Part shown: in pieces, positions 1 to 64,000 of the stretch | Layout: each line of letters begins with the position of its first letter | How positions within the stretch are numbered: the stretch's first letter is position 1 | From: Alphaproteobacteria bacterium GM202ARS2 | GTDB lineage: Bacteria; Pseudomonadota; Alphaproteobacteria; GM7ARS4 | DNA: 64,000 nucleotides | NCBI GenBank assembly: GCA_014323835.1 | Contig: JACONH010000004.1 | Span: 1-64,000, forward strand | Direction of reading: 5' to 3' | The notes under the pieces: model-generated | The model's input: the letters and a program-made list of their open reading frames with translations, nothing else | Database searches by the model: none | Told to the model about the DNA's origin: nothing | Position numbers and translations under genes: made by a program

Positions 1-75
1 GCTGAGGTCTCTTTTGATTGTGGCGGTAATCCCCCACAGGGTGCGTGTGGGTTATGCGGGCAATTATTTTACCCA

Positions 76-1047
76 TCACGCTTCGTCATCGCTACTGCTG
101 TCTAGCTGCGGTTGCGGTATCGTCACATTAAGCTTGCGAGGCGGCTGCGGGTTGTCCTCAGCAAGCTGGTTTTTGAACGCTTTTTCTATCTCATACATCT
201 TCGCTCTGTGGTAAGGGTCGGGTAGGCTCTTCCACCATGACTCTTTAGGCTGGCTTGCCTCCTGTGTTGCCTTCTGTCTGCGAGGCTTAGGTGTCGGTTT
301 GGATGGGCTTTGCGATGCTGGTGCGGCCTGCCCGTCGGTTCGAATATGTTGTATCGTAAACTTACTGAGCCTGCTAGGCGCGCCCGGGCTACGTGGGTTA
401 CGTGGGCTGCGTGGTTTCGGTTGAGGCTTGCGTTGGTCGATATTGCCGTCATGCCACTTGGGTTTTCTTTGTTCGATGAAGGCGGGGTGTAGGCTTTTGA
501 TGTCATCTGCGAGGGCGATGAATTGGCTGACGGCGTTGTGCATGCTCATGTAGTAATCTCGTCTTGTTTTGACGAAGGCATCGCCGTGCAGCGGCGTATC
601 GGGGATTTCGAACTGCCCTGCTCCTGCGGGCGTGATATTCAGGTTATCTTTCAGTTGTTGGAGGATATCGATGTGTGCTTGCCGCATGGCTTGGTTGAAC
701 TGCGTCGACCGAGCATTGTATTCGGCAACATCCATCATCGAGTGGTCGAGCTGCTCTTTGTAGTCTTGTATGCAGGTCTGGAAGTTTTGTTCCATGACGT
801 TCTTGAAGTTTTGGTAGATGTCTCGGCGTGTTTCGTCGTGGTCGCCGGGCGGTCGGTCTGAGGGGGGTGTCATGTTGGGGTCCACCATGTGGAAGACGCG
901 CCGTCCGCCTTGTCCGTGCCCCCGCCCCTGAACTGTTGCCTGCATGTGCCCGAGTTGCTGACTGGCAGAGCCTTTAAGGATACGAAGATCCTGATGCGCC
1001 GCGGTCACCGCATCGTATGAGCTGGGCAGTTGAGAAATAACCGGCAT
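76..1047 (-). CDS. Hypothetical Pro/Arg-rich protein
   Basis: I do not recognise this 323-residue protein. The start is supported by a perfect AGGAGG ribosome binding site just upstream of the ATG. Roughly residues 60-190 look helical and charged. Residues about 195-275 are a low-complexity basic Pro/Arg/Lys/Ser linker with short PKPR-like motifs, and the C-terminus is acidic (SSSDDEA). No signal peptide or membrane segment is seen. It is the last of three same-strand genes (a DNA methyltransferase and a DUF2380-like protein lie upstream), so it probably belongs to the accessory block. Function unknown. Confidence 0.65.
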   Translation of the reverse strand: MPVISQLPSSYDAVTAAHQDLRILKGSASQQLGHMQATVQGRGHGQGGRRVFHMVDPNMTPPSDRPPGDHDETRRDIYQNFKNVMEQNFQTCIQDYKEQLDHSMMDVAEYNARSTQFNQAMRQAHIDILQQLKDNLNITPAGAGQFEIPDTPLHGDAFVKTRRDYYMSMHNAVSQFIALADDIKSLHPAFIEQRKPKWHDGNIDQRKPQPKPRSPRNPRSPGAPSRLSKFTIQHIRTDGQAAPASQSPSKPTPKPRRQKATQEASQPKESWWKSLPDPYHRAKMYEIEKAFKNQLAEDNPQPPRKLNVTIPQPQLDSSSDDEA

Positions 1048-1139
1048 GGTTCCTCCTGTGGCATAAAGGTTATGCCCGTCCCATCTATTTTATGGTGTGT
1101 GTCATGCGCGCCAGCGTGCGTTGTATTTTTTTGGGCGTA

Positions 1140-1712
1140 TCAGGGCGTCCAGTTTCCTTGCATGCGTTGGTGTCGTTCGGCTTTGGCGGCGGGGTCTTCG
1201 AAGACTCGGTTTTTCAGGAGCCACAGCGCGCTGCGCACCCATGTTTGGTCGGTGTTGCCTCGGATAGCGGCAGAGTATTGTGCTTGTAGGCGTTCGGTTT
1301 TGGCGTCTCGGATGTAGTAGTTGATGTTGAGGATAAGGTTGCTGACTTTCTGGATGAGACAGCCCATGGACAGGTCGGCGCCGAGTTGGGCAGCGACTTC
1401 GGCTTCGCAGCCGGGGCACTCACGGAAGAGCCCCTCAGCAGCAAAACGAGCATGCGGCGAGTCCAGCTCGTTGGCACGGGACGTATCCACAATGGTATAA
1501 ACGCCGCGCCTGTCGATGTCGTCTTTGATGACTTGCGTTACCAGATTCAGCCGTTGGGCTTGTTCTTGTTGGACTTTTAGGTCTTTGCTACCAGAGGTAT
1601 CGAAGAGCTCGCACTTGAACACCGCCAGTTTGGGCTTGCTTTCAGCACGAGCGGGTGCGGGGCTGGCAACAGCAACGAGAACGAACGCAAAGGCTATAAC
1701 GTGTTGTATCAT
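1140..1712 (-). CDS. Periplasmic DUF2380-like protein
   Basis: Starting at the ATG at 1712, the product (190 residues) has a clear Sec signal: hydrophobic stretch AFAFVLVAVA, then a PARA cleavage site. A longer reading from GTG at 1748 would overlap the upstream methyltransferase gene by 17 bases and bury the signal, so I prefer 1712. The mature part begins with a lipoprotein-free motif of the type LAVFKCELFDTSG and a two-Cys CPGC segment. This general arrangement resembles the DUF2380/DUF3280 family of small periplasmic proteins of unknown function. The family assignment is from memory of the pattern and is moderate. Confidence 0.6.
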   Translation of the reverse strand: MIQHVIAFAFVLVAVASPAPARAESKPKLAVFKCELFDTSGSKDLKVQQEQAQRLNLVTQVIKDDIDRRGVYTIVDTSRANELDSPHARFAAEGLFRECPGCEAEVAAQLGADLSMGCLIQKVSNLILNINYYIRDAKTERLQAQYSAAIRGNTDQTWVRSALWLLKNRVFEDPAAKAERHQRMQGNWTP

Positions 1713-1731
1713 GGCATTTATCGCAGTGATG

Positions 1732-2487
1732 TTAGCCGTTGATATCACAGCCGAGAAACTGCCGCTCGGCTTGTTGGCATGCGTCCATGACGGAGAAGCT
1801 ACCGGCGGCGGGGTCGATGATGATGTCGTTGGGTTGTGATACCGCAGCGATGAGTTCTTTTTGCAGCCGAATGGGTTTGGTGTGGGGAAAGCCGTTTTTT
1901 GGGGCGTCTTCCTGCCATACGTCGGGTATGGTGTGCGACTGCCAGATGCCTTTTGCTTTGCGGGGTGTCTTTTGTAGGACGATGAGGTGTTCGCTTTTGC
2001 GTCTGGTGCGGTATCCCATGCCGATTTTGCCTTTATCCCAGGTTACCATATCGACTATTTCTAGGGGTGTGTTGGTTAGCCAGTGGGTGAATCCCATGCA
2101 CAAGTGGAACTTATCCATCCATAAGAAGAGATGCCCGCTTGGTATGAGGACTCGGCTGATTTCTTGTGTGAATTCAGCGATGGTCTTTTCGGGCATTTGG
2201 GGTAGGCTTGAGCGTGCTTTGCCTCTTTTTTTGCCTTCGTTGCCGTAGTTGAGTTTATCGAGGATGCCTCTGTATTGGGGGTCGAAGAAGGCGGCGGGGA
2301 TGGTTGCGTCGGTGAGTTGGGATAGGAAGGCTAGCCCGTCCATTTTGTTGCGTTGGTTGAGGGCTATTGTGTGTGGTGTGCATGGCGGTGACGGAAGGGC
2401 GCGCACGGGTGAGAAAACCGGTGTGGCAGGTTTGAGCTGCTTGTGGGTTTTGTCATTGACGAGGGCTATTTTCTGTGCGACCGACAT
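1732..2487 (-). CDS. Solitary DNA methyltransferase (beta-class, N4/N6-amino)
   Basis: Predicted SAM-dependent DNA amino-methyltransferase of 251 residues. The catalytic motif IV appears near residue 68 as DPQY (usual form DPPY). The SAM-binding motif I is near the C-terminus as DPAAGSFSV, so the order is the permuted beta-class order. Between them is a short target-recognition region with the charged segment TRRKSEH typical of this family (compare HPTQKP-type segments; here HTKPIRLQKEL). No restriction endonuclease gene is adjacent, so it is a solitary enzyme as far as this window shows. The second residue of motif IV differs from consensus, so activity is likely but not certain. Confidence 0.82.
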   Translation of the reverse strand: MSVAQKIALVNDKTHKQLKPATPVFSPVRALPSPPCTPHTIALNQRNKMDGLAFLSQLTDATIPAAFFDPQYRGILDKLNYGNEGKKRGKARSSLPQMPEKTIAEFTQEISRVLIPSGHLFLWMDKFHLCMGFTHWLTNTPLEIVDMVTWDKGKIGMGYRTRRKSEHLIVLQKTPRKAKGIWQSHTIPDVWQEDAPKNGFPHTKPIRLQKELIAAVSQPNDIIIDPAAGSFSVMDACQQAERQFLGCDING

Positions 2488-3183
2488 GAAGGTTTATATA
2501 GGGCATTTTTCCTATCACTTCAAGGCAAAAAAGCGTTTGCTTGACAGGGACTTGTGTGTTTGTTGGTGGGATGTGGCGACAATCGCTGTGAGTGATGGTA
2601 TTGTGGGGTAGCATCGGTGTTTTCTCTCGTATGGGGCGGTATGCCTGTTATAGGCAATGTGCCGGTAAAGGGAAGAGCGGGCATCATGCCCTCTTCAAGT
2701 CTTATGGCTCGACCCGCTTACCCCTCGAGATTTGTGCAGGGACGTAACTTCGTGGCTCGACGGTGCAATAGGTAGTTTACCTGTGCAGGAGTGGAATTTT
2801 TAAAGTTAGAAGTTACGCAGGTAACGTAACTCCGTGGCTCGAGATTTAAGCAGGTAACGTAACTTCCTGGCTCGACGGGTCAATAGACGAGAGATTTAGC
2901 TATCGCTACTCGACTCTGCCAAAAAAAATGATTTTTTTTATCTCAGCTATTGACTCTGTCCATATTTTCGTCCATATTATAGTTGAAAACAAAATTGCGA
3001 AAACCAACAGACCTACTTTGAGGAAGTTGTATAAGATGATTGTTTGGAGCAGAGAGTTGAGATTATGGCTGTGTGAGTTACGCAAGTGCTTTTGCTTGCT
3101 TGGTTTATGCTGGCTTTTGGTTTGCGATCCTAGTATGTGCATGTTGCTACGTGATCACGCTTTTACGATACAGGAGGTTTGTT
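2488..3183. other. Long gene-poor interval with imperfect repeats
   Basis: About 700 bases between divergent genes with no convincing gene. It holds imperfect direct repeats at 2724-2887, an A8/T8 tract near 2922-2939, and a moderately AT-rich leader before the mini-gene at 3184. Short open frames here on either strand lack ribosome binding sites and are not supported. It probably contains promoters for the leftward methyltransferase gene and the rightward AIPR unit, but none could be placed with confidence. Confidence 0.6.
2724..2887. repeat. Imperfect direct repeats (about 48 bp, 2.5 copies)
   Basis: Two copies of a unit beginning CTCGAGATTT and ending GGCTCGACGG..CAATAG lie at 2724-2771 and 2838-2887. 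A half copy (GCAGGTAACGTAACTCCGTG) lies at 2818-2837 and runs into the second full copy. The core GTAACTTCNTGGCTCGA recurs three times. Spacing is irregular, with no uniform spacers, so this is not a CRISPR array. It could be a protein-binding region or residue of duplication. Confidence 0.7.
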
Positions 3184-3324
3184 ATGAACACAGACATCAA
3201 CACTACGGCACTTGATTACGTGCTGCCGAGTTTGGCATATTCTCGTTCGCGAGGTAGCCTTCCATGCGGTGCGTTTTCTTTTGGGGGAGTTCTTAGGCTT
3301 TTTGTATATAAGGAGATTGTGTGA
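3184..3324 (+). CDS. Mini-gene coupled to the AIPR-like gene (46 aa)
   Basis: A 46-codon frame opens with ATG behind a perfect AGGAGG site at 3172-3177 with 6-base spacing. It closes with TGA overlapping the ATG of the next gene (TGATG at 3322-3326), a classic translational-coupling arrangement. Its first 20 or so residues (MNTDIN..ALDY..LPSLAY) match the N-terminus of the downstream protein (MNKEIN..LDH..LPSVAY), while the remainder does not. It is either a truncated duplication of the downstream gene or a genuine leader/partner peptide. Too short for standard gene finders. No function is known. Confidence 0.5.
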   Translation: MNTDINTTALDYVLPSLAYSRSRGSLPCGAFSFGGVLRLFVYKEIV

Positions 3325-4517
3325 TGAATAAGGAAATCAATATCAAGGTGCTTGACCACCATTTCTTTACGTTACCGAGTGTAGCGTATGCGGAGACAAA
3401 GCGTTGTGTCGCTACTGTGGCACTGGCGGATATTCCGGACGGCATCGGCATTAAGCCGAATGTCCGCACCCAGAATATTAACAAGACGCTTTATAAGAGC
3501 ATCAGGAAGGAAACCATCGATAGTGCCGACACGGATAAAAAGTTGTTTTACCTGAAAAACAAGGGAATTACGATTGTTGCTGAGGAAGTCAAAGTTCTAG
3601 AAAGCAAGGACAACAAAGCAACGTTGCGTCTTTCTTTGCAGCCAGAGCATGGCATTGTTGATGGCGGACATACGTATAAGATTATTACCAGTCTTGCCAA
3701 GGAAGACCCAAGCATTCTTGAGGGGCAGTATGTGACTGTCGACATTCGCACAGGACTTGATTCAAGTGCGACTGTTCACATGGCACATGGTATGAACACG
3801 TCCACTCAGGTTAAGACTGTCAGTTTGCTTAATGCACAAGGTGTGTTTGAGCCGATAAAGGAACAACTCCGAGGCACTCAAGGTTATAGCGGTATTGCTT
3901 GGAGTGAGAATGAAACAGGAAAGCACAAAGCCAGTGATATTATTGCTTTCATGACGTTGTTTAACCACGAGTGGCCACAAAAGCTCACGGTCATTCATAG
4001 GTCGCTTGGCAAGGTTGAGAATTTTTATAAAGAGGAATACGATAAAAGCTACCGACCGATTTTTCTTATCCTGAAAGATATTCTGCAGCTGCGGGATAGG
4101 ATTCTGCTAGACGCACCAGCGATATGGAGAGCAGGTGGGAAGCGAACAAAAGAAGCGGATGAGCCGAAAAAATCTATATGGAAGAAGTGTACGAAAAATA
4201 GGCTGGATAAGGGAACTTTCATCGAGGATGAAACGGCTTGGAACCCCGATTGGCAATTAACGGATAATCGAGCTATCCTCTATCCGCTTATGTGGGCTTT
4301 CCACTATTTGTTGCATCGTGACTCTCAATCTCATTTGGCGTGGAAGCCGGGTTCTTTTGATGGGGTTTTGCAGGTGTGGCAAAAGGTTGGCTTTGCGTTA
4401 TTGTCGGCATACGAGGAACGCTTTAATGCACAAGAGAGAAAATATAGTAATGTAGTGAGAGATAAACTTTTTTGGAAAGAACTCTATAGGATTGTAGAGG
4501 AGAAGAGCGGTTATTGA
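3324..4517 (+). CDS. AIPR-family (abortive infection phage resistance-like) protein
   Basis: 397 residues. The central region has the signature layout of AIPR proteins: [15 protein letters not shown] near residue 75, followed by [12 protein letters not shown] near residue 112, equivalent to the family's N-x-GI and IVNGxQT motifs. The family is associated with abortive phage resistance and sits in many defence islands; its biochemical activity is poorly defined. I chose ATG at 3324 over GTG at 3321 because AGGAG at 3311-3315 gives 8-base spacing and the ATG overlaps the mini-gene stop. The gene is visibly AT-richer than the gyrB region. It neighbours DNA methyltransferases, consistent with a defence setting. 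Family call moderate; function inferred. Confidence 0.72.
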
Positions 4518-4527
4518 GGCGGTGGCT

Positions 4528-4905
4528 ATGGATGTGGAAGCGAACAAGCGTAATGTTGTTGCATTTTATGACTTGATGTTTAATCGGGGCGAGCCGCGTC
4601 GTGCGGTCGAGCGTTATGTGGGAGCGACGTATCGGCAGCACAATCCGCATGTTGCGGATGGCAAGCGGGGTTTCATCGATTACTTTGAGCGTATGGCTCG
4701 GGCGTATCCGGGCAAGTCGGTGGTTTTTAAGCGTGTGATTGCCGAGGGTCATTTTGTTGTGTTGCATTGTCATCAGCACTGGTCGGATGGTGATTATGCG
4801 GGCATTGATATTTTTCGCTTGGATGCGGCGGGCAAAATTGTCGAGCACTGGGATGTGTTGCAACCGATGCCGAGCACCGCCGCCCACGATAACGGCATGT
4901 TTTAG
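4528..4905 (+). CDS. SnoaL-like / NTF2-fold protein
   Basis: 125 residues of a single SnoaL-like polyketide-cyclase/NTF2-fold domain. The start of the fold reads [13 protein letters not shown], followed by [11 protein letters not shown], and it ends with [21 protein letters not shown], the conserved C-terminal strand pattern of this family. Such small cone-shaped proteins bind or isomerise small hydrophobic substrates; the substrate here is unknown. ATG at 4528 is preferred to GTG at 4522 because of the GAGG upstream. It starts 10 bases after the AIPR-like gene and is probably cotranscribed with it and the following methyltransferase gene. Confidence 0.8.
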
Positions 4906-4928
4906 CACTAGCGGAAAAAGTTACAGAG

Positions 4929-5771
4929 ATGATGTTACCTAAGACCTATCGAGACAAAATCATTCATGGCGATGTCATGGAGACGTTGCGTGCGTTGCCG
5001 GACAAGTGTTTGGATATGGTTTATGGGGATCCTGATTACAATGTTGGGATTAACTATAAGGGGCGTTCTTATAAGCAGAGTTGGGAGTCGTATGTGGATT
5101 GGTATTGCGCGCTGGCTCGTGAGTCGTTGCGGGTGTTGAAGGATGATGGCAATTTGTTTTTGCTGAACTACCCTAAGCAGAATGCGTATTTGCGGGTGCG
5201 TTTCTTGGATGGGGCTGCCTATGATGTGCAGGATTACGTGTGGGTGTATAATACCAATGTGGGTCATTCGCCGCGCCGTTTTACGACGGCGCATCGTTCG
5301 ATTTTGCATGCCCGCAAGTCGAAGCACAACAAATTTTATAAGGACAACGTAGCGGTGCCGTATAAGAACCCTGAGGATAGGCGTATCAGGGCGCGCATGG
5401 CGGCGGGGCACAAGGGGGCGATGCCGTATTCGTGGTTCTTTTATAATCTGGTCAAGAACGTATCGAAGGACAAAACCATTCATGCCTGCCAGATACCGTT
5501 GGGCTTGGTAGAGATGTTGATCAAGGCGAGCACACAGCCGGGCGATAGTGTGTTTGTGCTGTTTGGTGGCTCGGGCTCGGAGCTGGTGCTGGCACAGGAA
5601 CTGGGACGAGTGTTTGTCTCGTGCGAACTGCATGGCGAGTATCATCGTATGATCGAGTCTCGCTTGCAGAATAACGGCATCATCAAACCGCAGTATCGCC
5701 TGTTGTATTGTATGCGCGCCGCACAAGAAGAGAGCAAGTATGGGCAAGCGTCAAGTATTTCTATGGCTTGA
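4929..5771 (+). CDS. Solitary DNA methyltransferase (beta-class)
   Basis: 280 residues. It opens with a target-proximal IIHGDVMETLRALPD segment, then motif IV as DPDY (near residue 35) followed by N, as in DPPYN enzymes. The C-terminal SAM-binding motif is VFVLFGGSGSELVLAQELGR near residue 205. This is the permuted beta-class layout of N6-adenine/N4-cytosine methyltransferases. Two consecutive ATG codons (4929, 4932) are possible starts. No nuclease partner is adjacent. It converges on the TPR gene with an 11-base overlap of the 3' ends. Recognition sequence cannot be read from the protein. Confidence 0.85.
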   Translation: MMLPKTYRDKIIHGDVMETLRALPDKCLDMVYGDPDYNVGINYKGRSYKQSWESYVDWYCALARESLRVLKDDGNLFLLNYPKQNAYLRVRFLDGAAYDVQDYVWVYNTNVGHSPRRFTTAHRSILHARKSKHNKFYKDNVAVPYKNPEDRRIRARMAAGHKGAMPYSWFFYNLVKNVSKDKTIHACQIPLGLVEMLIKASTQPGDSVFVLFGGSGSELVLAQELGRVFVSCELHGEYHRMIESRLQNNGIIKPQYRLLYCMRAAQEESKYGQASSISMA

Positions 5772-7413
5772 ACTGAGAAAGAGGTGTGAATTTTGCTCTC
5801 TCCCATTCAAATATGTTTCTTCCTATGTCCCTAGAGGAAGCATAGTGGTGTTTAGATTTTTCTACTAGCATATCTCTAGAAGACAGGCTTCTCATGAGGT
5901 CATCGGCAGCTTGTTCATGAGTCTTCTTTTCTCTTTTTGCTTGCAATATATTAAATTCTAAAGTGTAGCGGTATTTTATCCACTCCATATAAAGGAGTGC
6001 GATAAAAGTAAGACTAATATATTCTGTTTTTGTCAGCGTGTATTGGAGTGTGCCTATATCAAGGCAGGGGATGAAGTTTAAGAAAGGTAGTGAAATAGTA
6101 AAAAGCACAATGCCAATTAGGACGTAACGAGTCCCGTGCACAAAGTAAAACGCCCCACCTTCACCAAACTTAAAATCAATGATTCTCTTTTCTTTTTTTG
6201 CAATTCTTAGCTTTGACTCTATCTCTTTTCTAGCTTCTTTACCAGTCGCTAATCTTTTCGCCTTTTTATAATCATTAATAGCTTTGTCATACTCTCCCTC
6301 AGAGAAATAAGCATTCCCCCGATTGTAGTAGGCATTTACATGATTGGGGTTTAGTTTGATAGCCTGGTTATAATCTTTTATTGCCCTGTCGTATGCACCT
6401 TTTCTGGCATGGGCAGCTCCCCGATTGTTGTATGCATTTACATGATTGGGTTCTAGTTTGATAGCTTGATTATAATCTTTTATTGCCTTGTCGTAGTCAC
6501 CTTTGCTGGAATAAGCATTTCCCCGATTGTTGTATGCATCTGCCTTATTGCGTTCTAGTTTGATAGTTTGATTATAGTCTTTTATTGCTTTGTCGTAGTC
6601 GCCTTTTTCGGCATGAGCAACTCCCCGATTGCTGTAGGCACTTGCATTATTGCGTTCTAGTCTGATAGCTTGATCATAATCATTTATTGCTTTGTCGTAG
6701 TCGCCTCTGTAGAAATAAACAACTCCTCGATTGTTATAGGCATTTACATGATTGTGCTCTAATTCAATAGCTTGATTATAATCATTTATTGCCTTGTCAT
6801 AGTCACCTTTGTGGGAATAGGCATTTCCCCGATTGCTATAGGCACTTGCATGATTGGGTTCTAGTTTGATAGCTTGATTATGATCTTCTATTGCTTTGTC
6901 ATAGTCACCTTTTTGAGCGTTGGCATTTCCCCGATTATAATAGGTAATTGCATTATTGGGTTCTAGTTTGATGGCTTGATTATAATCCTCTATGGCTTCG
7001 TCAAGATTGCCTTTGCGAGCATGAGCAGATCCTCGATTGTAATAGGTATCGGCATTCTTGGGGTCTAAGTTGATAGCTTGTGTGAAATTCTCTATGGCTT
7101 TGTCGAGGTTGCCTTTGAGGGCATGGGCTGTTCCTCGATTGTAGTAGGGACGAGCATCCTTGAGGTCTAAGTTGATGGCTTGCGTGAAATCCTTTATAGC
7201 TTCGTCGTGGTCGCCTTTGTGAGCATGAAATATTCCTCGATTGTAGTAGACTTGTGCATAAATTTTTTTCAACGCCTTGCCTTTTGGAACAATTTTTTCC
7301 AAGATATCGATAGCGCGTGTACATCCATCGACAGCCTCACGATATTTGCCCTCTTGGAAGTATCCGTTAGCATTTTGACATAAGCGTTCGACTTCTTTCA
7401 GGTTCTCATTCAT
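5761..7413 (-). CDS. TPR protein with C-terminal membrane domain
   Basis: 550 residues. About eleven tetratricopeptide repeats of 34 residues run from roughly residue 5 to 385, with consensus unit GDYDKAIKDYNQAIKLEPNH and the AYNNRGNA helix. DNA units of 102 bases are highly similar to each other, pointing to recent unit duplication. The C-terminal third has two hydrophobic segments (near 410-430 and 450-470; GIVLFTISLPFLNFIP) followed by a charged helical tail. TPR arrays serve as protein-binding scaffolds, so this is likely an inner-membrane scaffold facing the cytoplasm. The membrane part is homologous to the separate protein encoded at 7496-7999. Function unknown. Confidence 0.85.
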   Translation of the reverse strand: MNENLKEVERLCQNANGYFQEGKYREAVDGCTRAIDILEKIVPKGKALKKIYAQVYYNRGIFHAHKGDHDEAIKDFTQAINLDLKDARPYYNRGTAHALKGNLDKAIENFTQAINLDPKNADTYYNRGSAHARKGNLDEAIEDYNQAIKLEPNNAITYYNRGNANAQKGDYDKAIEDHNQAIKLEPNHASAYSNRGNAYSHKGDYDKAINDYNQAIELEHNHVNAYNNRGVVYFYRGDYDKAINDYDQAIRLERNNASAYSNRGVAHAEKGDYDKAIKDYNQTIKLERNKADAYNNRGNAYSSKGDYDKAIKDYNQAIKLEPNHVNAYNNRGAAHARKGAYDRAIKDYNQAIKLNPNHVNAYYNRGNAYFSEGEYDKAINDYKKAKRLATGKEARKEIESKLRIAKKEKRIIDFKFGEGGAFYFVHGTRYVLIGIVLFTISLPFLNFIPCLDIGTLQYTLTKTEYISLTFIALLYMEWIKYRYTLEFNILQAKREKKTHEQAADDLMRSLSSRDMLVEKSKHHYASSRDIGRNIFEWERAKFTPLSQFKP

Positions 7414-7495
7414 AAAAGCACCGTATAAGAGTTGTTTATTCTATCTATAAAACAAAATAGAATCAGCGCAACAATATTCTGGCTACGGGGTGTAA

Positions 7496-7999
7496 TTATG
7501 CGACTGAGATAGGCATAAATTTGAGCTCTAAAGGTTTGCGAGCATCCCTTCGTATCTCTTTTATATTTTCAAGGTGGTATTTTAAGAGTTCCAAGCGCAT
7601 GGTGGGGTCTGATGTATTTTTATAAACCTCCCCTCTCATAAGAGCTTTGACGGCTTGTATGTGCATCTCTTGTATTTTTGTTATTTCTAAACGAGCAAAT
7701 TCATGTCTTTTGCGGTAGCTCGCCCCCTCCGTTAGAGAAAAAGCAATGATAAGAAAAACAGCATAATCGAGCTGTATCATGTCCTCACTCAAAGAAAGCT
7801 TGTTTATAGCGGGGATTAAATCCCAAAGAGGTAGGCTAATCGTGAGAGCAGTTAAAAAGACCAATACGCCACGGCAAATAACAATAAACCAAAACCAGAA
7901 CCCTTTTTTGCAATGAAAATTTACGGCTTTTTTCTCAACTTTGACTTTAGCTTGGGTCAGGCGAGGATCGGCATCAGAAGGCGTAGGCATGGTTGGCAT
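7496..7999 (-). CDS. Small membrane protein, paralogue of the TPR protein's C-terminal domain
   Basis: 167 residues with two hydrophobic segments (WFWFIVICRGVLVFLTALTI and YAVFLIIAFSLTEG) and a charged helical tail. The motif LTISLPLWDLIP matches FTISLPFLNFIP in the C-terminal part of the 550-residue TPR protein just downstream, and the tails align as well (KALMRG versus DDLMRS). The start codon lies inside the 3' end of the upstream TPR gene (26-base overlap, different frame), so the two are probably translationally coupled and together equal the fused neighbour. Function unknown. Confidence 0.75.
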   Translation of the reverse strand: MPTMPTPSDADPRLTQAKVKVEKKAVNFHCKKGFWFWFIVICRGVLVFLTALTISLPLWDLIPAINKLSLSEDMIQLDYAVFLIIAFSLTEGASYRKRHEFARLEITKIQEMHIQAVKALMRGEVYKNTSDPTMRLELLKYHLENIKEIRRDARKPLELKFMPISVA

Positions 8000-8738
8000 T
8001 GTCCGGCTTGAGGGTCACTGATTCTCTGTTATCCTCCTTTTCATGGCGAGCCAAACTCTTATTATGGCGAGCTTTGTTATGGTCAGGCGAATGTTTGATG
8101 GCTTGTTCAAAGTCATCGATCGCTTGGTCGTAGTTGTTTTGTTTGGCATGAGCAACCCCTCGATTGTTATAGGCATAGGCAAAATCATCCTTAAGCGAAA
8201 GAGCTTTTGTGAATTCACCTATTGCCTTGTCGTAGCTGCCCCTTTCAGCGTAGGCATTCCCCCGATTATAGTACATGTCGGCAGCCCTAGGCTTTAAGCC
8301 GATAGCTTGCGTATAATCAGCAATTGCCTCAACATAATCATGCTTTTCATAGTAAGCATTCCCCCGATTGCCATAAGCCCACGCCAAGACTTCTTTATCA
8401 TCATCAGTATTCTTTTTTTGAAGAATTCTGATGGCTTGTGTAAAGTCTTCGACCGCTCTGTCGAAATCGTCCATTCTATAGTACGTACTGCCTCGATAAT
8501 AATAGGCTTTGGCGTAATCCTTGTTCAGCTTAATCGCCTTATCATAGTCAGCAAGGGCTTCGGCATATTTTTCTTGGGCATAATAGCTATTGCCGCGATA
8601 ATAATAAGCTTCAGCGTAACCGCTCTCAAGCCCGATGGCTTGCATAAAAGCATCGATAGCTGCGTCATACGCCCCACCTCTTAGGTGTTCGCGACCGACC
8701 TTGAGTAGTTCTTGGGTTGTTGAGTTGCCTTTGTTCAT
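7974..8738 (-). CDS. TPR protein
   Basis: From ATG at 8738 the product has 254 residues. Six to seven TPR units fill almost the whole chain (for example AEAYYYRGNSYY, DMYYNRGNAYAERGSYDKAI, AYNNRGVAHAKQNNYDQAI). A GTG at 8783 would add 15 residues. Neither start has a strong ribosome binding site, and I prefer the ATG because the extension has no TPR character. It has no membrane segment itself; the overlapping downstream gene supplies one. It is the first gene after the tRNA-Ser 3' end. Confidence 0.82.
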   Translation of the reverse strand: MNKGNSTTQELLKVGREHLRGGAYDAAIDAFMQAIGLESGYAEAYYYRGNSYYAQEKYAEALADYDKAIKLNKDYAKAYYYRGSTYYRMDDFDRAVEDFTQAIRILQKKNTDDDKEVLAWAYGNRGNAYYEKHDYVEAIADYTQAIGLKPRAADMYYNRGNAYAERGSYDKAIGEFTKALSLKDDFAYAYNNRGVAHAKQNNYDQAIDDFEQAIKHSPDHNKARHNKSLARHEKEDNRESVTLKPDNANHAYAF

Positions 8739-8871
8739 GTAAGCGTGTATCAAACGATGGGCTAGTGAGATAGTGACAGTCACCCATCATATAAGACAAG
8801 AAAAATATAAGACAAAAAAAGCAACAAAACAATCAAAATATGTCAAGTATCCATGCTACCAAATATCGCGG

Positions 8872-8958
8872 CGGATGGGGTGGGATTCGAACCCACGAAG
8901 AGCTTTCACCCTTGCCGGTTTTCAAGACCGGTGCATTCAACCGCTCTGCCACCCATCC
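8872..8958 (-). tRNA. tRNA-Ser(TGA)
   Basis: An 87-base gene on the minus strand folds as a class II tRNA. The acceptor stem is GGATGGG/CCCATCC with discriminator G, as in serine tRNAs. The anticodon stem-loop CCGGTCTTGAAAACCGG presents anticodon TGA. A long variable arm (AAGGGTGAAAGCTCTT) and the T-loop GGTTCGAATCC are present. CCA is not encoded. The 3' end faces the accessory block to the left. Confidence 0.95.
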
Positions 8959-9085
8959 CGCACCACGAACCCCCGCGCCCAAACACCCCCGCCCCGCACG
9001 CACAGCACGTCTTTCCGTTACAACGAAAAGAAGCACTAGAACATAACGTTTGTTGTGTGCTACAAAGCGATAAACCCTTATATAG

Positions 9086-11548
<2,463 letters not shown>

Positions 11549-11563
11549 TCGATGACGTAACCG

Positions 11564-13444
11564 ATGACGCGTCGATTGCTGATAGGGCTTCTGCGTGTTA
11601 CACCGTTTATCGTCTTAGGGTTGATAGGGGGCTTTTTCTATTATGGGCATGACTTGCCGGATGTGTCTCTGCCGAAGACTCGCGCTGAGGTGCCGTCGGT
11701 GTTGTTCGTTGATTCTGCCGGCGAGCCTCTTGCGGTGCGCGGCGGCAACTTTTATGGCACGGATGTGACGTGGCAGATGATACCGAAACATCTGACCGAT
11801 GCTTTGATAGCGACTGAGGACAGACGCTTTTTTCAGCATAGCGGTTGGGATTGGCGCGGTATTTTGCGCGCCTTGTGGACAAACCTATGGGCTGGGGGAG
11901 TCGTCGAAGGCGGTAGCACTTTGACACAACAGCTGGCGAAGAACCTGTTTTTGACGCCGCACCGCAGTATCAAACGGAAAATCCAAGAGTGGTTACTCGC
12001 TGTGTTGTTGGAAGTCAAATACGACAAACAAGAGATTATGACGTTGTATCTCAATCGAGTCTATATGGGTCATGGTTTGTGGGGCATATCGGCGGCGGCG
12101 GCGGTGTATTTTGGCAAGTCGGTTTCGTCTCTCGACATTTACGAGTCGGCTTTGCTGGTGGGCTTGTTGCGTGCGCCGTCTCGTTATGCGCCTTCTGCCA
12201 GTCGTGAGGCAGCGCACGCCCGCACCCGCCAAGTGCTCCAGAATATGGTTGAGGATGGGCGTCTCGAACAGGCTGAGGCTACGTATCTTGCGACCAACCG
12301 CTTTCCGCCGGTGCCGACTGTTACATCGCAAGACCACATGCACTACTTCATCGATTGGACGTATGATAGCGTTGTGGCTCATTTGGGGGCGATAGAAGAA
12401 GACGTGATTGTGCACACGACCCTGGACTCGACGTTGCAGAAGCATAGTCACCTTGCCCTTGGGCGGATGCTGGAGGAGCACGGCACCGCTCAGCGTATCG
12501 GACAAGGCGCGATTGTGGTGATGGGCTTGGACGGAGCAATTAAGGCGATGATTGGCGGACGTAACTATCGAGACAGCCAATTCAATCGAGTCAGCCAAGC
12601 ACAACGGCAACCGGGCTCTGCCTTTAAGTTGTTCGTTTATTTGGCAGCTTTAGAGGCGGGAGTCGGGGCAGAAACCAACGTACTCGATGGGCCGGTGGCT
12701 TTGGAAGGATGGACGCCTAGTAATATCGATGGCACGTATCGAGGGGACGTCAATGTGCGGCAGGCTTTTTCTTTGTCGCTGAACACGCCGGCGGTGCGTG
12801 TCAGCGAATACATCGGCAGAGACAAAGTCATCGATATGGCGCGCCGTTTAGGGATACAGACGCAGCTGGTGGCACACCCGTCGGTGGCTCTTGGGGCGGT
12901 GAATGTTAATTTATTGGAGTTAACATCGGCTTATGGGGTTGTAGCGAATGGTGGCAAACGTTTTGCGCCGTGGGGTGTGGCGTTGGTGCGGTCGCGCAAT
13001 GGCACGAAGGTTTACTATCGCAACCAGCAGGCAAAGACTCTACGTACCCTCGTTGCCAAGAAGCATAGCCAAGGGATGATTGATTTATTGAGGGATACGG
13101 TGCGCCGGGGGAGCGGACAGGGGGCGAGTCTGTCTCGTGGCGTTGCGGGCAAGACTGGCACGAGTCAAAACTTTCGGGACGCATGGTTCATTGGCTTTAC
13201 GACTGATTATATCGGGGGTATCTGGCTGGGCAACGATGACGAAGAAGCCATGCGTAACGTGACCGGGGGTAATCGGGCTGCACAGCTGTGGCGGACTGTC
13301 ATGCAAGAAGCGCATCAAGGCTTTCCGCCGCGCTTTTTTGCTGATAACGAGTCGCCCGCACGTATCTCGCGTGTGCCTGATGTCTCGCCATCCATGGGCA
13401 CGAGAGGCCCCATAGGCACGCTCATGGAAAGATTGGGCTTATAG
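11564..13444 (+). CDS. Class A penicillin-binding protein (transglycosylase/transpeptidase)
   Basis: Bifunctional peptidoglycan synthase anchored by one N-terminal membrane segment (residues about 5-28). The GT51 glycosyltransferase domain shows TEDRRFFQHSGWD near 85, GGSTLTQQLAKNL near 112 and the KIQEWLLA segment. The transpeptidase domain has SxxK as GSAFK near 350, SLN near 404 and KTGTS near 528. At 626 residues it is shorter than typical PBP1a (700-850), lacking long inserts; it resembles compact PBP1A/PBP1C-type enzymes of alphaproteobacteria. It starts 15 bases after gyrB, possibly cotranscribed. Confidence 0.93.
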   Translation: MTRRLLIGLLRVTPFIVLGLIGGFFYYGHDLPDVSLPKTRAEVPSVLFVDSAGEPLAVRGGNFYGTDVTWQMIPKHLTDALIATEDRRFFQHSGWDWRGILRALWTNLWAGGVVEGGSTLTQQLAKNLFLTPHRSIKRKIQEWLLAVLLEVKYDKQEIMTLYLNRVYMGHGLWGISAAAAVYFGKSVSSLDIYESALLVGLLRAPSRYAPSASREAAHARTRQVLQNMVEDGRLEQAEATYLATNRFPPVPTVTSQDHMHYFIDWTYDSVVAHLGAIEEDVIVHTTLDSTLQKHSHLALGRMLEEHGTAQRIGQGAIVVMGLDGAIKAMIGGRNYRDSQFNRVSQAQRQPGSAFKLFVYLAALEAGVGAETNVLDGPVALEGWTPSNIDGTYRGDVNVRQAFSLSLNTPAVRVSEYIGRDKVIDMARRLGIQTQLVAHPSVALGAVNVNLLELTSAYGVVANGGKRFAPWGVALVRSRNGTKVYYRNQQAKTLRTLVAKKHSQGMIDLLRDTVRRGSGQGASLSRGVAGKTGTSQNFRDAWFIGFTTDYIGGIWLGNDDEEAMRNVTGGNRAAQLWRTVMQEAHQGFPPRFFADNESPARISRVPDVSPSMGTRGPIGTLMERLGL

Positions 13445-13453
13445 GAGGGGTCG

Positions 13454-14104
13454 TTACAGAGCCCGCAGCGCGTCCCGTAGCTCGCTGACCGATACGTTGT
13501 AGGGAAAATAGTCGATGAATTGGCCGTTGGGTGCCATCAAATAGATGAAACTGCTGTGATTGATAAGATAGGATGGCTCTGTTTGGTGGTCGTGGTGCGC
13601 ATGGTGGTCGGTGTGGTGGTGGTCATTTTGGGGTGTCTGTTTTTGTGCGTAGACTTTGAAGATGTGGTAGGCGTGTTGCAGTTGGCTCTGTGAGCCTGTG
13701 AGCATGACGATTTCGGGGGCGAATTGTTGGGCGTAGGCTTGCATGCGTTGGGGGGTGTCTCGTTTGGGGTCTGTGGTGATGAAGAGGGGGATGATGTTTT
13801 TGCGTTGGGGTGCGTCAAGGGCGTTGAGGGCGGCGGTGATGGAGGCAAGGGCGACGGGGCAGACATCGGGGCAGTGGGTGAAACCGAAAAAGACGAGGGC
13901 GTGCTGGTTGCCATAGTCGGCAAAGTGGCGGCGCTTGCCGTGTTGGTCTGTCAACGTGAAGGGCACACCGCCGATGAGGGCGGTTTGTTGGGCTGAGGGA
14001 TGGGGATGATTCTGGTGAGTCGTCAACAACGCCCAGCCGCTGAGGGCGGTGAGCATGAAGGCAGCAACAATGCCAGCGATAAGGTATGACTTGGGTTGTA
14101 TCAT
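13454..14104 (-). CDS. SCO1/SenC family copper chaperone
   Basis: Thioredoxin-fold protein that delivers copper to the CuA centre of cytochrome c oxidase. An N-terminal membrane anchor (residues about 8-27) is followed by the Sco copper ligands CPDVCP near residue 78 and the downstream His in the C-terminal third (SYLINHSSFIYLM). A His-rich insert (DHHHTDHHAHHDH) near 158-172 is unusual and may bind extra metal. The gene converges on the penicillin-binding protein gene, and cobA lies immediately upstream on the same strand with a 16-base gap. Confidence 0.92.
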   Translation of the reverse strand: MIQPKSYLIAGIVAAFMLTALSGWALLTTHQNHPHPSAQQTALIGGVPFTLTDQHGKRRHFADYGNQHALVFFGFTHCPDVCPVALASITAALNALDAPQRKNIIPLFITTDPKRDTPQRMQAYAQQFAPEIVMLTGSQSQLQHAYHIFKVYAQKQTPQNDHHHTDHHAHHDHQTEPSYLINHSSFIYLMAPNGQFIDYFPYNVSVSELRDALRAL

Positions 14105-14120
14105 GGTGTGGGTATAAGCT

Positions 14121-14936
14121 TTAGCGTGTATTTTGTAAATAAGGTTTGATTTTTTTTCTTAAGCTGGCGTTGCCGCTGATAAGGATAATGGCGGGGGGTG
14201 TTATGGTTAGGTTGGTGCAGGCAGCTAGGGTTGTATCGGTGATGGTTTGTTGGGGCAGGCTGGCGTTGCTGATGATGGTAACAGGGTCGTCTTTTTTGTA
14301 GCCGTTTGTGAGGAGGTGTTGGGCGATGGTGGGTAGGTTGTGTGTCGCCATATAGAGGGCGATGGCGTTGGGGGGTGAGGGCAGGGAGGGCAAAGGGGAG
14401 GGTAAGTGGAGGGTTGTGTCGTGGCGTGTGCCGGTTAGGAACGTGATGGCGGCGTTTTCGTTGCGGTAGGTGAGGGGCAAGCCGGCGTTGGCGGCGGCGG
14501 CGGTTGCGGCGGTGATGCCGGGGATGATGCGCAAGGTAATGTGGGCGTTGGCGAGGGCGAGGGCTTCATCGCCGCCGCGGGCAAACAGCAGGGGGTCGCC
14601 GCCTTTGAGACGGGCCACACGTTTGTTGGTGCGGGCGTGCGCGATGATATGCTCGTTGATGGTGGACTGCGGCATCGAGGCAGAATCGTGGTGGCGTTTG
14701 CCCGTGCGGATAACTTGCGTTTTTTGGGGTATCAGCTTTAGGATAGCTGGGCTGACCAGCGCGTCATGGAGGATAACATCGGCATGAACGATGGCGTATA
14801 GGGCTTGTATGGTGAGCAAGGTGGGGTCGCCGGGGCCCGTGCCGACCAGCCAGACCTCGCCTTGACGGAAGGGCGGTAGGGCAGCATCGGGGGCAAGGGG
14901 GAGATGGGCAAGCAAGTCGGCAGGAGATGATGGCAT
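14121..14936 (-). CDS. cobA: Uroporphyrinogen-III C-methyltransferase
   Basis: Makes precorrin-2 from uroporphyrinogen III by two SAM-dependent methylations at C2 and C7, the entry to cobalamin or sirohaem. Family signatures are VWLVGTGPGDPTLLTIQAL near residue 28, a DAL segment, RLKGGDPLLFARGGDEA near 115 and PGITAATAAAANAGLPLTYR near 142. The 271 residues form only the methyltransferase domain; there is no CysG-type dehydrogenase/chelatase. With cobS/cobT about 6 kb away it fits an aerobic cobalamin route, though it could also serve sirohaem. Confidence 0.93.
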   Translation of the reverse strand: MPSSPADLLAHLPLAPDAALPPFRQGEVWLVGTGPGDPTLLTIQALYAIVHADVILHDALVSPAILKLIPQKTQVIRTGKRHHDSASMPQSTINEHIIAHARTNKRVARLKGGDPLLFARGGDEALALANAHITLRIIPGITAATAAAANAGLPLTYRNENAAITFLTGTRHDTTLHLPSPLPSLPSPPNAIALYMATHNLPTIAQHLLTNGYKKDDPVTIISNASLPQQTITDTTLAACTNLTITPPAIILISGNASLRKKIKPYLQNTR

Positions 14937-14950
14937 AACGAAGGGGAAGA

Positions 14951-15568
14951 GTGGTGCAACAACAACGGCAATATAGAAAGCGGGGGCTTTTTGTTATAGA
15001 CGCAGTTCGCCCTTTGGTGCAAATCATGCTGGTTGTGGCGATGATGCTGATGGGCGGGGCGCGAGTGGCTTGGGCAGGAGGCGACGGGGCGCGCTTCGAG
15101 GATCTCTTGTTTTGGAACGCTGTACGGGCAGGTAAAATGGCAGATATTGCTCGTATGGTCGAAAGCGGCGAGTCCCTGAATCGCTTGGACAGAAACGGCA
15201 TGACGCCCTTGTTGTATGCGGTGCAGCTGAAAAATGGCGAGATGCTGGCGTATATTCTCGCTAACGAAGTCAATATAGAGCAAGCGGGCCCGTCGGGGGA
15301 TACGGCACTGATCCATGCGGTGCGGCATGGCATGGTGGGCATGGTGGATATGCTCCTGCGGGCGGGAGCGGACATCAACAAGCAAGACCGCTATGGGGTG
15401 ACTCCGTTGATGAAGGCGGTGGAACATGGCCACGCGGCGTTGGTGAAAAAACTGCTCATGGAGGGGGCATCGATGGCTATCACGGATTATACCGGGCGAG
15501 ATGTCCTGTATTATGCCGACAACCAAAGAGACGGACGGATGCGCCGCTTGCTACGAGAACATCGTTAA
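14951..15568 (+). CDS. Secreted ankyrin-repeat protein
   Basis: 205 residues. The N-terminus is a Sec signal (basic stretch, then MLVVAMMLMGGARVAWA with AWA|GG cleavage), so the protein should be periplasmic. About four ankyrin repeats follow: MTPLLYAVQLKNGEMLAYIL, DTALIHAVRHGMVGMVDMLL, VTPLMKAVEHGHAALVKKLL and a final degenerate unit. Ankyrin arrays bind proteins. Two adjacent GTG codons at 14951 and 14954 follow AAGGGGAAGA and either may be the start. Divergent from cobA with only 14 bases between start codons. Confidence 0.85.
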   Translation: MVQQQRQYRKRGLFVIDAVRPLVQIMLVVAMMLMGGARVAWAGGDGARFEDLLFWNAVRAGKMADIARMVESGESLNRLDRNGMTPLLYAVQLKNGEMLAYILANEVNIEQAGPSGDTALIHAVRHGMVGMVDMLLRAGADINKQDRYGVTPLMKAVEHGHAALVKKLLMEGASMAITDYTGRDVLYYADNQRDGRMRRLLREHR

Positions 15569-15586
15569 TTTTATATAGTTTATACA

Positions 15587-15706
15587 GTTGCAAATCGTTA
15601 TTATTCTGTTATAGGTTTTTATGGGGGGATGAATTGAGGAATTAACGTTGCAAATCGTTATTATTCTGTTATAGGTTTTTATGGGGGGATGAATTGAGGA
15701 ATTAAC
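15587..15706. repeat. Perfect 60-bp tandem duplication upstream of the Hsp70 operon
   Basis: Bases 15587-15646 and 15647-15706 are identical, each starting GTTGCAAATCG and ending GAGGAATTAAC. The second copy ends one base before the start codon at 15708 and supplies its GAGGA ribosome binding site. Each copy also carries a promoter-like pair, so the whole control region is doubled. Confidence 0.97.
15648..15675 (+). promoter_or_regulatory. Candidate promoter in the 60-bp repeat
   Basis: TTGCAA (15648-15653) and TATAGG (15670-15675) are separated by 16 bases and resemble -35/-10 boxes. An identical pair lies in the first copy at 15588-15593 and 15610-15615. The placement upstream of an operon and the duplication support a regulatory role; the match to sigma-70 consensus is only fair. 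Confidence 0.3.
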
Positions 15707-15707
15707 A

Positions 15708-16538
15708 ATGATGTTTGTGCATGGGGCTGTATGGCGAATTGTGTTGGTGGCGGTTGCGTCATTGTTGCTTATGGTGTTGGCTTATGTTGCCGTTTCGCAT
15801 GATTGGTTCGAGGGAGTTGGCAGTCGTATCGTTTTCGATAGCCGGACGATAGTCACGATTGCCAGCTTGCTCATAGCCTTTGTGTCTTTGGGATTATCCT
15901 TTTTCCTTTATCGGGGCAGGAGGGTTGCCTTCACTAAGGGGGAGCATGCCCTTATGCCTGAGGCATGGTTGCCAACGTTGCAGGACGTTAGTCGTGGTAT
16001 TCAGGGGCAGACAGATTTATTGAAAAAGCTTGCGCGCCATCTTATTGACACCTTTTCTGTTCAATCAAAAGAAATGAGCGATATTAAGGATATGCTTGGA
16101 AAATTTCGGCAAGCCTTGGATAAAAAAGATGAGGAGATAGAGCGTTACAAAAAAGGATACGACCAGCAAGTATTTGTTAAGTTTCTTAGGCGTTTTGCTA
16201 AACTACAAAAAGTGGTGGACGAATCTATCAAGGGTTTCGAGCAGGATTCGTCTCAAGCCAAAAAAGGCTTGGATAATATAAAAGAATTGCTCAGTTATGC
16301 TCTCGTAGAATGTGATGTTGTCGCTTTCAGTCCAAAAGTGGGCGAGGATTGGACAAAACTGGCAAAAGATGAGGTAGAAGATAACCCTGTAACTATTCCT
16401 ACCAATGACCCTCAGCAAGACCAGATTATTGCTGAGGTGGTGTCAGTTGGATACAAGTTGGACAACACCGAAACGCCTGTGTTTATTGTGCCAGCTCGAG
16501 TCAAAATTTATGTTTATCAATCGGAGGAATCATCATGA
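15708..16538 (+). CDS. Membrane-anchored GrpE-like nucleotide exchange factor
   Basis: 276 residues. Two N-terminal membrane segments (about 9-30 and 46-66) precede a long coiled coil (about 95-215). The C-terminal 60 residues fit the GrpE beta-wing: LLSYALVECDVVAF, then QDQIIAEVVSVGYKLDN and VPARVKIYV, matching the GrpE pattern ending in GY.L..R.LRPA.V.V. GrpE releases ADP from Hsp70 through that wing, and the next gene is an Hsp70, overlapping by ATGA (16535-16538). I infer a membrane-tethered exchange factor dedicated to that Hsp70. The start has GAGGA with 7-base spacing. Gene is AT-rich compared with neighbours. The GrpE assignment is by motif and context, not by overall identity. Confidence 0.7.
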   Translation: MMFVHGAVWRIVLVAVASLLLMVLAYVAVSHDWFEGVGSRIVFDSRTIVTIASLLIAFVSLGLSFFLYRGRRVAFTKGEHALMPEAWLPTLQDVSRGIQGQTDLLKKLARHLIDTFSVQSKEMSDIKDMLGKFRQALDKKDEEIERYKKGYDQQVFVKFLRRFAKLQKVVDESIKGFEQDSSQAKKGLDNIKELLSYALVECDVVAFSPKVGEDWTKLAKDEVEDNPVTIPTNDPQQDQIIAEVVSVGYKLDNTETPVFIVPARVKIYVYQSEESS

Positions 16539-18100
16539 GCGCATATATCGGTATCGACTTAGGCACAACATTTTCTGCCGCCGCCACCCTTGACGAGACG
16601 GGTAGACTTGTCATGATTAAAAATCCTGATGAACAACGTAGTGATAATCTGCTTCCATCGGCTGTTTGGGTTGAGGGAGATGAATTGATTGTAGGAGAGG
16701 AGGCTAGAAAGAGACATCAAAATAAAAGCAGTGGTGGTGTTGCGAGCGGTGATGGAGCCGCAGGATTCAAGAAAGATATGGGGGATTCGAAAATGTATAA
16801 GCTCGCTGATAAAGCATATAGCCCTACCGACCTCAGTGCCGCGGTGCTGAAGAAATTAAAAATGATTGCTGAAAAACAAGTGGGGGATGTTGTTGAGGCT
16901 GTGGTAACCACTCCTGCTAACTTTTCTAATGAAGCTCGGGAAGAAACCATGGCGGCGGCACGTAAAGCGGGATTGAATAGTCGAAATATCAGCAATGAAC
17001 CGACGGCTGCTGCTTTGTATTATGCTGCGACAGAAGGGCAAAATATGCGCGGGACGTATGCGGTCTATGATTTGGGGGGTGGCACTTTCGATGTGTCGAT
17101 TATCCGTATTGATGGGGAAAATATCGAGGTGCTGGCTTCCAATGGCGTGAAAAAGTTAGGCGGCGATTATTTTGACGAGGCACTCATCGAATTGGTGGCT
17201 GATAAATTCAAACAAGAAACTGGCAGAGACATCAATCAAAATCCAGATAATTTAGATTATAGATTGAGTGATGCAGAAGCAGATAAAATTAGTCTCTCTA
17301 ACCAACAGACCGTTCTTGCTGGAGGTGGGGAGTCGATAGACGGACATATCATTAAAGTTACAAGGAGTGCCTTAGAAGAAAAAATTTCTTCCTATATTGC
17401 CCAAACCGAGATGCTGTGTGAAAGCACTGTTGAAGACGCGGGCTTGACGATGTCCGATATTCAAGGGGTCTTGTTGGCAGGGGGAAGCACGCGGATGCCT
17501 TGGGTGTCTCGCAGTATTCAAAAGGTTTTTGGCAAGGAACCTATAGTCAAAGCCAATGTCGATGAAGTGGTGGCTTTGGGTGCAGCTTTTTATGTGGCTT
17601 ATAAAAACTACGACAAATTAACGCCAACACAACAAGAATTTATTGATAGTGTCATAAAAAAAGGAGGAGTTCAAGAAAGGACGAGCAAGTATTATGGGAT
17701 AATATCTTTGGAGTATGATGAAGCACGTGAAACGGCAGTGTTGGTTAATAGCATTATTATTCATAAAGGGGAAAAGATTCCCTGCTCTCAAACAAAAACT
17801 TTTTTCACAGTTACGGATGGACAAACGAGTGTTAATTGTAAAGTGACAGAATCGGATAGACCTGTGACTCATGTTGCTTCTGTCGACGACATCGTTGTTG
17901 CGAAAAAACTACTAGGTAACCTGCCACCGAATAGATCTTCTGGTCAGAAAATTGAAGTCACGTTCAGCTATGACGAAAACCAAACCATGCGTTATTCATT
18001 TGTTGATATCGAAACAGGACTTGAAGTAGGAGGGAGTGTTCACCCCACCAAAGATTCCGGTGATTCGGCATCTGATCTTGGCAAAATTTTAGTGGATTAA
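16535..18100 (+). CDS. Lid-less Hsp70 (DnaK-like) chaperone
   Basis: 521 residues. The nucleotide-binding domain is intact: GIDLGTTFSAAA at residue 6 (phosphate 1), VVTTPANFSNEAREE near 125, EPTAAALYYA near 155, YDLGGGTFDVSII near 178 and LLAGGSTRMPWV near 315. A beta substrate-binding domain follows (about 385-495), but the helical lid is absent and there is no EEVD-type tail; DnaK itself is about 640 residues. So this is an accessory Hsp70, not the housekeeping DnaK. Neighbours supply a GrpE-like factor and a TerB protein that may act as cochaperones. Coupled to the upstream gene by ATGA. Confidence 0.92.
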   Translation: MSAYIGIDLGTTFSAAATLDETGRLVMIKNPDEQRSDNLLPSAVWVEGDELIVGEEARKRHQNKSSGGVASGDGAAGFKKDMGDSKMYKLADKAYSPTDLSAAVLKKLKMIAEKQVGDVVEAVVTTPANFSNEAREETMAAARKAGLNSRNISNEPTAAALYYAATEGQNMRGTYAVYDLGGGTFDVSIIRIDGENIEVLASNGVKKLGGDYFDEALIELVADKFKQETGRDINQNPDNLDYRLSDAEADKISLSNQQTVLAGGGESIDGHIIKVTRSALEEKISSYIAQTEMLCESTVEDAGLTMSDIQGVLLAGGSTRMPWVSRSIQKVFGKEPIVKANVDEVVALGAAFYVAYKNYDKLTPTQQEFIDSVIKKGGVQERTSKYYGIISLEYDEARETAVLVNSIIIHKGEKIPCSQTKTFFTVTDGQTSVNCKVTESDRPVTHVASVDDIVVAKKLLGNLPPNRSSGQKIEVTFSYDENQTMRYSFVDIETGLEVGGSVHPTKDSGDSASDLGKILVD

Positions 18101-18104
18101 GCTT

Positions 18105-19301
18105 GTGGAAATTCTTATCGTAGCAGCTCTTATTTGGTGGGTGCTTCATATTATTGGCAAAAAAGCGGACAAAATGAACACTGCTGATTCGCAACAGGAA
18201 GAGTCGCATTTACAGCAAACTCATTATCAGCAACCACAAAGAAGGCAGTCAAACGAATTACAAATTCGTATTATTGATAAGACAATTCCTGGCAGGAGAG
18301 CTGCGAGTGCCAAGATTATTGAGATGCGGGGGATGTTTCCGATAATCAAGCACACCAATTTGGGTGTGGTAACGTCTCTGTTGGATGTTACCGATTCGAC
18401 TGACCGTTCCCCTTTGTTTTCGTTCATTGATGATTTACAAGAAGAGAACAGCCATGCTTACCAACATAAAGGAGAAATTGGCAATATGGCTGTCGGTTAT
18501 GGCACTCGAGAGTGGGTTCATGTTGCACTGATTATCCCCGATATGTTGCAACCACCTTATGGTGGAACACGTCGGCTAGAGGTGCGGGTGCGTTTGATTG
18601 ACCTCGACAACCCACCTATTATTAAGTTAGGTTTTTTGGTTGACGACAGAGGGGGTATCCTGTGGTCGAGAGCATTGCAATTCGAGCATACGTTCTCAAT
18701 AAAAGGCTATATAGAAAGTGCTGAAAATAGACATAAAGCACAAGCCCTTTCGATTCAAATCGCTATGGCGGTTGCCATGTCCGATGGTGAGCTGCACGAA
18801 TCCGAAGGCAAAGTTATTCACGATTGGGTTGTCAAAGCCATAAGCTCCTTCGAAGGCGATAGAAAAGAAGAACTCAAAAAAATCTATAACGAGGCAATGA
18901 AGACAGCCTATTCCAATCCGCAACCTCTCTTTGAATTGACAGAACAGCTGAATGAGATTGGTGAGAAGAAAACCAAATATGACGCGATAGAACTCAGCTA
19001 CGATGTTATGAGAGCAGATGGTAAAATGGCATCAGGAGAATTAAATATTTTAAGAAAAATCAGCGAGTCTCTGGACATTGACCCCAAAATACTAGAGGAG
19101 ATTGAAGGTGAAAAACTCGTCAGAGTCGATGTTTCGCAGCTAGAAGATTATTGTGATAAATTCTTGGGAATTGACTCAAGCTGGGATAAAGAACGTATAA
19201 AAAATCACCTTAATTCTAAGTTTAGGGAATGGAACAATCGTCAAGGTGCACAGGGAATGCTCGACCTTATTGCTCAGTGTCGGAGAAAACATGGCTTATG
19301 A
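18105..19301 (+). CDS. Membrane-anchored TerB-domain protein with possible J-like tail
   Basis: 398 residues from a GTG start 4 bases after the Hsp70 stop. One N-terminal membrane segment (EILIVAALIWWVLHIIG) is followed by a Gln-rich linker and an unrecognised beta-rich domain (about 50-205). A TerB-type all-helical domain follows (about 215-335), with the paired acidic motifs MSDGELHESEG and RADGKMASGE. The last 60 residues (FLGIDSSWDKERIKNHLNSK, then REWNNR) look like a degenerate J domain without HPD. DjlA-type J proteins also join a membrane anchor, TerB and J domain, so a role as membrane cochaperone of the adjacent Hsp70 is plausible inference. The TerB call is good; the J-like call is weak. 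Confidence 0.75.
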   Translation: MEILIVAALIWWVLHIIGKKADKMNTADSQQEESHLQQTHYQQPQRRQSNELQIRIIDKTIPGRRAASAKIIEMRGMFPIIKHTNLGVVTSLLDVTDSTDRSPLFSFIDDLQEENSHAYQHKGEIGNMAVGYGTREWVHVALIIPDMLQPPYGGTRRLEVRVRLIDLDNPPIIKLGFLVDDRGGILWSRALQFEHTFSIKGYIESAENRHKAQALSIQIAMAVAMSDGELHESEGKVIHDWVVKAISSFEGDRKEELKKIYNEAMKTAYSNPQPLFELTEQLNEIGEKKTKYDAIELSYDVMRADGKMASGELNILRKISESLDIDPKILEEIEGEKLVRVDVSQLEDYCDKFLGIDSSWDKERIKNHLNSKFREWNNRQGAQGMLDLIAQCRRKHGL

Positions 19302-20361
19302 CGCGGCACTTAAACAGGCAAGGGCGTATGCCGATGTTGTCCGTTACTCAAAAGATAAGGCAACGCATGGGCATATCGTCAGCAGACACCTTATCAAGAA
19401 ACAGCAAGATATGCTTTTGCGTTCAAGTCTCTTGATGAGTGAAAGCTTAACGCCTGAGCTATCAAAGAAGTTTGACGAAGTCTGCGAAAAGCTGGGCGTG
19501 CCACGTGATGCTGTTAATGTTTTTATACAAGCCGACTCGACCATTCAGGCGGCGTGTCTCTATAGTTCATCGCATGAGTGTCTGATACAGTTCTCCTCAG
19601 GTCTGATTAACCTGTTAGATAGCGATGAATTTGGTTTTGTCGCTGGACATGAACTCGGGCACTTCTTACTCGAGCATGGTGCTGGTGATTTTCAGAAAGA
19701 ATCTATTGAGTATTTTATCCAAAGCCGTGCCCAAGAAATATCTGTAGACCGTCTCGGTCTTATTGCTACAGGCAATCTTGATGCTTCGATGAGTGCTCTC
19801 GTCAAAGCCGCGTCAGGGCTAGAAAATCGTCACTTGCGGTTCGATGTTGGAGCGTTTATCTCGCAGGCAAAAAAGATTTCCCAACCACAAAGAGGAGAAG
19901 GATTTGCCAGCACCCATCCTTCCATATTGACACGATGTCGAGCCTTGTTGTGGTTCTCAACGGATACGACCTATAAAGACTACCCCGTGACCAAACAATC
20001 ACCCGAACTCACAAAACTGAACGCAACAATAGAAAAAGAGCTGAATAAATTTGTCGAGGGACCCATACGAGAAGAAATAAACACAGTCAAAAAAGAAATC
20101 GCTTTGTGGCTTGCCGCGTCTATCATTATTAAAGATGGCAGATTCGATAAAGACGAGCAACAAAAGATAAAAAATCTATTCGGTGATGTTATCCTCGATA
20201 AATTAAAACGGTTCTTGTCCGACTCTAACAAGGATACGCTGTCTCATGATATAGCCAACAAGCTTGCTTATAGTAAAAAGAAGCTAGAGCACATGATGCC
20301 GGTCAATTTCGAAAAACTTTATAGCGAGGTAGAGAAATTTATCGCTGAAAAATTGGCATAA
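19291..20361 (+). CDS. Cytosolic M48 metallopeptidase with TerB-like C-terminus
   Basis: 356 residues from ATG 19291, overlapping the TerB gene stop by 11 bases, with GGAG 5 bases upstream; an upstream ATG at 19246 lies inside the previous gene and is unlikely. The zinc site is HELGH (VAGHELGHFLLEHG, near residue 132) with the third ligand in SRAQEISVDRLGL near 163, as in M48 (HtpX/Oma1-like) peptidases. There is no membrane segment, unlike HtpX. The C-terminal part holds ASIIIKDGRFDKDEQQKIKNL, a TerB-like acidic helical pair. Likely a quality-control protease working with the Hsp70 set; substrate unknown. Confidence 0.88.
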   Translation: MAYDAALKQARAYADVVRYSKDKATHGHIVSRHLIKKQQDMLLRSSLLMSESLTPELSKKFDEVCEKLGVPRDAVNVFIQADSTIQAACLYSSSHECLIQFSSGLINLLDSDEFGFVAGHELGHFLLEHGAGDFQKESIEYFIQSRAQEISVDRLGLIATGNLDASMSALVKAASGLENRHLRFDVGAFISQAKKISQPQRGEGFASTHPSILTRCRALLWFSTDTTYKDYPVTKQSPELTKLNATIEKELNKFVEGPIREEINTVKKEIALWLAASIIIKDGRFDKDEQQKIKNLFGDVILDKLKRFLSDSNKDTLSHDIANKLAYSKKKLEHMMPVNFEKLYSEVEKFIAEKLA

Positions 20362-20475
20362 CAGAGCTTACAATCGGTGGTGTGGCATATTCGTATTGAA
20401 AGATTGCAAAATGGTCAATTGATGTGTTACGACTATAGGCGTGGGGATTGAGAGAGACGATGAGGGGTAAGAGAA

Positions 20476-20685
20476 ATGGTGCAAAAAAAGCCTGAGGACA
20501 TGACTCTTGAGGAGCTTATCGAGCATCAAAAGAGTCACAAAGTAGGAGAGAAGGAGCTTATCGACCAAGCCATGTCTATTGCCTTGACGGAAGATAGGCG
20601 TCATGGTGGTGATACGTCCTTAGAAGAAATGGAGCGTATAGCGAAAAAAGATAGGGTCACTGGATGTATTAAAAATATATTATAA
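20476..20685 (+). CDS. Small charged hypothetical protein
   Basis: 69 residues, highly charged and predicted helical (DMTLEELIEHQKSHKVGEKE), no membrane segment. AGGGG lies 11 bases upstream of the ATG. It follows the M48 peptidase gene by 114 bases and is followed at once by the parS palindromes, so it may be the last gene of the Hsp70 operon or an independent small gene. Not recognised. Confidence 0.5.
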   Translation: MVQKKPEDMTLEELIEHQKSHKVGEKELIDQAMSIALTEDRRHGGDTSLEEMERIAKKDRVTGCIKNIL

Positions 20686-20711
20686 GTATGTTAAATATAT
20701 ATTATAGAAAT

Positions 20712-20727
20712 TGTTTCACGTGAAACA
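20712..20727. promoter_or_regulatory. parS site (ParB-binding centromere), perfect consensus
   Basis: TGTTTCACGTGAAACA matches the 16-bp parS consensus bound by chromosomal ParB at every position. It is the centre of a longer palindrome (AATTGTTTCACGTGAAACAATT spans 20709-20730). It lies about 9 kb from gyrB, an origin-proximal gene in many bacteria. The run of T after the palindrome means it could also act as a terminator for the genes to the left. Confidence 0.85.
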
Positions 20728-20809
20728 ATTTTTTTTTTGATAGGGAATAAGCAAAAAACTAGGCTCACTGCCCCCTTCACCCAACGTGTTAAAAACGTGT
20801 TATAGGAAT

Positions 20810-20825
20810 TGTTTCACGAGAAACA
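20810..20825. promoter_or_regulatory. parS-like site with one mismatch
   Basis: TGTTTCACGAGAAACA differs from the parS consensus at one central base. It is preceded by TGTTAAA and TATAG elements similarly spaced before the perfect site, so the two are copies of a roughly 43-base element (20690s-20730 and 20787-20828). Confidence 0.7.
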
Positions 20826-20921
20826 ATTGGGGTGAGTCATGCGTAAAAATAAGTATACTTTAAGTATTCATTCGTGTAAAGTTCACAGCAAGGGCGAACA
20901 CCACACACACGGAGAAAAGCC

Positions 20922-21071
20922 ATGGGTATGCAAAAATCAATTGCCGCATTCTTAACAACAGGAGCAGGTGCCGCAGCATACTTCGGTTGGGGAGTCCCTC
21001 CCGAATACACAACCGCCGCGGTAACCTTAGCGAGCACCTTGCTCGTCTATCTTGTGCCGAATAAAGGGTAA
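20922..21071 (+). CDS. Small holin-like membrane protein, copy 1
   Basis: 49 residues, too short for usual gene calls. GGAG lies 8 bases upstream of the ATG. The product starts MGMQKSIAAFLTTGAG, carries a hydrophobic stretch (AAVTLASTLLVYL) and ends VPNKG. This N-amphipathic, C-hydrophobic form with the VYLVPNK ending resembles small holin-like proteins common in phage and gene-transfer-agent-like clusters. A paralogue follows after 5 bases. No endolysin or other phage gene is near. The function is inferred only from shape and terminal motif. Confidence 0.6.
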   Translation: MGMQKSIAAFLTTGAGAAAYFGWGVPPEYTTAAVTLASTLLVYLVPNKG

Positions 21072-21076
21072 TCGTC

Positions 21077-21226
21077 ATGGGTATTCAAAAACTTATCGCT
21101 AGCGTTATACCCATGATAGCCGCCTTCTTGGCTGCGTATAACATTGAATTATCAGCAGAACAGCTGGCTCTTATTCAGGGTGTTCTGACCTCTATCGCTG
21201 TCTATTACGTCCCCAACAAGGCTTGA
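21077..21226 (+). CDS. Small holin-like membrane protein, copy 2
   Basis: 49 residues, same length and plan as the preceding gene: MGIQKLIASVIPMIAAFLAA at the start, ALIQGVLTSIAVYYVPNKA at the end. The shared MG.QK start and VPNK ending show that the pair arose by duplication although the middle has diverged, so both have been kept under selection. It ends 1 base before the convergent cobT stop. Holin-like assignment as for copy 1. Confidence 0.6.
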   Translation: MGIQKLIASVIPMIAAFLAAYNIELSAEQLALIQGVLTSIAVYYVPNKA

Positions 21227-21227
21227 A

Positions 21228-23147
21228 TTAAAGACTGAATTGCTTTATTTCTTGTTTGCTGGTGTGCGGATTAGGTGTCGTCTGCCAAGAGATATCAAAC
21301 AGGTTCGCCAGTTGGTGCGTCAACACGGGCCCCAGAGCATCCGCATCGCTAATCGTAACCGCATTGTGATAGTAGCGTGAGACATCATGGCCAATGCCGA
21401 TAGCCATCAGTTCGATGGCTTGTTGGTTTTCGATAGTAGCGACAACCGAATTCAAGTGGTCTTCCAGGATGCTTTCTTTATTGGCAGAGAACGTTGAATC
21501 GTCCACCGGTGCACCGTCCGAGATAACAATCAGGATGCGTCGGGTTTCGTGGCGTTGTTGCAGGCGTTGGTAAGCCCACAGCAGGGCTTCGCCGTCGATG
21601 TTTTCTTTCAGCAAGCCCTCTCGGAGCATAAGCCCCAGGTGATTGCGTGCCCGCCGCCACGGCGTGTTCGCGCTTTTATAGATGATATGGTGCAAGTCAT
21701 TCAGCCGTCCCGGGTGAGCGGGCTGTTTCTGCTGCAGCCACAGTTCTCGAGCGCGCCCCCCCTTCCACGTGACCGTGGTGAAGCCGAGAATCTCCACTTT
21801 AATTGCACAGCGTTCCAAAGTGCGAGCAAGAATATCGGCACAGCTGGCAGCAATGGCGATAGGCTTGCCCCGCATCGAGCCCGAATTATCGATAAGCAAC
21901 GTAACAATCGTATCCTTGAAGGGATGTGTGCACTCGGTTTTCCATATCGCTGGCGTTGTCGGGTTAGCAATCAGGCGTGCCAGCTTGCCACCATCGAGAA
22001 GCCCTTGCTCTTGGTCGAATTCCCACCATCTCTTTTGTTTTGCCATCAGTTTTCTTTGTAGAATTTTGGCAAGGCGCGCAACGATGTCGTCATACTGGCG
22101 CGTGCGGTTGTCCAGCTTACGGCGCAAGTCCGCCAACTCGTGCGGCGGACACAACGCCGTCGCATGATTAATCTGGTCATAGGCTTGCGTAAAAATGCGA
22201 TAGCGTTTCTTCGGCTTGGGCGGCTCACTGCGGGCAAGAGACAAGGGCGATGTGCCCTCGTCATGGTCGTTGTCGTCCTCAGGGGCAGGCGGCGTTTCGT
22301 CCGTTGACGGCGGCGGGTGTCGACCGCTTTCCTGTGGCTGTTGCTGCGGCGATGGAGTCGGATTCGGCGGCGGCGCACGACTCTCTTGCTTGTCAGGCAA
22401 GGCAGCCTCCTCCTGCTCCTGCGGAGTCGGCTCCTGTTGCGGCGGCGACTCGTCTTGGGCAAAAAGAGACTCAATCAACGCACGAGCACGCTCGCCATAA
22501 ACAGCCTGATTGTCACAGGATCGAGCCAACCCCTGTAACTGCTGGCACAACGACTCGCTCAACTGGTCACGCCAACGGCGGTCATTCTTGCGACACCAAT
22601 GCTGGACGGACGGACTCAGGTGGCTTGACTGTTGCCGCAACGTCCCACGCAGAGCCATCTCTAAGTCATCCTCCTGTTCTTTGGTGCTGGCGTCATGGAG
22701 CCACGCCGTATCAAGGTTGACCGCAAGCCCCTTGAGATATCTACCGCGCAGGGCGATGCGTTCTTCTTCCAGAGCATCAAAAAGCTGCGCCGCTTGCGCA
22801 TGCTCGGGGCGATGCTGCTGGTGCGTGCGGGAACAATGCCACTTTTTAACCAGAGCATGATAGTCGCTCTGTCCCCGCAAAACACCCTGTTGCTGCGACC
22901 GACGCGCCGGGCTCACCAACGTCAACGACGTGCGAGTCGCCGCTTGTAAGGAATCAGAATCGGAAGGGCCCGGGGGGCTAGGAGGGCTGGGGGGGGCCGG
23001 GGGGCTAGGAGGGGCATCGTCACGAATAGTCAGCTGGACATCCCAGCGACTGTTGCCGCTGAGGGCACGCATGGTCGCGGCAAGGGGTTGTTCCTTACCG
23101 CCAACATGGGACAACACTTCAGGTTTGCGTGTCGTGCCTTTAGCCAT
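21228..23147 (-). CDS. cobT: Aerobic cobaltochelatase subunit CobT
   Basis: Subunit of the CobN-CobS-CobT chelatase that inserts cobalt into hydrogenobyrinate a,c-diamide using ATP. In 639 residues the C-terminal von Willebrand A domain shows the metal-ion site [11 protein letters not shown] near residue 418 and [12 protein letters not shown] near 560, as in CobT/BchD. The middle is an acidic, Pro/Glu-rich linker (about 215-300), and an extra Pro-rich run ([10 protein letters not shown]) near 48 is coded by G-rich DNA. It starts 4 bases after cobS. CobN is not in this window. Confidence 0.95.
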
Positions 23148-23151
23148 GCCT

Positions 23152-24165
23152 TTAGCCGTGTTTTGTTAAAGGCTCTGCCGATGGCGCGCTGACAGACTCG
23201 GTTGTGCGGGGCAACACATCCACATTGAAGCAACGCTGATAGTATTCGGCAACCGTGAACTTTTCGCCTTCATCACAGCGATTAAGAAAACTCAGGCAAA
23301 AAGCCAGCTCTCTATCGTGGAAAATCGCTATATTCTGGAGCCACGTTATCAGCGTGCGCGGCGACATAACAGTGGAAATATCGCCAGATTGCAAGCCCTT
23401 ACGAGTCATGTTTGCCATAGCAATCATGGCTTTCAGCAACTCTTGTCCTTTCGGGTTGTCGTGTTCGGGGACTTTTGCCGTCAAAATACGTAGCTCTTGT
23501 TCGGGCTCGAGATAATTCAGAGCAGTGACAATATGCCACCTATCCATTTGTCCTTGATTAATTTGCTGTGTGCCGTGATACAGTCCGCTGGTGTCGCCCA
23601 AGCCGATGGTGTTGGTGGTAGCAAAAAGACGAAAGTAGGGGTTAGGCGTAATCACTTGATTTTGGTCGAGAAGGGTGAGTTTGCCGTCACTTTCGAGGAC
23701 TCGTTGAATAACGAACATGACGTCGGCTCTACCGGCATCGTATTCATCGAAGACGAGGGCGATAGGACGTTGCAGAGCCCACGTGAGCACGCCGGGCTGA
23801 AACTCGGTGATTTGTTTGCCGTCTTTTAGAACGATGCCGTCTTTGCCGATGAGGTCGATACGGCTTATGTGACTATCGAGATTGACTCGAATACAGGGCC
23901 AGTTGAGTTGGGCGGCGACTTGCTCGATGTGCGTGGATTTGCCGGTGCCGTGGTGCCCTTGCACCATGACTCGTTGATTGTGGGCGAAGCCCGCAAGAAT
24001 CGCCAGAGTCGTCTGCGGGTCAAAGCAATAGCGCGGATCAACTGCGGGCGTATGGTCGTGGGGCTGCGAAAAACAGGGGCTCGACAAATCGTGGTCGATG
24101 CCAAACAGCTTGCGCGCTGTCGCCTGCGAGTCAGGCTTGTGGTCAGGATTGAGCGGAATCTGCAT
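23152..24165 (-). CDS. cobS: Aerobic cobaltochelatase subunit CobS (AAA+ ATPase)
   Basis: AAA+ ATPase of the cobaltochelatase, forming a ring complex with CobT. From ATG 24165 (GAGGA upstream) it has 337 residues. Walker A is GHHGTGKS near 69, Walker B is [10 protein letters not shown] near 133, sensor 1 is [11 protein letters not shown] near 175, and the arginine-bearing QMDRW is near 200. An upstream in-frame extension to 24264 falls in the J-domain gene and is not needed. It overlaps the upstream J-protein gene by 23 bases, so translation is probably coupled. Confidence 0.95.
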
Positions 24166-24709
24166 GCTTGAATTCCTCGGGCTTGAGATGTTTCTTGAGG
24201 TGCCAATAGGCTTCGTTGACGGCACGTAACATACTTTCGCCATCAGTGTTGCCACCACGAGCATCAGGGTGGTAACGCTTAACCAGACTATGATAGCGTT
24301 TCTTCAGGGCAGCAAGGGTTACGGGCTCTTGCAACTGCAGAAGAGACAGCGCGCGTCTGGTCTCCTCGCTATGAACCGGTGGGGATGCCCCGCCGTGCGA
24401 CTCGCTGCCCTTATAAAAGATAGAGAACAACAGATGCCGATGCAAAGGATGAAAACCATGCCGCCACGTGGGGCGATGGCCAACCCGGTCTCTGCGACGG
24501 TAACGCTCGATATCGCTTGAACTCATAGAAGCAAAAAAATTCCAGTTCTTATTGTATTGTCGCACATGCTCGAGACACAGATGATAGTGCCCCTGCTCGG
24601 GCGGATGCTTCGGCGCCAGATACGTGCCATACTGCGTGCACCCGTCATGGTCACATAAGGGGGGCGTGGGGGGCGTGCTGTTACCGTTATGCCCTTTGTA
24701 TCGTGTCAT
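24143..24709 (-). CDS. J-domain (DnaJ-like) protein upstream of cobS
   Basis: 188 residues. A C-terminal J domain (about 125-180) contains the conserved YHSLVKRYHPDARGG with the HPD that stimulates Hsp70 ATPase. The N-terminal half has Cys/His pairs (CDHDGC, HLCLEH) suggesting a zinc site. In alphaproteobacteria a J-domain gene commonly precedes cobS, so this order is conserved. It may recruit DnaK for chelatase assembly, or (speculatively) the accessory Hsp70 encoded about 6 kb away. Confidence 0.88.
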   Translation of the reverse strand: MTRYKGHNGNSTPPTPPLCDHDGCTQYGTYLAPKHPPEQGHYHLCLEHVRQYNKNWNFFASMSSSDIERYRRRDRVGHRPTWRHGFHPLHRHLLFSIFYKGSESHGGASPPVHSEETRRALSLLQLQEPVTLAALKKRYHSLVKRYHPDARGGNTDGESMLRAVNEAYWHLKKHLKPEEFKHADSAQS

Positions 24710-24740
24710 TGGTCTTAGGCGGTGTCAACGTTGGAGGCTA

Positions 24741-24796
24741 TAGGGGCTAGGGGGGCTAGGGGGGGCTGGGGGGCTAGGGGGCTGGGGGGGGCTGGG
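24741..24796 (+). repeat. G-run tandem tract (possible G-quadruplex)
   Basis: Seven runs of 3 to 8 G separated by CTA or CT fill this interval between the pdxH stop and the J-protein start. The C-rich complement is the sense of the pdxH/J-protein strand. A similar GGGGGGCTAGGAGGG tract occurs inside cobT near 22969-23010. The pattern fits a G-quadruplex or slippage-prone spacer. Confidence 0.75.
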
Positions 24797-24797
24797 C

Positions 24798-25442
24798 TCA
24801 TGGCGACAGCATAACACATTGCCACGTTTTTTGCTTGGGTTTTTGTGTGTAGAGTTTGCGTTGATGGAGTCGTCCTTTTTCTTGTTGCCAGAATTCGATG
24901 TCGGTGGGCTTGAGACAGAATCCGCCCCATTGTTGCGGTTTCGGGATGGTGGTTTGAAACTGGTGTGTGCGTGCTTTCACGCGCTCCTCGAGCTGCCTGC
25001 GAGACACCAACGGGCGCGACTGCGAGGATGCCCATGCACCGAGCTGGCTGAGGGACTCACGGGAGGCAAAGTAGGCTTGTGCGTCTTTGTCGGCGATGGG
25101 CGAGCACCGCCCGACAACCCGCACTTGTCGGTGGTGGCCGTGCCAGTAAAAGCATAGGGCAGCGTGCGGGTTGTGGTAAAGGTGTTGGCTTTTTGCGCTC
25201 ATCAAATCGGTGTAAAAGCAGAATCCTTGTTCGCCGTAGCCTTTTAGGAGCACCATGCGCACGTGGGGGTGGGCGCGGGCATCGACGGTGGCAAGGCTAC
25301 AGGCGGATGCTTCGATGCCGTGGTGTTGAGCATAAGCACACCAGCCGCGGTACCAGCCATCGAACAGAGTCATGGGCGAATCGCTCTGTCCCATGGCTTC
25401 AGGGGTCGGTGGCGGGGTTGAGGGGGGTGGTGGGGGGTTCAT
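24798..25442 (-). CDS. pdxH: Pyridoxamine 5'-phosphate oxidase
   Basis: FMN enzyme oxidising pyridoxine or pyridoxamine phosphate to pyridoxal 5'-phosphate. From ATG 25442 it has 214 residues. The N-terminus is a Pro-rich run coded by G/C tracts. The FMN-binding core shows SLATVDARAHPHVRMVLLKGY near 48, FYTDLMSAKSQHL near 75 and ALCFYWHGHHRQVRVVG near 95. The substrate-binding end is QWGGFCLKPTDIEFWQQ near 170. It closes with a short W..V.LSP, matching the family C-terminus. It follows fabH by 10 bases on the same strand. Confidence 0.93.
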   Translation of the reverse strand: MNPPPPPSTPPPTPEAMGQSDSPMTLFDGWYRGWCAYAQHHGIEASACSLATVDARAHPHVRMVLLKGYGEQGFCFYTDLMSAKSQHLYHNPHAALCFYWHGHHRQVRVVGRCSPIADKDAQAYFASRESLSQLGAWASSQSRPLVSRRQLEERVKARTHQFQTTIPKPQQWGGFCLKPTDIEFWQQEKGRLHQRKLYTQKPKQKTWQCVMLSP

Positions 25443-25452
25443 GAGTCGCGCC

Positions 25453-26421
25453 TTAGTAGCGCACCAGACAGGCACCCCAGCTGATACCGCCGCCGAGGGC
25501 TTGCATCAAAAGCAACTGGCCGGGCTTAAGGTGTCCTTGCTGTCCGTAAGAATCAATCACAAGGGGTATCGATGCTGCCGAGGTGTTCGCATGCGAGGCA
25601 ATGGTCGTGGCAATCTTGGCAGCAGGGATACGTAGCTTTCTGCCTAAGGCATCGACAATACGTTGATTGGCTTGGTGTGGGATAAACCAGTCGATGTCTT
25701 GCGCGTCTAAGCCTTGTTGGTCTAGGAGTTCTTGTGAGATATCGGCTAAGCGGGTGACGGCTTTTTTGAAGACGTCTTTTCCGTCCATGCGTAGGTGTCC
25801 GATTTTTCCGTTGGTGGACGCGCCGCCATCGACGTAGAGGGAGCGGAAGTCGGTGCCTTGTGCGCGCAGAAGGGTTTTGATGATGCCCGCGCCTTCTGGG
25901 TTGTTTTGTTTGGCTTGTAGGGCGAGGGCGCCGGCGCCATCGCCGAAGAGGACGCACGTCGAGCGGTCGCTCCAATCGAGAATACGGCTGAAGGTCTCTG
26001 CCCCGATAACGAGGGCTTTTTCTGCCATGCCGTCTTTCATCATGCTACTACAGACGGCAAGGGCATGGACGAAGCCAGCACACACCGCTTGCACGTCAAA
26101 GGCTATGGCTGAACCGGCCTTGAGCTTGTCTTGCACTCGAGTTGCGGTGGCGGGAAACGTATAGTCGGGAGTCGTTGTCGCAACGATAATCATGTCCACG
26201 TCTTGCGGTTGCCATTCGGCGCGCTCGAGGGCTTTGTGGGCAGCAGCGGTCGCTAAATCGGATGTTGCTTCCGTGTCCGCAGCGATATGACGTTGCTTGA
26301 TGCCGGTGCGACTCTGGATCCAGGCATCGGAGGTATCGATAATACTCTCTAAATCTCGGTTGGTGAGAATCTTGCTTGGCAGATAGGCACCGTAGCCAGC
26401 AATGTGCGTGCTGATGGTCAT
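25453..26421 (-). CDS. fabH: 3-oxoacyl-ACP synthase III
   Basis: Condenses acetyl-CoA with malonyl-ACP to start fatty acid synthesis. 322 residues with the Cys-His-Asn triad visible: FDVQAVCAGFVHAL near residue 112, IPHQANQRIVDA near 245 and ASHANTSAASIPL near 275. The CoA-binding WIQSRTGIKQRHI is near 33. Its ATG overlaps the plsX stop as ATGA (26418-26421), the usual rpmF-plsX-fabH order. Confidence 0.97.
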   Translation of the reverse strand: MTISTHIAGYGAYLPSKILTNRDLESIIDTSDAWIQSRTGIKQRHIAADTEATSDLATAAAHKALERAEWQPQDVDMIIVATTTPDYTFPATATRVQDKLKAGSAIAFDVQAVCAGFVHALAVCSSMMKDGMAEKALVIGAETFSRILDWSDRSTCVLFGDGAGALALQAKQNNPEGAGIIKTLLRAQGTDFRSLYVDGGASTNGKIGHLRMDGKDVFKKAVTRLADISQELLDQQGLDAQDIDWFIPHQANQRIVDALGRKLRIPAAKIATTIASHANTSAASIPLVIDSYGQQGHLKPGQLLLMQALGGGISWGACLVRY

Positions 26422-27482
26422 GATGGTGGGGCTTGGTCGAGGCGGGCTGCCACGTCAATTTCTTTTTGGTGGTCGCTGAGGGCGTCGCTGACGCGGCGGT
26501 TGTAGTCGTGAGTCACCAGCTCGTGCGCGACACACAGCGCGTTGGCAAACCCGACTCCGTCGGTGCCGCCGTGACTTTTGACAACGATGCCGTTCAAGCC
26601 TACCAGCATCGCGCCGTTATAGAGACGCGGGTCGATAAGTGCTTTCACTCGACTGAGGGCGGGCTTCAACAGCAGGGCGGCGAACTGGCTGAGTAGTGAG
26701 CTGCGTAGGGTTCTTTCTAGGAAGGTTTTGACTGTGATGACGGTGCCTTCCATGGTTTTGAGGGCGATGTTGCCTGAGAATCCGTCGCAGACGACGACGT
26801 CGACGGTGCCTTTGCTGATGTCGTCTCCTTCGATGAATCCGTGAAAGTTGATACCGCTTTTGGGGTGTTTGAGGAATGTTGCGGCGTTGTGGAGTTCGTT
26901 GTGTCCTTTGGTGTCTTCTGAGCCGACATTGAGCAGACCAACGGAGGGGTTTTGCGTCCGCCATAGGCAGCGGGCATAGACGTCGCCCATGTAGGCAAAC
27001 TGAATAAGGTTTTGGCTATCGCATTGGACGTTGGCGCCCAAGTCGAGCATGACGAGTTCACCGCGGATAGTTGGCAGGGACGTGACGATGGCGGGTCGCT
27101 CGATAGTGGGGAGCATACGGAGAACGAGTCTGGCGATAGCCATGAGGGCGCCGGTGTTGCCGGCGGAGACGACAGCATCGGCTTTGTTGCTTTTGACGGC
27201 ATCGATGGCATAGCGCATCGAGCTGTGTTTGCCGTGCCGCAAGGCGTGGGAGGGCTTGTCGCTGGCGGCGATCGAGTCTTTGGCGTGGACGAGAGTCGCT
27301 TTGCTTTGTAGCAGGGGCTTTTTTGCCAGCAGGGGTTTCAGTTGTTTTTCATCGCCGCATAAAATGAAATGCGCGTTTTTGAGACGCTCGGCAGCCATCT
27401 GCGCACCTGAAACGACAATGCTGGGTGCGCGATCGCCGCCCATAGCGTCAATAGCGATTCGCACTGTTGGGGCTTGGCTCAT
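26418..27482 (-). CDS. plsX: Phosphate acyltransferase PlsX
   Basis: Converts acyl-ACP to acyl-phosphate, the donor used by PlsY in phospholipid synthesis; peripheral inner-membrane enzyme. 354 residues with the family start RIAIDAMGGDRAPSIVV, VVSAGNTGALMA near 98, LDLGANV near 135 and VVCDGFSGNIALKTMEG near 235. Near the C-terminus SHGGTDGVGFANAL is conserved. Overlaps fabH; rpmF is 24 bases upstream. Confidence 0.97.
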   Translation of the reverse strand: MSQAPTVRIAIDAMGGDRAPSIVVSGAQMAAERLKNAHFILCGDEKQLKPLLAKKPLLQSKATLVHAKDSIAASDKPSHALRHGKHSSMRYAIDAVKSNKADAVVSAGNTGALMAIARLVLRMLPTIERPAIVTSLPTIRGELVMLDLGANVQCDSQNLIQFAYMGDVYARCLWRTQNPSVGLLNVGSEDTKGHNELHNAATFLKHPKSGINFHGFIEGDDISKGTVDVVVCDGFSGNIALKTMEGTVITVKTFLERTLRSSLLSQFAALLLKPALSRVKALIDPRLYNGAMLVGLNGIVVKSHGGTDGVGFANALCVAHELVTHDYNRRVSDALSDHQKEIDVAARLDQAPPS

Positions 27483-27506
27483 AAGGCGAGGCAGCTTTCT
27501 CGCGGG

Positions 27507-27731
27507 TTATCCGCTGTCCGGTGTCGGCGCATCGTCGCTGTCGCTTTTCCTTTTTTCTTTGATAGCCATCACCTGTCGTCCTTTATAGTATCCGCAAAAC
27601 GGGCATACGTGGTGGGGGGCTTTCAGCTCGCCACAATGGGGACACACAACCGCGCTCCGCCCGCGCAAATAGTCGTGCGAACGGCGCATGTTACGGCGAG
27701 AAGAGGAAATTTTACGCTTAGGAACCGCCAT
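27507..27731 (-). CDS. rpmF: 50S ribosomal protein L32
   Basis: 74 residues. The family start [20 protein letters not shown] is followed by the zinc-ribbon [20 protein letters not shown] (positions about 30-49) with all four Cys, the zinc-containing form. A short acidic C-terminal tail ([12 protein letters not shown]) is extra. Genes rpmF, plsX and fabH run together. Confidence 0.97.
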
Positions 27732-27794
27732 CGTTTGTCCGGTTAAAGTTGCAGATACCCTTCTTTACGAAAAAACGGACAAGATTGCAATGTT

Positions 27795-29021
27795 TCATTG
27801 TTCTATAAAGGCTTTGTGAATATGACGCACCGCAGCTTTGCCGTTGCTTTGGTCAATCAGCAGGCTGATTTTAATCTCGGATGTCGAAATCACCTGAATG
27901 TTGATACCATGCGCGGCAAGAGTCGCAAACAGCTTGCTGGCGATACCAGCGTGACTACGCATGCCTCTGCCGACAACGGATACTTTGGCTACGTTGGCAT
28001 CAGTGCGCAACGCGCTGTAGGTAATCGGGCAGTCCTTGATGACTTTCATGCAGCTGGCTAAGTCTTTTTTGGCAACGGTGAACGTCACGTCTGTCGTTTT
28101 TTTGTCGGCAGAGACGTTCTGGACAATCATGTCCACGGAGATGTGTTGCTCGCTGATAGGGGTGAAGATTTGGGCGGCGACGCCGGGGCGGTCTTGCACG
28201 CCCAGCAACGTGATTTTGGCTTCATCGTCTTCGAGAGCGATGCCCGTGATAGCAGGTTGTTCCATGGATGCTCCTTCCTGTTGCAGAAGTGTGCCTTCGT
28301 TGTTGTTGGTTGTGGGGCGCAGACGAACGGGGATAGAACGAGCCATCGCCAACTCGACGCAGCGCGTATGAAGAACCCGCGCACCGAGAGAAGCGAGCTC
28401 GAGCATTTCCTCGTAGGTTATCTGGTCCAGACAACGTGCCGAAGGCACAACACGAGGGTCTGCCGTATAGATGCCATCGACGTCGGTGTAAATGTCGCAG
28501 ATGTCCGCTTGCACGGCAGCCGCAAGAGCCACCGCCGTTGTATCAGAGCCGCCACGTCCAAGGGTCGTGATGTGCTGGTCAGGGCTGATACCCTGAAACC
28601 CCGGCACAACAATAATATCATAGGAACGCCACGCCGCCACAATGTTTTTTTGCGGAATGTCAGTGATACGGGCGGTGCTATGGTTCCCGTCCGTATAGAT
28701 AGGCACCTGCCAACCTTGCATGGCACAGGCTCGTATGTTCTGTTGGCACAGAGCAAGAGCCATCAGCCCGCTACTGACTTGTTCACCGCTGGCAAGGACA
28801 ACGTCATAATCTCTTTGCTGGCAGTTGCTCGTATAGGCTTGCGTCTGTGCCACCAGTCTATCGGTGCTGTCGCCCATGGCTGAAACAACAACGAGTCCCT
28901 TGACATCAGCCTGTGCCTGTTGCTTGTCTAAGAAGGCTTCCTTGACTCGCAGGGCAGCATGACGTATGGCATCGAGGTCGGCAAGAGATGTGCCGCCAAA
29001 TTTTTGCACGAGACGATACAT
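27795..29021 (-). CDS. lysC: Aspartate kinase
   Basis: First enzyme of the aspartate family pathway (Lys, Thr, Met, diaminopimelate). 408 residues. The kinase N-terminus is VQKFGGTSLADL at residue 6, followed by VVVSAMGDSTDRL near 47, TLGRGGSDTTAVALAAA near 152 and DVDGIYTADPRVV near 180. Two C-terminal ACT domains (about 265-405) with GVQDRPGVAAQIF give feedback control. Stands alone on its strand with ubiG divergent, so the 65 bases between should hold both promoters. Confidence 0.96.
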   Translation of the reverse strand: MYRLVQKFGGTSLADLDAIRHAALRVKEAFLDKQQAQADVKGLVVVSAMGDSTDRLVAQTQAYTSNCQQRDYDVVLASGEQVSSGLMALALCQQNIRACAMQGWQVPIYTDGNHSTARITDIPQKNIVAAWRSYDIIVVPGFQGISPDQHITTLGRGGSDTTAVALAAAVQADICDIYTDVDGIYTADPRVVPSARCLDQITYEEMLELASLGARVLHTRCVELAMARSIPVRLRPTTNNNEGTLLQQEGASMEQPAITGIALEDDEAKITLLGVQDRPGVAAQIFTPISEQHISVDMIVQNVSADKKTTDVTFTVAKKDLASCMKVIKDCPITYSALRTDANVAKVSVVGRGMRSHAGIASKLFATLAAHGINIQVISTSEIKISLLIDQSNGKAAVRHIHKAFIEQ

Positions 29022-29086
29022 AACAGAACAGATCTTTTTTACAGTGTGTGTCGCCCCTCAACCCTCAGTTGCGTTTATAGACAGTT

Positions 29087-29827
29087 ATGAGCCCATCTGC
29101 CAACATTGATTTTGCCAACGTTGCCGTTCTCGAGCAAGACGCATCGCCGTCATCTCTTTTGTCTCGTCTGCATCCGTTGCGTATGGCGTATATCCTCGAG
29201 CAATGGCAACGCAACGTAAAAGGGGCAACGTTGCCAAAAGAGCGTCCCTTGTCGGGTGTGCGTGTTCTCGATGTGGGTTGTGGACGTGGCCTTATTGCGG
29301 CATCGCTGGCTCGTTTGGGCGCGGACGCCACCGCCATCGATGTGTCTGCTGATACGTTGACTCGGGCGCGTAACTACGCCCAGTTTCATGGCTTGGCGAT
29401 AGATTACCGCAAGCAAACCATCGAAGAGCTCGCGAGCGAGAGTCAAGACCATCGTTATGACATGGTGATTCATTGCGAGGTTATCGAGCATATTCCTGAG
29501 CCGCGCTCGTTTATGCGGGCTTGCTTACAGGTTACGAAGGCGGGGGGTCTGCAAATTTTGTCGACACCGAATCGCAGCTGGGCGTCTTATCTGGTGATGA
29601 TTGTGTTGGCGGAGCAGGGGGTAGGCTGGTTGGCACAAGGCAGTCACGACTGGCAGCGGTTCATTACGCCGACAGAGATGCGTGCTTTGGTGCGTGAATG
29701 TAGCGCGCAGCTGGGTGTCAACGCGCAGGTCGTAGACGAGCGCGGCGTTACGTTCGATATCATGCGCCGTCAGTTCCGCTTGAGCGATGATAAGCAGGTC
29801 AATTATTTTATGACACTGAAACTATGA
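29087..29827 (+). CDS. ubiG: Ubiquinone biosynthesis O-methyltransferase
   Basis: Performs both SAM-dependent O-methylations in ubiquinone synthesis. 246 residues. SAM motif I is VLDVGCGRGLIAASLARLGA near residue 64, then AIDVSADTL and the family segment IHCEVIEHIPEPRSF near 128, ILSTPNR near 155. The C-terminal TPTEMRALVRE and the final GVTFDIM region fit UbiG. The N-terminus matches the UbiG pattern WWD-less short form (LHPLRMAYI). Its stop overlaps the convergent nitrilase gene by 6 bases. Confidence 0.94.
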   Translation: MSPSANIDFANVAVLEQDASPSSLLSRLHPLRMAYILEQWQRNVKGATLPKERPLSGVRVLDVGCGRGLIAASLARLGADATAIDVSADTLTRARNYAQFHGLAIDYRKQTIEELASESQDHRYDMVIHCEVIEHIPEPRSFMRACLQVTKAGGLQILSTPNRSWASYLVMIVLAEQGVGWLAQGSHDWQRFITPTEMRALVRECSAQLGVNAQVVDERGVTFDIMRRQFRLSDDKQVNYFMTLKL

Positions 29828-30652
29828 GGCGGTTTTCAGCGTGAAGGGGCGGTGGTGCTGGTGTGTGGGTAGACGCTTGCGGGTCTCGTTAATGAGGGCG
29901 GTATCGATGGGGGCAAGGATAATGTCGGGTTTGTCTTGGGCAGCGGCGAGAATACGTCCCCACGGGTCAATGATAAGGGAATGTCCCCATGTTTGTCGCT
30001 TGCCGTCATGGACGCCGCATTGGCCAGCCGCGAGAATAAAGCAGGCATTCTCGATAGCACGTGCTTGTAGGAGGGGCTGCCAGTGGGCTTGACCTGTGGG
30101 GCGTGTGAAGGCAGCGGGCACTGTGATGATTTCGGCACCACCTTGGGCAAGAGCGGCAAACAGCTCGGCAAAACGCACGTCATAGCAAATTGTCATGCCG
30201 ATTTTGCCCAGTTCGGTGTCTACGACGCAGGCGGTATCGCCGGCACAATAAAAGTCCGATTCGTTGTAGCGTTCCTTATCGTTGAGGGTTGCATCGAAAA
30301 GGTGAATTTTGTCGTAGCTGGCAACCTGTGTGCCGTCGGGGGCGAGGACGTAGCTGCGGTTGGCGAGTCGGTTGGGTGTGCGGGCGCGCACCGATAGCGA
30401 GCCAATGACGAGCCAGAGGGCATGTTTGCGTGCCAGCTCCTGACATCGAGCGAGGCATGGGTGGTCGCTTTCGTTAGGGGCTTCGGCGAGGTGGCGGTGC
30501 TTGTCGTGCATAATACGGTCGCTGTTTTCGGGGGTGAGCACCAGCCGCGCACCACGGCTTGCTGCTTCAGCGATGGATGCACTTAAGGCATCCATATTGG
30601 CGGTTATATCCGATGAATGATTGGTTTGAATACAGGCAGCAAGAAAGGTCAT
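29822..30652 (-). CDS. Carbon-nitrogen hydrolase (nitrilase superfamily, Nit2-like)
   Basis: Amidase of 276 residues with the Glu-Lys-Cys triad: LVLTPENSD near residue 40, ASYDKIHLFDA near 112 and GKIGMTICYDVRFAEL near 150. The pattern RFAELFAALAQGGAEIITVPAAFT is typical of the Nit1/Nit2-type omega-amidase or deaminated-glutathione amidase branch common in alphaproteobacteria next to a glutaredoxin gene, which is the case here (grxC 3 bases upstream, same strand). Exact substrate not determinable. Confidence 0.93.
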   Translation of the reverse strand: MTFLAACIQTNHSSDITANMDALSASIAEAASRGARLVLTPENSDRIMHDKHRHLAEAPNESDHPCLARCQELARKHALWLVIGSLSVRARTPNRLANRSYVLAPDGTQVASYDKIHLFDATLNDKERYNESDFYCAGDTACVVDTELGKIGMTICYDVRFAELFAALAQGGAEIITVPAAFTRPTGQAHWQPLLQARAIENACFILAAGQCGVHDGKRQTWGHSLIIDPWGRILAAAQDKPDIILAPIDTALINETRKRLPTHQHHRPFTLKTAS

Positions 30653-30655
30653 GGT

Positions 30656-30976
30656 CTATCGTGCACTGTTGGGGGACTCGGCTAAAAGGGGAAGGAGCGT
30701 GCCTTCTTGTTCCAGCTGTGCCAGTTCATCGGAACCGCCAATGTGACGTTGATTGATAAAAATTTGCGGCACAGTGTGGCGTCCGTTGCTGCGTTCGAGC
30801 ATCTCTTGTTTAAGGTGAGCGTTCATCAAAACGTTGTAGGCTTCGTAGGTGACGTTGAGCTTATCGAGGGTGGCTAGGGCGCGGCGGCAGTAACCGCACA
30901 AAGGCGAGTGATAAATTTCCACGTAAGCACGGTGGGGAGCTGAGGGGGGAGCGTGTTGGGAGTGGTTGTCGGTCAT
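30656..30976 (-). CDS. grxC: Glutaredoxin 3-type
   Basis: Glutathione-dependent thiol-disulfide reductant, 106 residues. The active site is CGYC (SPLCGYCRRA, near residue 24) where CPYC is usual. TVPQIFINQRHIGGSDEL near 68-85 carries the cis-Pro and glutathione-binding GG. A 15-residue N-terminal extension precedes the fold. It lies between comF and the nitrilase-family gene on the same strand, a common alphaproteobacterial order. Confidence 0.94.
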   Translation of the reverse strand: MTDNHSQHAPPSAPHRAYVEIYHSPLCGYCRRALATLDKLNVTYEAYNVLMNAHLKQEMLERSNGRHTVPQIFINQRHIGGSDELAQLEQEGTLLPLLAESPNSAR

Positions 30977-31003
30977 GGCTTTGATGATAAGGGTTGAGGG
31001 TTG

Positions 31004-31777
31004 TTATGTTAAGTGTTTTCCGACCCGTGCGAGTGCCGCGATATCGACGTGGCGGACACCGATGTGCTGTAAGGCGAGGGTGCAGGCTTCGGCGGTTGCG
31101 CCTGAGGTGATAAGGTCATCGATGAGGAGGACGCTTTTTCCTTTTAGGGTGTTTTGGTATTTTTTTGTTATGGCGAAGGCATCTTTGACGTTGCGTTGTC
31201 TGAGGGCGTAGGCTTGTTGTGTGTTGTATTTTTTGTCGTGGGTGATTGAGACGAATTGGGGTTTTGTTCGGCGTGTGCGGATGAGGGCGTGATTGAGAGT
31301 GGGTAAGCCTGTTCTTTTGGCGAGGGCACGTGCCAGTTCGGCAGCTTGGTTGTAGCCGCGGGCGATGCGTCTCGTCCAGTGGAGCGGCACAGGCACGATG
31401 ATGTCACATTCTTTGAGGGATTCTTGTGCGGCTTGGGCGATAAGGCGGGCATAGTAGGCGGATGCGTCCAAGCGACGGCCATGCTTATACTGTAAGATGA
31501 GTTGTCTGCCGATGCCGCGATAGAAAAAGACGGCTCGTGCCCGCCGCCAGGGCGGTGCTTTCTTTTGGCAGGACAAGCACGTCTGCCCTTTGAGACTTGC
31601 CATTTCGAAGGAACGTCCACAGCGGGCACAGGGCCACGTGATTGTGTCCAGTTGCGTCCAACAGTTGGCACATAAGCCGCACTCGGCAACGAGTTCGCCA
31701 CAGCCGTAGCAACGGCGCGGCAAAAGCACATCCCATAATCTCGTAAGAGGCTTGTTTATCCGTAAAAAATGGTGCAT
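31004..31777 (-). CDS. comF: ComF family phosphoribosyltransferase-like protein
   Basis: 257 residues from ATG 31777; a longer frame reaches 31867 but would run over the divergent methyltransferase gene start. The N-terminal zinc-ribbon shows CYGCGE, CGLCANC, CARCG and CLSCQ. The C-terminal phosphoribosyltransferase-like fold has VPVPLHWTRRIARGYNQAAELA near 127 and the PRPP loop LLIDDLITSGATAEAC near 220. ComF proteins take part in DNA uptake or processing in competent bacteria; in others the role is unclear. Confidence 0.93.
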   Translation of the reverse strand: MHHFLRINKPLTRLWDVLLPRRCYGCGELVAECGLCANCWTQLDTITWPCARCGRSFEMASLKGQTCLSCQKKAPPWRRARAVFFYRGIGRQLILQYKHGRRLDASAYYARLIAQAAQESLKECDIIVPVPLHWTRRIARGYNQAAELARALAKRTGLPTLNHALIRTRRTKPQFVSITHDKKYNTQQAYALRQRNVKDAFAITKKYQNTLKGKSVLLIDDLITSGATAEACTLALQHIGVRHVDIAALARVGKHLT

Positions 31778-31788
31778 GCTTGCCAACG

Positions 31789-32607
31789 ATGAACGTAGCT
31801 CCTTTTGATGCCTCAGCGCGCCGACGCTTTCGTGAACGCAGCTGTGCTTCATGGCAGGATAACGCACAGATGGTTACACAGGCGGGCGCGTTGCTCTGTG
31901 AACGTTTAGCCGATTTCAAACGTTCTTTCGACACAATCCTCGTTGTGGACTCCCGCGCTGGTGCTTTGGCGCGTCGCCTTGCGGTTAACCACCAAGTGCA
32001 ACGTATCGTTATGCTCGATGAGTCGTGGGGTTTTTCTCGCCTCAGTTGTGTGCGGTTACGTCATGCGCCCTTGGCAACACAGATGGACAGTGTCGTTGCC
32101 AACGCCGAGTTACTGCCTATCCGTGCCTCTTTTTTCGATGCGGTCATTGTCGGCTTTGGCTTGCATCTGTTGAATGATCTACCGGGCGCGCTGGTGCAGC
32201 TGCGTAAGACTCTGGTGCCCGGTGGCTTGTTTCTTGCCAATATGCCCAGTCGTCCGAGCTTGACCACTCTTGCTTCAGCCCTTATGCAAGCGGAACTTGA
32301 CTTACGTGGGGGTGCCTCGCCGCGTATGGCACCCCTGACAGACGGACAAACCTTCGCGGGCTTGCTGTTGCGAGCAGGATTCCACCACCCTGTCGTTGAC
32401 GAAGACTCCTACAGCAAACATATACCCGATATTCGAGAGGCAATGGCTCTGTTGCGCCATATAGGTGAAAGCAACTGTCTGGTGGAACGCACCAAGACGT
32501 TTACGCCCTCGGCGCTCTTTCGCCAGGCACAACAACGGTGGCAGGAACAAGGCGCGCAGCTCGATGTAACCTTGATGACGGCAACCGCGCATGCTCCTAC
32601 AGAATAG
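31789..32607 (+). CDS. SAM-dependent methyltransferase, NDUFAF5/BioC-like
   Basis: 272 residues from ATG 31789 (a TTG at 31780 would add three). The N-terminus FDASARRRFRERS matches the mitochondrial NDUFAF5 family opening. The nucleotide fold follows: ILVVDSRAGALARRL near 48 (degenerate glycine motif), IVGFGLHLLNDLPGALVQLRKTLVPGGLFLANM near 125-155. NDUFAF5 relatives hydroxylate or methylate complex I subunits; bacterial relatives are often annotated as methyltransferases. The degenerate SAM glycine-rich loop is notable. Divergent from comF, so promoters share about 11 bases between starts. Confidence 0.82.
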   Translation: MNVAPFDASARRRFRERSCASWQDNAQMVTQAGALLCERLADFKRSFDTILVVDSRAGALARRLAVNHQVQRIVMLDESWGFSRLSCVRLRHAPLATQMDSVVANAELLPIRASFFDAVIVGFGLHLLNDLPGALVQLRKTLVPGGLFLANMPSRPSLTTLASALMQAELDLRGGASPRMAPLTDGQTFAGLLLRAGFHHPVVDEDSYSKHIPDIREAMALLRHIGESNCLVERTKTFTPSALFRQAQQRWQEQGAQLDVTLMTATAHAPTE

Positions 32608-32616
32608 AGGTGTTTG

Positions 32617-33255
32617 ATGCTTACGGAATGGACATACTGTGATACAGCGGATTGGCTTGGCGGTGCTGCCCAGTCGTGGAATGTCCTGTCCAACGCAGGC
32701 TTTTTCTTGTTGGCAGCACTCGTCTGGCGACAGCCCTCGGCACGCTCGAATCGTTTCGGGCTTGTCGCTATCGGCATCGCCAGTAGCCTATGGCATGCAA
32801 CGGCAGCATCGTGGGCGTTGCTCATCGATATCAGTGCAATCCTTACGTGGACAGCTCTTTTTATTTATGATGTGAGACGCTTTTATACGTTCTCGTTACC
32901 TTTGGCTTATGGGGCGTGGCTTGTTTTCATCGCTGTGTCTGCTATATCAGGTTTTCTGCTGGTGGACGTCTTGCCGTTACTATCGGGTGCGTTTGTGCCT
33001 TATGTTCTGTTGCTCGTTTTGGCACCGTATCTCTTGCCTCTATCCGTGCACGAGCGGGCGTCTTGTTGGCTCGGCTCTGTTGCTTTAAGTATCGGTATCA
33101 TTGCCCGAGAAGTCGATAGCACGCTGTGTGCCTTTGTTCCTATCGGCACCCACATCCTGTGGCATCTCTCGGCTGCTGTGGTTACAGCCGTGCCGATAGT
33201 GGTGCTGTATCGGCGCGCTCAAGGGCGGTTGCGCCCCGCCCACGTCATTGTGTAA
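32617..33255 (+). CDS. Ceramidase-like multipass membrane protein
   Basis: 212 residues with about seven hydrophobic segments. The opening CDTADWLGGAAQSWNVLSNAGFFL matches the alkaline ceramidase/CREST pattern (YC....W..N..SN). The zinc-ligand segments are also present: IASSLWHATAASWALLIDISAI (S..H....D) near 50-70 and a final THILWHLSAA (H...H) near 180. In eukaryotes these enzymes cleave ceramides; bacterial relatives may be hydrolases of unknown substrate. ATG at 32617 is preferred to the adjacent TTG because of AGAGG with 6-base spacing. It converges with the acylase gene, with a 37-base overlap. Confidence 0.75.
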   Translation: MLTEWTYCDTADWLGGAAQSWNVLSNAGFFLLAALVWRQPSARSNRFGLVAIGIASSLWHATAASWALLIDISAILTWTALFIYDVRRFYTFSLPLAYGAWLVFIAVSAISGFLLVDVLPLLSGAFVPYVLLLVLAPYLLPLSVHERASCWLGSVALSIGIIAREVDSTLCAFVPIGTHILWHLSAAVVTAVPIVVLYRRAQGRLRPAHVIV

Positions 33256-35567
33256 ATCGCTTGCTTGCGGATGGGCGCAATAGCGAGGGGCACTTGAATG
33301 ACCTTACCTTGTGCCCACAGGGGCAGTTGATCCATGAAGTTAGCCGAGTTCAACACGCCGTCCTGTCCGCCAAAAAGCACAAAGTAGTTGGCGTTGATGT
33401 CACTTAAGTCGGATAGGTGGCGAGACTGCGAGCCGAAGGAACTGGCGTGCTCGTCTATGGTCAGAGGGCTGCCCGAGGATTTGAAGATGGTTTCGACTCC
33501 GCCGCTGATGGGCTCATCGTCCCAACGATAGCGCGCACCCAAAAGGGGAATACGCTGCAGGATATGACCGACAGCGACCCGATGAATATCGCCCCAGCGT
33601 TTATCATCGCTCAGATAGGGAAAACTCTGTTCGAGAGCACCCAGCATGATGTCTTGAATTTTTTTGCGGTCTCTTTTGTATTGGCTACGGATATCGAGAC
33701 TCATCTGCTCGGCAAGAAAAGTGGTGCGCCACCAAAACAGCTCTTCGTCTTTTCTGCCGATGGCATCATAAAAGGCATCGGCAAAGGCTATCAGCCACGC
33801 CTGATAAACGTAGGCTTCCTTAGAGTCGATACGATAAAAGCCGTCCCACGCCTTAAGAGCACGGACAACGGCACGAGCGGACACACTTAAACGTTGGGTG
33901 TCCACAAGAGTCAACGCTAGATCACGCAAACGGCGGTTACTGGCACTGTAGCTATCGGATTGCACCTCGAGCAAGTCCAAAAGATTCCACGTCTTTTTTT
34001 CGGCAAGCAGCTGATACAAACGGCGGATTCGGTCGTTTTGCGGAAAATTCCAACCGAGACGAGTCGGCGGTTTATCCGTCGGACGGTTATTGCTAGAAGC
34101 AATGACTCCATGCTCAGGGTCGATGATATAGGGCAGGTCATCGCTGTTTAAGATTGTGGACCACGACGCATCGCTGGTTGAGGGGTCGACCCATAAATCT
34201 TTGGGGTAGCTGGTCTTTCTTTTGGGGAACCATGCGACAACGAGTTGCCCGATGGTGCCGCTTTTGTCGGCAAAAATGAGGTTTTGTCCGGGCACAGCAT
34301 AGCGTTTTAAGCCCTCGCGCAGTTCCTGCCACGTGGTTGCGCTCATGACACCGAGCATCGCACTGACTTCATCGCTTTCAAGGTGCCCCATCCAGCGTAT
34401 CGCGAAGGCTTTGTCATCGGGGAAGGGCAAAACACCGACATCCGACAGAACAGGCCCATAAGGACTCAGGCGGTTGGTGGCATCGCTGTCCCACAAGAAT
34501 CGCCGCTCAATGACGTGGGCTTGCTCTGTCATCGGCACGTCAACGCTCACGTCTACGAGGTCACTCGACCACTGGCGCATGTTTGTTCCGCCCCACGCGA
34601 TGTCTTTGTTGCGTCCGAGCGCCATAATCGGCACACCAACGGGCATCATGCCGACAAGATGATAGCTGGGCGAGCGCAAGCCAGCAATCAGCCACAAGTT
34701 AGGCAACGTAAAACCAAGATGAGGGTCGTTGGCTATCAGCGCACCGCCGCTGGCAGAACGCTCCGCCGAGAGCGCGAAGGAGTTGCTTCCCGCCCGCATA
34801 AAAGGCTCGAGAAGAGACGCAAGAGTCGCCGTTATATCCGTCTTGTTGGCATGCTTGACGGGTTGCGAGGCAGGCGGGTCACTAGAACCCACTTTGAAGG
34901 AGGGTTCCCCTTGCTGTTGATGGGCGCGGTAACGCTGCCAGAGGGCTGGCCACGTTTCTTTGCTACGTTGCTCGAGTAACGAGAACAAGGAAAACCAGTT
35001 AACATCAGCTGAGCCCAGTCGTCCCAAGAGCAGGCTGTCTTCTATTGTCCACGGCTCATCGTTGTCTATGGCTGCCACCACCATGACGTGCGGGGGACGG
35101 GCAAGGTTGCGCTTATAGTGATTGACTCCGTCTGTATAGGCTTGTAGCCACTGGCGTGTGGCGGCGGGCAGGTCAGCAACAATTGCAGGCGTCGCTTTGC
35201 CGATGTCGAGGGCACGCAGCGCGCGATCGATGTCTTCGCCGAAGGGCCCAATCATCTCCGAGATACGCCCCTGCGCAACACGCTTGCCCAACTCCATCTG
35301 GGACAGACGCAAATGCGCATGCACAATCCCCAAAGCAAGAGCAGCATCTCTGTCCGTGTCCGCATCAATAAAGGGAATTTGCCACTTGTCCCAATAAATC
35401 GTAACAGCACCATCAAAAGGCGGACGAGCCATGCCTTGCAAACTGGCAAGGCGTTCTCGTGTGCTCGTTGCCTCAGGCGGAAACGAAAAGAGTAACGCAC
35501 ACCCCGTCGTCAGACTGGCTGTCGCCAGCACCATGCCGAGCAGAAGCACTCTACGCAACGTATCCAT
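33219..35567 (-). CDS. Penicillin acylase family lipoprotein
   Basis: From ATG 35567 (AGAGG upstream), 782 residues. A signal with lipobox TTGC indicates a lipoprotein. Family features of the Ntn-hydrolase penicillin acylases: alpha chain motif AALALGIVHAHLRLSQMEL near 60, the autocleavage site RAGSNSFALSAERSASGGALIANDPHLG near 255 (catalytic Ser after Gly, N-terminal nucleophile), GRNKDIAWGGTN near 330. The enzyme should self-process into two chains and hydrolyse an amide such as an acyl-homoserine lactone or beta-lactam side chain; substrate unknown. Confidence 0.9.
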   Translation of the reverse strand: MDTLRRVLLLGMVLATASLTTGCALLFSFPPEATSTRERLASLQGMARPPFDGAVTIYWDKWQIPFIDADTDRDAALALGIVHAHLRLSQMELGKRVAQGRISEMIGPFGEDIDRALRALDIGKATPAIVADLPAATRQWLQAYTDGVNHYKRNLARPPHVMVVAAIDNDEPWTIEDSLLLGRLGSADVNWFSLFSLLEQRSKETWPALWQRYRAHQQQGEPSFKVGSSDPPASQPVKHANKTDITATLASLLEPFMRAGSNSFALSAERSASGGALIANDPHLGFTLPNLWLIAGLRSPSYHLVGMMPVGVPIMALGRNKDIAWGGTNMRQWSSDLVDVSVDVPMTEQAHVIERRFLWDSDATNRLSPYGPVLSDVGVLPFPDDKAFAIRWMGHLESDEVSAMLGVMSATTWQELREGLKRYAVPGQNLIFADKSGTIGQLVVAWFPKRKTSYPKDLWVDPSTSDASWSTILNSDDLPYIIDPEHGVIASSNNRPTDKPPTRLGWNFPQNDRIRRLYQLLAEKKTWNLLDLLEVQSDSYSASNRRLRDLALTLVDTQRLSVSARAVVRALKAWDGFYRIDSKEAYVYQAWLIAFADAFYDAIGRKDEELFWWRTTFLAEQMSLDIRSQYKRDRKKIQDIMLGALEQSFPYLSDDKRWGDIHRVAVGHILQRIPLLGARYRWDDEPISGGVETIFKSSGSPLTIDEHASSFGSQSRHLSDLSDINANYFVLFGGQDGVLNSANFMDQLPLWAQGKVIQVPLAIAPIRKQAIYTMTWAGRNRP

Positions 35568-35598
35568 AAGGGGCCTCTCGTTACCAAGGTTTCGGGTC

Positions 35599-37002
35599 TT
35601 AGCGCAAAAACGCCGCTCGCAGGGCGCGCATCGCCCAGTCGCGATGCTTAAGGATAATCGGGTTCTTAGGCCACCATGGTGGGGCATACAGCACAGTCTT
35701 GGCTTTCGAGAAGGTCAAAAAGCCTTCGTAGCCATGATAATGCCCCATGCCCGAATCGCCAATGCCACCAAAAGGCGCATCATCCGCCGCAACATGCATC
35801 ACCGTGTCGTTAATGCTCACGCCACCGCTATGGGTGTTCGTAAGAACGTTATCAATCAAGCCCTTATCCGACGACATGATATACAACGCCAAAGGACGAG
35901 GACGCCCACGAATGTAGTCTACAACCTCATCAATATGCTCGTAGGTTTTAATCGGCAGAATCGAGCCAAAAATCTCTTCCTGCATGATTGCCATATCTTC
36001 AGTGACATCGGTCACCAGATACGGATACATAAGCCGTCCCCCACCGTTCGCATCGTCTTTCACGGGGTGAATCGTTGCCCCTTTCGCTTTGGCATCCTGT
36101 AAAAATCCTTGCAGGCGAGCCAACTGCTTGTCGGTGACAATATGGCTCTGCCTATTGCGGTTCTTATCCGAGACAAAAAACTGAGCGTAACGTGTCTTGA
36201 AGGTGTCAACAAACTCCTGTTGCCGTTTTTCAGGGACAAAGACGTAGTCGGGTGACACGCAAATCTGCCCTGAGTTGACGGCTTTGCCGACAATGATGGC
36301 ATCCACCGCCGTTGTCATGGTGATACGGTCATCAATAATCGTTGGGGACTTGCCGCCCATCTCCAGCGTTATGGGCGTGAGGTTATCTGCTGCGGTTTTT
36401 GCTACCAACTTGCCGACTGTTGTTGAGCCTGTGAAGATGAGATGGTCGAAGGGCAACGAAGAAAACGCCGCACCCATGTCAGCTTCGCCTTCGACAATGA
36501 CGATATGGTCTGCTAGCGGTTCAACGACTTTGCGTAGGGCTTGGTTGGTGTGCGGGGTGAATTCGCTCATTTTAATCATGACGCGATTGCCCGCAGCTAA
36601 GGCTTGCACGGCAGGACCCAGAGCCAAAAAGAACGGGAAGTTCCAAGGCGTAATCACGCCCACAACCCCTAAGGGTTGGTAATGCACCCGCACCCGTGAG
36701 GGCATCAACATCAGCCCAGCATGACGCTTGGACGGCTTCATCCACGTCTTCAGGTTCTTCAGCGCGTAGTTGATACTTGTGACACTGGGCAGAACATCGG
36801 CAATCATCGAGTCGAATTGACTGCGATAGCCATAATCCTTGTTCATGGCAGCATAGATTGCCTGTTCGTTTTGAATCAGGGCTTTTTTCAGCGTGGTCAA
36901 GACCGCCTTGCGCGCTTGATAGCTGGGGGATGGGGTAGCATGATACGCCGCTTGCATCCGCGCAAAATCAGCCTGTAAATCAGCAAAAGCAACGCTATTC
37001 AT
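35599..37002 (-). CDS. Aldehyde dehydrogenase, coniferyl aldehyde dehydrogenase-like
   Basis: 467 residues, NAD(P)-dependent. The opening AYHATPSPSYQARKAVLTTL and the conserved PWNFPFFLALGPAVQALAAGN near 118 match the coniferyl aldehyde dehydrogenase (CalB) branch. The catalytic residues are visible: TLEMGGKSP near 212 (general base Glu) and NSGQICVSPDYV near 245 (nucleophile Cys). Acceptable substrates of this group include aromatic and medium-chain aldehydes; no aromatic degradation genes are near, so a general detoxifying role is as likely. Transcribed toward the acylase gene, 31 bases upstream of it. Confidence 0.92.
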   Translation of the reverse strand: MNSVAFADLQADFARMQAAYHATPSPSYQARKAVLTTLKKALIQNEQAIYAAMNKDYGYRSQFDSMIADVLPSVTSINYALKNLKTWMKPSKRHAGLMLMPSRVRVHYQPLGVVGVITPWNFPFFLALGPAVQALAAGNRVMIKMSEFTPHTNQALRKVVEPLADHIVIVEGEADMGAAFSSLPFDHLIFTGSTTVGKLVAKTAADNLTPITLEMGGKSPTIIDDRITMTTAVDAIIVGKAVNSGQICVSPDYVFVPEKRQQEFVDTFKTRYAQFFVSDKNRNRQSHIVTDKQLARLQGFLQDAKAKGATIHPVKDDANGGGRLMYPYLVTDVTEDMAIMQEEIFGSILPIKTYEHIDEVVDYIRGRPRPLALYIMSSDKGLIDNVLTNTHSGGVSINDTVMHVAADDAPFGGIGDSGMGHYHGYEGFLTFSKAKTVLYAPPWWPKNPIILKHRDWAMRALRAAFLR

Positions 37003-37033
37003 GGCTGGACTCTTTCCTCACAAGAAACAATCA

Positions 37034-37108
37034 TGGCTGGGGCGGCAGGATTCGAACCTGCGCATGGCGGGATCAAAACCCGCTGCCTTACCGCTTGGCT
37101 ACGCCCCA
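37034..37108 (-). tRNA. tRNA-Gln(TTG)
   Basis: Minus-strand tRNA: acceptor TGGGGCG/CGCCCCA with discriminator G. The anticodon loop GGGTTTTGATCCC presents TTG (glutamine), and the T-loop GGTTCGAATCC is present. CCA is encoded at 37034-37036, unlike the serine tRNA in this window. Confidence 0.95.
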
Positions 37109-37153
37109 CGAAGGCACACATGACCCCTCCCACCTGAAAACAGAGACGACACC

Positions 37154-37756
37154 CTAGCCGAGATTTTGCGCCGCAACCATGGCATACAGCATCGGTATCG
37201 ATAGAGCCGTATTAATCCGTGAAAACAACATGGCTGTCGCCGCCGATGCCTTCTTCTCTTTGTCACCAACTTTGACAATACCCAGAGCACGCTTCTGATT
37301 GGGCCAGATAACCAGCCAAACATTCAGAAACATGATGATACCAAGCCACATACCGATACCTAAAGCAATATACTTATCGATAACGAAATCATCATCCATT
37401 TCTAGGGTCAACGTATCGATGAGGTAGCCGTTCAACATCGCCACAATCAAGCCTGTCAGCACTGTTGAGGCTGCCGCCCAACGGAACCAGAAGAGGGCTT
37501 GCGGCGCAATAACACCCGTAATCGCTGGCTTTTGCGCATCAGGGATACGAGCCATGTTCGGTATCTGCACAAAGTTAAAATACCACAACAAGCCAATCCA
37601 CATCACGCCCGACACAACATGCAACCAGCGAAACAAAAAGCGAAAATAGTCGATATCCATCGCTGGGGCTTGCACCATGTGGAGCATGAGCAAGAGAATA
37701 ACGCCGACAATCAGCGTGTTTCTCAAGGAAGAAAAAAATTGAATAACTTGTGCCAT
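37154..37756 (-). CDS. Membrane protein of the urate oxidase N-terminal (PuuD-like) family
   Basis: 200 residues with four to five membrane segments (about 14-32, 42-62, 92-110, 130-150, 180-197). FRWLHVVSGVMWIGLLWYFNFVQIP near 40-65 carries the His and aromatic pattern of the integral membrane domain found at the N-terminus of PuuD-type urate hydroxylase. It lacks the cytochrome c domain that urate-oxidising PuuD has, so the activity is probably different (short stand-alone versions are widespread). The conserved His in WLH may coordinate haem; inference only. Confidence 0.8.
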   Translation of the reverse strand: MAQVIQFFSSLRNTLIVGVILLLMLHMVQAPAMDIDYFRFLFRWLHVVSGVMWIGLLWYFNFVQIPNMARIPDAQKPAITGVIAPQALFWFRWAAASTVLTGLIVAMLNGYLIDTLTLEMDDDFVIDKYIALGIGMWLGIIMFLNVWLVIWPNQKRALGIVKVGDKEKKASAATAMLFSRINTALSIPMLYAMVAAQNLG

Positions 37757-37848
37757 AACTCGATACCTCTTCTTTTGTGTTGGTTGCTTGCTTGTTGGAG
37801 CCTCACACGCTCCGGTTATGCCCTTTCCTTGTTCCTCTCCTTATCTGC

Positions 37849-38295
37849 TTACTCCGTCACCCGTATCCGTATGATGTGCGAGTGCATCGATTCGATAGGG
37901 TAATGATTGGCATCGCCCAATACCAATCTTAAAGCATAAAAGCCCGGTTGTAAATTCATGGTTGTTTCGGTCTGTCCACCGCCAAAGTGACGATGATTGT
38001 CGTCATAAGCAATCGGCTCGTCCGCTGGCGGCAACGGCACATCAGCGTTGCGTCCCCGCTGTATCAAAAGGTGGTGGTGGCCTGTCTTCGGGTGGTCGAC
38101 ACCAGCAGGAGCGATGCCCCATTCACGCAAGCCAAAACGCACAACAAAAGGACTGCTCACCGTTGCCCCATCCTCAGGGCTGATAACATACACCCGTCCC
38201 TCGGCGGCAGACGCATAAAACGGCATCAATGTCACAGTAAGCACAACGGGCAGCACAACAAGCACGAGTCGTCTGGCTAAAAGAAACAGGGTCAT
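37849..38295 (-). CDS. Periplasmic DUF4399 protein
   Basis: 148 residues with a signal peptide (VLPVVLTVTLMPFYASA). The mature part shows the DUF4399 pattern: VYVISPEDGATVSSPFVVRFGL near 35, GIAPAG, TGHHHLLI near 70 and HFGGGQTETTMNLQPGFYALRLVLGD near 105. His-rich segments suggest metal binding. The function of the family is unknown; some database entries mislabel it as rod-shape related. Confidence 0.87.
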   Translation of the reverse strand: MTLFLLARRLVLVVLPVVLTVTLMPFYASAAEGRVYVISPEDGATVSSPFVVRFGLREWGIAPAGVDHPKTGHHHLLIQRGRNADVPLPPADEPIAYDDNHRHFGGGQTETTMNLQPGFYALRLVLGDANHYPIESMHSHIIRIRVTE

Positions 38296-38401
38296 CTTTT
38301 CCGTTCACCTATGCTGGTTTGTTGTGTTAGGTTGCCCCTTTGTGAGTCAATTAAGCTACGTTGCTTTCTCTTGCAATAACAATTGCTCTGTTGTTTGTTT
38401 G

Positions 38402-39376
38402 ATGTCGTCCTCTTCTTCTACGCCGCTTGTGATTGTGGGCTCTGGCCCTGCGGGGTGCACCGCGGCGATTTACGCAGCAAGAGCAGCCCTGAAGCCTATC
38501 ATGGTAACCGGCATGGCACCGGGCGGGCAGCTGACCATAACCACCGATGTCGAGAACTATCCCGGTTTCGTGGACAGCGTGCAGGGGCCTGAGCTCATGG
38601 AGGTCATGCAGAAACAAGCTGAACGTATGGGCACGCAGATTGTCAACGAGACCATCACGTCTATTGATGTGGACAGCAAACCCTTTCGTCTGCACAGCGA
38701 GTCGGGGCACACGTTTGAGGCACAGACAGTCATTTTTGCCACAGGTGCCAGCGCGCGCTGGCTGGGACTCAAAAGCGAAGAGCAATTTCAGGGCTATGGT
38801 GTCTCGGCTTGTGCCACCTGCGATGGATTCTTCTTCCGAGACAAAGACGTAGCCGTGGTAGGTGGCGGCAACACCGCCGTCGAAGAAGCCCTGTATTTGA
38901 CTCATCATGCTCGTAAGGTGACGCTGATTCACCGTCGCGATCGTTTGCGGGCTGAGCATATTCTCCAGCAACGTCTTTTTGCCCATGAAAAAATAGACGT
39001 GTTATGGAATCACACAGTCGAGGATGTCTTGGGTATCGATGAGCCTCGTTCTGTCAATGGGGTGCGGGTGCGGGCTGTCAACGGCACAGAAGAAAAGACG
39101 TTGTCGGTAGAAGGCGTGTTCATTGCCATTGGTCATGACCCAGCGACAGCCTTGTTACGAGGCAAAGTCGATATGGACGAACAAGGCTATCTGCTTGTTC
39201 GCCCGGGAACGGCTACTACCAACGTCCCCGGTTTGTTTGCGGCGGGTGACGTGTGCGACAAAGTCTATCGCCAAGCGGTTACCGCTGCGGGTATGGGGTG
39301 CATGGCAGCCCTAGAAGCCGAAGCCTATCTTGCCGCGCAGAATGTTACGCCCGCGGGAGCGTCAACATCGTCGTAA
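38402..39376 (+). CDS. trxB: Thioredoxin-disulfide reductase
   Basis: FAD/NADPH enzyme reducing thioredoxin. From ATG 38402 it has 324 residues. FAD-binding LVIVGSGPAGCTAAIYAARA opens the chain, GGQLTITTDVENYPGF is near 40, the redox pair is CATC (SACATCDGFFFRDKD near 137), NADPH-binding VVGGGNTAVEEALYL is near 157, and the FAD end motif LFAAGDVCDKVYRQAVTAAGMGC is near 280. An upstream frame to 38324 has no support. Its 3' end overlaps the convergent panE by 32 bases. Confidence 0.97.
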   Translation: MSSSSSTPLVIVGSGPAGCTAAIYAARAALKPIMVTGMAPGGQLTITTDVENYPGFVDSVQGPELMEVMQKQAERMGTQIVNETITSIDVDSKPFRLHSESGHTFEAQTVIFATGASARWLGLKSEEQFQGYGVSACATCDGFFFRDKDVAVVGGGNTAVEEALYLTHHARKVTLIHRRDRLRAEHILQQRLFAHEKIDVLWNHTVEDVLGIDEPRSVNGVRVRAVNGTEEKTLSVEGVFIAIGHDPATALLRGKVDMDEQGYLLVRPGTATTNVPGLFAAGDVCDKVYRQAVTAAGMGCMAALEAEAYLAAQNVTPAGASTSS

Positions 39377-40268
39377 TAAACGTGTGAACGGGAGTCTCGA
39401 TAGAATGAGCCTCACCCATCCGCACCACAGCTGCTGATAGCCATGGCAACTCGAGGGGCTTGTTCCTCTCGGCATCGAGACTCATGCTGGCACGGTAGCT
39501 CTCAGGCATCGAGGCAAGACGCTCTCGCCACTGCTCGCTGGGGGATTGGGGAAATGTTTTGCCCTGTGCTTTGGCGACAGACTCGGTTTCGCACATGGCT
39601 TGATAAAAAAGCGACAGACCAGAAGGGTGGGCGCGGATAACCCCTAAAGGGACTCGCAAAGCCGTGGTAAGACCACTGAAAGCGGTCAAAAAAATGAATT
39701 TGTGCCACAAAAGACGCTCCATCGAGTCATCCTTCTCGATAGACACGGTTACGTCCGCTTTTTCGGCAATGCGGGCAAAAGCGGCTAAGGTTTCACCGCC
39801 GTTGGCGGTTTGGGTGGGCGCCGAAAAAAAGAAACGGGCAAGACGGCCATCGAGGGTGACAACCCCGGGCTCAACGATACGTGCCGATATATGAGCAGTG
39901 CCTTTGCCAACATCGTGCTCAGGCAGGTGCTGACTGAGGATAGCATGGGCTTCGACGCCATTTTGCACCGGTAAAATAAGACTGCGGGCGGTCAATATTG
40001 TCGAGAGCTGCTGTGCGACCGACTCTAGGTCGGTCATTTTGACGCAGACGAGAACCACCTCAGCGTCTAGTTTGGCGGGCATGGCTGTCAACTTAAGGCG
40101 CGGGCGGATGTCACATAAAGGGTCTTGTCTTTTGAGATGCAAGCCCTTGCGGGTCATGGCGAGCAAGTGGCTGCCTCGAGCAATCAGGGTTACGTCTTGT
40201 TCTTTTTGTGCCAGCATGGCGGCGAGATAGCCGCCGATACCGCCGCCGCCGATAATCGCTATACGCAT
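39345..40268 (-). CDS. panE: 2-dehydropantoate 2-reductase (ApbA/PanE family)
   Basis: NADPH-dependent reduction of ketopantoate to pantoate for coenzyme A. 307 residues. The N-terminal Rossmann motif IAIIGGGGIGGYLAAMLA, VQNGVEA near 98 and the domain-joining Lys in LLWHKFIFLTAFSGLTTAL near 190 are present, with the C-terminal RASMSLDAERNKPLEL. Paralogues of this family act on other substrates, so the specific reaction is likely but not proved. It precedes purN by 9 bases. Confidence 0.9.
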   Translation of the reverse strand: MRIAIIGGGGIGGYLAAMLAQKEQDVTLIARGSHLLAMTRKGLHLKRQDPLCDIRPRLKLTAMPAKLDAEVVLVCVKMTDLESVAQQLSTILTARSLILPVQNGVEAHAILSQHLPEHDVGKGTAHISARIVEPGVVTLDGRLARFFFSAPTQTANGGETLAAFARIAEKADVTVSIEKDDSMERLLWHKFIFLTAFSGLTTALRVPLGVIRAHPSGLSLFYQAMCETESVAKAQGKTFPQSPSEQWRERLASMPESYRASMSLDAERNKPLELPWLSAAVVRMGEAHSIETPVHTFITTMLTLPRA

Positions 40269-40277
40269 GTTGGTGGG

Positions 40278-40880
40278 TTAGGCAACGCGCTTTTGGCGTT
40301 GGCTAAAAATCTTACGCAGCGCTTGGGGATAGGCAAGATGCTCTTGTTCCAGCACCCGCGCTGCCAACGTCTCAGGCGTGTCGTCCCGATGCACAGGCAC
40401 GCGTTTTTGCAAGATTATCTCGCCAGCATCCATGTCTTCGATGACTCGATGCACTGTGCACCCTGATTCGTTGTCGCCGCTCGCCAGCACTCGGGCATTC
40501 GGGTTCAATCCTTTGTGTTTCGGGAGCAGGGACGGGTGAATGTTGATGATGTCGATGCCAACGTTGCGGATAAAATCACCAGCAAGAAGGCGATCATAAC
40601 CAGCAAGACATATCATATCGATGTCTGTGCTGTGATAGTGCAGAGTCGCCATAAGGGCTTGTCCGTGACTGGTGCGGTCGGGGTAATCATCGTGTGGCAC
40701 AACAGCAGGGGTAATACCTGCTTGTTCGGCAAGGGTCAGGGCAGGGGCATCAGGGCGGTTGCTCACCACAAGGGTGATACGGGCAGGGAAGTCGGCTTGC
40801 TGGCAGTTCTCGATGAGGCTGTGCAGATTCGAGCCACGTCCCGACACAAAAACAGCAAGGGGGTGTTTGTATACGGTCAT
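40278..40880 (-). CDS. purN: Phosphoribosylglycinamide formyltransferase
   Basis: Transfers the formyl group from 10-formyltetrahydrofolate to GAR in purine synthesis. From ATG 40880, 200 residues: LAVFVSGRGSNLHSLIENC (SGRGSN near residue 12), ICLAGYDRLLAGDF near 90, IINIHPSLLPKHKGLNPNARVLASGDNESGCTVHRV near 108-140 with the catalytic Asn-His-Asp, and GEIILQKRVPVH near 145. The conserved GlyLeu segment reads KGLNPNARVLA, close to but not identical with the usual KGLHPH. Start lies 4 bases from the purM stop; the pair is typical. Confidence 0.96.
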   Translation of the reverse strand: MTVYKHPLAVFVSGRGSNLHSLIENCQQADFPARITLVVSNRPDAPALTLAEQAGITPAVVPHDDYPDRTSHGQALMATLHYHSTDIDMICLAGYDRLLAGDFIRNVGIDIINIHPSLLPKHKGLNPNARVLASGDNESGCTVHRVIEDMDAGEIILQKRVPVHRDDTPETLAARVLEQEHLAYPQALRKIFSQRQKRVA

Positions 40881-40884
40881 AGGT

Positions 40885-41961
40885 TTAGGCCTCGAGGTTC
40901 CATGCGTTGACGTTGTGGTAATGGACGGCTTTTTTGTCGCTGGCGATGTGTCCGATATGGAACAGGGGGGTTGTGTGGGTGTTGCTCCAGTGTTGTAGGG
41001 CATCGGCGTGGTCGGGGGATACGGCTATGACCATGCCTATGCCGCAGTTGAAGGTGGCACGTAGGTCTTTGACGCTGAGATGGCCTTGTTGGGCGAGCCA
41101 TTGATACAGGGGTGGCAGAGTCCATTGGCTCAGGTCGATGTGGGCACTGATGTCGGGGGGTAGGATACGTTGGATGTTCTCGGAGATACCGCCGCCGGTG
41201 ATATGGGCGAAGCCTTTGCTCCATTGTTTGAGGGCAAGACATTCTTTGACATAGAGGCGAGTTGGGGTGAGGAGCGCGTCGCGCAGAGAGCCTGACTCGG
41301 CAAAAGGTGCGGGGGCATCAAGGTCGATGTTGTGTTTGTCGATGATGTGGCGCACGAGAGAAAAGCCGTTGGCATGAAGGCCGGATGAGGGGAGGGCGAA
41401 CAGCAGGTCGCCTTCTTTGAGGGGGGTGTTTTTGAGGGTTTTTCGTTCCAGTGCGCCGACGGCGAATCCCGCCAAGTCGAAATGGCCGGTGCGGTATAAG
41501 CCCGGCATTTCGGCGGTCTCGCCGCCGAGGAGCGCACAGCCAGATGATAGGCAGGCGTCTTTGATGCCTTCGATGATGTTGACGGCTTTGTCGGGTTCTA
41601 GGGTGCTACAGGCGTAGTAATCGAGAAAGAAAAGCGGTTGCGCGCCCATGGCAGCAAGGTCATTGACGCACATGGCGACCAAATCGATGCCAAGGGCGTG
41701 GCGTTGCGCGGGGGTGCGGGCGAGCATGACTTTGCTTCCGACTCCGTCACTGGCTGCTACGAGCACTGGGTCAGTAAAACCAGCGGCGGCTAAATCGAAC
41801 AAGCCACCGAAGCCACCGAGTCCATCTTGGATACCAGATGACGAGCGAGTCGTTTTCGCAAGGGGCGTGATACGCTCGACAAACTTTTGTCCCTTTAACG
41901 TATCGACACCGCTGTCGCGATAGCTCGTGCTGATGTCGGTTTTCTCGAGGGGAAGTGCCAT
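40885..41961 (-). CDS. purM: Phosphoribosylformylglycinamidine cyclo-ligase
   Basis: ATP-dependent ring closure to aminoimidazole ribonucleotide. 358 residues: TSYRDSGVDTLKGQKFVERI at residue 9, DGVGSKVMLARTPAQRHALGIDLVAMCVNDLAAMGAQPLFFLDYYA near 70-112, GGETAEMPGLY near 142, PSSGLHANGFSLVR near 190 and HITGGGISENIQRILP near 250. The ATG at 41961 touches the 64-bp tandem repeat, which therefore holds its ribosome binding and promoter region; no strong SD is seen. Confidence 0.97.
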   Translation of the reverse strand: MALPLEKTDISTSYRDSGVDTLKGQKFVERITPLAKTTRSSSGIQDGLGGFGGLFDLAAAGFTDPVLVAASDGVGSKVMLARTPAQRHALGIDLVAMCVNDLAAMGAQPLFFLDYYACSTLEPDKAVNIIEGIKDACLSSGCALLGGETAEMPGLYRTGHFDLAGFAVGALERKTLKNTPLKEGDLLFALPSSGLHANGFSLVRHIIDKHNIDLDAPAPFAESGSLRDALLTPTRLYVKECLALKQWSKGFAHITGGGISENIQRILPPDISAHIDLSQWTLPPLYQWLAQQGHLSVKDLRATFNCGIGMVIAVSPDHADALQHWSNTHTTPLFHIGHIASDKKAVHYHNVNAWNLEA

Positions 41962-42087
41962 AGCTGGATATAGGTAACCGAGTTATATCTCGAGACGACT
42001 CTATGCACACGCGGCTTTAAATGCAAGCTGGATATAGGTAACCGAGTTATATCTCGAGACGACTCTATGCACACGCGGCTTTAAATG
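41962..42087. repeat. 64-bp tandem duplication upstream of purM
   Basis: Bases 41962-42025 are repeated at 42026-42087 with identity over 62 bases (AGCTGGATATAGG to GGCTTTAAATG). A partial third piece GCGGCTTTAAAT recurs at 42141-42153. The copy nearest the gene abuts the purM ATG, so the purM leader is doubled, much as at the Hsp70 operon. CTCGAG palindromes lie in each copy. Confidence 0.95.
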
Positions 42088-42200
42088 TAATATAGCATTT
42101 CCAGCATGGAATTTCTACGTGTCAATGGCTTTAAAATGCGCGGCTTTAAATTTATTAGGTCTACATCATATGCACCTGCCCGATTGTTTTGTTATCTCTC

Positions 42201-42230
42201 TTGACGGGATAGGTTGGTTCTTGCGATAAA
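42201..42230 (+). promoter_or_regulatory. Candidate promoter for the methyltransferase gene
   Basis: TTGACG (42201-42206) and GATAAA (42225-42230) with an 18-base spacer, 25 bases before the ATG at 42255. A fair sigma-70-type match in the right place; not proven. Confidence 0.35.
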
Positions 42231-42254
42231 GGGGGCGACTCGAGGTTTACGCCC

Positions 42255-43199
42255 ATGCTCCAACGCTCGCCAAGAAACAAGACCCTGTGCTGCACCGAAG
42301 CAGACACACGCACCTACGCCCAACACATCCAATATCTTAACGAGGCTGTTGCCCCTAAGGCTATAGAAGGGCGAGTCATGTGCGGTGACCTGATGAAAGT
42401 GGCGGGTTATTTGCCAACAGGTTTTATTGACTTATTGATTTTGGATCCGCCGTATAACCTTGACAAAAATTTTTCGGGCAATGTCTTCAAGAAACAAAGT
42501 GATGGAGACTATCGTCTCTGGTTTGATAGGGTGCTTTCTCTGTTGCATCCGATGCTGAAGCCACAAGCGACAATCTACGTCTGTTCAGATTGGCGCACAT
42601 CGGCTCTCATCTTTCCTGTTCTGGACAAGAGGTGGCATGTCAGGAATAGAATCACGTGGGCGCGGGATAAAGGACGCGGTGCAAAAAGTAACTGGAAAAA
42701 CAATGCCGAAGATATCTGGTTTTGTACGCGCTCTCGTGAATACTATTTCAATGTTGATGCGGTCAAAGTCAAACGCAAGGTTATTGCCCCCTACCGAGAA
42801 CAAGGGGTGCCGAAAGATTGGCAGGAAGAAAAAAATGGTTGTTACCGTTTAACGCATCCGTCGAATATGTGGACGGACATGACAGTGCCTTTCTGGTCGA
42901 TGCCTGAAAACACGGAACATCCGACTCAAAAACCTGAAAAGCTTATGGCAAAATTGATTCTTGCGAGTTCGAAAAAGGGCGACTTTGTCTTTGACCCGTT
43001 TTTGGGCAGTGGCACAACTGCCGTTGTTGCTGAAAAGCTCGGCAGACGTTGGGCAGCTATGGATATCAACGCAACGTATCTCTGTTGGGCTCTCAAACGC
43101 TTGGCGATGGCTAAAGAGAATAAAGTGATACAGGGATATCAAGACGGCATCTTTTGGGAAAGAAATACGTCCCTGCACCAACAATGTTCGAGTCATTGA
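42255..43199 (+). CDS. Solitary DNA methyltransferase (beta-class, N4/N6)
   Basis: 314 residues. Motif IV is LLILDPPYNLDK near residue 62, followed by the target-recognition region and the segment EHPTQKPEKLMAKLI near 223. Motif I is VFDPFLGSGTTAVVAEKLGR near 246, the best-matching of the three solitary methyltransferases in this window. CcrM-type RAMA domain is absent and the C-terminus is short, so it is not the cell-cycle methylase; the closest type is a site-specific beta-class enzyme with unknown target. No restriction gene is adjacent. Confidence 0.92.
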   Translation: MLQRSPRNKTLCCTEADTRTYAQHIQYLNEAVAPKAIEGRVMCGDLMKVAGYLPTGFIDLLILDPPYNLDKNFSGNVFKKQSDGDYRLWFDRVLSLLHPMLKPQATIYVCSDWRTSALIFPVLDKRWHVRNRITWARDKGRGAKSNWKNNAEDIWFCTRSREYYFNVDAVKVKRKVIAPYREQGVPKDWQEEKNGCYRLTHPSNMWTDMTVPFWSMPENTEHPTQKPEKLMAKLILASSKKGDFVFDPFLGSGTTAVVAEKLGRRWAAMDINATYLCWALKRLAMAKENKVIQGYQDGIFWERNTSLHQQCSSH

Positions 43200-43278
43200 G
43201 GGCTACGCAAGAAAAAATTGATACGTCTTAAATCTCGGGCTTGGTAGAATCGTGACGCGTTCTGTGCTAGAGAAAGCC

Positions 43279-44427
43279 ATGACCCCCGTCCCTGCTCCTG
43301 CCTTCCTTTTTTTGACTATGGTTCGTTTTTTCACTGCCCTGTTTCTGTTTCTGTTTGTTTTTGTGTGTGGCGTGTTTTCTGTGCGCGCCCAGACATCAGA
43401 GACCAGCTACGTTGTGCCTGATGTGATTGTTAATCTGGCGGCGGGTAGTGTTGAGTCGGCGAGGCGGGAAGCCTTGCTGAAAACCCGTGCTGATGCCTTT
43501 TATCGCTTGCTTCATGCCTTGACTCTGAAAGAAGATCACTCGCGCCTGCCGCAACTGGCATCGTCCGACGTCCGCCTGTTCGCCGAGGGAGTCGATGTAG
43601 ACGAAGAGGGATTCACCCAAGACAGCTATTACGCCAAAATGAGCTGGCGTTACGATAAAAAACTCATCCGTGAGCTGTTGGAGCATCTCAACATTCCTTT
43701 TGTCGGCGGATTCGTTGGCAGAGTCGTTATTCTGCCCATTTACACGCAAGCGGGCATCTCGATTCTGTGGGACGACAGCAACCCGTGGCTCGGTGCGTGG
43801 CGGCAGTTGCCGGTGCTCTCGCCCTTTTATAGCCCGTATATCCCTGAGACAGGGCCCTCTCTGCCGTCTTCCCGTGACGGGCGTTATTTTGATTCCCTTG
43901 CTCGCCTTGCCGCCGACCAGAAGGCTCAGCGTCTCGTCATTGCTATTGCTCAACCGACATTCGATAAGAAGGGGCAGATGAATTTGCTCAACATAGAAGG
44001 GGGCGAATACCAGTTTCCGTCTCGTTTGCCACCAGATTACTTTTCGCTGTTTATTTCTCGGCAACCCAAAGAAAGTGAAGAGCAGATGCTCACCCGCGCT
44101 GCCGAAAAAACACGAGACTACCTCGAACAACGGTGGAAAGAACGCAACCTCGTGCGTTTTGACGAAGAAAAAATTGTCGGCGATATCGTCATCAAAGTCC
44201 TCTATGGTGGCTTCGCCGACTGGGTCGCCATCAAAAAGAGCCTGCAGCAGAACGCCGCCATCGGCAACATGAAAGTCGCAACCTTGTCTCGAGATCATGC
44301 TATTGTGGAAGCATCCGTTGCCACCAGCATCGATAATCTGCAAAGGCAATTCGCTCAACAAGGCTTGACACTGACCTATGATGACGACCAAAAAACGTGG
44401 CTCCTGCGGGGCAACACCTCGCCCTAA
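43279..44427 (+). CDS. DUF2066 domain protein, secreted
   Basis: About 382 residues from ATG 43279 (AGAGAAAG upstream); a GTG at 43252 and an ATG at 43318 are alternatives, and the last would give a cleaner signal peptide (MVRFFTALFLFLFVFV, cleaved near VRAQT). The mature region has ARREALLKTRADAFYRLL near 70-85 and IPFVGGFVGRVVILPIYT near 140, matching the DUF2066 pattern. It is followed by the CDP-alcohol phosphatidyltransferase gene after 24 bases, a conserved pairing in alphaproteobacteria. Function unknown. Confidence 0.82.
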   Translation: MTPVPAPAFLFLTMVRFFTALFLFLFVFVCGVFSVRAQTSETSYVVPDVIVNLAAGSVESARREALLKTRADAFYRLLHALTLKEDHSRLPQLASSDVRLFAEGVDVDEEGFTQDSYYAKMSWRYDKKLIRELLEHLNIPFVGGFVGRVVILPIYTQAGISILWDDSNPWLGAWRQLPVLSPFYSPYIPETGPSLPSSRDGRYFDSLARLAADQKAQRLVIAIAQPTFDKKGQMNLLNIEGGEYQFPSRLPPDYFSLFISRQPKESEEQMLTRAAEKTRDYLEQRWKERNLVRFDEEKIVGDIVIKVLYGGFADWVAIKKSLQQNAAIGNMKVATLSRDHAIVEASVATSIDNLQRQFAQQGLTLTYDDDQKTWLLRGNTSP

Positions 44428-44451
44428 CAGCCTGCTCCTTAAGAGACTCGC

Positions 44452-45024
44452 ATGCCTTTGACGTTCTCCGATTCTTTTTGGATTTCTTGTGCCAACGGGA
44501 TTTCATTTGCACGCATCCTCGTTGCCCCACTTATCCTGTGGCTCTTGCTCGAGCAAGACTACATGAGCGCGCTCATCCTCTTCACGACTTCTGCCCTCAG
44601 CGATGCCATCGATGGTTTTCTTGCCCGCCGTGCCAAAACAAAAAACATACTCGGAGTCTACCTCGACCCTCTCGCTGATAAAATTCTGCTGGTCAGCATC
44701 TACATCTTCTGTGGCATCATGGAGTGGTTGCACTTGGGTTTGGTTATCCTCGTGGTCTTCCGAGACACGTTGATTGTCTTGTCCCTCGCCCTCGCTCAGC
44801 TGCTGGATGTGCGTCACGGCGTTATATCACCGACCCTCAGCAGCAAAATCAACACCACCGCGCAAATGTTGCTCGTCCTCATCGTCCTTATCGGACAAGC
44901 AGCCCCCTTCATGAAAGTCAGTCCCCTGTATGGCTTTCCGTTTATTTTTCTACCGTGGATTGTCGCAGCAACAACACTGATTTCAGGTATCCAATACCTG
45001 TGGCTGTGGTGGATTAAGAACTAA
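44452..45024 (+). CDS. CDP-alcohol phosphatidyltransferase (PgsA-like)
   Basis: Integral membrane enzyme of 190 residues transferring a CDP-diacylglycerol phosphatidyl group to an alcohol. The family signature is complete: DAIDGFLARRAKTKNILGVY, then LDPLADK, with the order D-G-x2-A-R-x8-G-x3-D-x3-D near residue 50-75. Four to five membrane segments follow. It could be phosphatidylglycerophosphate synthase or a related synthase; the sequence does not say which. Its stop codon lies in the first unit of the 18-bp repeat. Confidence 0.9.
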   Translation: MPLTFSDSFWISCANGISFARILVAPLILWLLLEQDYMSALILFTTSALSDAIDGFLARRAKTKNILGVYLDPLADKILLVSIYIFCGIMEWLHLGLVILVVFRDTLIVLSLALAQLLDVRHGVISPTLSSKINTTAQMLLVLIVLIGQAAPFMKVSPLYGFPFIFLPWIVAATTLISGIQYLWLWWIKN

Positions 45025-45111
45025 GGACAGGGATTTGCCTAAGGACAGGGATTTGCCTAAGGACAGGGATTTGCCTAAGGACAAGGATTTGCCTAAGGAC
45101 AGGGATTTGAC
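45022..45111. repeat. 18-bp tandem repeat, 5 copies, bridging two stop codons
   Basis: Units of TAAGGACAGGGATTTGCC start at 45022, 45040, 45058, 45076 (one A for G) and 45094 (last unit ends TTGAC). The first unit's TAA is the stop of the phosphatidyltransferase gene; the CTA at 45093-45095 is the complement of the TAG stop of the convergent aldo/keto reductase gene. Confidence 0.97.
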
Positions 45112-46151
45112 TGTGCTTTGTGGAGGGCATCAATCTCGGCAAGAGCCTCTTGCGGCAGCGTCACAAAAGCACTCGATATGTTCGCGTCGAGTTGCTCGAT
45201 GCTGGTTGCTCCAATCAAGTTGCTGGTGAGCCACGGACGAGAGTTGACGAAAGCCAACGCCATGGCGGTGGGCTCTAGCCCGTACTTTTTGGCAATGGCT
45301 ACGTACTTTTTTGTTTCCTCGACGGCTAAAGGCTGCGTATAGCGTCCGAACATGGCGCCGAACAGCGTCAGGCGTCCGCCTGGCGGCGGCTTTTTGTCGA
45401 GATACTTGCCGGTTAAGACACCAAAGCCTAGGGGCGAATACGCCAAAAGACCACAGCGCTCTCGCATGGCGACTTCAGCCAGCCCAACATCAAAGCTGCG
45501 GTTCAGTAAGTTATAGGGGTTTTGCACCGAGACCACCCGCGGCAAGCCTCGTGACTCGGCTAAATGCAGACAGTGCATGACGCCCCAAGGTGTCTCGTTG
45601 GACAAACCAATATGGCGCACCTTGCCTGCTTTGACTAAAGAGCCCAACGCCTCCAACTGTGCCGCAAGAGTTGTCACATCCTCAGGGTCAGGGGCCCCCG
45701 TATAATCCAACTGGCTGAAAAAATTGGTCGTTCTATCGGGCCAGTGCAACTGATACACGTCAATATAGTCCGTAGACAACCGCTGCAAGCTGCCATCACA
45801 GGCTTCAACAATCTGTGCGGGCGTTAAACGCGAGCCGCCACGTATCCAATCCATACCGCTACGCCCGGTTACTTTGGTGGCAAGAATGACCCGAGACCTA
45901 TTCTTACGGGCAGAAAACCACGCACCAATAATACGCTCCGTTGCACCAGACGTGGATGCCTTAGGGGGAACCGGATATAACTCGGCAGCATCAAAGAAAT
46001 TGACTCCACGAGACAGGGCATAGTCCATCTGCTCGTGGGCTTCTTCTTGCGTATTTTGCTCGCCCCACGTCATCGTGCCAAGGCCAATCAAACTGACCTT
46101 CAGACCGGTGTCGCCCAACTCGCGATAGAGCATATCTTGTTTTTGTGTCAT
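45093..46151 (-). CDS. Aldo/keto reductase (Tas-like)
   Basis: NADPH-dependent reductase of 352 residues. The catalytic tetrad is visible: NFFDAAELYPV (Asp, Tyr) near residue 50, ILATKV (Lys) near 92 and YQLHWPDR (His) near 135. SNETPWGVM near 178 and NPYNLLNRSFD fit the Tas branch, as do VSLIGLGTMTWGEQ and the repeated 45-residue TIM barrel pattern. AGGAGA precedes the ATG at 46151. Substrate unknown. Confidence 0.93.
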   Translation of the reverse strand: MTQKQDMLYRELGDTGLKVSLIGLGTMTWGEQNTQEEAHEQMDYALSRGVNFFDAAELYPVPPKASTSGATERIIGAWFSARKNRSRVILATKVTGRSGMDWIRGGSRLTPAQIVEACDGSLQRLSTDYIDVYQLHWPDRTTNFFSQLDYTGAPDPEDVTTLAAQLEALGSLVKAGKVRHIGLSNETPWGVMHCLHLAESRGLPRVVSVQNPYNLLNRSFDVGLAEVAMRERCGLLAYSPLGFGVLTGKYLDKKPPPGGRLTLFGAMFGRYTQPLAVEETKKYVAIAKKYGLEPTAMALAFVNSRPWLTSNLIGATSIEQLDANISSAFVTLPQEALAEIDALHKAQSNPCP

Positions 46152-46272
46152 GACAAAATCTCCTCTTGATTTTCACGTTTTCTCCATTTATGTAACCCAT
46201 AAATGCAGGGTAACGTCAACTTAAGACATCACGGGGAAGGTTAAACATAAACCAACACAGGAGGTTGCGGTT

Positions 46273-47022
46273 ATGGCATCTTTTGATTATCGTCCGTCGG
46301 CAGTCAGCAAACCCCACGTTACTGTTGATCAGGGTCTGCGTCAGCACATGCTACGCATATACAACTACATGGCATCAGGGGTGCTCTTGAGCGGGATTGT
46401 TGCTTGGTTTTCGTTCCAGCAAGCCGTCGTTATGGATCCTACTGGTGCTATCCTTGGTCTGACGGCTTGGGGACAGACGCTCTTTGCTAGCCCGCTGGCT
46501 TTTGTCGTCATGCTCGCACCTCTGGGCTTTATTCTTGCCTTGAGTTTCGGCGTCAATCGTATGCAGGCAAGCACGCTCCAGACCTTGTTCTGGGTGTTCG
46601 CTGGTGTCATGGGCTTGTCGCTGTCGTCCATCTTTATGGTCTATGCTGGCGGCTCCATCGCACGAGTCTTCTTCATTACCGCAGGTGCCTTCGCCGCCCT
46701 CAGCCTATACGGCTACACAACCCGTAAGAACCTCAGCGGTTTCGGCACATTCCTCTTCATGGGGCTCATCGGCTTGGTCCTTGCCAGCGTCGTCAATATT
46801 TTCTTGCAGTCCAGTATGCTCAGCTTCGTCGTTTCCGTCGTGGGTGTGTTGGTCTTCGCCGGCTTGACAGCCTATGATACCCAGAGAATCAAGGAAATGT
46901 ATGATGTCAGCGACTCGCCAGAAATCGCCTCGAAAAAGTCCATCATGGGCGCGCTCAGCCTCTATCTCGACTTCATCAACTTGTTCTTGATGCTGTTACG
47001 GCTGTTCGCAGAAAGACGCTAA
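46273..47022 (+). CDS. Bax inhibitor-1/YccA family membrane protein
   Basis: 249 residues, seven membrane segments. The opening HMLRIYNYMASGVLLSGIVAWF and the C-terminal TAYDTQRIKEMYD (Asp pair that forms the pH-sensitive calcium-leak site) and ALSLYLDFINLFLMLLRL are typical of the LFG/BI-1 family (YbhL-type). AGGAGG lies 8 bases before the ATG. Ends against the hairpin at 47029. Confidence 0.95.
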   Translation: MASFDYRPSAVSKPHVTVDQGLRQHMLRIYNYMASGVLLSGIVAWFSFQQAVVMDPTGAILGLTAWGQTLFASPLAFVVMLAPLGFILALSFGVNRMQASTLQTLFWVFAGVMGLSLSSIFMVYAGGSIARVFFITAGAFAALSLYGYTTRKNLSGFGTFLFMGLIGLVLASVVNIFLQSSMLSFVVSVVGVLVFAGLTAYDTQRIKEMYDVSDSPEIASKKSIMGALSLYLDFINLFLMLLRLFAERR

Positions 47023-47028
47023 ACCTAT

Positions 47029-47053
47029 CCCCCCCACGCACGGCGTGGGGGGG
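47029..47053 (+). terminator. Strong hairpin between convergent genes
   Basis: CCCCCCCACGC (47029-47039), a 3-base loop ACG and GCGTGGGGGGG (47043-47053) form a perfect 11-bp stem directly after the BI-1 stop. There is no T tract on either strand, so it may be a weak or Rho-dependent terminator or an RNA-stability hairpin serving both convergent genes. Confidence 0.6.
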
Positions 47054-47059
47054 TGCAAG

Positions 47060-49585
47060 CTATCGAGCAACGATAAAGCCGAATTTCTCGTAAGGGATTG
47101 TATCGATACGTGCCGCTTGCACATGCCACGTGTGAAAGCGAACGACTGTATGGTCATAGCCCAAAGCTTCTATAGCCGGTAGAAGTCTGTAGTCAAAACT
47201 GATATCAGAGATAAAACCCGTGCCTAAGGCTGTGTCGATTTTTTCTCGCAGAGAAAGACACGATGCCGATGTTTCCACAGGTGCTTGCACAGCGCGGTCT
47301 TGCAACGACTCTCGACAGGCAAGACCCAGCTGGGTAGGCACATAATAGGATACATACGTGACCAACCCCGTTATCTGTTGCGCGCACGCGCGGATAGCAG
47401 GGTCATCGAAATTGGTTGGCGGCGGGAATTCTACGAGGACAGAACGAGGCTTGTGTTCGTCTTGCACCCGCGCTGCGAGAAATGCCCGCAAATGCTCACA
47501 CGCCGCGGGCTGTTTTATGTTTTTGGCATCCAGCCAAAGAGCGCCATCATGATGGGCGACCGACTGCCAGATAGCTTCTAGCTCCAAGCCAATATGGTCT
47601 TGGGGAGGATGATAGACATGAATCGCGCCATCATCCTGCACAACAATATCAATTTCGATACAGTTGGAAGCAAGTAAACCCTTAAGAGCCCGTCCTAAAT
47701 GATTGGCGGCGTGCGTGCAGATTTCTCCATTATCATGTTTGTTCTTCAGCGTTATGTGCTTGGCACCATAAAGGTCGGTGGCAGAATCGTTGACTCGTCT
47801 CGTCGAGGGATACTTGTCGGAAAACGCCTTACTTCCTAGAAAGATAGCCGTTGGCCCAGAGGCTGTGTTTCGAACAGTAATTGCCGGGGGCAACGTGATA
47901 GGAGCAAGGTTCGGGCCCATAGAAAAATTGTCCGATTCGATGGTCATATCAAAAAGAAACGTAAGAATACTAGCAACAGAATCGAGCGTTATCGGTTGTT
48001 TAGCATAAGCAATGTCTCGCAGATGCTTGTATTTGTCTGCAAATTGCTGGCGAGCTGCCGTATTAAAATAGATGAAAAAGGGCACAGTCGCCATCTCAAA
48101 AACAAAACGAGCAGAATCGTGCCCGTGTCCCTCGAAAATGGACTCGCCATGGTCCGAGAAATAAATAAAAATAACAGGCTCTTCTTTAGAAGAAGCATAG
48201 TTTGAAATGATTGTCGTCACACTGTTATCGATATATTTGATGGCGTTATCATACTGGCTATGTCTTTTTTGCAAGCCCTCTTCGGTCGCAGAGCCATAAA
48301 GGGCGGCTCCCGACATGCTACTGATGAGATCCTGCTTACCCATGAGGTCCTGCCACGGCTCTTCCTGTCCTCGCTCTCTTTCACTGCCGTGTCCGGCATA
48401 AGATTGCAGAAAGAGGGCTGTGGTGTCTTTTGTATCCAGCTTGTCTATTTCTTGCACAAAGAACGTCAGATCATCGGGTCGTTCGATCTTAAGAGCCAAA
48501 TTACTGAGAATTGTCGTCTTTTTATCAACAGCCCATTTCTTTTGTGAGGCAGCAACACCAATCACTGAAGAGGCTAAATTCCATGTCCCGGACCTTTCTT
48601 GACTCGATATCCAGATGGTCTCAACGTCTCCCCGGTTAAGAGCATCGATGATGGATAGTCTTTTTCTGGAACGGTGAAACGTTTGGACTTTCCTAGGGTG
48701 GGACGTAGGAGCAAGATCTATCGTCAAAGCTTCCACGAGAGATGGAGTCGTGTGCGTGTGTAACGACAAGGTATGGTGGAAGAGAATAAATCCTTCTTGG
48801 CTTGCCAGCTTAGCCAGCTGGGGAGTCGTCTCCCGCGGATAGCCATAAAGAGACATGTGCAGGGCAGACGTCGATTCACCAATATAGACAATAACACGGC
48901 GGGGGCGATAATCCTCGCGGGAAATGGTAACATCATCGACCTGTAAATTCTCAGTGACGATGGTTCTAATTTTTATATTATCGATAAATAAAGAGTGTAT
49001 TGAATAAACGGTATAGGAAATCCATAGAAGTGCGAGAGAAAAAACAACGTGCCTCACAGCATAAACGTAAACCTGCCGATAGCGGGTAAAAAGATAGAAA
49101 GCCAATCCACCAACGATGAACCAAGTAAGAAATACTTGTATGGGTTTTATCGTAATGACTTTATCGACAGAGATTAAACTGCTGAGAGTCCCAATAAAAA
49201 AGACAGCCTCTTCCCATTTAAATAAGGCTATTTCGGATAGACTGTCGGTACCGATACGCTGAATCCAGTATAAAATATTTCTAAGATAAATGAATGCTAT
49301 GAGACTTAAGGCTATAAGAATAAGAGACATAAGCGTCGGTCTGTTCCGAGCATTGAAGTACGTAAGGGCAAGCATAAAAATGGGTAGAGAAAACAACATG
49401 ATCGGTGCGATGTTCCGTGACTCGTCCGGCAAAACAGGCAAAACAGGCAAAGCAACAAAAATGACAGCTGTCGAGACAGCGACAAGCGCCACGCGTAGCC
49501 ACCGCTTGTTTTTTATGTGCGTAGCACTGACGTTGAAGCAAGCAAGGACGCTGTCCCGCACGTTATGCCAGTCGTTTTTGGTCAT
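47060..49585 (-). CDS. Phosphoethanolamine transferase-like protein with menorin-like C-terminal domain
   Basis: From ATG 49585, 841 residues. Five membrane segments (about 30-195) precede a sulfatase-fold domain: VIVYIGESTSALHMSLYGY near 236 (zinc-binding Glu), HTTPSLVEALT near 285 (candidate nucleophile Thr) and FIYFSDHGESIFEGHGHDS near 485 (metal ligands). This is the EptA layout that transfers phosphoethanolamine to lipid A and releases diacylglycerol. After about residue 605 a second domain shows HAANHLGRALKGLL, EIDIVVQDDG, VYHPPQD and ALWLDAKNI, matching the H-A-x-N, E-x-D, HPP and LDxK motifs of menorin/FAM151 (PLC-like). dgkA lies 4 bases upstream. The fusion is unusual. Confidence 0.8.
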   Translation of the reverse strand: MTKNDWHNVRDSVLACFNVSATHIKNKRWLRVALVAVSTAVIFVALPVLPVLPDESRNIAPIMLFSLPIFMLALTYFNARNRPTLMSLILIALSLIAFIYLRNILYWIQRIGTDSLSEIALFKWEEAVFFIGTLSSLISVDKVITIKPIQVFLTWFIVGGLAFYLFTRYRQVYVYAVRHVVFSLALLWISYTVYSIHSLFIDNIKIRTIVTENLQVDDVTISREDYRPRRVIVYIGESTSALHMSLYGYPRETTPQLAKLASQEGFILFHHTLSLHTHTTPSLVEALTIDLAPTSHPRKVQTFHRSRKRLSIIDALNRGDVETIWISSQERSGTWNLASSVIGVAASQKKWAVDKKTTILSNLALKIERPDDLTFFVQEIDKLDTKDTTALFLQSYAGHGSERERGQEEPWQDLMGKQDLISSMSGAALYGSATEEGLQKRHSQYDNAIKYIDNSVTTIISNYASSKEEPVIFIYFSDHGESIFEGHGHDSARFVFEMATVPFFIYFNTAARQQFADKYKHLRDIAYAKQPITLDSVASILTFLFDMTIESDNFSMGPNLAPITLPPAITVRNTASGPTAIFLGSKAFSDKYPSTRRVNDSATDLYGAKHITLKNKHDNGEICTHAANHLGRALKGLLASNCIEIDIVVQDDGAIHVYHPPQDHIGLELEAIWQSVAHHDGALWLDAKNIKQPAACEHLRAFLAARVQDEHKPRSVLVEFPPPTNFDDPAIRACAQQITGLVTYVSYYVPTQLGLACRESLQDRAVQAPVETSASCLSLREKIDTALGTGFISDISFDYRLLPAIEALGYDHTVVRFHTWHVQAARIDTIPYEKFGFIVAR

Positions 49586-49589
49586 TGTC

Positions 49590-49970
49590 TTAGAATGGCA
49601 GGGGGGATGGCAAGGTGAGACTGTAGATAAAGCCCGCCAAAGCCATACCATAGATGATACTGAGTATCAACGAAGGCACCGCGGCGATGTCTTTGATGTC
49701 TTTAATAGCGTTACTTTTTTTTGGTTCCACCTTATCGCACAGGCGTTCGATGGCGGTGTTCAAACACTCGACAACGAGCATGAGCAAGGCGATGACCAGC
49801 ATAGCAACGGGTAACGCCGCCGCATGGCTGATAACGACAAGAACAAGGCTGAAAACAATGAGAGCCAGCTCTTTTTGGGCTGCCCGCTCCCGAGAGAGAA
49901 GCACAAACAAGCCTCTTAAACTTGCTTGTGTCGCTTGTAACAGCGACTGATTTTTATATTTGGGTGTCAC
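49590..49970 (-). CDS. dgkA: Diacylglycerol kinase
   Basis: Inner-membrane enzyme phosphorylating diacylglycerol to phosphatidate. 126 residues with three membrane segments. ERAAQKELALI near 28 and VVECLNTAIERLCDKVEP near 65-82 are the DgkA signatures. Start is GTG at 49970. It sits 4 bases before the phosphoethanolamine transferase-like gene on the same strand, fitting recycling of the diacylglycerol that such transferases make. Confidence 0.95.
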   Translation of the reverse strand: MTPKYKNQSLLQATQASLRGLFVLLSRERAAQKELALIVFSLVLVVISHAAALPVAMLVIALLMLVVECLNTAIERLCDKVEPKKSNAIKDIKDIAAVPSLILSIIYGMALAGFIYSLTLPSPLPF

Positions 49971-49980
49971 GTATTTCGAC

Positions 49981-51360
49981 CTAGAGGGCTTTAATAATCC
50001 CTTCGACCATTTTTTTGGCGTCGCCGAAGAGCATCATGGTTTTTTCTTGGAAGAACAGTTCGTTTTCGATGCCGGCGTAGCCTGCCCCAAGCGACCGTTT
50101 GACAAATAGGGTCGTTGCGGCTTTATCGACATTCAAGATAGGCATACCGTAAATGGCACTGCTCGTGTCGTTACGTGCGGCAGGGTTGGTAATATCGTTC
50201 GCACCAATGACGAAAGCAACATCGGTGCTGGCGAAGTCATTGTTGATGTCGTCCAGTTCTAAGACGTCGTCATACGAGACGTTGGCTTCTGCCAGTAGCA
50301 CGTTCATGTGGCCGGGCATCCGTCCGGCAACCGGGTGAATGGCGTAGCGCACGTGCGCGCCATGCTGGGTTAGGGCTTGAGCCATCTCGTGGACGGCATG
50401 TTGGGCTTGTGCGACTGCCATGCCGTAACCGGGCACAATGATAATACGCGCGGCATTCTTCATAATAAACGCGGCATCGTCAGCGTTGCCGGCTTTGACG
50501 TTGCGGGCTTGTGCACCTTCTGTCGCGGGGCTGTCGTCTCCTTGTCCGAAGCCCCCCAGAATCACGCTGAGAAACGGACGATTCATGCCTTTGCACATGA
50601 TATAACTGAGGATAGCCCCTGATGAGCCCACCAGAGCCCCGACAATGATCAACAGATGATTGCTTAAGGTAAAGCCAATGCCTGCTGCTGCCCAGCCCGA
50701 ATACGAGTTCAGCATCGAAACCACCACAGGCATATCTGCCCCGCCAATGGGCACAATCAGCGTCACGCCAAGAATTAACGCAAGAGCAAGAGCAGACCAA
50801 AAGTAGACGCCTTCGACATGCACAGCCAGCATAACGAGACTGGCTACCATCAGCATCGCCAGCACAAGATTGAGCAGGTGTTGCCCGACAAACACCAGCG
50901 GCGCACCGCTCACCAGCCCTTGTAATTTACTAAAAGCAACAAGAGACCCACTAAACGTCATGGCACCGATGACGACTCCGAGACCCATTTCGATGAGACT
51001 CGCAAGAGTCGGATTGCCATCGGCATCGGCGATGCCGTAGACCTCTGGCTGGTAGAAGGCGGTAATCGCGACCATGACCGCAGCCAGTCCCACGAGGCTA
51101 TGGAATCCAGCCACCAGTTGCGGCAGTGCCGTCATGGCGATACGCCAAGCAATGAAAGCACCGATAACGCCGCCTACAGCAATGGCAACAATAATGGGTA
51201 AATGCCCCTGCACCACGGGCAACTGGAACGTTGTCGCAACCGCAAGGAGCATGCCGACAATACCCGCCGCAAGCCCGCGCCGAGACGTCGTCGGATGAGC
51301 CAGACCCCGCAACGCATAAACAAAACACAACGCCGCACCAAGATAAAGAAGAGACGTCAT
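49981..51360 (-). CDS. pntB: NAD(P) transhydrogenase subunit beta
   Basis: 459 residues: nine or so membrane segments, then the NADP-binding domain III from about residue 285 (IIVPGYGMAVAQAQHAVHEMAQ near 307, RYAIHPVAGRMPGHMNVLLAEA near 340, DVAFVIGANDITNPAA near 385). Couples hydride transfer from NADH to NADP with proton entry, giving NADPH. The ATG overlaps pntAB stop by ATGA. Confidence 0.97.
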   Translation of the reverse strand: MTSLLYLGAALCFVYALRGLAHPTTSRRGLAAGIVGMLLAVATTFQLPVVQGHLPIIVAIAVGGVIGAFIAWRIAMTALPQLVAGFHSLVGLAAVMVAITAFYQPEVYGIADADGNPTLASLIEMGLGVVIGAMTFSGSLVAFSKLQGLVSGAPLVFVGQHLLNLVLAMLMVASLVMLAVHVEGVYFWSALALALILGVTLIVPIGGADMPVVVSMLNSYSGWAAAGIGFTLSNHLLIIVGALVGSSGAILSYIMCKGMNRPFLSVILGGFGQGDDSPATEGAQARNVKAGNADDAAFIMKNAARIIIVPGYGMAVAQAQHAVHEMAQALTQHGAHVRYAIHPVAGRMPGHMNVLLAEANVSYDDVLELDDINNDFASTDVAFVIGANDITNPAARNDTSSAIYGMPILNVDKAATTLFVKRSLGAGYAGIENELFFQEKTMMLFGDAKKMVEGIIKAL

Positions 51361-51722
51361 GATGATTTATCCTTTTTGTCTGTCCCCTCAGGCACGCTTT
51401 TTTTGCGGAACATAGCAAGCATACGCCACGTTACGATGAAACCGCCAAAAATATTGATGCTGGCAAGAACAATGGCAAGCAAGCCAACCCGCGGCATCGT
51501 CGCGTCAATGGCACTATGGCTACCAGAAAAAGGATCATAGGGACCCGCAGCAATAATCGCACCGACAATGATAACGCTCGATATGCCGTTGGTCATTGCC
51601 ATCAAAGGAGAATGTAAGGCGGGAGTCACACCCCAGATAACGTAATAGCCGACAATAATCGCCAGAGCAAAAATCGTCAAAGCATCGATGAGAGCATCGC
51701 CATGAGGTATAGTTGCGGTCAT
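51357..51722 (-). CDS. pntAB: NAD(P) transhydrogenase subunit alpha part 2
   Basis: 121 residues, three or four membrane segments. It is the separate membrane portion of the alpha subunit: VGYYVIWGVTPALHSPLMAMTNGISSVIIVGAI near 24-55 and GGFIVTWRMLAMFRKK near 92 are the family pattern. Overlaps both neighbours by ATGA (51357-51360, 51719-51722). Confidence 0.96.
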   Translation of the reverse strand: MTATIPHGDALIDALTIFALAIIVGYYVIWGVTPALHSPLMAMTNGISSVIIVGAIIAAGPYDPFSGSHSAIDATMPRVGLLAIVLASINIFGGFIVTWRMLAMFRKKSVPEGTDKKDKSS

Positions 51723-52870
51723 GACAGAGTCCTCGAGATGGGTTCGCCGTTTTTAACGGCAAGGGTGCTGGTGATGATGTCGTCATCCCACGGGATACGA
51801 CTGATGTCTGCTTGCGGATTATCAGCGAACAACAGAGAAAGAAAGTCACAGACATTGCGAGAAAACAGACGGCTAGCATCTTTGGGCCATTGTGCTGCTA
51901 GCGATGCTGCCCCGATAATGGTCACGCCGTGGTGATTGATTGTCTGATAAGGCTTGCTGAGGGGACAATTGCCGCCGGCTTCGGCAGCCAAATCGACGAT
52001 GATGGCACCGGGTTTCATGCGTTTGACGAGGGCCTCTGTGAGTATACGGGGCGCGGGCTTATCCGGGATGAGCGCGCTGGTGATAACAATGTCTTGTCGG
52101 GGTAAGACCTCTTCCAGTAGCTTGGTTTGCTTTTTTTGATAGTCGCTACCGATTTCTTTTGCGTAGCCTTGTGCGGTTTCGAAGTCTGTTTGTGCGCTGT
52201 CTTCTGGCTCGAGGAACGTGGCACCGAGACTTTCCACTTGTTGCTTGGATGAGGCGCGCACATCTATGGCTGAGACTAATCCGCCCAGTCGCCTTGCGGT
52301 TGCGATGGCTTGCAAGCCTGCGACTCCTGCGCCGATAACGAGACAGCGTGCCGGCACAATCGAGCCCGCTGCCGTCATAAGCATCGGCATCAGCTGCTTG
52401 CTATGATAGGCTGCCGCGATGACAGCACCATAGCCGGCAAGGTTGCTTTGCGATGACAGCACATCCATGCTTTGTGCGCGGGTGATGCGTGCCATACGCT
52501 CGAGAGCAAACGCATAAAGCGGTTTGCCGCGGCATGCCTTCAGCACACGCTGCGAGGAAGGCTGAAACAGGCCCAAAACACAACAGCCCGACCCCAAAGA
52601 AGGAAAAGGTACGTCGTCCAGACCACTTCCCGGTACACGCACCCAAACAACAACCTGAGCCTTGCCATAAACCGACTCTGCCGATGGTACCAGGTTTGCT
52701 CCGTGCTCACGATACGCCCCATCCTCATAAGACGCCGCAACGCCCGCACCCTTTTCCACATGCACAGAAAAGCCTAAACGCACCAACATCGGCACGTGCT
52801 CAGGCACAACCGCAACCCGCTGGTCACGGTCTACAACTTCACGAGGTATCAATAAAACAGGCTTCGACAA
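51719..52870 (-). CDS. pntAA: NAD(P) transhydrogenase subunit alpha part 1
   Basis: Soluble NAD-binding domain I, 383 residues. VVPEHVPMLVRLGFSVHVEKGAG near 22, AGVAGLQAIATARRLGGLVSAIDVRA near 183 (NAD fold), ALIPDKPAPRILTEALVKRMKPGAIIVDLAAEAGGNC near 265-300. The start codon is TTG (52868-52870), an unusual choice with no strong SD; translation may be coupled to the zinc-finger gene 7 bases upstream. Confidence 0.95.
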   Translation of the reverse strand: MSKPVLLIPREVVDRDQRVAVVPEHVPMLVRLGFSVHVEKGAGVAASYEDGAYREHGANLVPSAESVYGKAQVVVWVRVPGSGLDDVPFPSLGSGCCVLGLFQPSSQRVLKACRGKPLYAFALERMARITRAQSMDVLSSQSNLAGYGAVIAAAYHSKQLMPMLMTAAGSIVPARCLVIGAGVAGLQAIATARRLGGLVSAIDVRASSKQQVESLGATFLEPEDSAQTDFETAQGYAKEIGSDYQKKQTKLLEEVLPRQDIVITSALIPDKPAPRILTEALVKRMKPGAIIVDLAAEAGGNCPLSKPYQTINHHGVTIIGAASLAAQWPKDASRLFSRNVCDFLSLLFADNPQADISRIPWDDDIITSTLAVKNGEPISRTLS

Positions 52871-52877
52871 CGTTGGC

Positions 52878-53522
52878 TCAAAGAAAAAATTGACGCCACT
52901 CCTCCATAGGCACCTCTATATTAAATGCAGGTGACGCATACGTGCAAGCAAAATCAAAAACCAAAACGCTATGAGGGTTATAACACGGATAAAGAAACGC
53001 ATAATACAGGCTGGCGACAAAGAAAACAAAAGAAACAAGAAATAAAAAACTGGTGCGCAAACCATAGCCAAACCCTTTTACGTGGTGGGACGTCTGATGA
53101 GGTGAAGACGGCTTTTTAGGTGTGCTACGCACTCGAGGGCGAGGCTCGGCAGGCGGAACAGGTAAAGACGAAAACATGGGCTTGCGAGGCTTGGATTTCG
53201 TGGCACGACGGATATGCTGCTTGGCTTTATCAAAACCCAGCTTCCACCAAGCTTTTTTCTTGCCATACAAAATCTCATTGAGCTCTTCTTCCCACTGGTT
53301 GATAGCCCCCTGCACGAAAGAGCCGCGGTCGGATGAAGGAAAAGCCTGTGCCATCCGCTGCAAGTGAGGATTATCATGCAGCTGCGGCGGACTCGACGAC
53401 GCATGAGGATACGCATCCCAAATATGACCGCATTGATTGCAACGACAACGACGACCCCCTTGCGGAATCATCGAGTCGGCAACAGAAAAGTCAGTGCTAC
53501 AGGAAGGACAGGAAATAATCAT
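52878..53522 (-). CDS. MJ0042-type zinc-finger membrane protein
   Basis: 214 residues. The N-terminal zinc ribbon IISCPSCSTDFSV, RRCRCNQCGHIWDA has the CxxC/CxxC pairs of the MJ0042 family. A basic linker (KSKPRKP, RVRSTPKKPSS) precedes one membrane segment (SFLFLVSFVFFVASLYYAFL near 165-185) and a short C-terminal tail. Divergent from ftsE, an order conserved in alphaproteobacteria. Role unknown. Confidence 0.88.
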   Translation of the reverse strand: MIISCPSCSTDFSVADSMIPQGGRRCRCNQCGHIWDAYPHASSSPPQLHDNPHLQRMAQAFPSSDRGSFVQGAINQWEEELNEILYGKKKAWWKLGFDKAKQHIRRATKSKPRKPMFSSLPVPPAEPRPRVRSTPKKPSSPHQTSHHVKGFGYGLRTSFLFLVSFVFFVASLYYAFLYPCYNPHSVLVFDFACTYASPAFNIEVPMEEWRQFFL

Positions 53523-53666
53523 TGCCAGGGGACTCTTGCCATCTTTACGAGCGTCAAATAGATAGCGTATAAAAGGACGATACGTCCACTTATACCCTCA
53601 ATTGTAGGGAGACAGCGATAGCATTGTCAAAGCAAAAGTGGCCTGAGGTGTGATTTGTTCTGTATT

Positions 53667-54368
53667 ATGGTACGTTTTGAGAATGTCAGTTTCGGGTATG
53701 TGGCAGAGCATGCCATTTTGCGCGAGCTCTCTTTTGAGCTGAGCGTCGGTACGTTCCATTTTTTAACCGGTGCAAGTGGCGCGGGCAAGTCTTCGTTACT
53801 GAAGATGATTTATATGGCTCTCGTGCCATCGACGGGTCGTCTGACCCTGTTTAACCGCTATGTGCACGAATTGAAGCGTCACGAGAAGACGTCGTTGCGG
53901 CGGCGTATTGGCGTTGTTTTTCAAGATTTTCGCCTGTTGTCGCACTTGACAGTCTGGGAGAACGTAGCGTTGCCCCTTTGGGTTGATCCGAGTCAGCGGG
54001 GCCATGCCTTCGAGCACGCCCAAGAAGCTTTACAATGGGCAGACATGGGCGACTATCTCGAGCGTTATCCGCAGACCTTGTCTGGCGGACAGCAACAGCG
54101 TGTGGCTATCGTGCGCGCCATTATCAACAAGCCCGACCTTCTTATCGCTGACGAGCCCACCGGCAACGTCGATGATAAAAGCACCCAGCGATTCTTTCAC
54201 CTGTTCGAAGAGCTCCACAAACAAGGCACCACTGTGATTGTTGCGACCCACGACAGCAAATTATTGCAACGCTATCAGCATCGTATCTTGTGCCTGCACG
54301 ATGGCACCCTCACGGAGCAAAGCCAAGCCCTGTTCACCCCCGCCCCTCTCGACGAGCCTTTACCATGA
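53667..54368 (+). CDS. ftsE: Cell division ATP-binding protein FtsE
   Basis: ATPase of the FtsEX complex that controls septal peptidoglycan hydrolysis. From ATG 53667, 233 residues. Walker A is [14 protein letters not shown] near 35, the Q-loop [14 protein letters not shown] near 82, the signature [15 protein letters not shown] near 138 and Walker [13 protein letters not shown] near 158. A TTG at 53655 is unlikely. ATGA overlap with ftsX. Confidence 0.97.
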
Positions 54369-55267
54369 CTCTCGCTGCTCTTCCTCACTCCAGCGATGCC
54401 CCTCTGCTTTTCATTCAGTGGGCAGTGGGCGGAATCGTCTATGCCGCTTCCGTCATGTTCGTTGGCGTTTTCATCGCATCGCATATTGTCTCGCATTGGC
54501 AAAACCAGCTGGAAGGCCACGTGACCATGCAACTCATTACCAAGCAAGGGGCCAAGCAAGAGCAACAGAAGAAAGATGCCACCGAACAAGATAAACAACG
54601 TATTCTCCAGCTGGTGCGAGGGACACCAGCCATAGCCCAAGCCGTGTGGCTGGAAGAAGAAGAGGTCATACGCTTGTTGCAACCATGGCTGGGGAGCAAC
54701 ATAGACATTGTGCAAGGAATCAGTTTGCCCGCGGTCATCGATGTTACGCTGAAAGCTCAGCACGCCCTCGACCCGCAGCCTCTGCGGCAAACCTTGAGCG
54801 ATTGGGGATACACCCTCCTCATCGAGGAGCATAACCGCTGGTTCTCGGACAACTTTGCCTTTCTCGGACGGCTCAAGCTGTTCGTCGCCACGATGATGCT
54901 CCTGTTGACGGCGGTCGCGGCACTGGTCGTCTTCTTCATGGTGCGGGTCGGCGTTGCCCTCCATCGAGAGACTATCGATATTTTGTGTTTGGTCGGCGCA
55001 CGAGACGCCTATATCCGCAAAACGCTGACGCGCCGCTTTTCCTTCGCTGCCTTCCGAGGCGGGGCTTTCGCCAGTATACTCGCAGCACTCACTCTCGTTG
55101 GACTGGGCGCCCTGCACGAGCATGGACTCTTCTGGTTCCAACATGCACCCACAACAGAAAAACAACTCCTGTGGGGCATGATGCTCATCATCCCCTTTAT
55201 CTTCGTCGGTGTCGTTGCTCTGGTCACAACACTAACGACCCAGCGAGTCCTCACACGTATGCTATAG
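54365..55267 (+). CDS. ftsX: Cell division membrane protein FtsX
   Basis: 300 residues; the start at 54365 overlaps ftsE. Membrane segments lie near 18-40, 165-190, 225-250 and 270-295 with a periplasmic domain between the first two, as in FtsX. VFFMVRVGVALHRETIDILCLVGARDAYI near 190-215 is the conserved cytoplasmic coupling region. Functions with FtsE. Confidence 0.94.
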   Translation: MTLAALPHSSDAPLLFIQWAVGGIVYAASVMFVGVFIASHIVSHWQNQLEGHVTMQLITKQGAKQEQQKKDATEQDKQRILQLVRGTPAIAQAVWLEEEEVIRLLQPWLGSNIDIVQGISLPAVIDVTLKAQHALDPQPLRQTLSDWGYTLLIEEHNRWFSDNFAFLGRLKLFVATMMLLLTAVAALVVFFMVRVGVALHRETIDILCLVGARDAYIRKTLTRRFSFAAFRGGAFASILAALTLVGLGALHEHGLFWFQHAPTTEKQLLWGMMLIIPFIFVGVVALVTTLTTQRVLTRML

Positions 55268-55314
55268 TAATAAGAACACACCATACCCCCCGCAAGACCA
55301 CATGAGATGTCATT

Positions 55315-56031
55315 ATGGCTTACGTTGTTACCTTTTTCCGCTCCCTCCTATTCCAGCTCTTTTTGTATACGGTTTTGTATGGCTTGGTCGTCATTGGCAT
55401 GGTCTGGTTTCTGCTGTTTCCTGTGGCTTATGTGCGGGGCTTTTTGAGTCTGTGGACAAAGATGACACTGTTCTCGACGCGAGTCATTTTGGGCTTGAAA
55501 CACGAGGTCTCGGGCTTGGACAATCTGCCTGCTGAAGGGGCTTTGGTCGCTTCCGTGCACCAATCGATGTGGGATGTGATTTTTTTTCCGTCCGTTATCA
55601 AGGATTGTATCTATATTTTGAAGCGAGAGCTGACGTGGATTCCCTTTTATGGTTGGTTCCTCCTTCGTGCGCGGATGATAGCGGTGGGACGTCGCGGCGG
55701 CATTGCTGAGCTTGTTGCTGCGTTCAAGAGTCGTCGCCGTTCTGGTTTGCGTCACTTTGTTATTTTTCCGCAAGGGGCACGGCGTCCTTACGGCGAGCGG
55801 GTGCGTCTGCTGCCCGGCATCGGCGCGCTCTATGAAGCAAGTGACCTGCCTGTCGTCCCGGTGGTACTGGATTCAGGACGTTATTGGCGGCGCAGACGAT
55901 TCCTCATCTATAGCGGAACCATCCGTGTGCACTTCTTGCCACCCATAGAGGCAGGTTTGCCTCGACAGGTCATGATGCGCCGGTTGACAACGGCTCTATC
56001 GCCGCAAGAGACTCCCCCTCAAGCTTCTTGA
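55315..56031 (+). CDS. plsC: 1-acyl-sn-glycerol-3-phosphate acyltransferase
   Basis: 238 residues. An N-terminal membrane segment is followed by the HxxxxD acyltransferase motif VASVHQSMWDVIFF near 78 (His, Asp) and FPQGARRPYGERV near 152. PVVLDSGRYW near 178 is the third conserved block. Makes phosphatidate from lysophosphatidate. Follows ftsX by 47 bases. Confidence 0.93.
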   Translation: MAYVVTFFRSLLFQLFLYTVLYGLVVIGMVWFLLFPVAYVRGFLSLWTKMTLFSTRVILGLKHEVSGLDNLPAEGALVASVHQSMWDVIFFPSVIKDCIYILKRELTWIPFYGWFLLRARMIAVGRRGGIAELVAAFKSRRRSGLRHFVIFPQGARRPYGERVRLLPGIGALYEASDLPVVPVVLDSGRYWRRRRFLIYSGTIRVHFLPPIEAGLPRQVMMRRLTTALSPQETPPQAS

Positions 56032-56070
56032 AGATACCTTAGTGTGCGTGCATCCGCACTCTTGAGCCCA

Positions 56071-56958
56071 TTAGTGGGCGTGAGCAAGGGTGTTTCTGCG
56101 CATTTCTTCTAAGGCTCTGCGTTTGATTTTACGCAAGGCACCCAACTCGATTTGACGCACCCGTTCGCGGCTGATGTTATGCTGTCGAGCAAGATCTTGC
56201 AGCGTCTTGGGTTCTTCCTTGATATGGCGTTCCTCGAGGATGTTTCGTTCCCTTTGAGTCAGGCTCCCCATGGCTTTTTTGAGAATGGCTCTTTGATGAG
56301 TCAGCTCGTTTTGCTCGGTGATTTGCTCTTCGGCGTTGGGCGTATCATCCGGCAAGACATCGACAAACTCGACGGCTTCATTCTCATCGTGGACGAGCGT
56401 ATTAAGAGACATATCGCCTTGCGTGAGACGGCGGTTCATATCGATGACGTCCTCCTGAGAGACCTGCAGCTCTTGCGAGATGAGGGCGACTTGTTTTTCG
56501 CTCAAGTCGCTTTTGTCGAAGATATGGAGTTTGCTTTTGATGCGTTTCAAGCCAAAGAAGAGTCTTTTGCGTGCCGCGGCGGTACCTGCCCGCACCAAAG
56601 ACCAAGAACTCAGCACATATTCGGTGATAGAGGCGCGCACCCACCACATGGCATACGTCGACAGACGAAAGCCCAAATCCGGGTCAAAGCGTTTCACCGC
56701 ACGCATCAAACCAATGTTGCCCTCAGATATCAAATCAGAAATAGGCAAGCCATAGTTACGATACTTCAACGCCACTCGCGCAACAAGACGCAAATGAGCA
56801 ATCACAAGCTTGTGAGCAGCATCAGTGTCACGGGACTCAATCCAGCGGCGAGCAAGACGACACTCCTCCTGCTTCGTCAAAATAGGCACGCGGTTAATAC
56901 GGCGCAAGTAACCGCCCAATCCACCCTCTGAATCAACAATCAATGGAAACGATGTCAT
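56071..56958 (-). CDS. rpoH: RNA polymerase heat-shock sigma factor RpoH (sigma-32)
   Basis: 295 residues from ATG 56958 (a longer frame to 57060 has a hydrophobic leader not expected in a sigma factor). Region 2: HLRLVARVALKYRNYGLPISDLISEGNIGLMRAVKRFDP near 52-92, YAMWWVRASITEYVL near 105. RpoH box RKRLFFGLKRIKS near 130 distinguishes sigma-32 from sigma-70. Region 4: ERNILEERHIKEEP, TLQDLARQHNISRERVRQIE near 250-275. The divergent timA promoter region lies upstream (214 bases). Confidence 0.96.
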   Translation of the reverse strand: MTSFPLIVDSEGGLGGYLRRINRVPILTKQEECRLARRWIESRDTDAAHKLVIAHLRLVARVALKYRNYGLPISDLISEGNIGLMRAVKRFDPDLGFRLSTYAMWWVRASITEYVLSSWSLVRAGTAAARKRLFFGLKRIKSKLHIFDKSDLSEKQVALISQELQVSQEDVIDMNRRLTQGDMSLNTLVHDENEAVEFVDVLPDDTPNAEEQITEQNELTHQRAILKKAMGSLTQRERNILEERHIKEEPKTLQDLARQHNISRERVRQIELGALRKIKRRALEEMRRNTLAHAH

Positions 56959-57172
56959 AGCTCTCGATACCTCTCTCAAACAAAATACCCCACACAACCA
57001 GTATAAGATAGCCAAGTGAACAAACAATGAACATAAACAGAATGTCAGAAGGAAAGACAATCCTTTTCTGAGAATGTTTTTGCTTTCTTTGCTGTCTGTG
57101 TGTAACTATATCCTTAACGTGTGTGCGAGGTTTTATCTGTCGTCTTTTTTTTGGAGTCTTAGGGGTTGCGTT
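56959..57172. promoter_or_regulatory. Divergent control region of rpoH and timA
   Basis: 214 bases between rpoH and timA start codons. No gene is seen. It is AT-rich and must hold both promoters; the rpoH side has GAGAGAGG near the start, and the timA side ends in AGGGG 9 bases before the ATG. No clear box pair could be chosen. Confidence 0.5.
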
Positions 57173-57874
57173 ATGTTTCAAGATTTTGATTTAGTTTTGT
57201 TGGCTTTGGTTGCTGGCTTTTTGATTTTGCGTCTGCGGGCGGTTCTGGGTGAACGGCATGGAGCGGACAGTCCGCCTTCTTCTGGCGTTTATGACAAGGC
57301 TGGCGAGTCGTCATCGGGAGTCGTCATTGACGTTGAGGCACGTGAGGCTGAACCGGAGGCACCTGCTCCTGTCAAGGAGGAGTCGGCTGAAGAGAAGGCG
57401 TGGCAGAAGCAGTTTGCTTCTATGGCAGCTTTGAAGGCACACATGGAGACGTTTACCATGGAGGCTTTCTTGCAGGGGGTGCAGAAGGTCTTTTATCGAG
57501 TCCATGAAGCCTATATCAAGGGCGATGTCGAGTCGGTGCGTTTTTTGCTCGAAAAGGACGTCTACGAGCGTTTTCGTGCTGCCATCGCAGCCCGCAAGGA
57601 GAATAGCCATCGCCAAGAGTCATCTTTGGTCGGCATCGACTCCTGTGAGCCCATCGATGTTTATGTAGACAAGAAAAGTGCCGAGATCACCGTCAAGATT
57701 GTGTCCGGTCAGGTCAACGCGCTTTATGACAAGGAGGGCACATGCGTGCAGGGCGATGCCGAGAAGATTGTGTCGTTGACGGACATTTGGGTTTTTTCTC
57801 GTTCTTTTTCGGCAAGAGATAAGATTTGGTATTTGCGTCAGACTCGCAACGACAAGCCTTCTCATGATGACTGA
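57173..57874 (+). CDS. Tim44/TimA family putative adaptor protein
   Basis: 233 residues from ATG 57173 (AGGGG upstream). A short N-terminal hydrophobic segment (FDLVLLALVAGFLILRLRAVLG) precedes an acidic linker. The Tim44-like domain follows (about 105-230): AFLQGVQKVFYRVHEAYIKGDVESVRFLLEKDVYERFRAAI and VSLTDIWVFSRSFSARDKIWYLRQT, matching the TimA signature. These alphaproteobacterial proteins are the relatives of the mitochondrial import motor adaptor. Followed by mltA with an 11-base overlap. Confidence 0.92.
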   Translation: MFQDFDLVLLALVAGFLILRLRAVLGERHGADSPPSSGVYDKAGESSSGVVIDVEAREAEPEAPAPVKEESAEEKAWQKQFASMAALKAHMETFTMEAFLQGVQKVFYRVHEAYIKGDVESVRFLLEKDVYERFRAAIAARKENSHRQESSLVGIDSCEPIDVYVDKKSAEITVKIVSGQVNALYDKEGTCVQGDAEKIVSLTDIWVFSRSFSARDKIWYLRQTRNDKPSHDD

Positions 57875-59177
57875 TTGGCGTGGCGTGCGTCATTATGTGC
57901 GCACCCGGTCTTTTTGGCGTTGGTGTTATGGGGGCAGCGCGGTTGCTGTCGCTGTTTTATTGGGGTGGGGTTTGGCACAGCGGCATGTCGCTGAACTCGA
58001 GCCGACAACGCAGACACAGCGTTCATGGCATCTGCAAGCCACAACGTTCGATGCTTTGGGCGCGCCATGGCATAGCTATCAAGAGTGGCAGGGGGCATGG
58101 CGGGCTTTTCTTGCCAGTTGTTCTGTTCGACAACGTTGGCGTCTGGTGACTCAGCCTGAGACGTATGACTTTTTGCCTGTTGCGGCGCGCACACCATCGC
58201 TCTGGCAACGCTTGTGTCGGCAGGCAGAGCAGGACGTTGACCCGCAGGACAGTCAAGCCATACGCGCATGGCTGGAAACGTATTTGCTCCCCTATCGTTT
58301 CGTTAAGGAGGGCAACAAAGACGAGGGGAACGAGGGGCTACGTGGGTTGTTTACGGGCTATTTTCGTCCCATTTTGTTGGGCTCGGCGCGGCGCACCGAG
58401 CAGTTCCCTGAGCCCATTTATGGTGTGCCTTCTGATCTTGTCGTCATTGATAGCGAATCGTTTGTCGCATGCGAGGCTTGCCCGCCTTCTTTGGTTGGAC
58501 AACTGCGCGGCAGACGGGTGGTGCCGTATCCTTCAAGAGGCGACATTATGGCTGGGGCTATCGATGGCGTTGCTCCCGTGTTGGCGTGGGCACAAGACGA
58601 TATCGATGTCTTCGTCTTGTCGGTGCAGGGGAGCGGTAAAGTCCGCCTAACAGATGGCACAACGTTGGTGCTACGCTATGCCGCTCGTAATGGCCATACG
58701 TACAAAAGCTTGGGACGTATCTTAAAGCAGCGAGGCTTATTATGGCATGAAGAGCCCATCACGTGGCCCAAGCTGCGACAGTGGCTCGAGGACAATCCGA
58801 CAAAACGCCGTAGTGTGCTGGCGGACAATCCGCTCTACATCTTTTTCGAGGAAGCACCCGACGACATCGGTGCTGTTGGTTCGCTGGGCGTGCCTTTGGT
58901 GGACGGCCATGCTTTGGCGGTCGATACCCGCTTTATTCCTCTTGGCTTACCTTTGTGGGTGACCACAACACATCCCCTGTCTACGCAGACGTGGTCACAG
59001 CTGATGATGGCACAGGATACAGGAAGTGCCGTCAAAGGAGTCGTGCGCGGCGATATCTTCTGGGGCGAAGGCGCACAGGCAGAAATCTCGGCAGGCTTGA
59101 TGAATTATCAAGGCGACTATGTTATACTGCTCCCGAACCCGTCCGCACCGTCGGTCACGTCAACGATGAAAAAATAA
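57864..59177 (+). CDS. mltA: Membrane-bound lytic transglycosylase A
   Basis: Peptidoglycan lytic transglycosylase, 437 residues (two ATG at 57864/57867). An N-terminal membrane segment (WCYGGSAVAVAVLLGWGLA) precedes the MltA domain: GLFTGYFRPILLGSARRTE near 156 and the 3D domain DNPLYIFFEEAP near 317, LVDGHALAVDTRFIPLGLPLW near 345, MAQDTGSAVKGVVRGDIFWGEG near 385. The three conserved Asp of the 3D fold are all present. Confidence 0.94.
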   Translation: MMTDWRGVRHYVRTRSFWRWCYGGSAVAVAVLLGWGLAQRHVAELEPTTQTQRSWHLQATTFDALGAPWHSYQEWQGAWRAFLASCSVRQRWRLVTQPETYDFLPVAARTPSLWQRLCRQAEQDVDPQDSQAIRAWLETYLLPYRFVKEGNKDEGNEGLRGLFTGYFRPILLGSARRTEQFPEPIYGVPSDLVVIDSESFVACEACPPSLVGQLRGRRVVPYPSRGDIMAGAIDGVAPVLAWAQDDIDVFVLSVQGSGKVRLTDGTTLVLRYAARNGHTYKSLGRILKQRGLLWHEEPITWPKLRQWLEDNPTKRRSVLADNPLYIFFEEAPDDIGAVGSLGVPLVDGHALAVDTRFIPLGLPLWVTTTHPLSTQTWSQLMMAQDTGSAVKGVVRGDIFWGEGAQAEISAGLMNYQGDYVILLPNPSAPSVTSTMKK

Positions 59178-59191
59178 CCGCCATAACCGCC

Positions 59192-59812
59192 ATGACCGAT
59201 AAGACACAAAGGGATACATCGAAGGCTTTGTCGCAGGAAGACGAGGCTCTGTGGCAACAAGAAGTCGAAGGCATAACGCCTATAAAAGGCAAACGTATGA
59301 GCAAAAGGCACGTTGCTCCACCCATTCACGTTCTGTCTACTCGAGACGACTCCTTTCATAAAACCTACAGACCCCACGAGCGAAGAGTAGACGATAACGT
59401 GTCCGATGAGCGCGGGCTGGCACCGTTAGCGGTCAATAAACAGGGGAGCAGTGGTGTGTCGCGCCATGAACAGCGCAACTTACGTAAGGGGCAGGTTGTT
59501 ATCGATGGACGCTTGGACTTGCACAAGCTGAACCGCGAGCAAGCAAGACTACGGGTGCATGCTTTTGTGCGAAAGGGGTATGCGACAGGTGCTCGAATTC
59601 TCCATGTTATTACGGGGACGGGCAAGGGGCGGGATAACAACAGTGGCGTGCTCAGAGCATCACTGGTGGATTGGCTCAACGAGGAGTCCATCAGACCCAT
59701 GGTTGTGCTGGTTTCATCTGCTGCTGGTCACCATGGCGGCGAGGGTGCCTTCTACGTGCGTCTGAAGAGAAATCGCCAGCTCGACCGAGCTCACAAGAAC
59801 GAGCAACGTTGA
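59192..59812 (+). CDS. Smr-domain protein
   Basis: 206 residues from ATG 59192, 14 bases after the mltA stop. A basic, low-complexity N-terminus is followed by the Smr domain (about 115-200): IDGRLDLHKLNREQARLRV, ITGTGKGR and the C-terminal HGGEGAFYVRLKR. Smr domains of this stand-alone type nick branched DNA or cleave RNA. The LDLHG motif reads LDLHK here. The mltA-smr pair is conserved in alphaproteobacteria. Confidence 0.9.
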   Translation: MTDKTQRDTSKALSQEDEALWQQEVEGITPIKGKRMSKRHVAPPIHVLSTRDDSFHKTYRPHERRVDDNVSDERGLAPLAVNKQGSSGVSRHEQRNLRKGQVVIDGRLDLHKLNREQARLRVHAFVRKGYATGARILHVITGTGKGRDNNSGVLRASLVDWLNEESIRPMVVLVSSAAGHHGGEGAFYVRLKRNRQLDRAHKNEQR

Positions 59813-60633
59813 TGGCTGAACCTAGTTTTTTTGTCTGGCCCAACTGGGATCCGGTTGCGTTGTCCATAGGGCCCTTGATGGTGCGTTGGTATGGCTTGGC
59901 TTATCTGGCGGGATTTTTGCTCGGGTGGCTCTATGCTGTCCATCTGGTGAAGCGGTATGCTTTATCGATTACCCGTGCGTCTATCGATGATGTTTTTCTT
60001 TTGTGGATTGTGCTTGGAGTCATTATTGGCGGCAGACTCGGCTATGTCATTTTTTATAACTTGCCCTATTATTTGGATGATGTGCGGCGAATTCTCTATA
60101 TTTGGCAGGGCGGTATGGCTTTTCACGGCGGTATGATCGGCGCCGTTGTGGCGGCGTGGCTCTTTTGTCGCAAGTATCGCCTCAGCTTTTTGACGATGCT
60201 TGACATTCTCGCAATGGTTGCACCGATAGGTCTCTTTTTTGGCAGACTGGCGAACTTTGTCAATGGCGAGCTCTACGGCAGAGTATCCGATGTGGCGTGG
60301 GCAGTCATTTTTCCGCATGCGGGGATTGTGCCGAGGCATCCCAGTCAGCTCTATGAGGCGGTGGGCGAGGGCATCGTCTTGTGGCTGTTTCTTTGGTCTC
60401 TTACTTTTGTGGGCGACCGCAAGCAAGGCGGACTTTTACAGCGACCGGGCATGATCGCTTCAGCCTTTCTTATGGGTTACGGCGTGGTGCGTTTTCTTGT
60501 CGAATTTGTCCGTGAACCCGATGCTCATCTCGGTTTATTCTTAGGATGGGTAACCATGGGGCAACTGCTCAGTGCGGCTATGATTATCGCAGGGGGTCTG
60601 GCGATGGCGATGCGCTCTCGTCCGCAGGGGTGA
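59812..60633 (+). CDS. lgt: Prolipoprotein diacylglyceryl transferase
   Basis: Adds diacylglycerol to the lipobox Cys. 273 residues, start overlapping the Smr stop (TGATG). IGPLMVRWYGLAYLAGFLLGW opens the fold. The essential residues are visible: GGRLGYVIFYNLPYY near 65, WQGGMAFHGGMIGA (conserved His-Gly-Gly) near 99, GRLANFVNGELYGR near 140 and RHPSQLYEA near 175. About seven membrane segments. Confidence 0.96.
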   Translation: MAEPSFFVWPNWDPVALSIGPLMVRWYGLAYLAGFLLGWLYAVHLVKRYALSITRASIDDVFLLWIVLGVIIGGRLGYVIFYNLPYYLDDVRRILYIWQGGMAFHGGMIGAVVAAWLFCRKYRLSFLTMLDILAMVAPIGLFFGRLANFVNGELYGRVSDVAWAVIFPHAGIVPRHPSQLYEAVGEGIVLWLFLWSLTFVGDRKQGGLLQRPGMIASAFLMGYGVVRFLVEFVREPDAHLGLFLGWVTMGQLLSAAMIIAGGLAMAMRSRPQG

Positions 60634-61655
60634 TGGCAAACGCCAACATAGGGCAACTGACTGTGGAAGCCTACATGCGCGCGTGCTTATCGGCACACCC
60701 GCGCAGCTATTATCGCCGCAAAGATACGGGCTTAGGGCGAGATTTCACCACCGCACCAGAAATCAGTCAAATGTTCGGTGAGCTCTTGGCGGTATGGTTC
60801 ATCGATGCCTATCAACAGATGGGACAACAAGCCGAGTCCGTGCGGGCATTCATCGAATTGGGAGTCGGACGAGGCTCAATGGCAAAAGACATGGCGCGCG
60901 TCTTTGCCAAACACCCCACCTTCAATCAAGCCATGACCTATCACAGCGTTGACATTAACGACCATGTCGATACGGGGGGCAAACACCACCGACAAGCGAG
61001 CACGTTGCCCCGATGTGGTTGGTTCGTTGTCGCCAACGAATTCTTCGATAGTCTACCGACGCGCCAGTTTATCTATCATCGAGGCGCGTGGCGCGAACGC
61101 ATGGTGATAGCCAACGACAAAGGCTTATCCTTTGCTCTCGGAACAGAGGTAGCAACCCTGCCGTCCGGTCTCGATGAGGATGATGTTCAAGAAGCAAGAG
61201 AACAGATGTGTCTTGAGTATACACCTGAACTCGATGTTTGGGGGGCGTTGCTGGCAAAGCAGCTGTGTCGTTATGGCGGACGCGCCTTGATTATCGACTA
61301 TGGTTATCAGGCACCGTCCTCAGGCGATAGCTTGCGTGCTATCCGCCGGGGCCAGTTTTGTCATCCTTTGACTCATGTTGGCGATGCCGACTTGTCGGTG
61401 GCGGTCAATTTCGCCCAGCTGGCTGCTTGCGCGCGCCGCCATGGTTGCTACGTCTTCCAGCAAGAGCAAGGTGCTTTTTTGCGTCAGCTGGGAATCGAGG
61501 CGCGGGCACAACGCCTGATAAAAGACAACCCACACAAGCAAGCCGCCATAGACATGGCATGCTACCGTCTCACCTCAACAGCACAGATGGGGAGCATGTT
61601 CAAAGTCATGTGCCTATCGCCAGATAAAACCATACCAACAGGCTTTGCCAAGTAA
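60633..61655 (+). CDS. Class I SAM methyltransferase, NDUFAF7/MidA family
   Basis: 340 residues, start overlapping lgt stop (TGATG). The family pattern is GLGRDFTTAPEISQMFGELLAVWF near 32, a SAM fold FIELGVGRGSMAKDM near 77, VVANEFFDSLPTRQF near 130 and ALIIDYGYQ near 220. MidA/NDUFAF7 methylates an arginine in a complex I subunit. The DUF185-type PPV-less short version here lacks a strong acidic extension. lgt-midA-pgeF order is typical for alphaproteobacteria. Confidence 0.9.
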   Translation: MANANIGQLTVEAYMRACLSAHPRSYYRRKDTGLGRDFTTAPEISQMFGELLAVWFIDAYQQMGQQAESVRAFIELGVGRGSMAKDMARVFAKHPTFNQAMTYHSVDINDHVDTGGKHHRQASTLPRCGWFVVANEFFDSLPTRQFIYHRGAWRERMVIANDKGLSFALGTEVATLPSGLDEDDVQEAREQMCLEYTPELDVWGALLAKQLCRYGGRALIIDYGYQAPSSGDSLRAIRRGQFCHPLTHVGDADLSVAVNFAQLAACARRHGCYVFQQEQGAFLRQLGIEARAQRLIKDNPHKQAAIDMACYRLTSTAQMGSMFKVMCLSPDKTIPTGFAK

Positions 61656-61660
61656 CAGCT

Positions 61661-62458
61661 GTGTCTAACTCGTGTTTCCTAACCAGTTCGTTGTTGGCGT
61701 CGGTTGGCGTGCGCCATGGTTTTTTTATGCGCGATGGTGGACAAGGGGGTATGAGTAGCGGCGCGTATGCCACATTAAATATGAGCTATGCTTCAGGGGA
61801 CGACAAAGCCCATGTTACTGAAAATAGACAGCGGGCTTTGCAGGCTCTTGGGCTGGCGGGTGTGGCGTTGCTCGTCCCGAAACAGGTGCATAGCAATAAA
61901 GTCGTGGTTGTCGGCAGAGAGGGCGTTGCGCCGCAAGCCGATGAAGGTGCCGATGGGCTAATCAGCGCCAGAGGTAACTGGGCGTTGGGCATCCTCAGTG
62001 CTGATTGTGCACCGTTGCTTTGTGCCGATACAGACAACAACGTCTTCGGTGCCTTCCACGTAGGCTGGCGCGGCGTAAGAGACGGAATCGTCCAAAGAGG
62101 AATCGACACCATGTGTGCATGTGGCGCGCACCTCGACACCCTGCGAGCAGCCATAGGGCCCTGCATACAAAAAGAGTCCTATCAGGTCGGCGATGATATG
62201 CGGCGCGCCTTCACGGATACACACGTGGATACACACGGGGGGGCACAAGATTATTTTATTGTCGCAAACGACCAATGGACATTCGACTTACCCGGTTTCA
62301 TCGAAGCGTGCTTAAGGCGATGCGGCGTGAGCTACGTAGAACGTTTGCCTCAGGATACCTACCGCGAGGACAAACGTTTCTTCAGCTATCGCCGCGCCTG
62401 CAAGCAAGGCACAGACATGTATGGTAGACAATTATCGGTCATGGCTTGCGTGTTGTAA
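61661..62458 (+). CDS. pgeF: Purine nucleoside phosphorylase-like (YfiH/PgeF, laccase fold)
   Basis: 265 residues from GTG 61661. GVRHGFFMRDGG near residue 17, VPKQVHSNKV near 72, LSADCAPLLCADTD near 109, FHVGWRGVRDGIV near 125, AIGPCIQKESYQVGD near 155 and the end segment DTYREDKRFFSYRRACKQGTDMYGRQLSV are the copper/zinc binding pattern of the family (formerly polyphenol oxidase). Recent work ties the family to peptidoglycan editing and nucleoside phosphorylase activity. Six bases after midA. Confidence 0.93.
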   Translation: MSNSCFLTSSLLASVGVRHGFFMRDGGQGGMSSGAYATLNMSYASGDDKAHVTENRQRALQALGLAGVALLVPKQVHSNKVVVVGREGVAPQADEGADGLISARGNWALGILSADCAPLLCADTDNNVFGAFHVGWRGVRDGIVQRGIDTMCACGAHLDTLRAAIGPCIQKESYQVGDDMRRAFTDTHVDTHGGAQDYFIVANDQWTFDLPGFIEACLRRCGVSYVERLPQDTYREDKRFFSYRRACKQGTDMYGRQLSVMACVL

Positions 62459-62514
62459 GTATCACTGTTATGGGATAGGGGAGGGTGCGTAGCAGATTTC
62501 ACCATCGTGACGTT

Positions 62515-63465
62515 ATGACGGCAGACATCAAAGTATTTTGTGGCAACAGCAATCGCCCTCTTGCTCAGGCGATATGTAAGAGCATGAGAGTCGAGTTGGG
62601 CATGGCATCGGTGCGGCGCTTTCCCGATATGGAGGTCAGCGTCGAGATTAACGAGAATGTGCGGGGCACCGATGCTTTTTTTATTCAATCGCTGTCTTTT
62701 CCTGCCAATGATCACATTATGGAGCTTTTGGTTGCTTTGGATGCGTTGCGGCGCGGGTCGGCTCAACGGGTGACCGCAGTGATACCGTATTACGGTTACG
62801 CCAGACAGGACAGAAAGTCGGGGCCCCGCACGCCTATTTCGGCTAAGTTATTGGCGAATTTGGTGACGGCGGCGGGGGCATCTCGCTGTTTGATGTTGGA
62901 CTTGCATGCGGGGCAGATTCAGGGCTTTTTTGATATTCCGGTGGACAACCTGTATGCTGCTCCTGTGTTTGTTAAGGACATTGAAAAGAACTATCTTGCT
63001 GGCGGTGATGTGATGATTGTGTCGCCTGATGTTGGCGGTGTTGTGCGGGCGCGCTCGTTGGCTAAGCGCCTGAACATTCATGAGTTGGCAATTATCGATA
63101 AGAGACGAGAACGAGCAGGACAATCAGAGGTTATGAATGTTATTGGTGATTGTTCGGGCAAGCGGTGCTTGATTATCGATGATATTATTGATTCGGCAGG
63201 GACGCTGTGTAATGCTGCCCAGGCTCTTATGGAGCGCGGGGCACGCTCGGTCATGGCTTATGCCAGTCACGGCATTTTTTCTGGCGGGGCGATGGCACGG
63301 ATTATGGCGGCTCCTCTCGAGCATGTTATTGTCAGCGATAGTATCGAACTGACGGATGAGGCGAAAACCGTCAAAACCATACGCCAGATTTCAATTGCCC
63401 CCTTGCTTGGCGAGGCTATTCGGCGTATTCATAATGAGGAATCCGTATCCAGCTTGTTTAACTAG
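62515..63465 (+). CDS. prs: Ribose-phosphate pyrophosphokinase
   Basis: Makes PRPP from ribose 5-phosphate and ATP. 316 residues from ATG 62515: [37 protein letters not shown] near 36-56, [21 protein letters not shown] near 95-115 and the PRPP loop [18 protein letters not shown] near 218. A GTG at 62485 with an AGGGG run close by would add ten residues not seen in the family, so the ATG is preferred. The region before is the pgeF stop plus 56 bases. Confidence 0.97.
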
Positions 63466-63482
63466 GAGGAGACACAAAGACC

Positions 63483-64000
63483 ATGAGCACAAGCACACAA
63501 CTCAAGGCACGCAAACGAGAAAATCTCGGCAAAGGCGGCGCGCGTGCCGCACGCAGAGAAGGATTCGTGCCCGCCATCATCTACGGCGGTAAAGATAAAC
63601 CTATGGCAGTCTCGGTGGACGCACACCAATTAGCACTGTTGTTGCGGTATGAGGGCTTTATGAATCATCCGGTTGTTCTCGATATTGACGGCAAAGACCA
63701 TCGAGTGCTCCCCAAAGACGTCCAATATGACGTTGTGCGGGACTTTCCTTTGCATGTGGACTTTTTGAGCGTCACCGAGAAAAGCCGTGTCACAGTCGCC
63801 GTGCCGTTGCACTTCCGTGATGAAGACAAATCACCGGGCTTAAAGAGCGGCGGAGTCTTGAACGTGATACACCACGATATCGAGGTTACGTGTGCGGTCG
63901 CTAACATTCCAGAATTTTTTGAGATAAGCCTCGAAGGCAAAGAAATCGGTGATGGTATTCATCTGGCAGATTTGTCTTTGCCGCAGGATGTTGAGGCAAC
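63483..64000 (+). CDS. rplY: 50S ribosomal protein L25/CTC (partial, cut by window end)
   Basis: 173 codons are present before the sequence ends, so the gene is open at its 3' end. The start has AGGAGGAG about 10 bases upstream. The N-terminus STQLKARKRENLGKGGARAA, RREGFVPAIIYGG is the L25 5S-RNA-binding domain; the remaining part (DIDGKDHRVLPKDVQYDVVRD and HFRDEDKSPGLKSGGVLN) is the CTC-type extension, so the protein is the longer form. Follows prs by 17 bases. Confidence 0.95.
   Translation, partial: MSTSTQLKARKRENLGKGGARAARREGFVPAIIYGGKDKPMAVSVDAHQLALLLRYEGFMNHPVVLDIDGKDHRVLPKDVQYDVVRDFPLHVDFLSVTEKSRVTVAVPLHFRDEDKSPGLKSGGVLNVIHHDIEVTCAVANIPEFFEISLEGKEIGDGIHLADLSLPQDVEA

Follow-up and report, generated by a model that had tools for sequence, protein, structure and literature searches.

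A predicted CptA/EptA-type transferase joined to a GDPD-like domain beside dgkA, and related fusions and gene pairs in other bacteria

The window (the whole stretch of DNA analyzed here, 64,000 nucleotides) carries, directly downstream of the diacylglycerol kinase gene dgkA, a gene that joins what appears to be an EptA/CptA-type membrane transferase to a divergent C-terminal domain of probable GDPD-superfamily descent (Table 1). Catalytic residues are intact in both halves, and relatives of the two are fused or encoded side by side across other lineages. We give about an even chance (roughly 0.5) to the reading that the product is a two-domain inner-membrane enzyme in which a GDPD-superfamily phosphodiesterase acts on the phosphodiester of its CptA/EptA-like partner. 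Both halves fall in known superfamilies, while the architecture and the partnership are new; the same two activities, fused or adjoining in unrelated bacteria, suggest a previously unnoticed working partnership. Surface decoration by EptA-type enzymes influences how well bacteria withstand polymyxins and host peptides and has been treated as one-way; a partner phosphodiesterase that recurs in at least three classes suggests that a third activity has been missed, one that may edit or remove head-group decoration.

Table 1. Features of the dgkA-fusion gene locus, with positions in the window
Feature	Position	Strand	Basis
dgkA, diacylglycerol kinase, directly upstream of the fusion gene	49590..49970	-	Pfam DAGK_prokar, 1.9e-18
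Fusion gene, predicted EptA/CptA-type transferase plus C-terminal GDPD-superfamily domain, 841 aa	47060..49585	-	ORF, translation
Membrane part, residues about 28-190	49016..49504	-	Kyte-Doolittle scan; topology inferred
Catalytic transferase domain (Pfam Sulfatase), residues 231-526	48008..48895	-	Pfam, EptC alignment, invariant columns
Predicted C-terminal GDPD-superfamily (PLC-like) domain, residues about 605-841	47063..47773	-	Leave-window-out profile, GDPD bridge
First catalytic His motif in its short HxxN form (H625-A-A-N628)	47702..47713	-	Alignments
E644-I-D646, metal-ligand motif, invariant across all relatives	47648..47656	-	Alignments
Second catalytic His position (H659 of HPP), not retained in Ghiorsea fusions	47609..47611	-	Alignment
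D686-A-K688 (W-L-D-x-K-N motif; L685 precedes); E-F-N in Ghiorsea fusions	47522..47530	-	Alignment

The transferase half and its gene surroundings

EptA-type enzymes take phosphoethanolamine from phosphatidylethanolamine and pass it, via a Thr intermediate, to periplasm-facing acceptors. The fusion gene reads from an ATG at 49585 as one open frame with no internal stops, and an alternative in-frame ATG lies upstream at 49651. A frameshift or mis-joined frame was ruled out, given the single open frame and the same architecture found independently in Ghiorsea. The gene's own genome (1.83 Mb, 49 contigs, 90.5% complete) contains only this one match. About five hydrophobic segments (residues 28-55, 56-79, 81-108, 127-167, and 172-190 by Kyte-Doolittle) lie ahead of the transferase domain, which matches Pfam Sulfatase PF00884 at E = 1.1e-27 and 97.6 bits (cut-off, 25). 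The top match to this half in the PDB was EptC (5zzu; E = 2.2e-15), and alignment to that structure reveals a complete active-site set: E237, T279 at the nucleophile position, H399, D478, H479, and H489. With its zinc and nucleophile residues complete and both matches strong, the EptA-type sulfatase fold proposed for the N-terminal part in a preliminary description of the locus is borne out, and this half looks, in fold and in residues, like an intact CptA/EptA-type inner-membrane enzyme. Matches to the NCBIfam CptA, EptA, and MCR models all remained below cut-off, the best being CptA (1.8e-25; 89.5 bits versus a cut-off of 404), and because these scores lie so far under the curated cut-offs, the acceptor and even the head group are not fixed. 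EptA, EptB, EptC (CptA), and MCR share with the window protein a membrane N terminus, the Sulfatase domain, the GES motif, the Thr nucleophile, the DHGE motif, and the His ligands, but none of them has its extra C-terminal domain of ∼240 residues.

The dgkA stop codon (49592-49590) is separated from the fusion ATG by 4 bp on the same strand, in agreement with the earlier statement that the gene lies next to dgkA, and the two genes probably form an operon. DgkA recycles the diacylglycerol released by EptA/MCR transferases (PMC12064563, PMC10285318), and a dgkA operon is common to the window gene, mcr-3, and the Vibrio dgkA-eptA arrangement (PMC10285318, PMC12064563). The recycling role that had been proposed for the fusion protein is therefore better given to DgkA (PMC12064563) than to the C-terminal domain, whose role we infer. 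LpxC is encoded in the source genome (4.7e-92), so the organism makes lipid A precursors. The organism belongs to Pseudomonadota and is probably alphaproteobacterial, since the plasmid-borne PntB copies closest to its own are those of Skermanella and Azospirillum. On the far side of the fusion gene, a BI-1 (Bax inhibitor-1 family) gene at 46273-47019 is convergent with it, the stop codons lying ∼38 bp apart. A second lipid-metabolism gene, for a CDP-alcohol phosphatidyltransferase (44452-45021), is found on the opposite strand a few kilobases from the dgkA operon; upstream of it, also on the opposite strand, is a 390-aa ORF (43255-44424) with zero Pfam matches.

Related fusions and gene pairs

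A search of 398 genomes of the phylum with the whole protein recovered proteins of the same architecture, 961 to 964 aa long, in one genus (Ghiorsea/uncultured Zetaproteobacteria), and their C termini align over the full window domain. Fusion to an EptA-like domain is thus present in the window and in genomes G574, G618, and G598, in the last on a short contig. A profile of the Ghiorsea fusions retrieved separate, membrane-anchored domain proteins of 274 to 290 aa from other Ghiorsea, and further profile searches led to a Vibrio-family relative, to an Acinetobacter plasmid protein, and then to a second Vibrio type. All strong relatives found (profile E below about 1e-10) are fused to or directly adjoin an alkaline-phosphatase-superfamily membrane transferase. 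In Ghiorsea genomes G394, G486, and G630 the domain gene stands directly before a gene for an OpgB/LtaS-like phosphoglycerol transferase, which is a neighbor of the domain family there and not the type fused in the window; the two frames overlap by 4 bp in G486 (L077). The partner is EptA-like elsewhere: in G685 and Vibrio sp. THAF191d, two Vibrio lineages, its gene overlaps the domain gene that comes next; in Vibrio G825 and in G647 it lies after the domain gene, and on a 9.6-kb A. baumannii plasmid, NZ_CP053221, before it. The plasmid locus (L085, NZ_CP053221.1, 2342-4624) consists of a phosphoethanolamine transferase gene followed by one for a GDPD-like "hypothetical protein," with an IS5 transposase adjoining. 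The domain profile also found a pair in G009, a small genome of the window's own class, in which the domain gene starts at the end of a Sulfatase-family transferase gene (3.1e-15).

The domain gene of G647 was sought only because its transferase is a close relative; that transferase clusters with the one from G825 in the tree, so the gene amounts to a prediction come true. It is also the only domain gene found next to a transferase among the 20 loci inspected from the transferase search (1/20), and the plasmid EptA neighborhoods H1, H9, and H17 include no domain gene. In the catalytic-domain tree, the window protein and the Ghiorsea fusions form one group (84/77 support, with a long branch) and the gene pairs fall on other branches; on the strength of that grouping, the window and Ghiorsea fusions likely descend from a single fusion event. 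Six weak class matches (L122-L127) were set aside, as they are short segments (E = 1e-4 to 3e-3) that look like ordinary GDPDs, with no transferase found beside them in the stretches examined.

The preliminary description knew of no such combination. Ghiorsea shows that the fusion is not unique, and neither it nor the recurring pair was found in the open-access literature that we searched, an absence that is not proof of novelty. Accounts of EptA/MCR gene neighborhoods in that literature name dgkA and pap2 as helpers, with no phosphodiesterase partner among them. The pairs give context and a likely reaction type to hypothetical proteins, including the one on the small Acinetobacter baumannii plasmid.

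Affinities and catalytic state of the C-terminal domain

As a single-sequence query, the window C terminus has zero matches in Pfam, PDB, plasmids, viral contigs, and genome contigs; the bare domain searched across its own class returned only noise, and profiles built from Zetaproteobacteria/Ghiorsea alone had zero matches in viral contigs. Against a profile of nine relatives built without the window, the C terminus scored 34.6 bits (E = 1.3e-9 among 2,002 sequences), and the best of 2,000 shuffles of it scored 3.8 bits. The score rose to 37.2 bits when fused relatives were left out of the profile; profiles from three or six relatives gave weaker scores, yet above all shuffles, and a 12-relative profile that included GDPD-like members gave 28.1 bits versus 10.8 for the best of 5,000 shuffles. 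Because the leave-window-out score far exceeds that of the best shuffle, the motifs are not due to chance, and a chance motif match was ruled out. We regard the window C terminus, on these profile scores, as a true homologue of a divergent bacterial domain family. The H-A-x-N, E-x-D, HPP, and LDxK motifs that had been picked out earlier are all present, the last of them as L685-D686-A-K688 and the third as H659-P-P.

Homology of the window domain to GDPD is transitive, running from the window to the family, from the family to two of its members, and from these to PF03009. The Pfam GDPD model itself has zero match to the fusion protein (search of its own genome, E ≤ 1). The second Vibrio type (L093), which the family profile matches at 3.3e-16, exceeds the PF03009 cut-off (32.4 versus 23.6 bits) and also matches solved GDPDs (2pz0, 4.6e-5); the G647 relative (P0004) exceeds it as well, at 34.0 bits. 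Most other members carry HxxN in place of the HRG...EN loop, a form shared with spider SMase D and menorin, and family profiles match SMase D structures exactly at the HxxN/ExD segment, at sub-threshold E values of 0.02 to 0.2. For one relative (P0002) the match is to a phospholipase D (9yd8; E = 0.012) and spans the HR, E-x-D, H, and W-x-D-x-K motifs. Since two members pass the GDPD model, two touch Menorin below cut-off, and the profiles touch SMase D, the window domain is best classed as a divergent GDPD-superfamily (PLC-like) phosphodiesterase fold, a cousin to SMase D and menorin. The earlier assignment to a PLC-like family stands on the same two members, through which the domain does align with such a family. 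GDPD (PF03009) and the family have in common E-x-D, a second His, and a K motif; unlike GDPD, the window domain has the short HxxN form, without the HRG...EN loop, and is joined to a membrane transferase. The spider and bacterial GDPD-like SMase D/PLD enzymes (4rw3, 4q6x, 9yd8) share the short HxxN...ExD arrangement and provide the best PDB motif matches, but the similarity is sub-threshold (E = 0.01 to 0.2) and the window form is not a free secreted enzyme.

The same motifs had led to a more specific identification of the domain as menorin/FAM151, and that identification did not hold. Menorin/FAM151 proteins (PF10223) do have HAxN, ExD, HPP, and LDxK and belong to the same PLC-like superfamily (PMC6965129), but these motifs are common to other superfamily members and so are not diagnostic of menorin. 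PF10223 has zero match to the window protein at E ≤ 10 and, across the 398 phylum genomes, none above cut-off, only short sub-threshold matches, some with internal stops. It is the most plausible sub-cut-off Pfam family for just 2 of 10 relatives (L076, E = 0.021; P0002, E = 0.052), and bacterial relatives with this gene context connect to GDPD rather than to menorin. The window domain is bacterial and occurs in a different context, and because its family is bacterial, the remark that such domains are known mainly from animals does not apply. We consider true menorin/FAM151 homology, perhaps by acquisition from an animal host, very improbable; an animal origin was considered and rejected. There is no evidence for menorin as the nearest cousin, and spider SMase D/PLD and GDPD appear equally close or closer. 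The family may link GDPD, SMase D, and the menorin/FAM151 proteins of animals from the bacterial side.

A domain structure model based on an alignment of four sequences has alternating strands and helices at weak confidence (pLDDT, 62.7). Foldseek on this weak model returned nothing below 1e-3, and GDPD 3no3 ranked second by E (4.9e-3) and first by probability (0.99), with a TM of about 0.39. Alignment-free prediction was poor, and its Foldseek matches were generic TIM barrels such as EAL domains.

GDPD-superfamily enzymes cleave phosphodiesters with a metal and two His residues. The window domain retains H625, N628, E644, D646, H659, D686, and K688, and the separate-gene relatives have the same full set, with the HRG form of the first motif in the GDPD-like ones. 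In the Ghiorsea fusions the first His and E-x-D are preserved, but G-S occupies the position of the second His and the W-x-D-x-K motif has become W-x-E-F-N. Their domains may be impaired or altered, and with two active-site positions gone, a non-catalytic role is possible there. Two active-site subtypes occur in one genetic context, HRG...EN (L093, 2990-3799; L099, 3673-4524) versus HxxN (in the window), and their coexistence possibly reflects a transition between subfamilies or separate recruitment.

Possible roles of the partnership

If both halves are active, the transferase half would load Thr279 with a head group, in all likelihood phosphoethanolamine drawn from phosphatidylethanolamine, and then hand this group to an acceptor, a sugar or a lipid, at the periplasmic side; DgkA, encoded alongside, would recycle the leftover diacylglycerol. 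The C-terminal half would be a TIM barrel phosphodiesterase with a Mg/Ca-type H/E-D/H/D-x-K active site, working in the same compartment as the transferase, and would remove or trim the transferred group, placing a writer and an eraser or trimmer in one polypeptide. Orientation toward the periplasm, the substrate, the metal, and the way in which the second reaction runs are all presumed here. Pairing with two transferase subfamilies that use different donors (PE and PG) argues that the domain recognizes a common product type. Against this two-domain reading, linkage speaks for partnership and not for the direction of a reaction, the GDPD link of the window domain runs through relatives, the structure model is weak, and catalysis does not appear to be universal in the fused form. 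A further-reaching form of the reading, held tentatively and at somewhat less than even odds, is that the GDPD-like domain is dedicated to removing or trimming phosphoethanolamine or phosphoglycerol set by the fused or neighboring transferase. If this form is right, decoration of surface lipids or glycans would be reversible or convertible to another form, and the two proteins would constitute a new, recurrent functional module in Pseudomonadota.

The domain might instead have no catalytic activity and serve to bind the acceptor or donor and hold it in place for the transferase, a role that would suit a fusion better than a separate gene and the Ghiorsea fusions, which retain HxxN and ExD without the second His and D-x-K. 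We find this doubtful, since the full H, E, D, H, D, K set is kept in the window and in all separate-gene relatives and is unneeded for binding. It is also unlikely that the domain works on the donor side, cutting phospholipids, lysophospholipids, or glycerophosphodiesters as GDPD or SMase D/PLD enzymes do and helping DgkA to recycle by-products. The GDPD bridge, the SMase D/PLD motif matches, and the operon with dgkA fit such an activity; however, what EptA directly leaves behind is diacylglycerol, a molecule that lacks a phosphodiester, and no dgkA was seen beside the other transferase-domain pairs within the few kilobases inspected. The domain family is rare and patchy and its loci are few (about ten lineages or fewer), as might be expected if linkage were incidental and the fusion a chance joining of two unrelated activities, but this is scarcely credible given a partner transferase at every strong match and given that three classes show fusions as well as pairs, the latter in either gene order, and that two transferase subfamilies (EptA-like and OpgB/LtaS-like) are involved. 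Within the genomes sampled, most members of the family do adjoin such a transferase or are fused to one. Removal or trimming of the transferred group remains the reading that we prefer.

An apparent remnant of the domain family lies at 5373-6072 of L090, a 6-kb Vibrio alginolyticus plasmid (pVAE259, NC_013178.1), with 39.8% identity over two pieces; it has no listed transferase and possibly runs across the record start. The Ghiorsea fusions L041 (355-3237) and L042 (430-3321) have an extra domain of ∼130 residues (residues about 25 to 160), absent from the window protein, that sits between the first membrane helix and the remainder.
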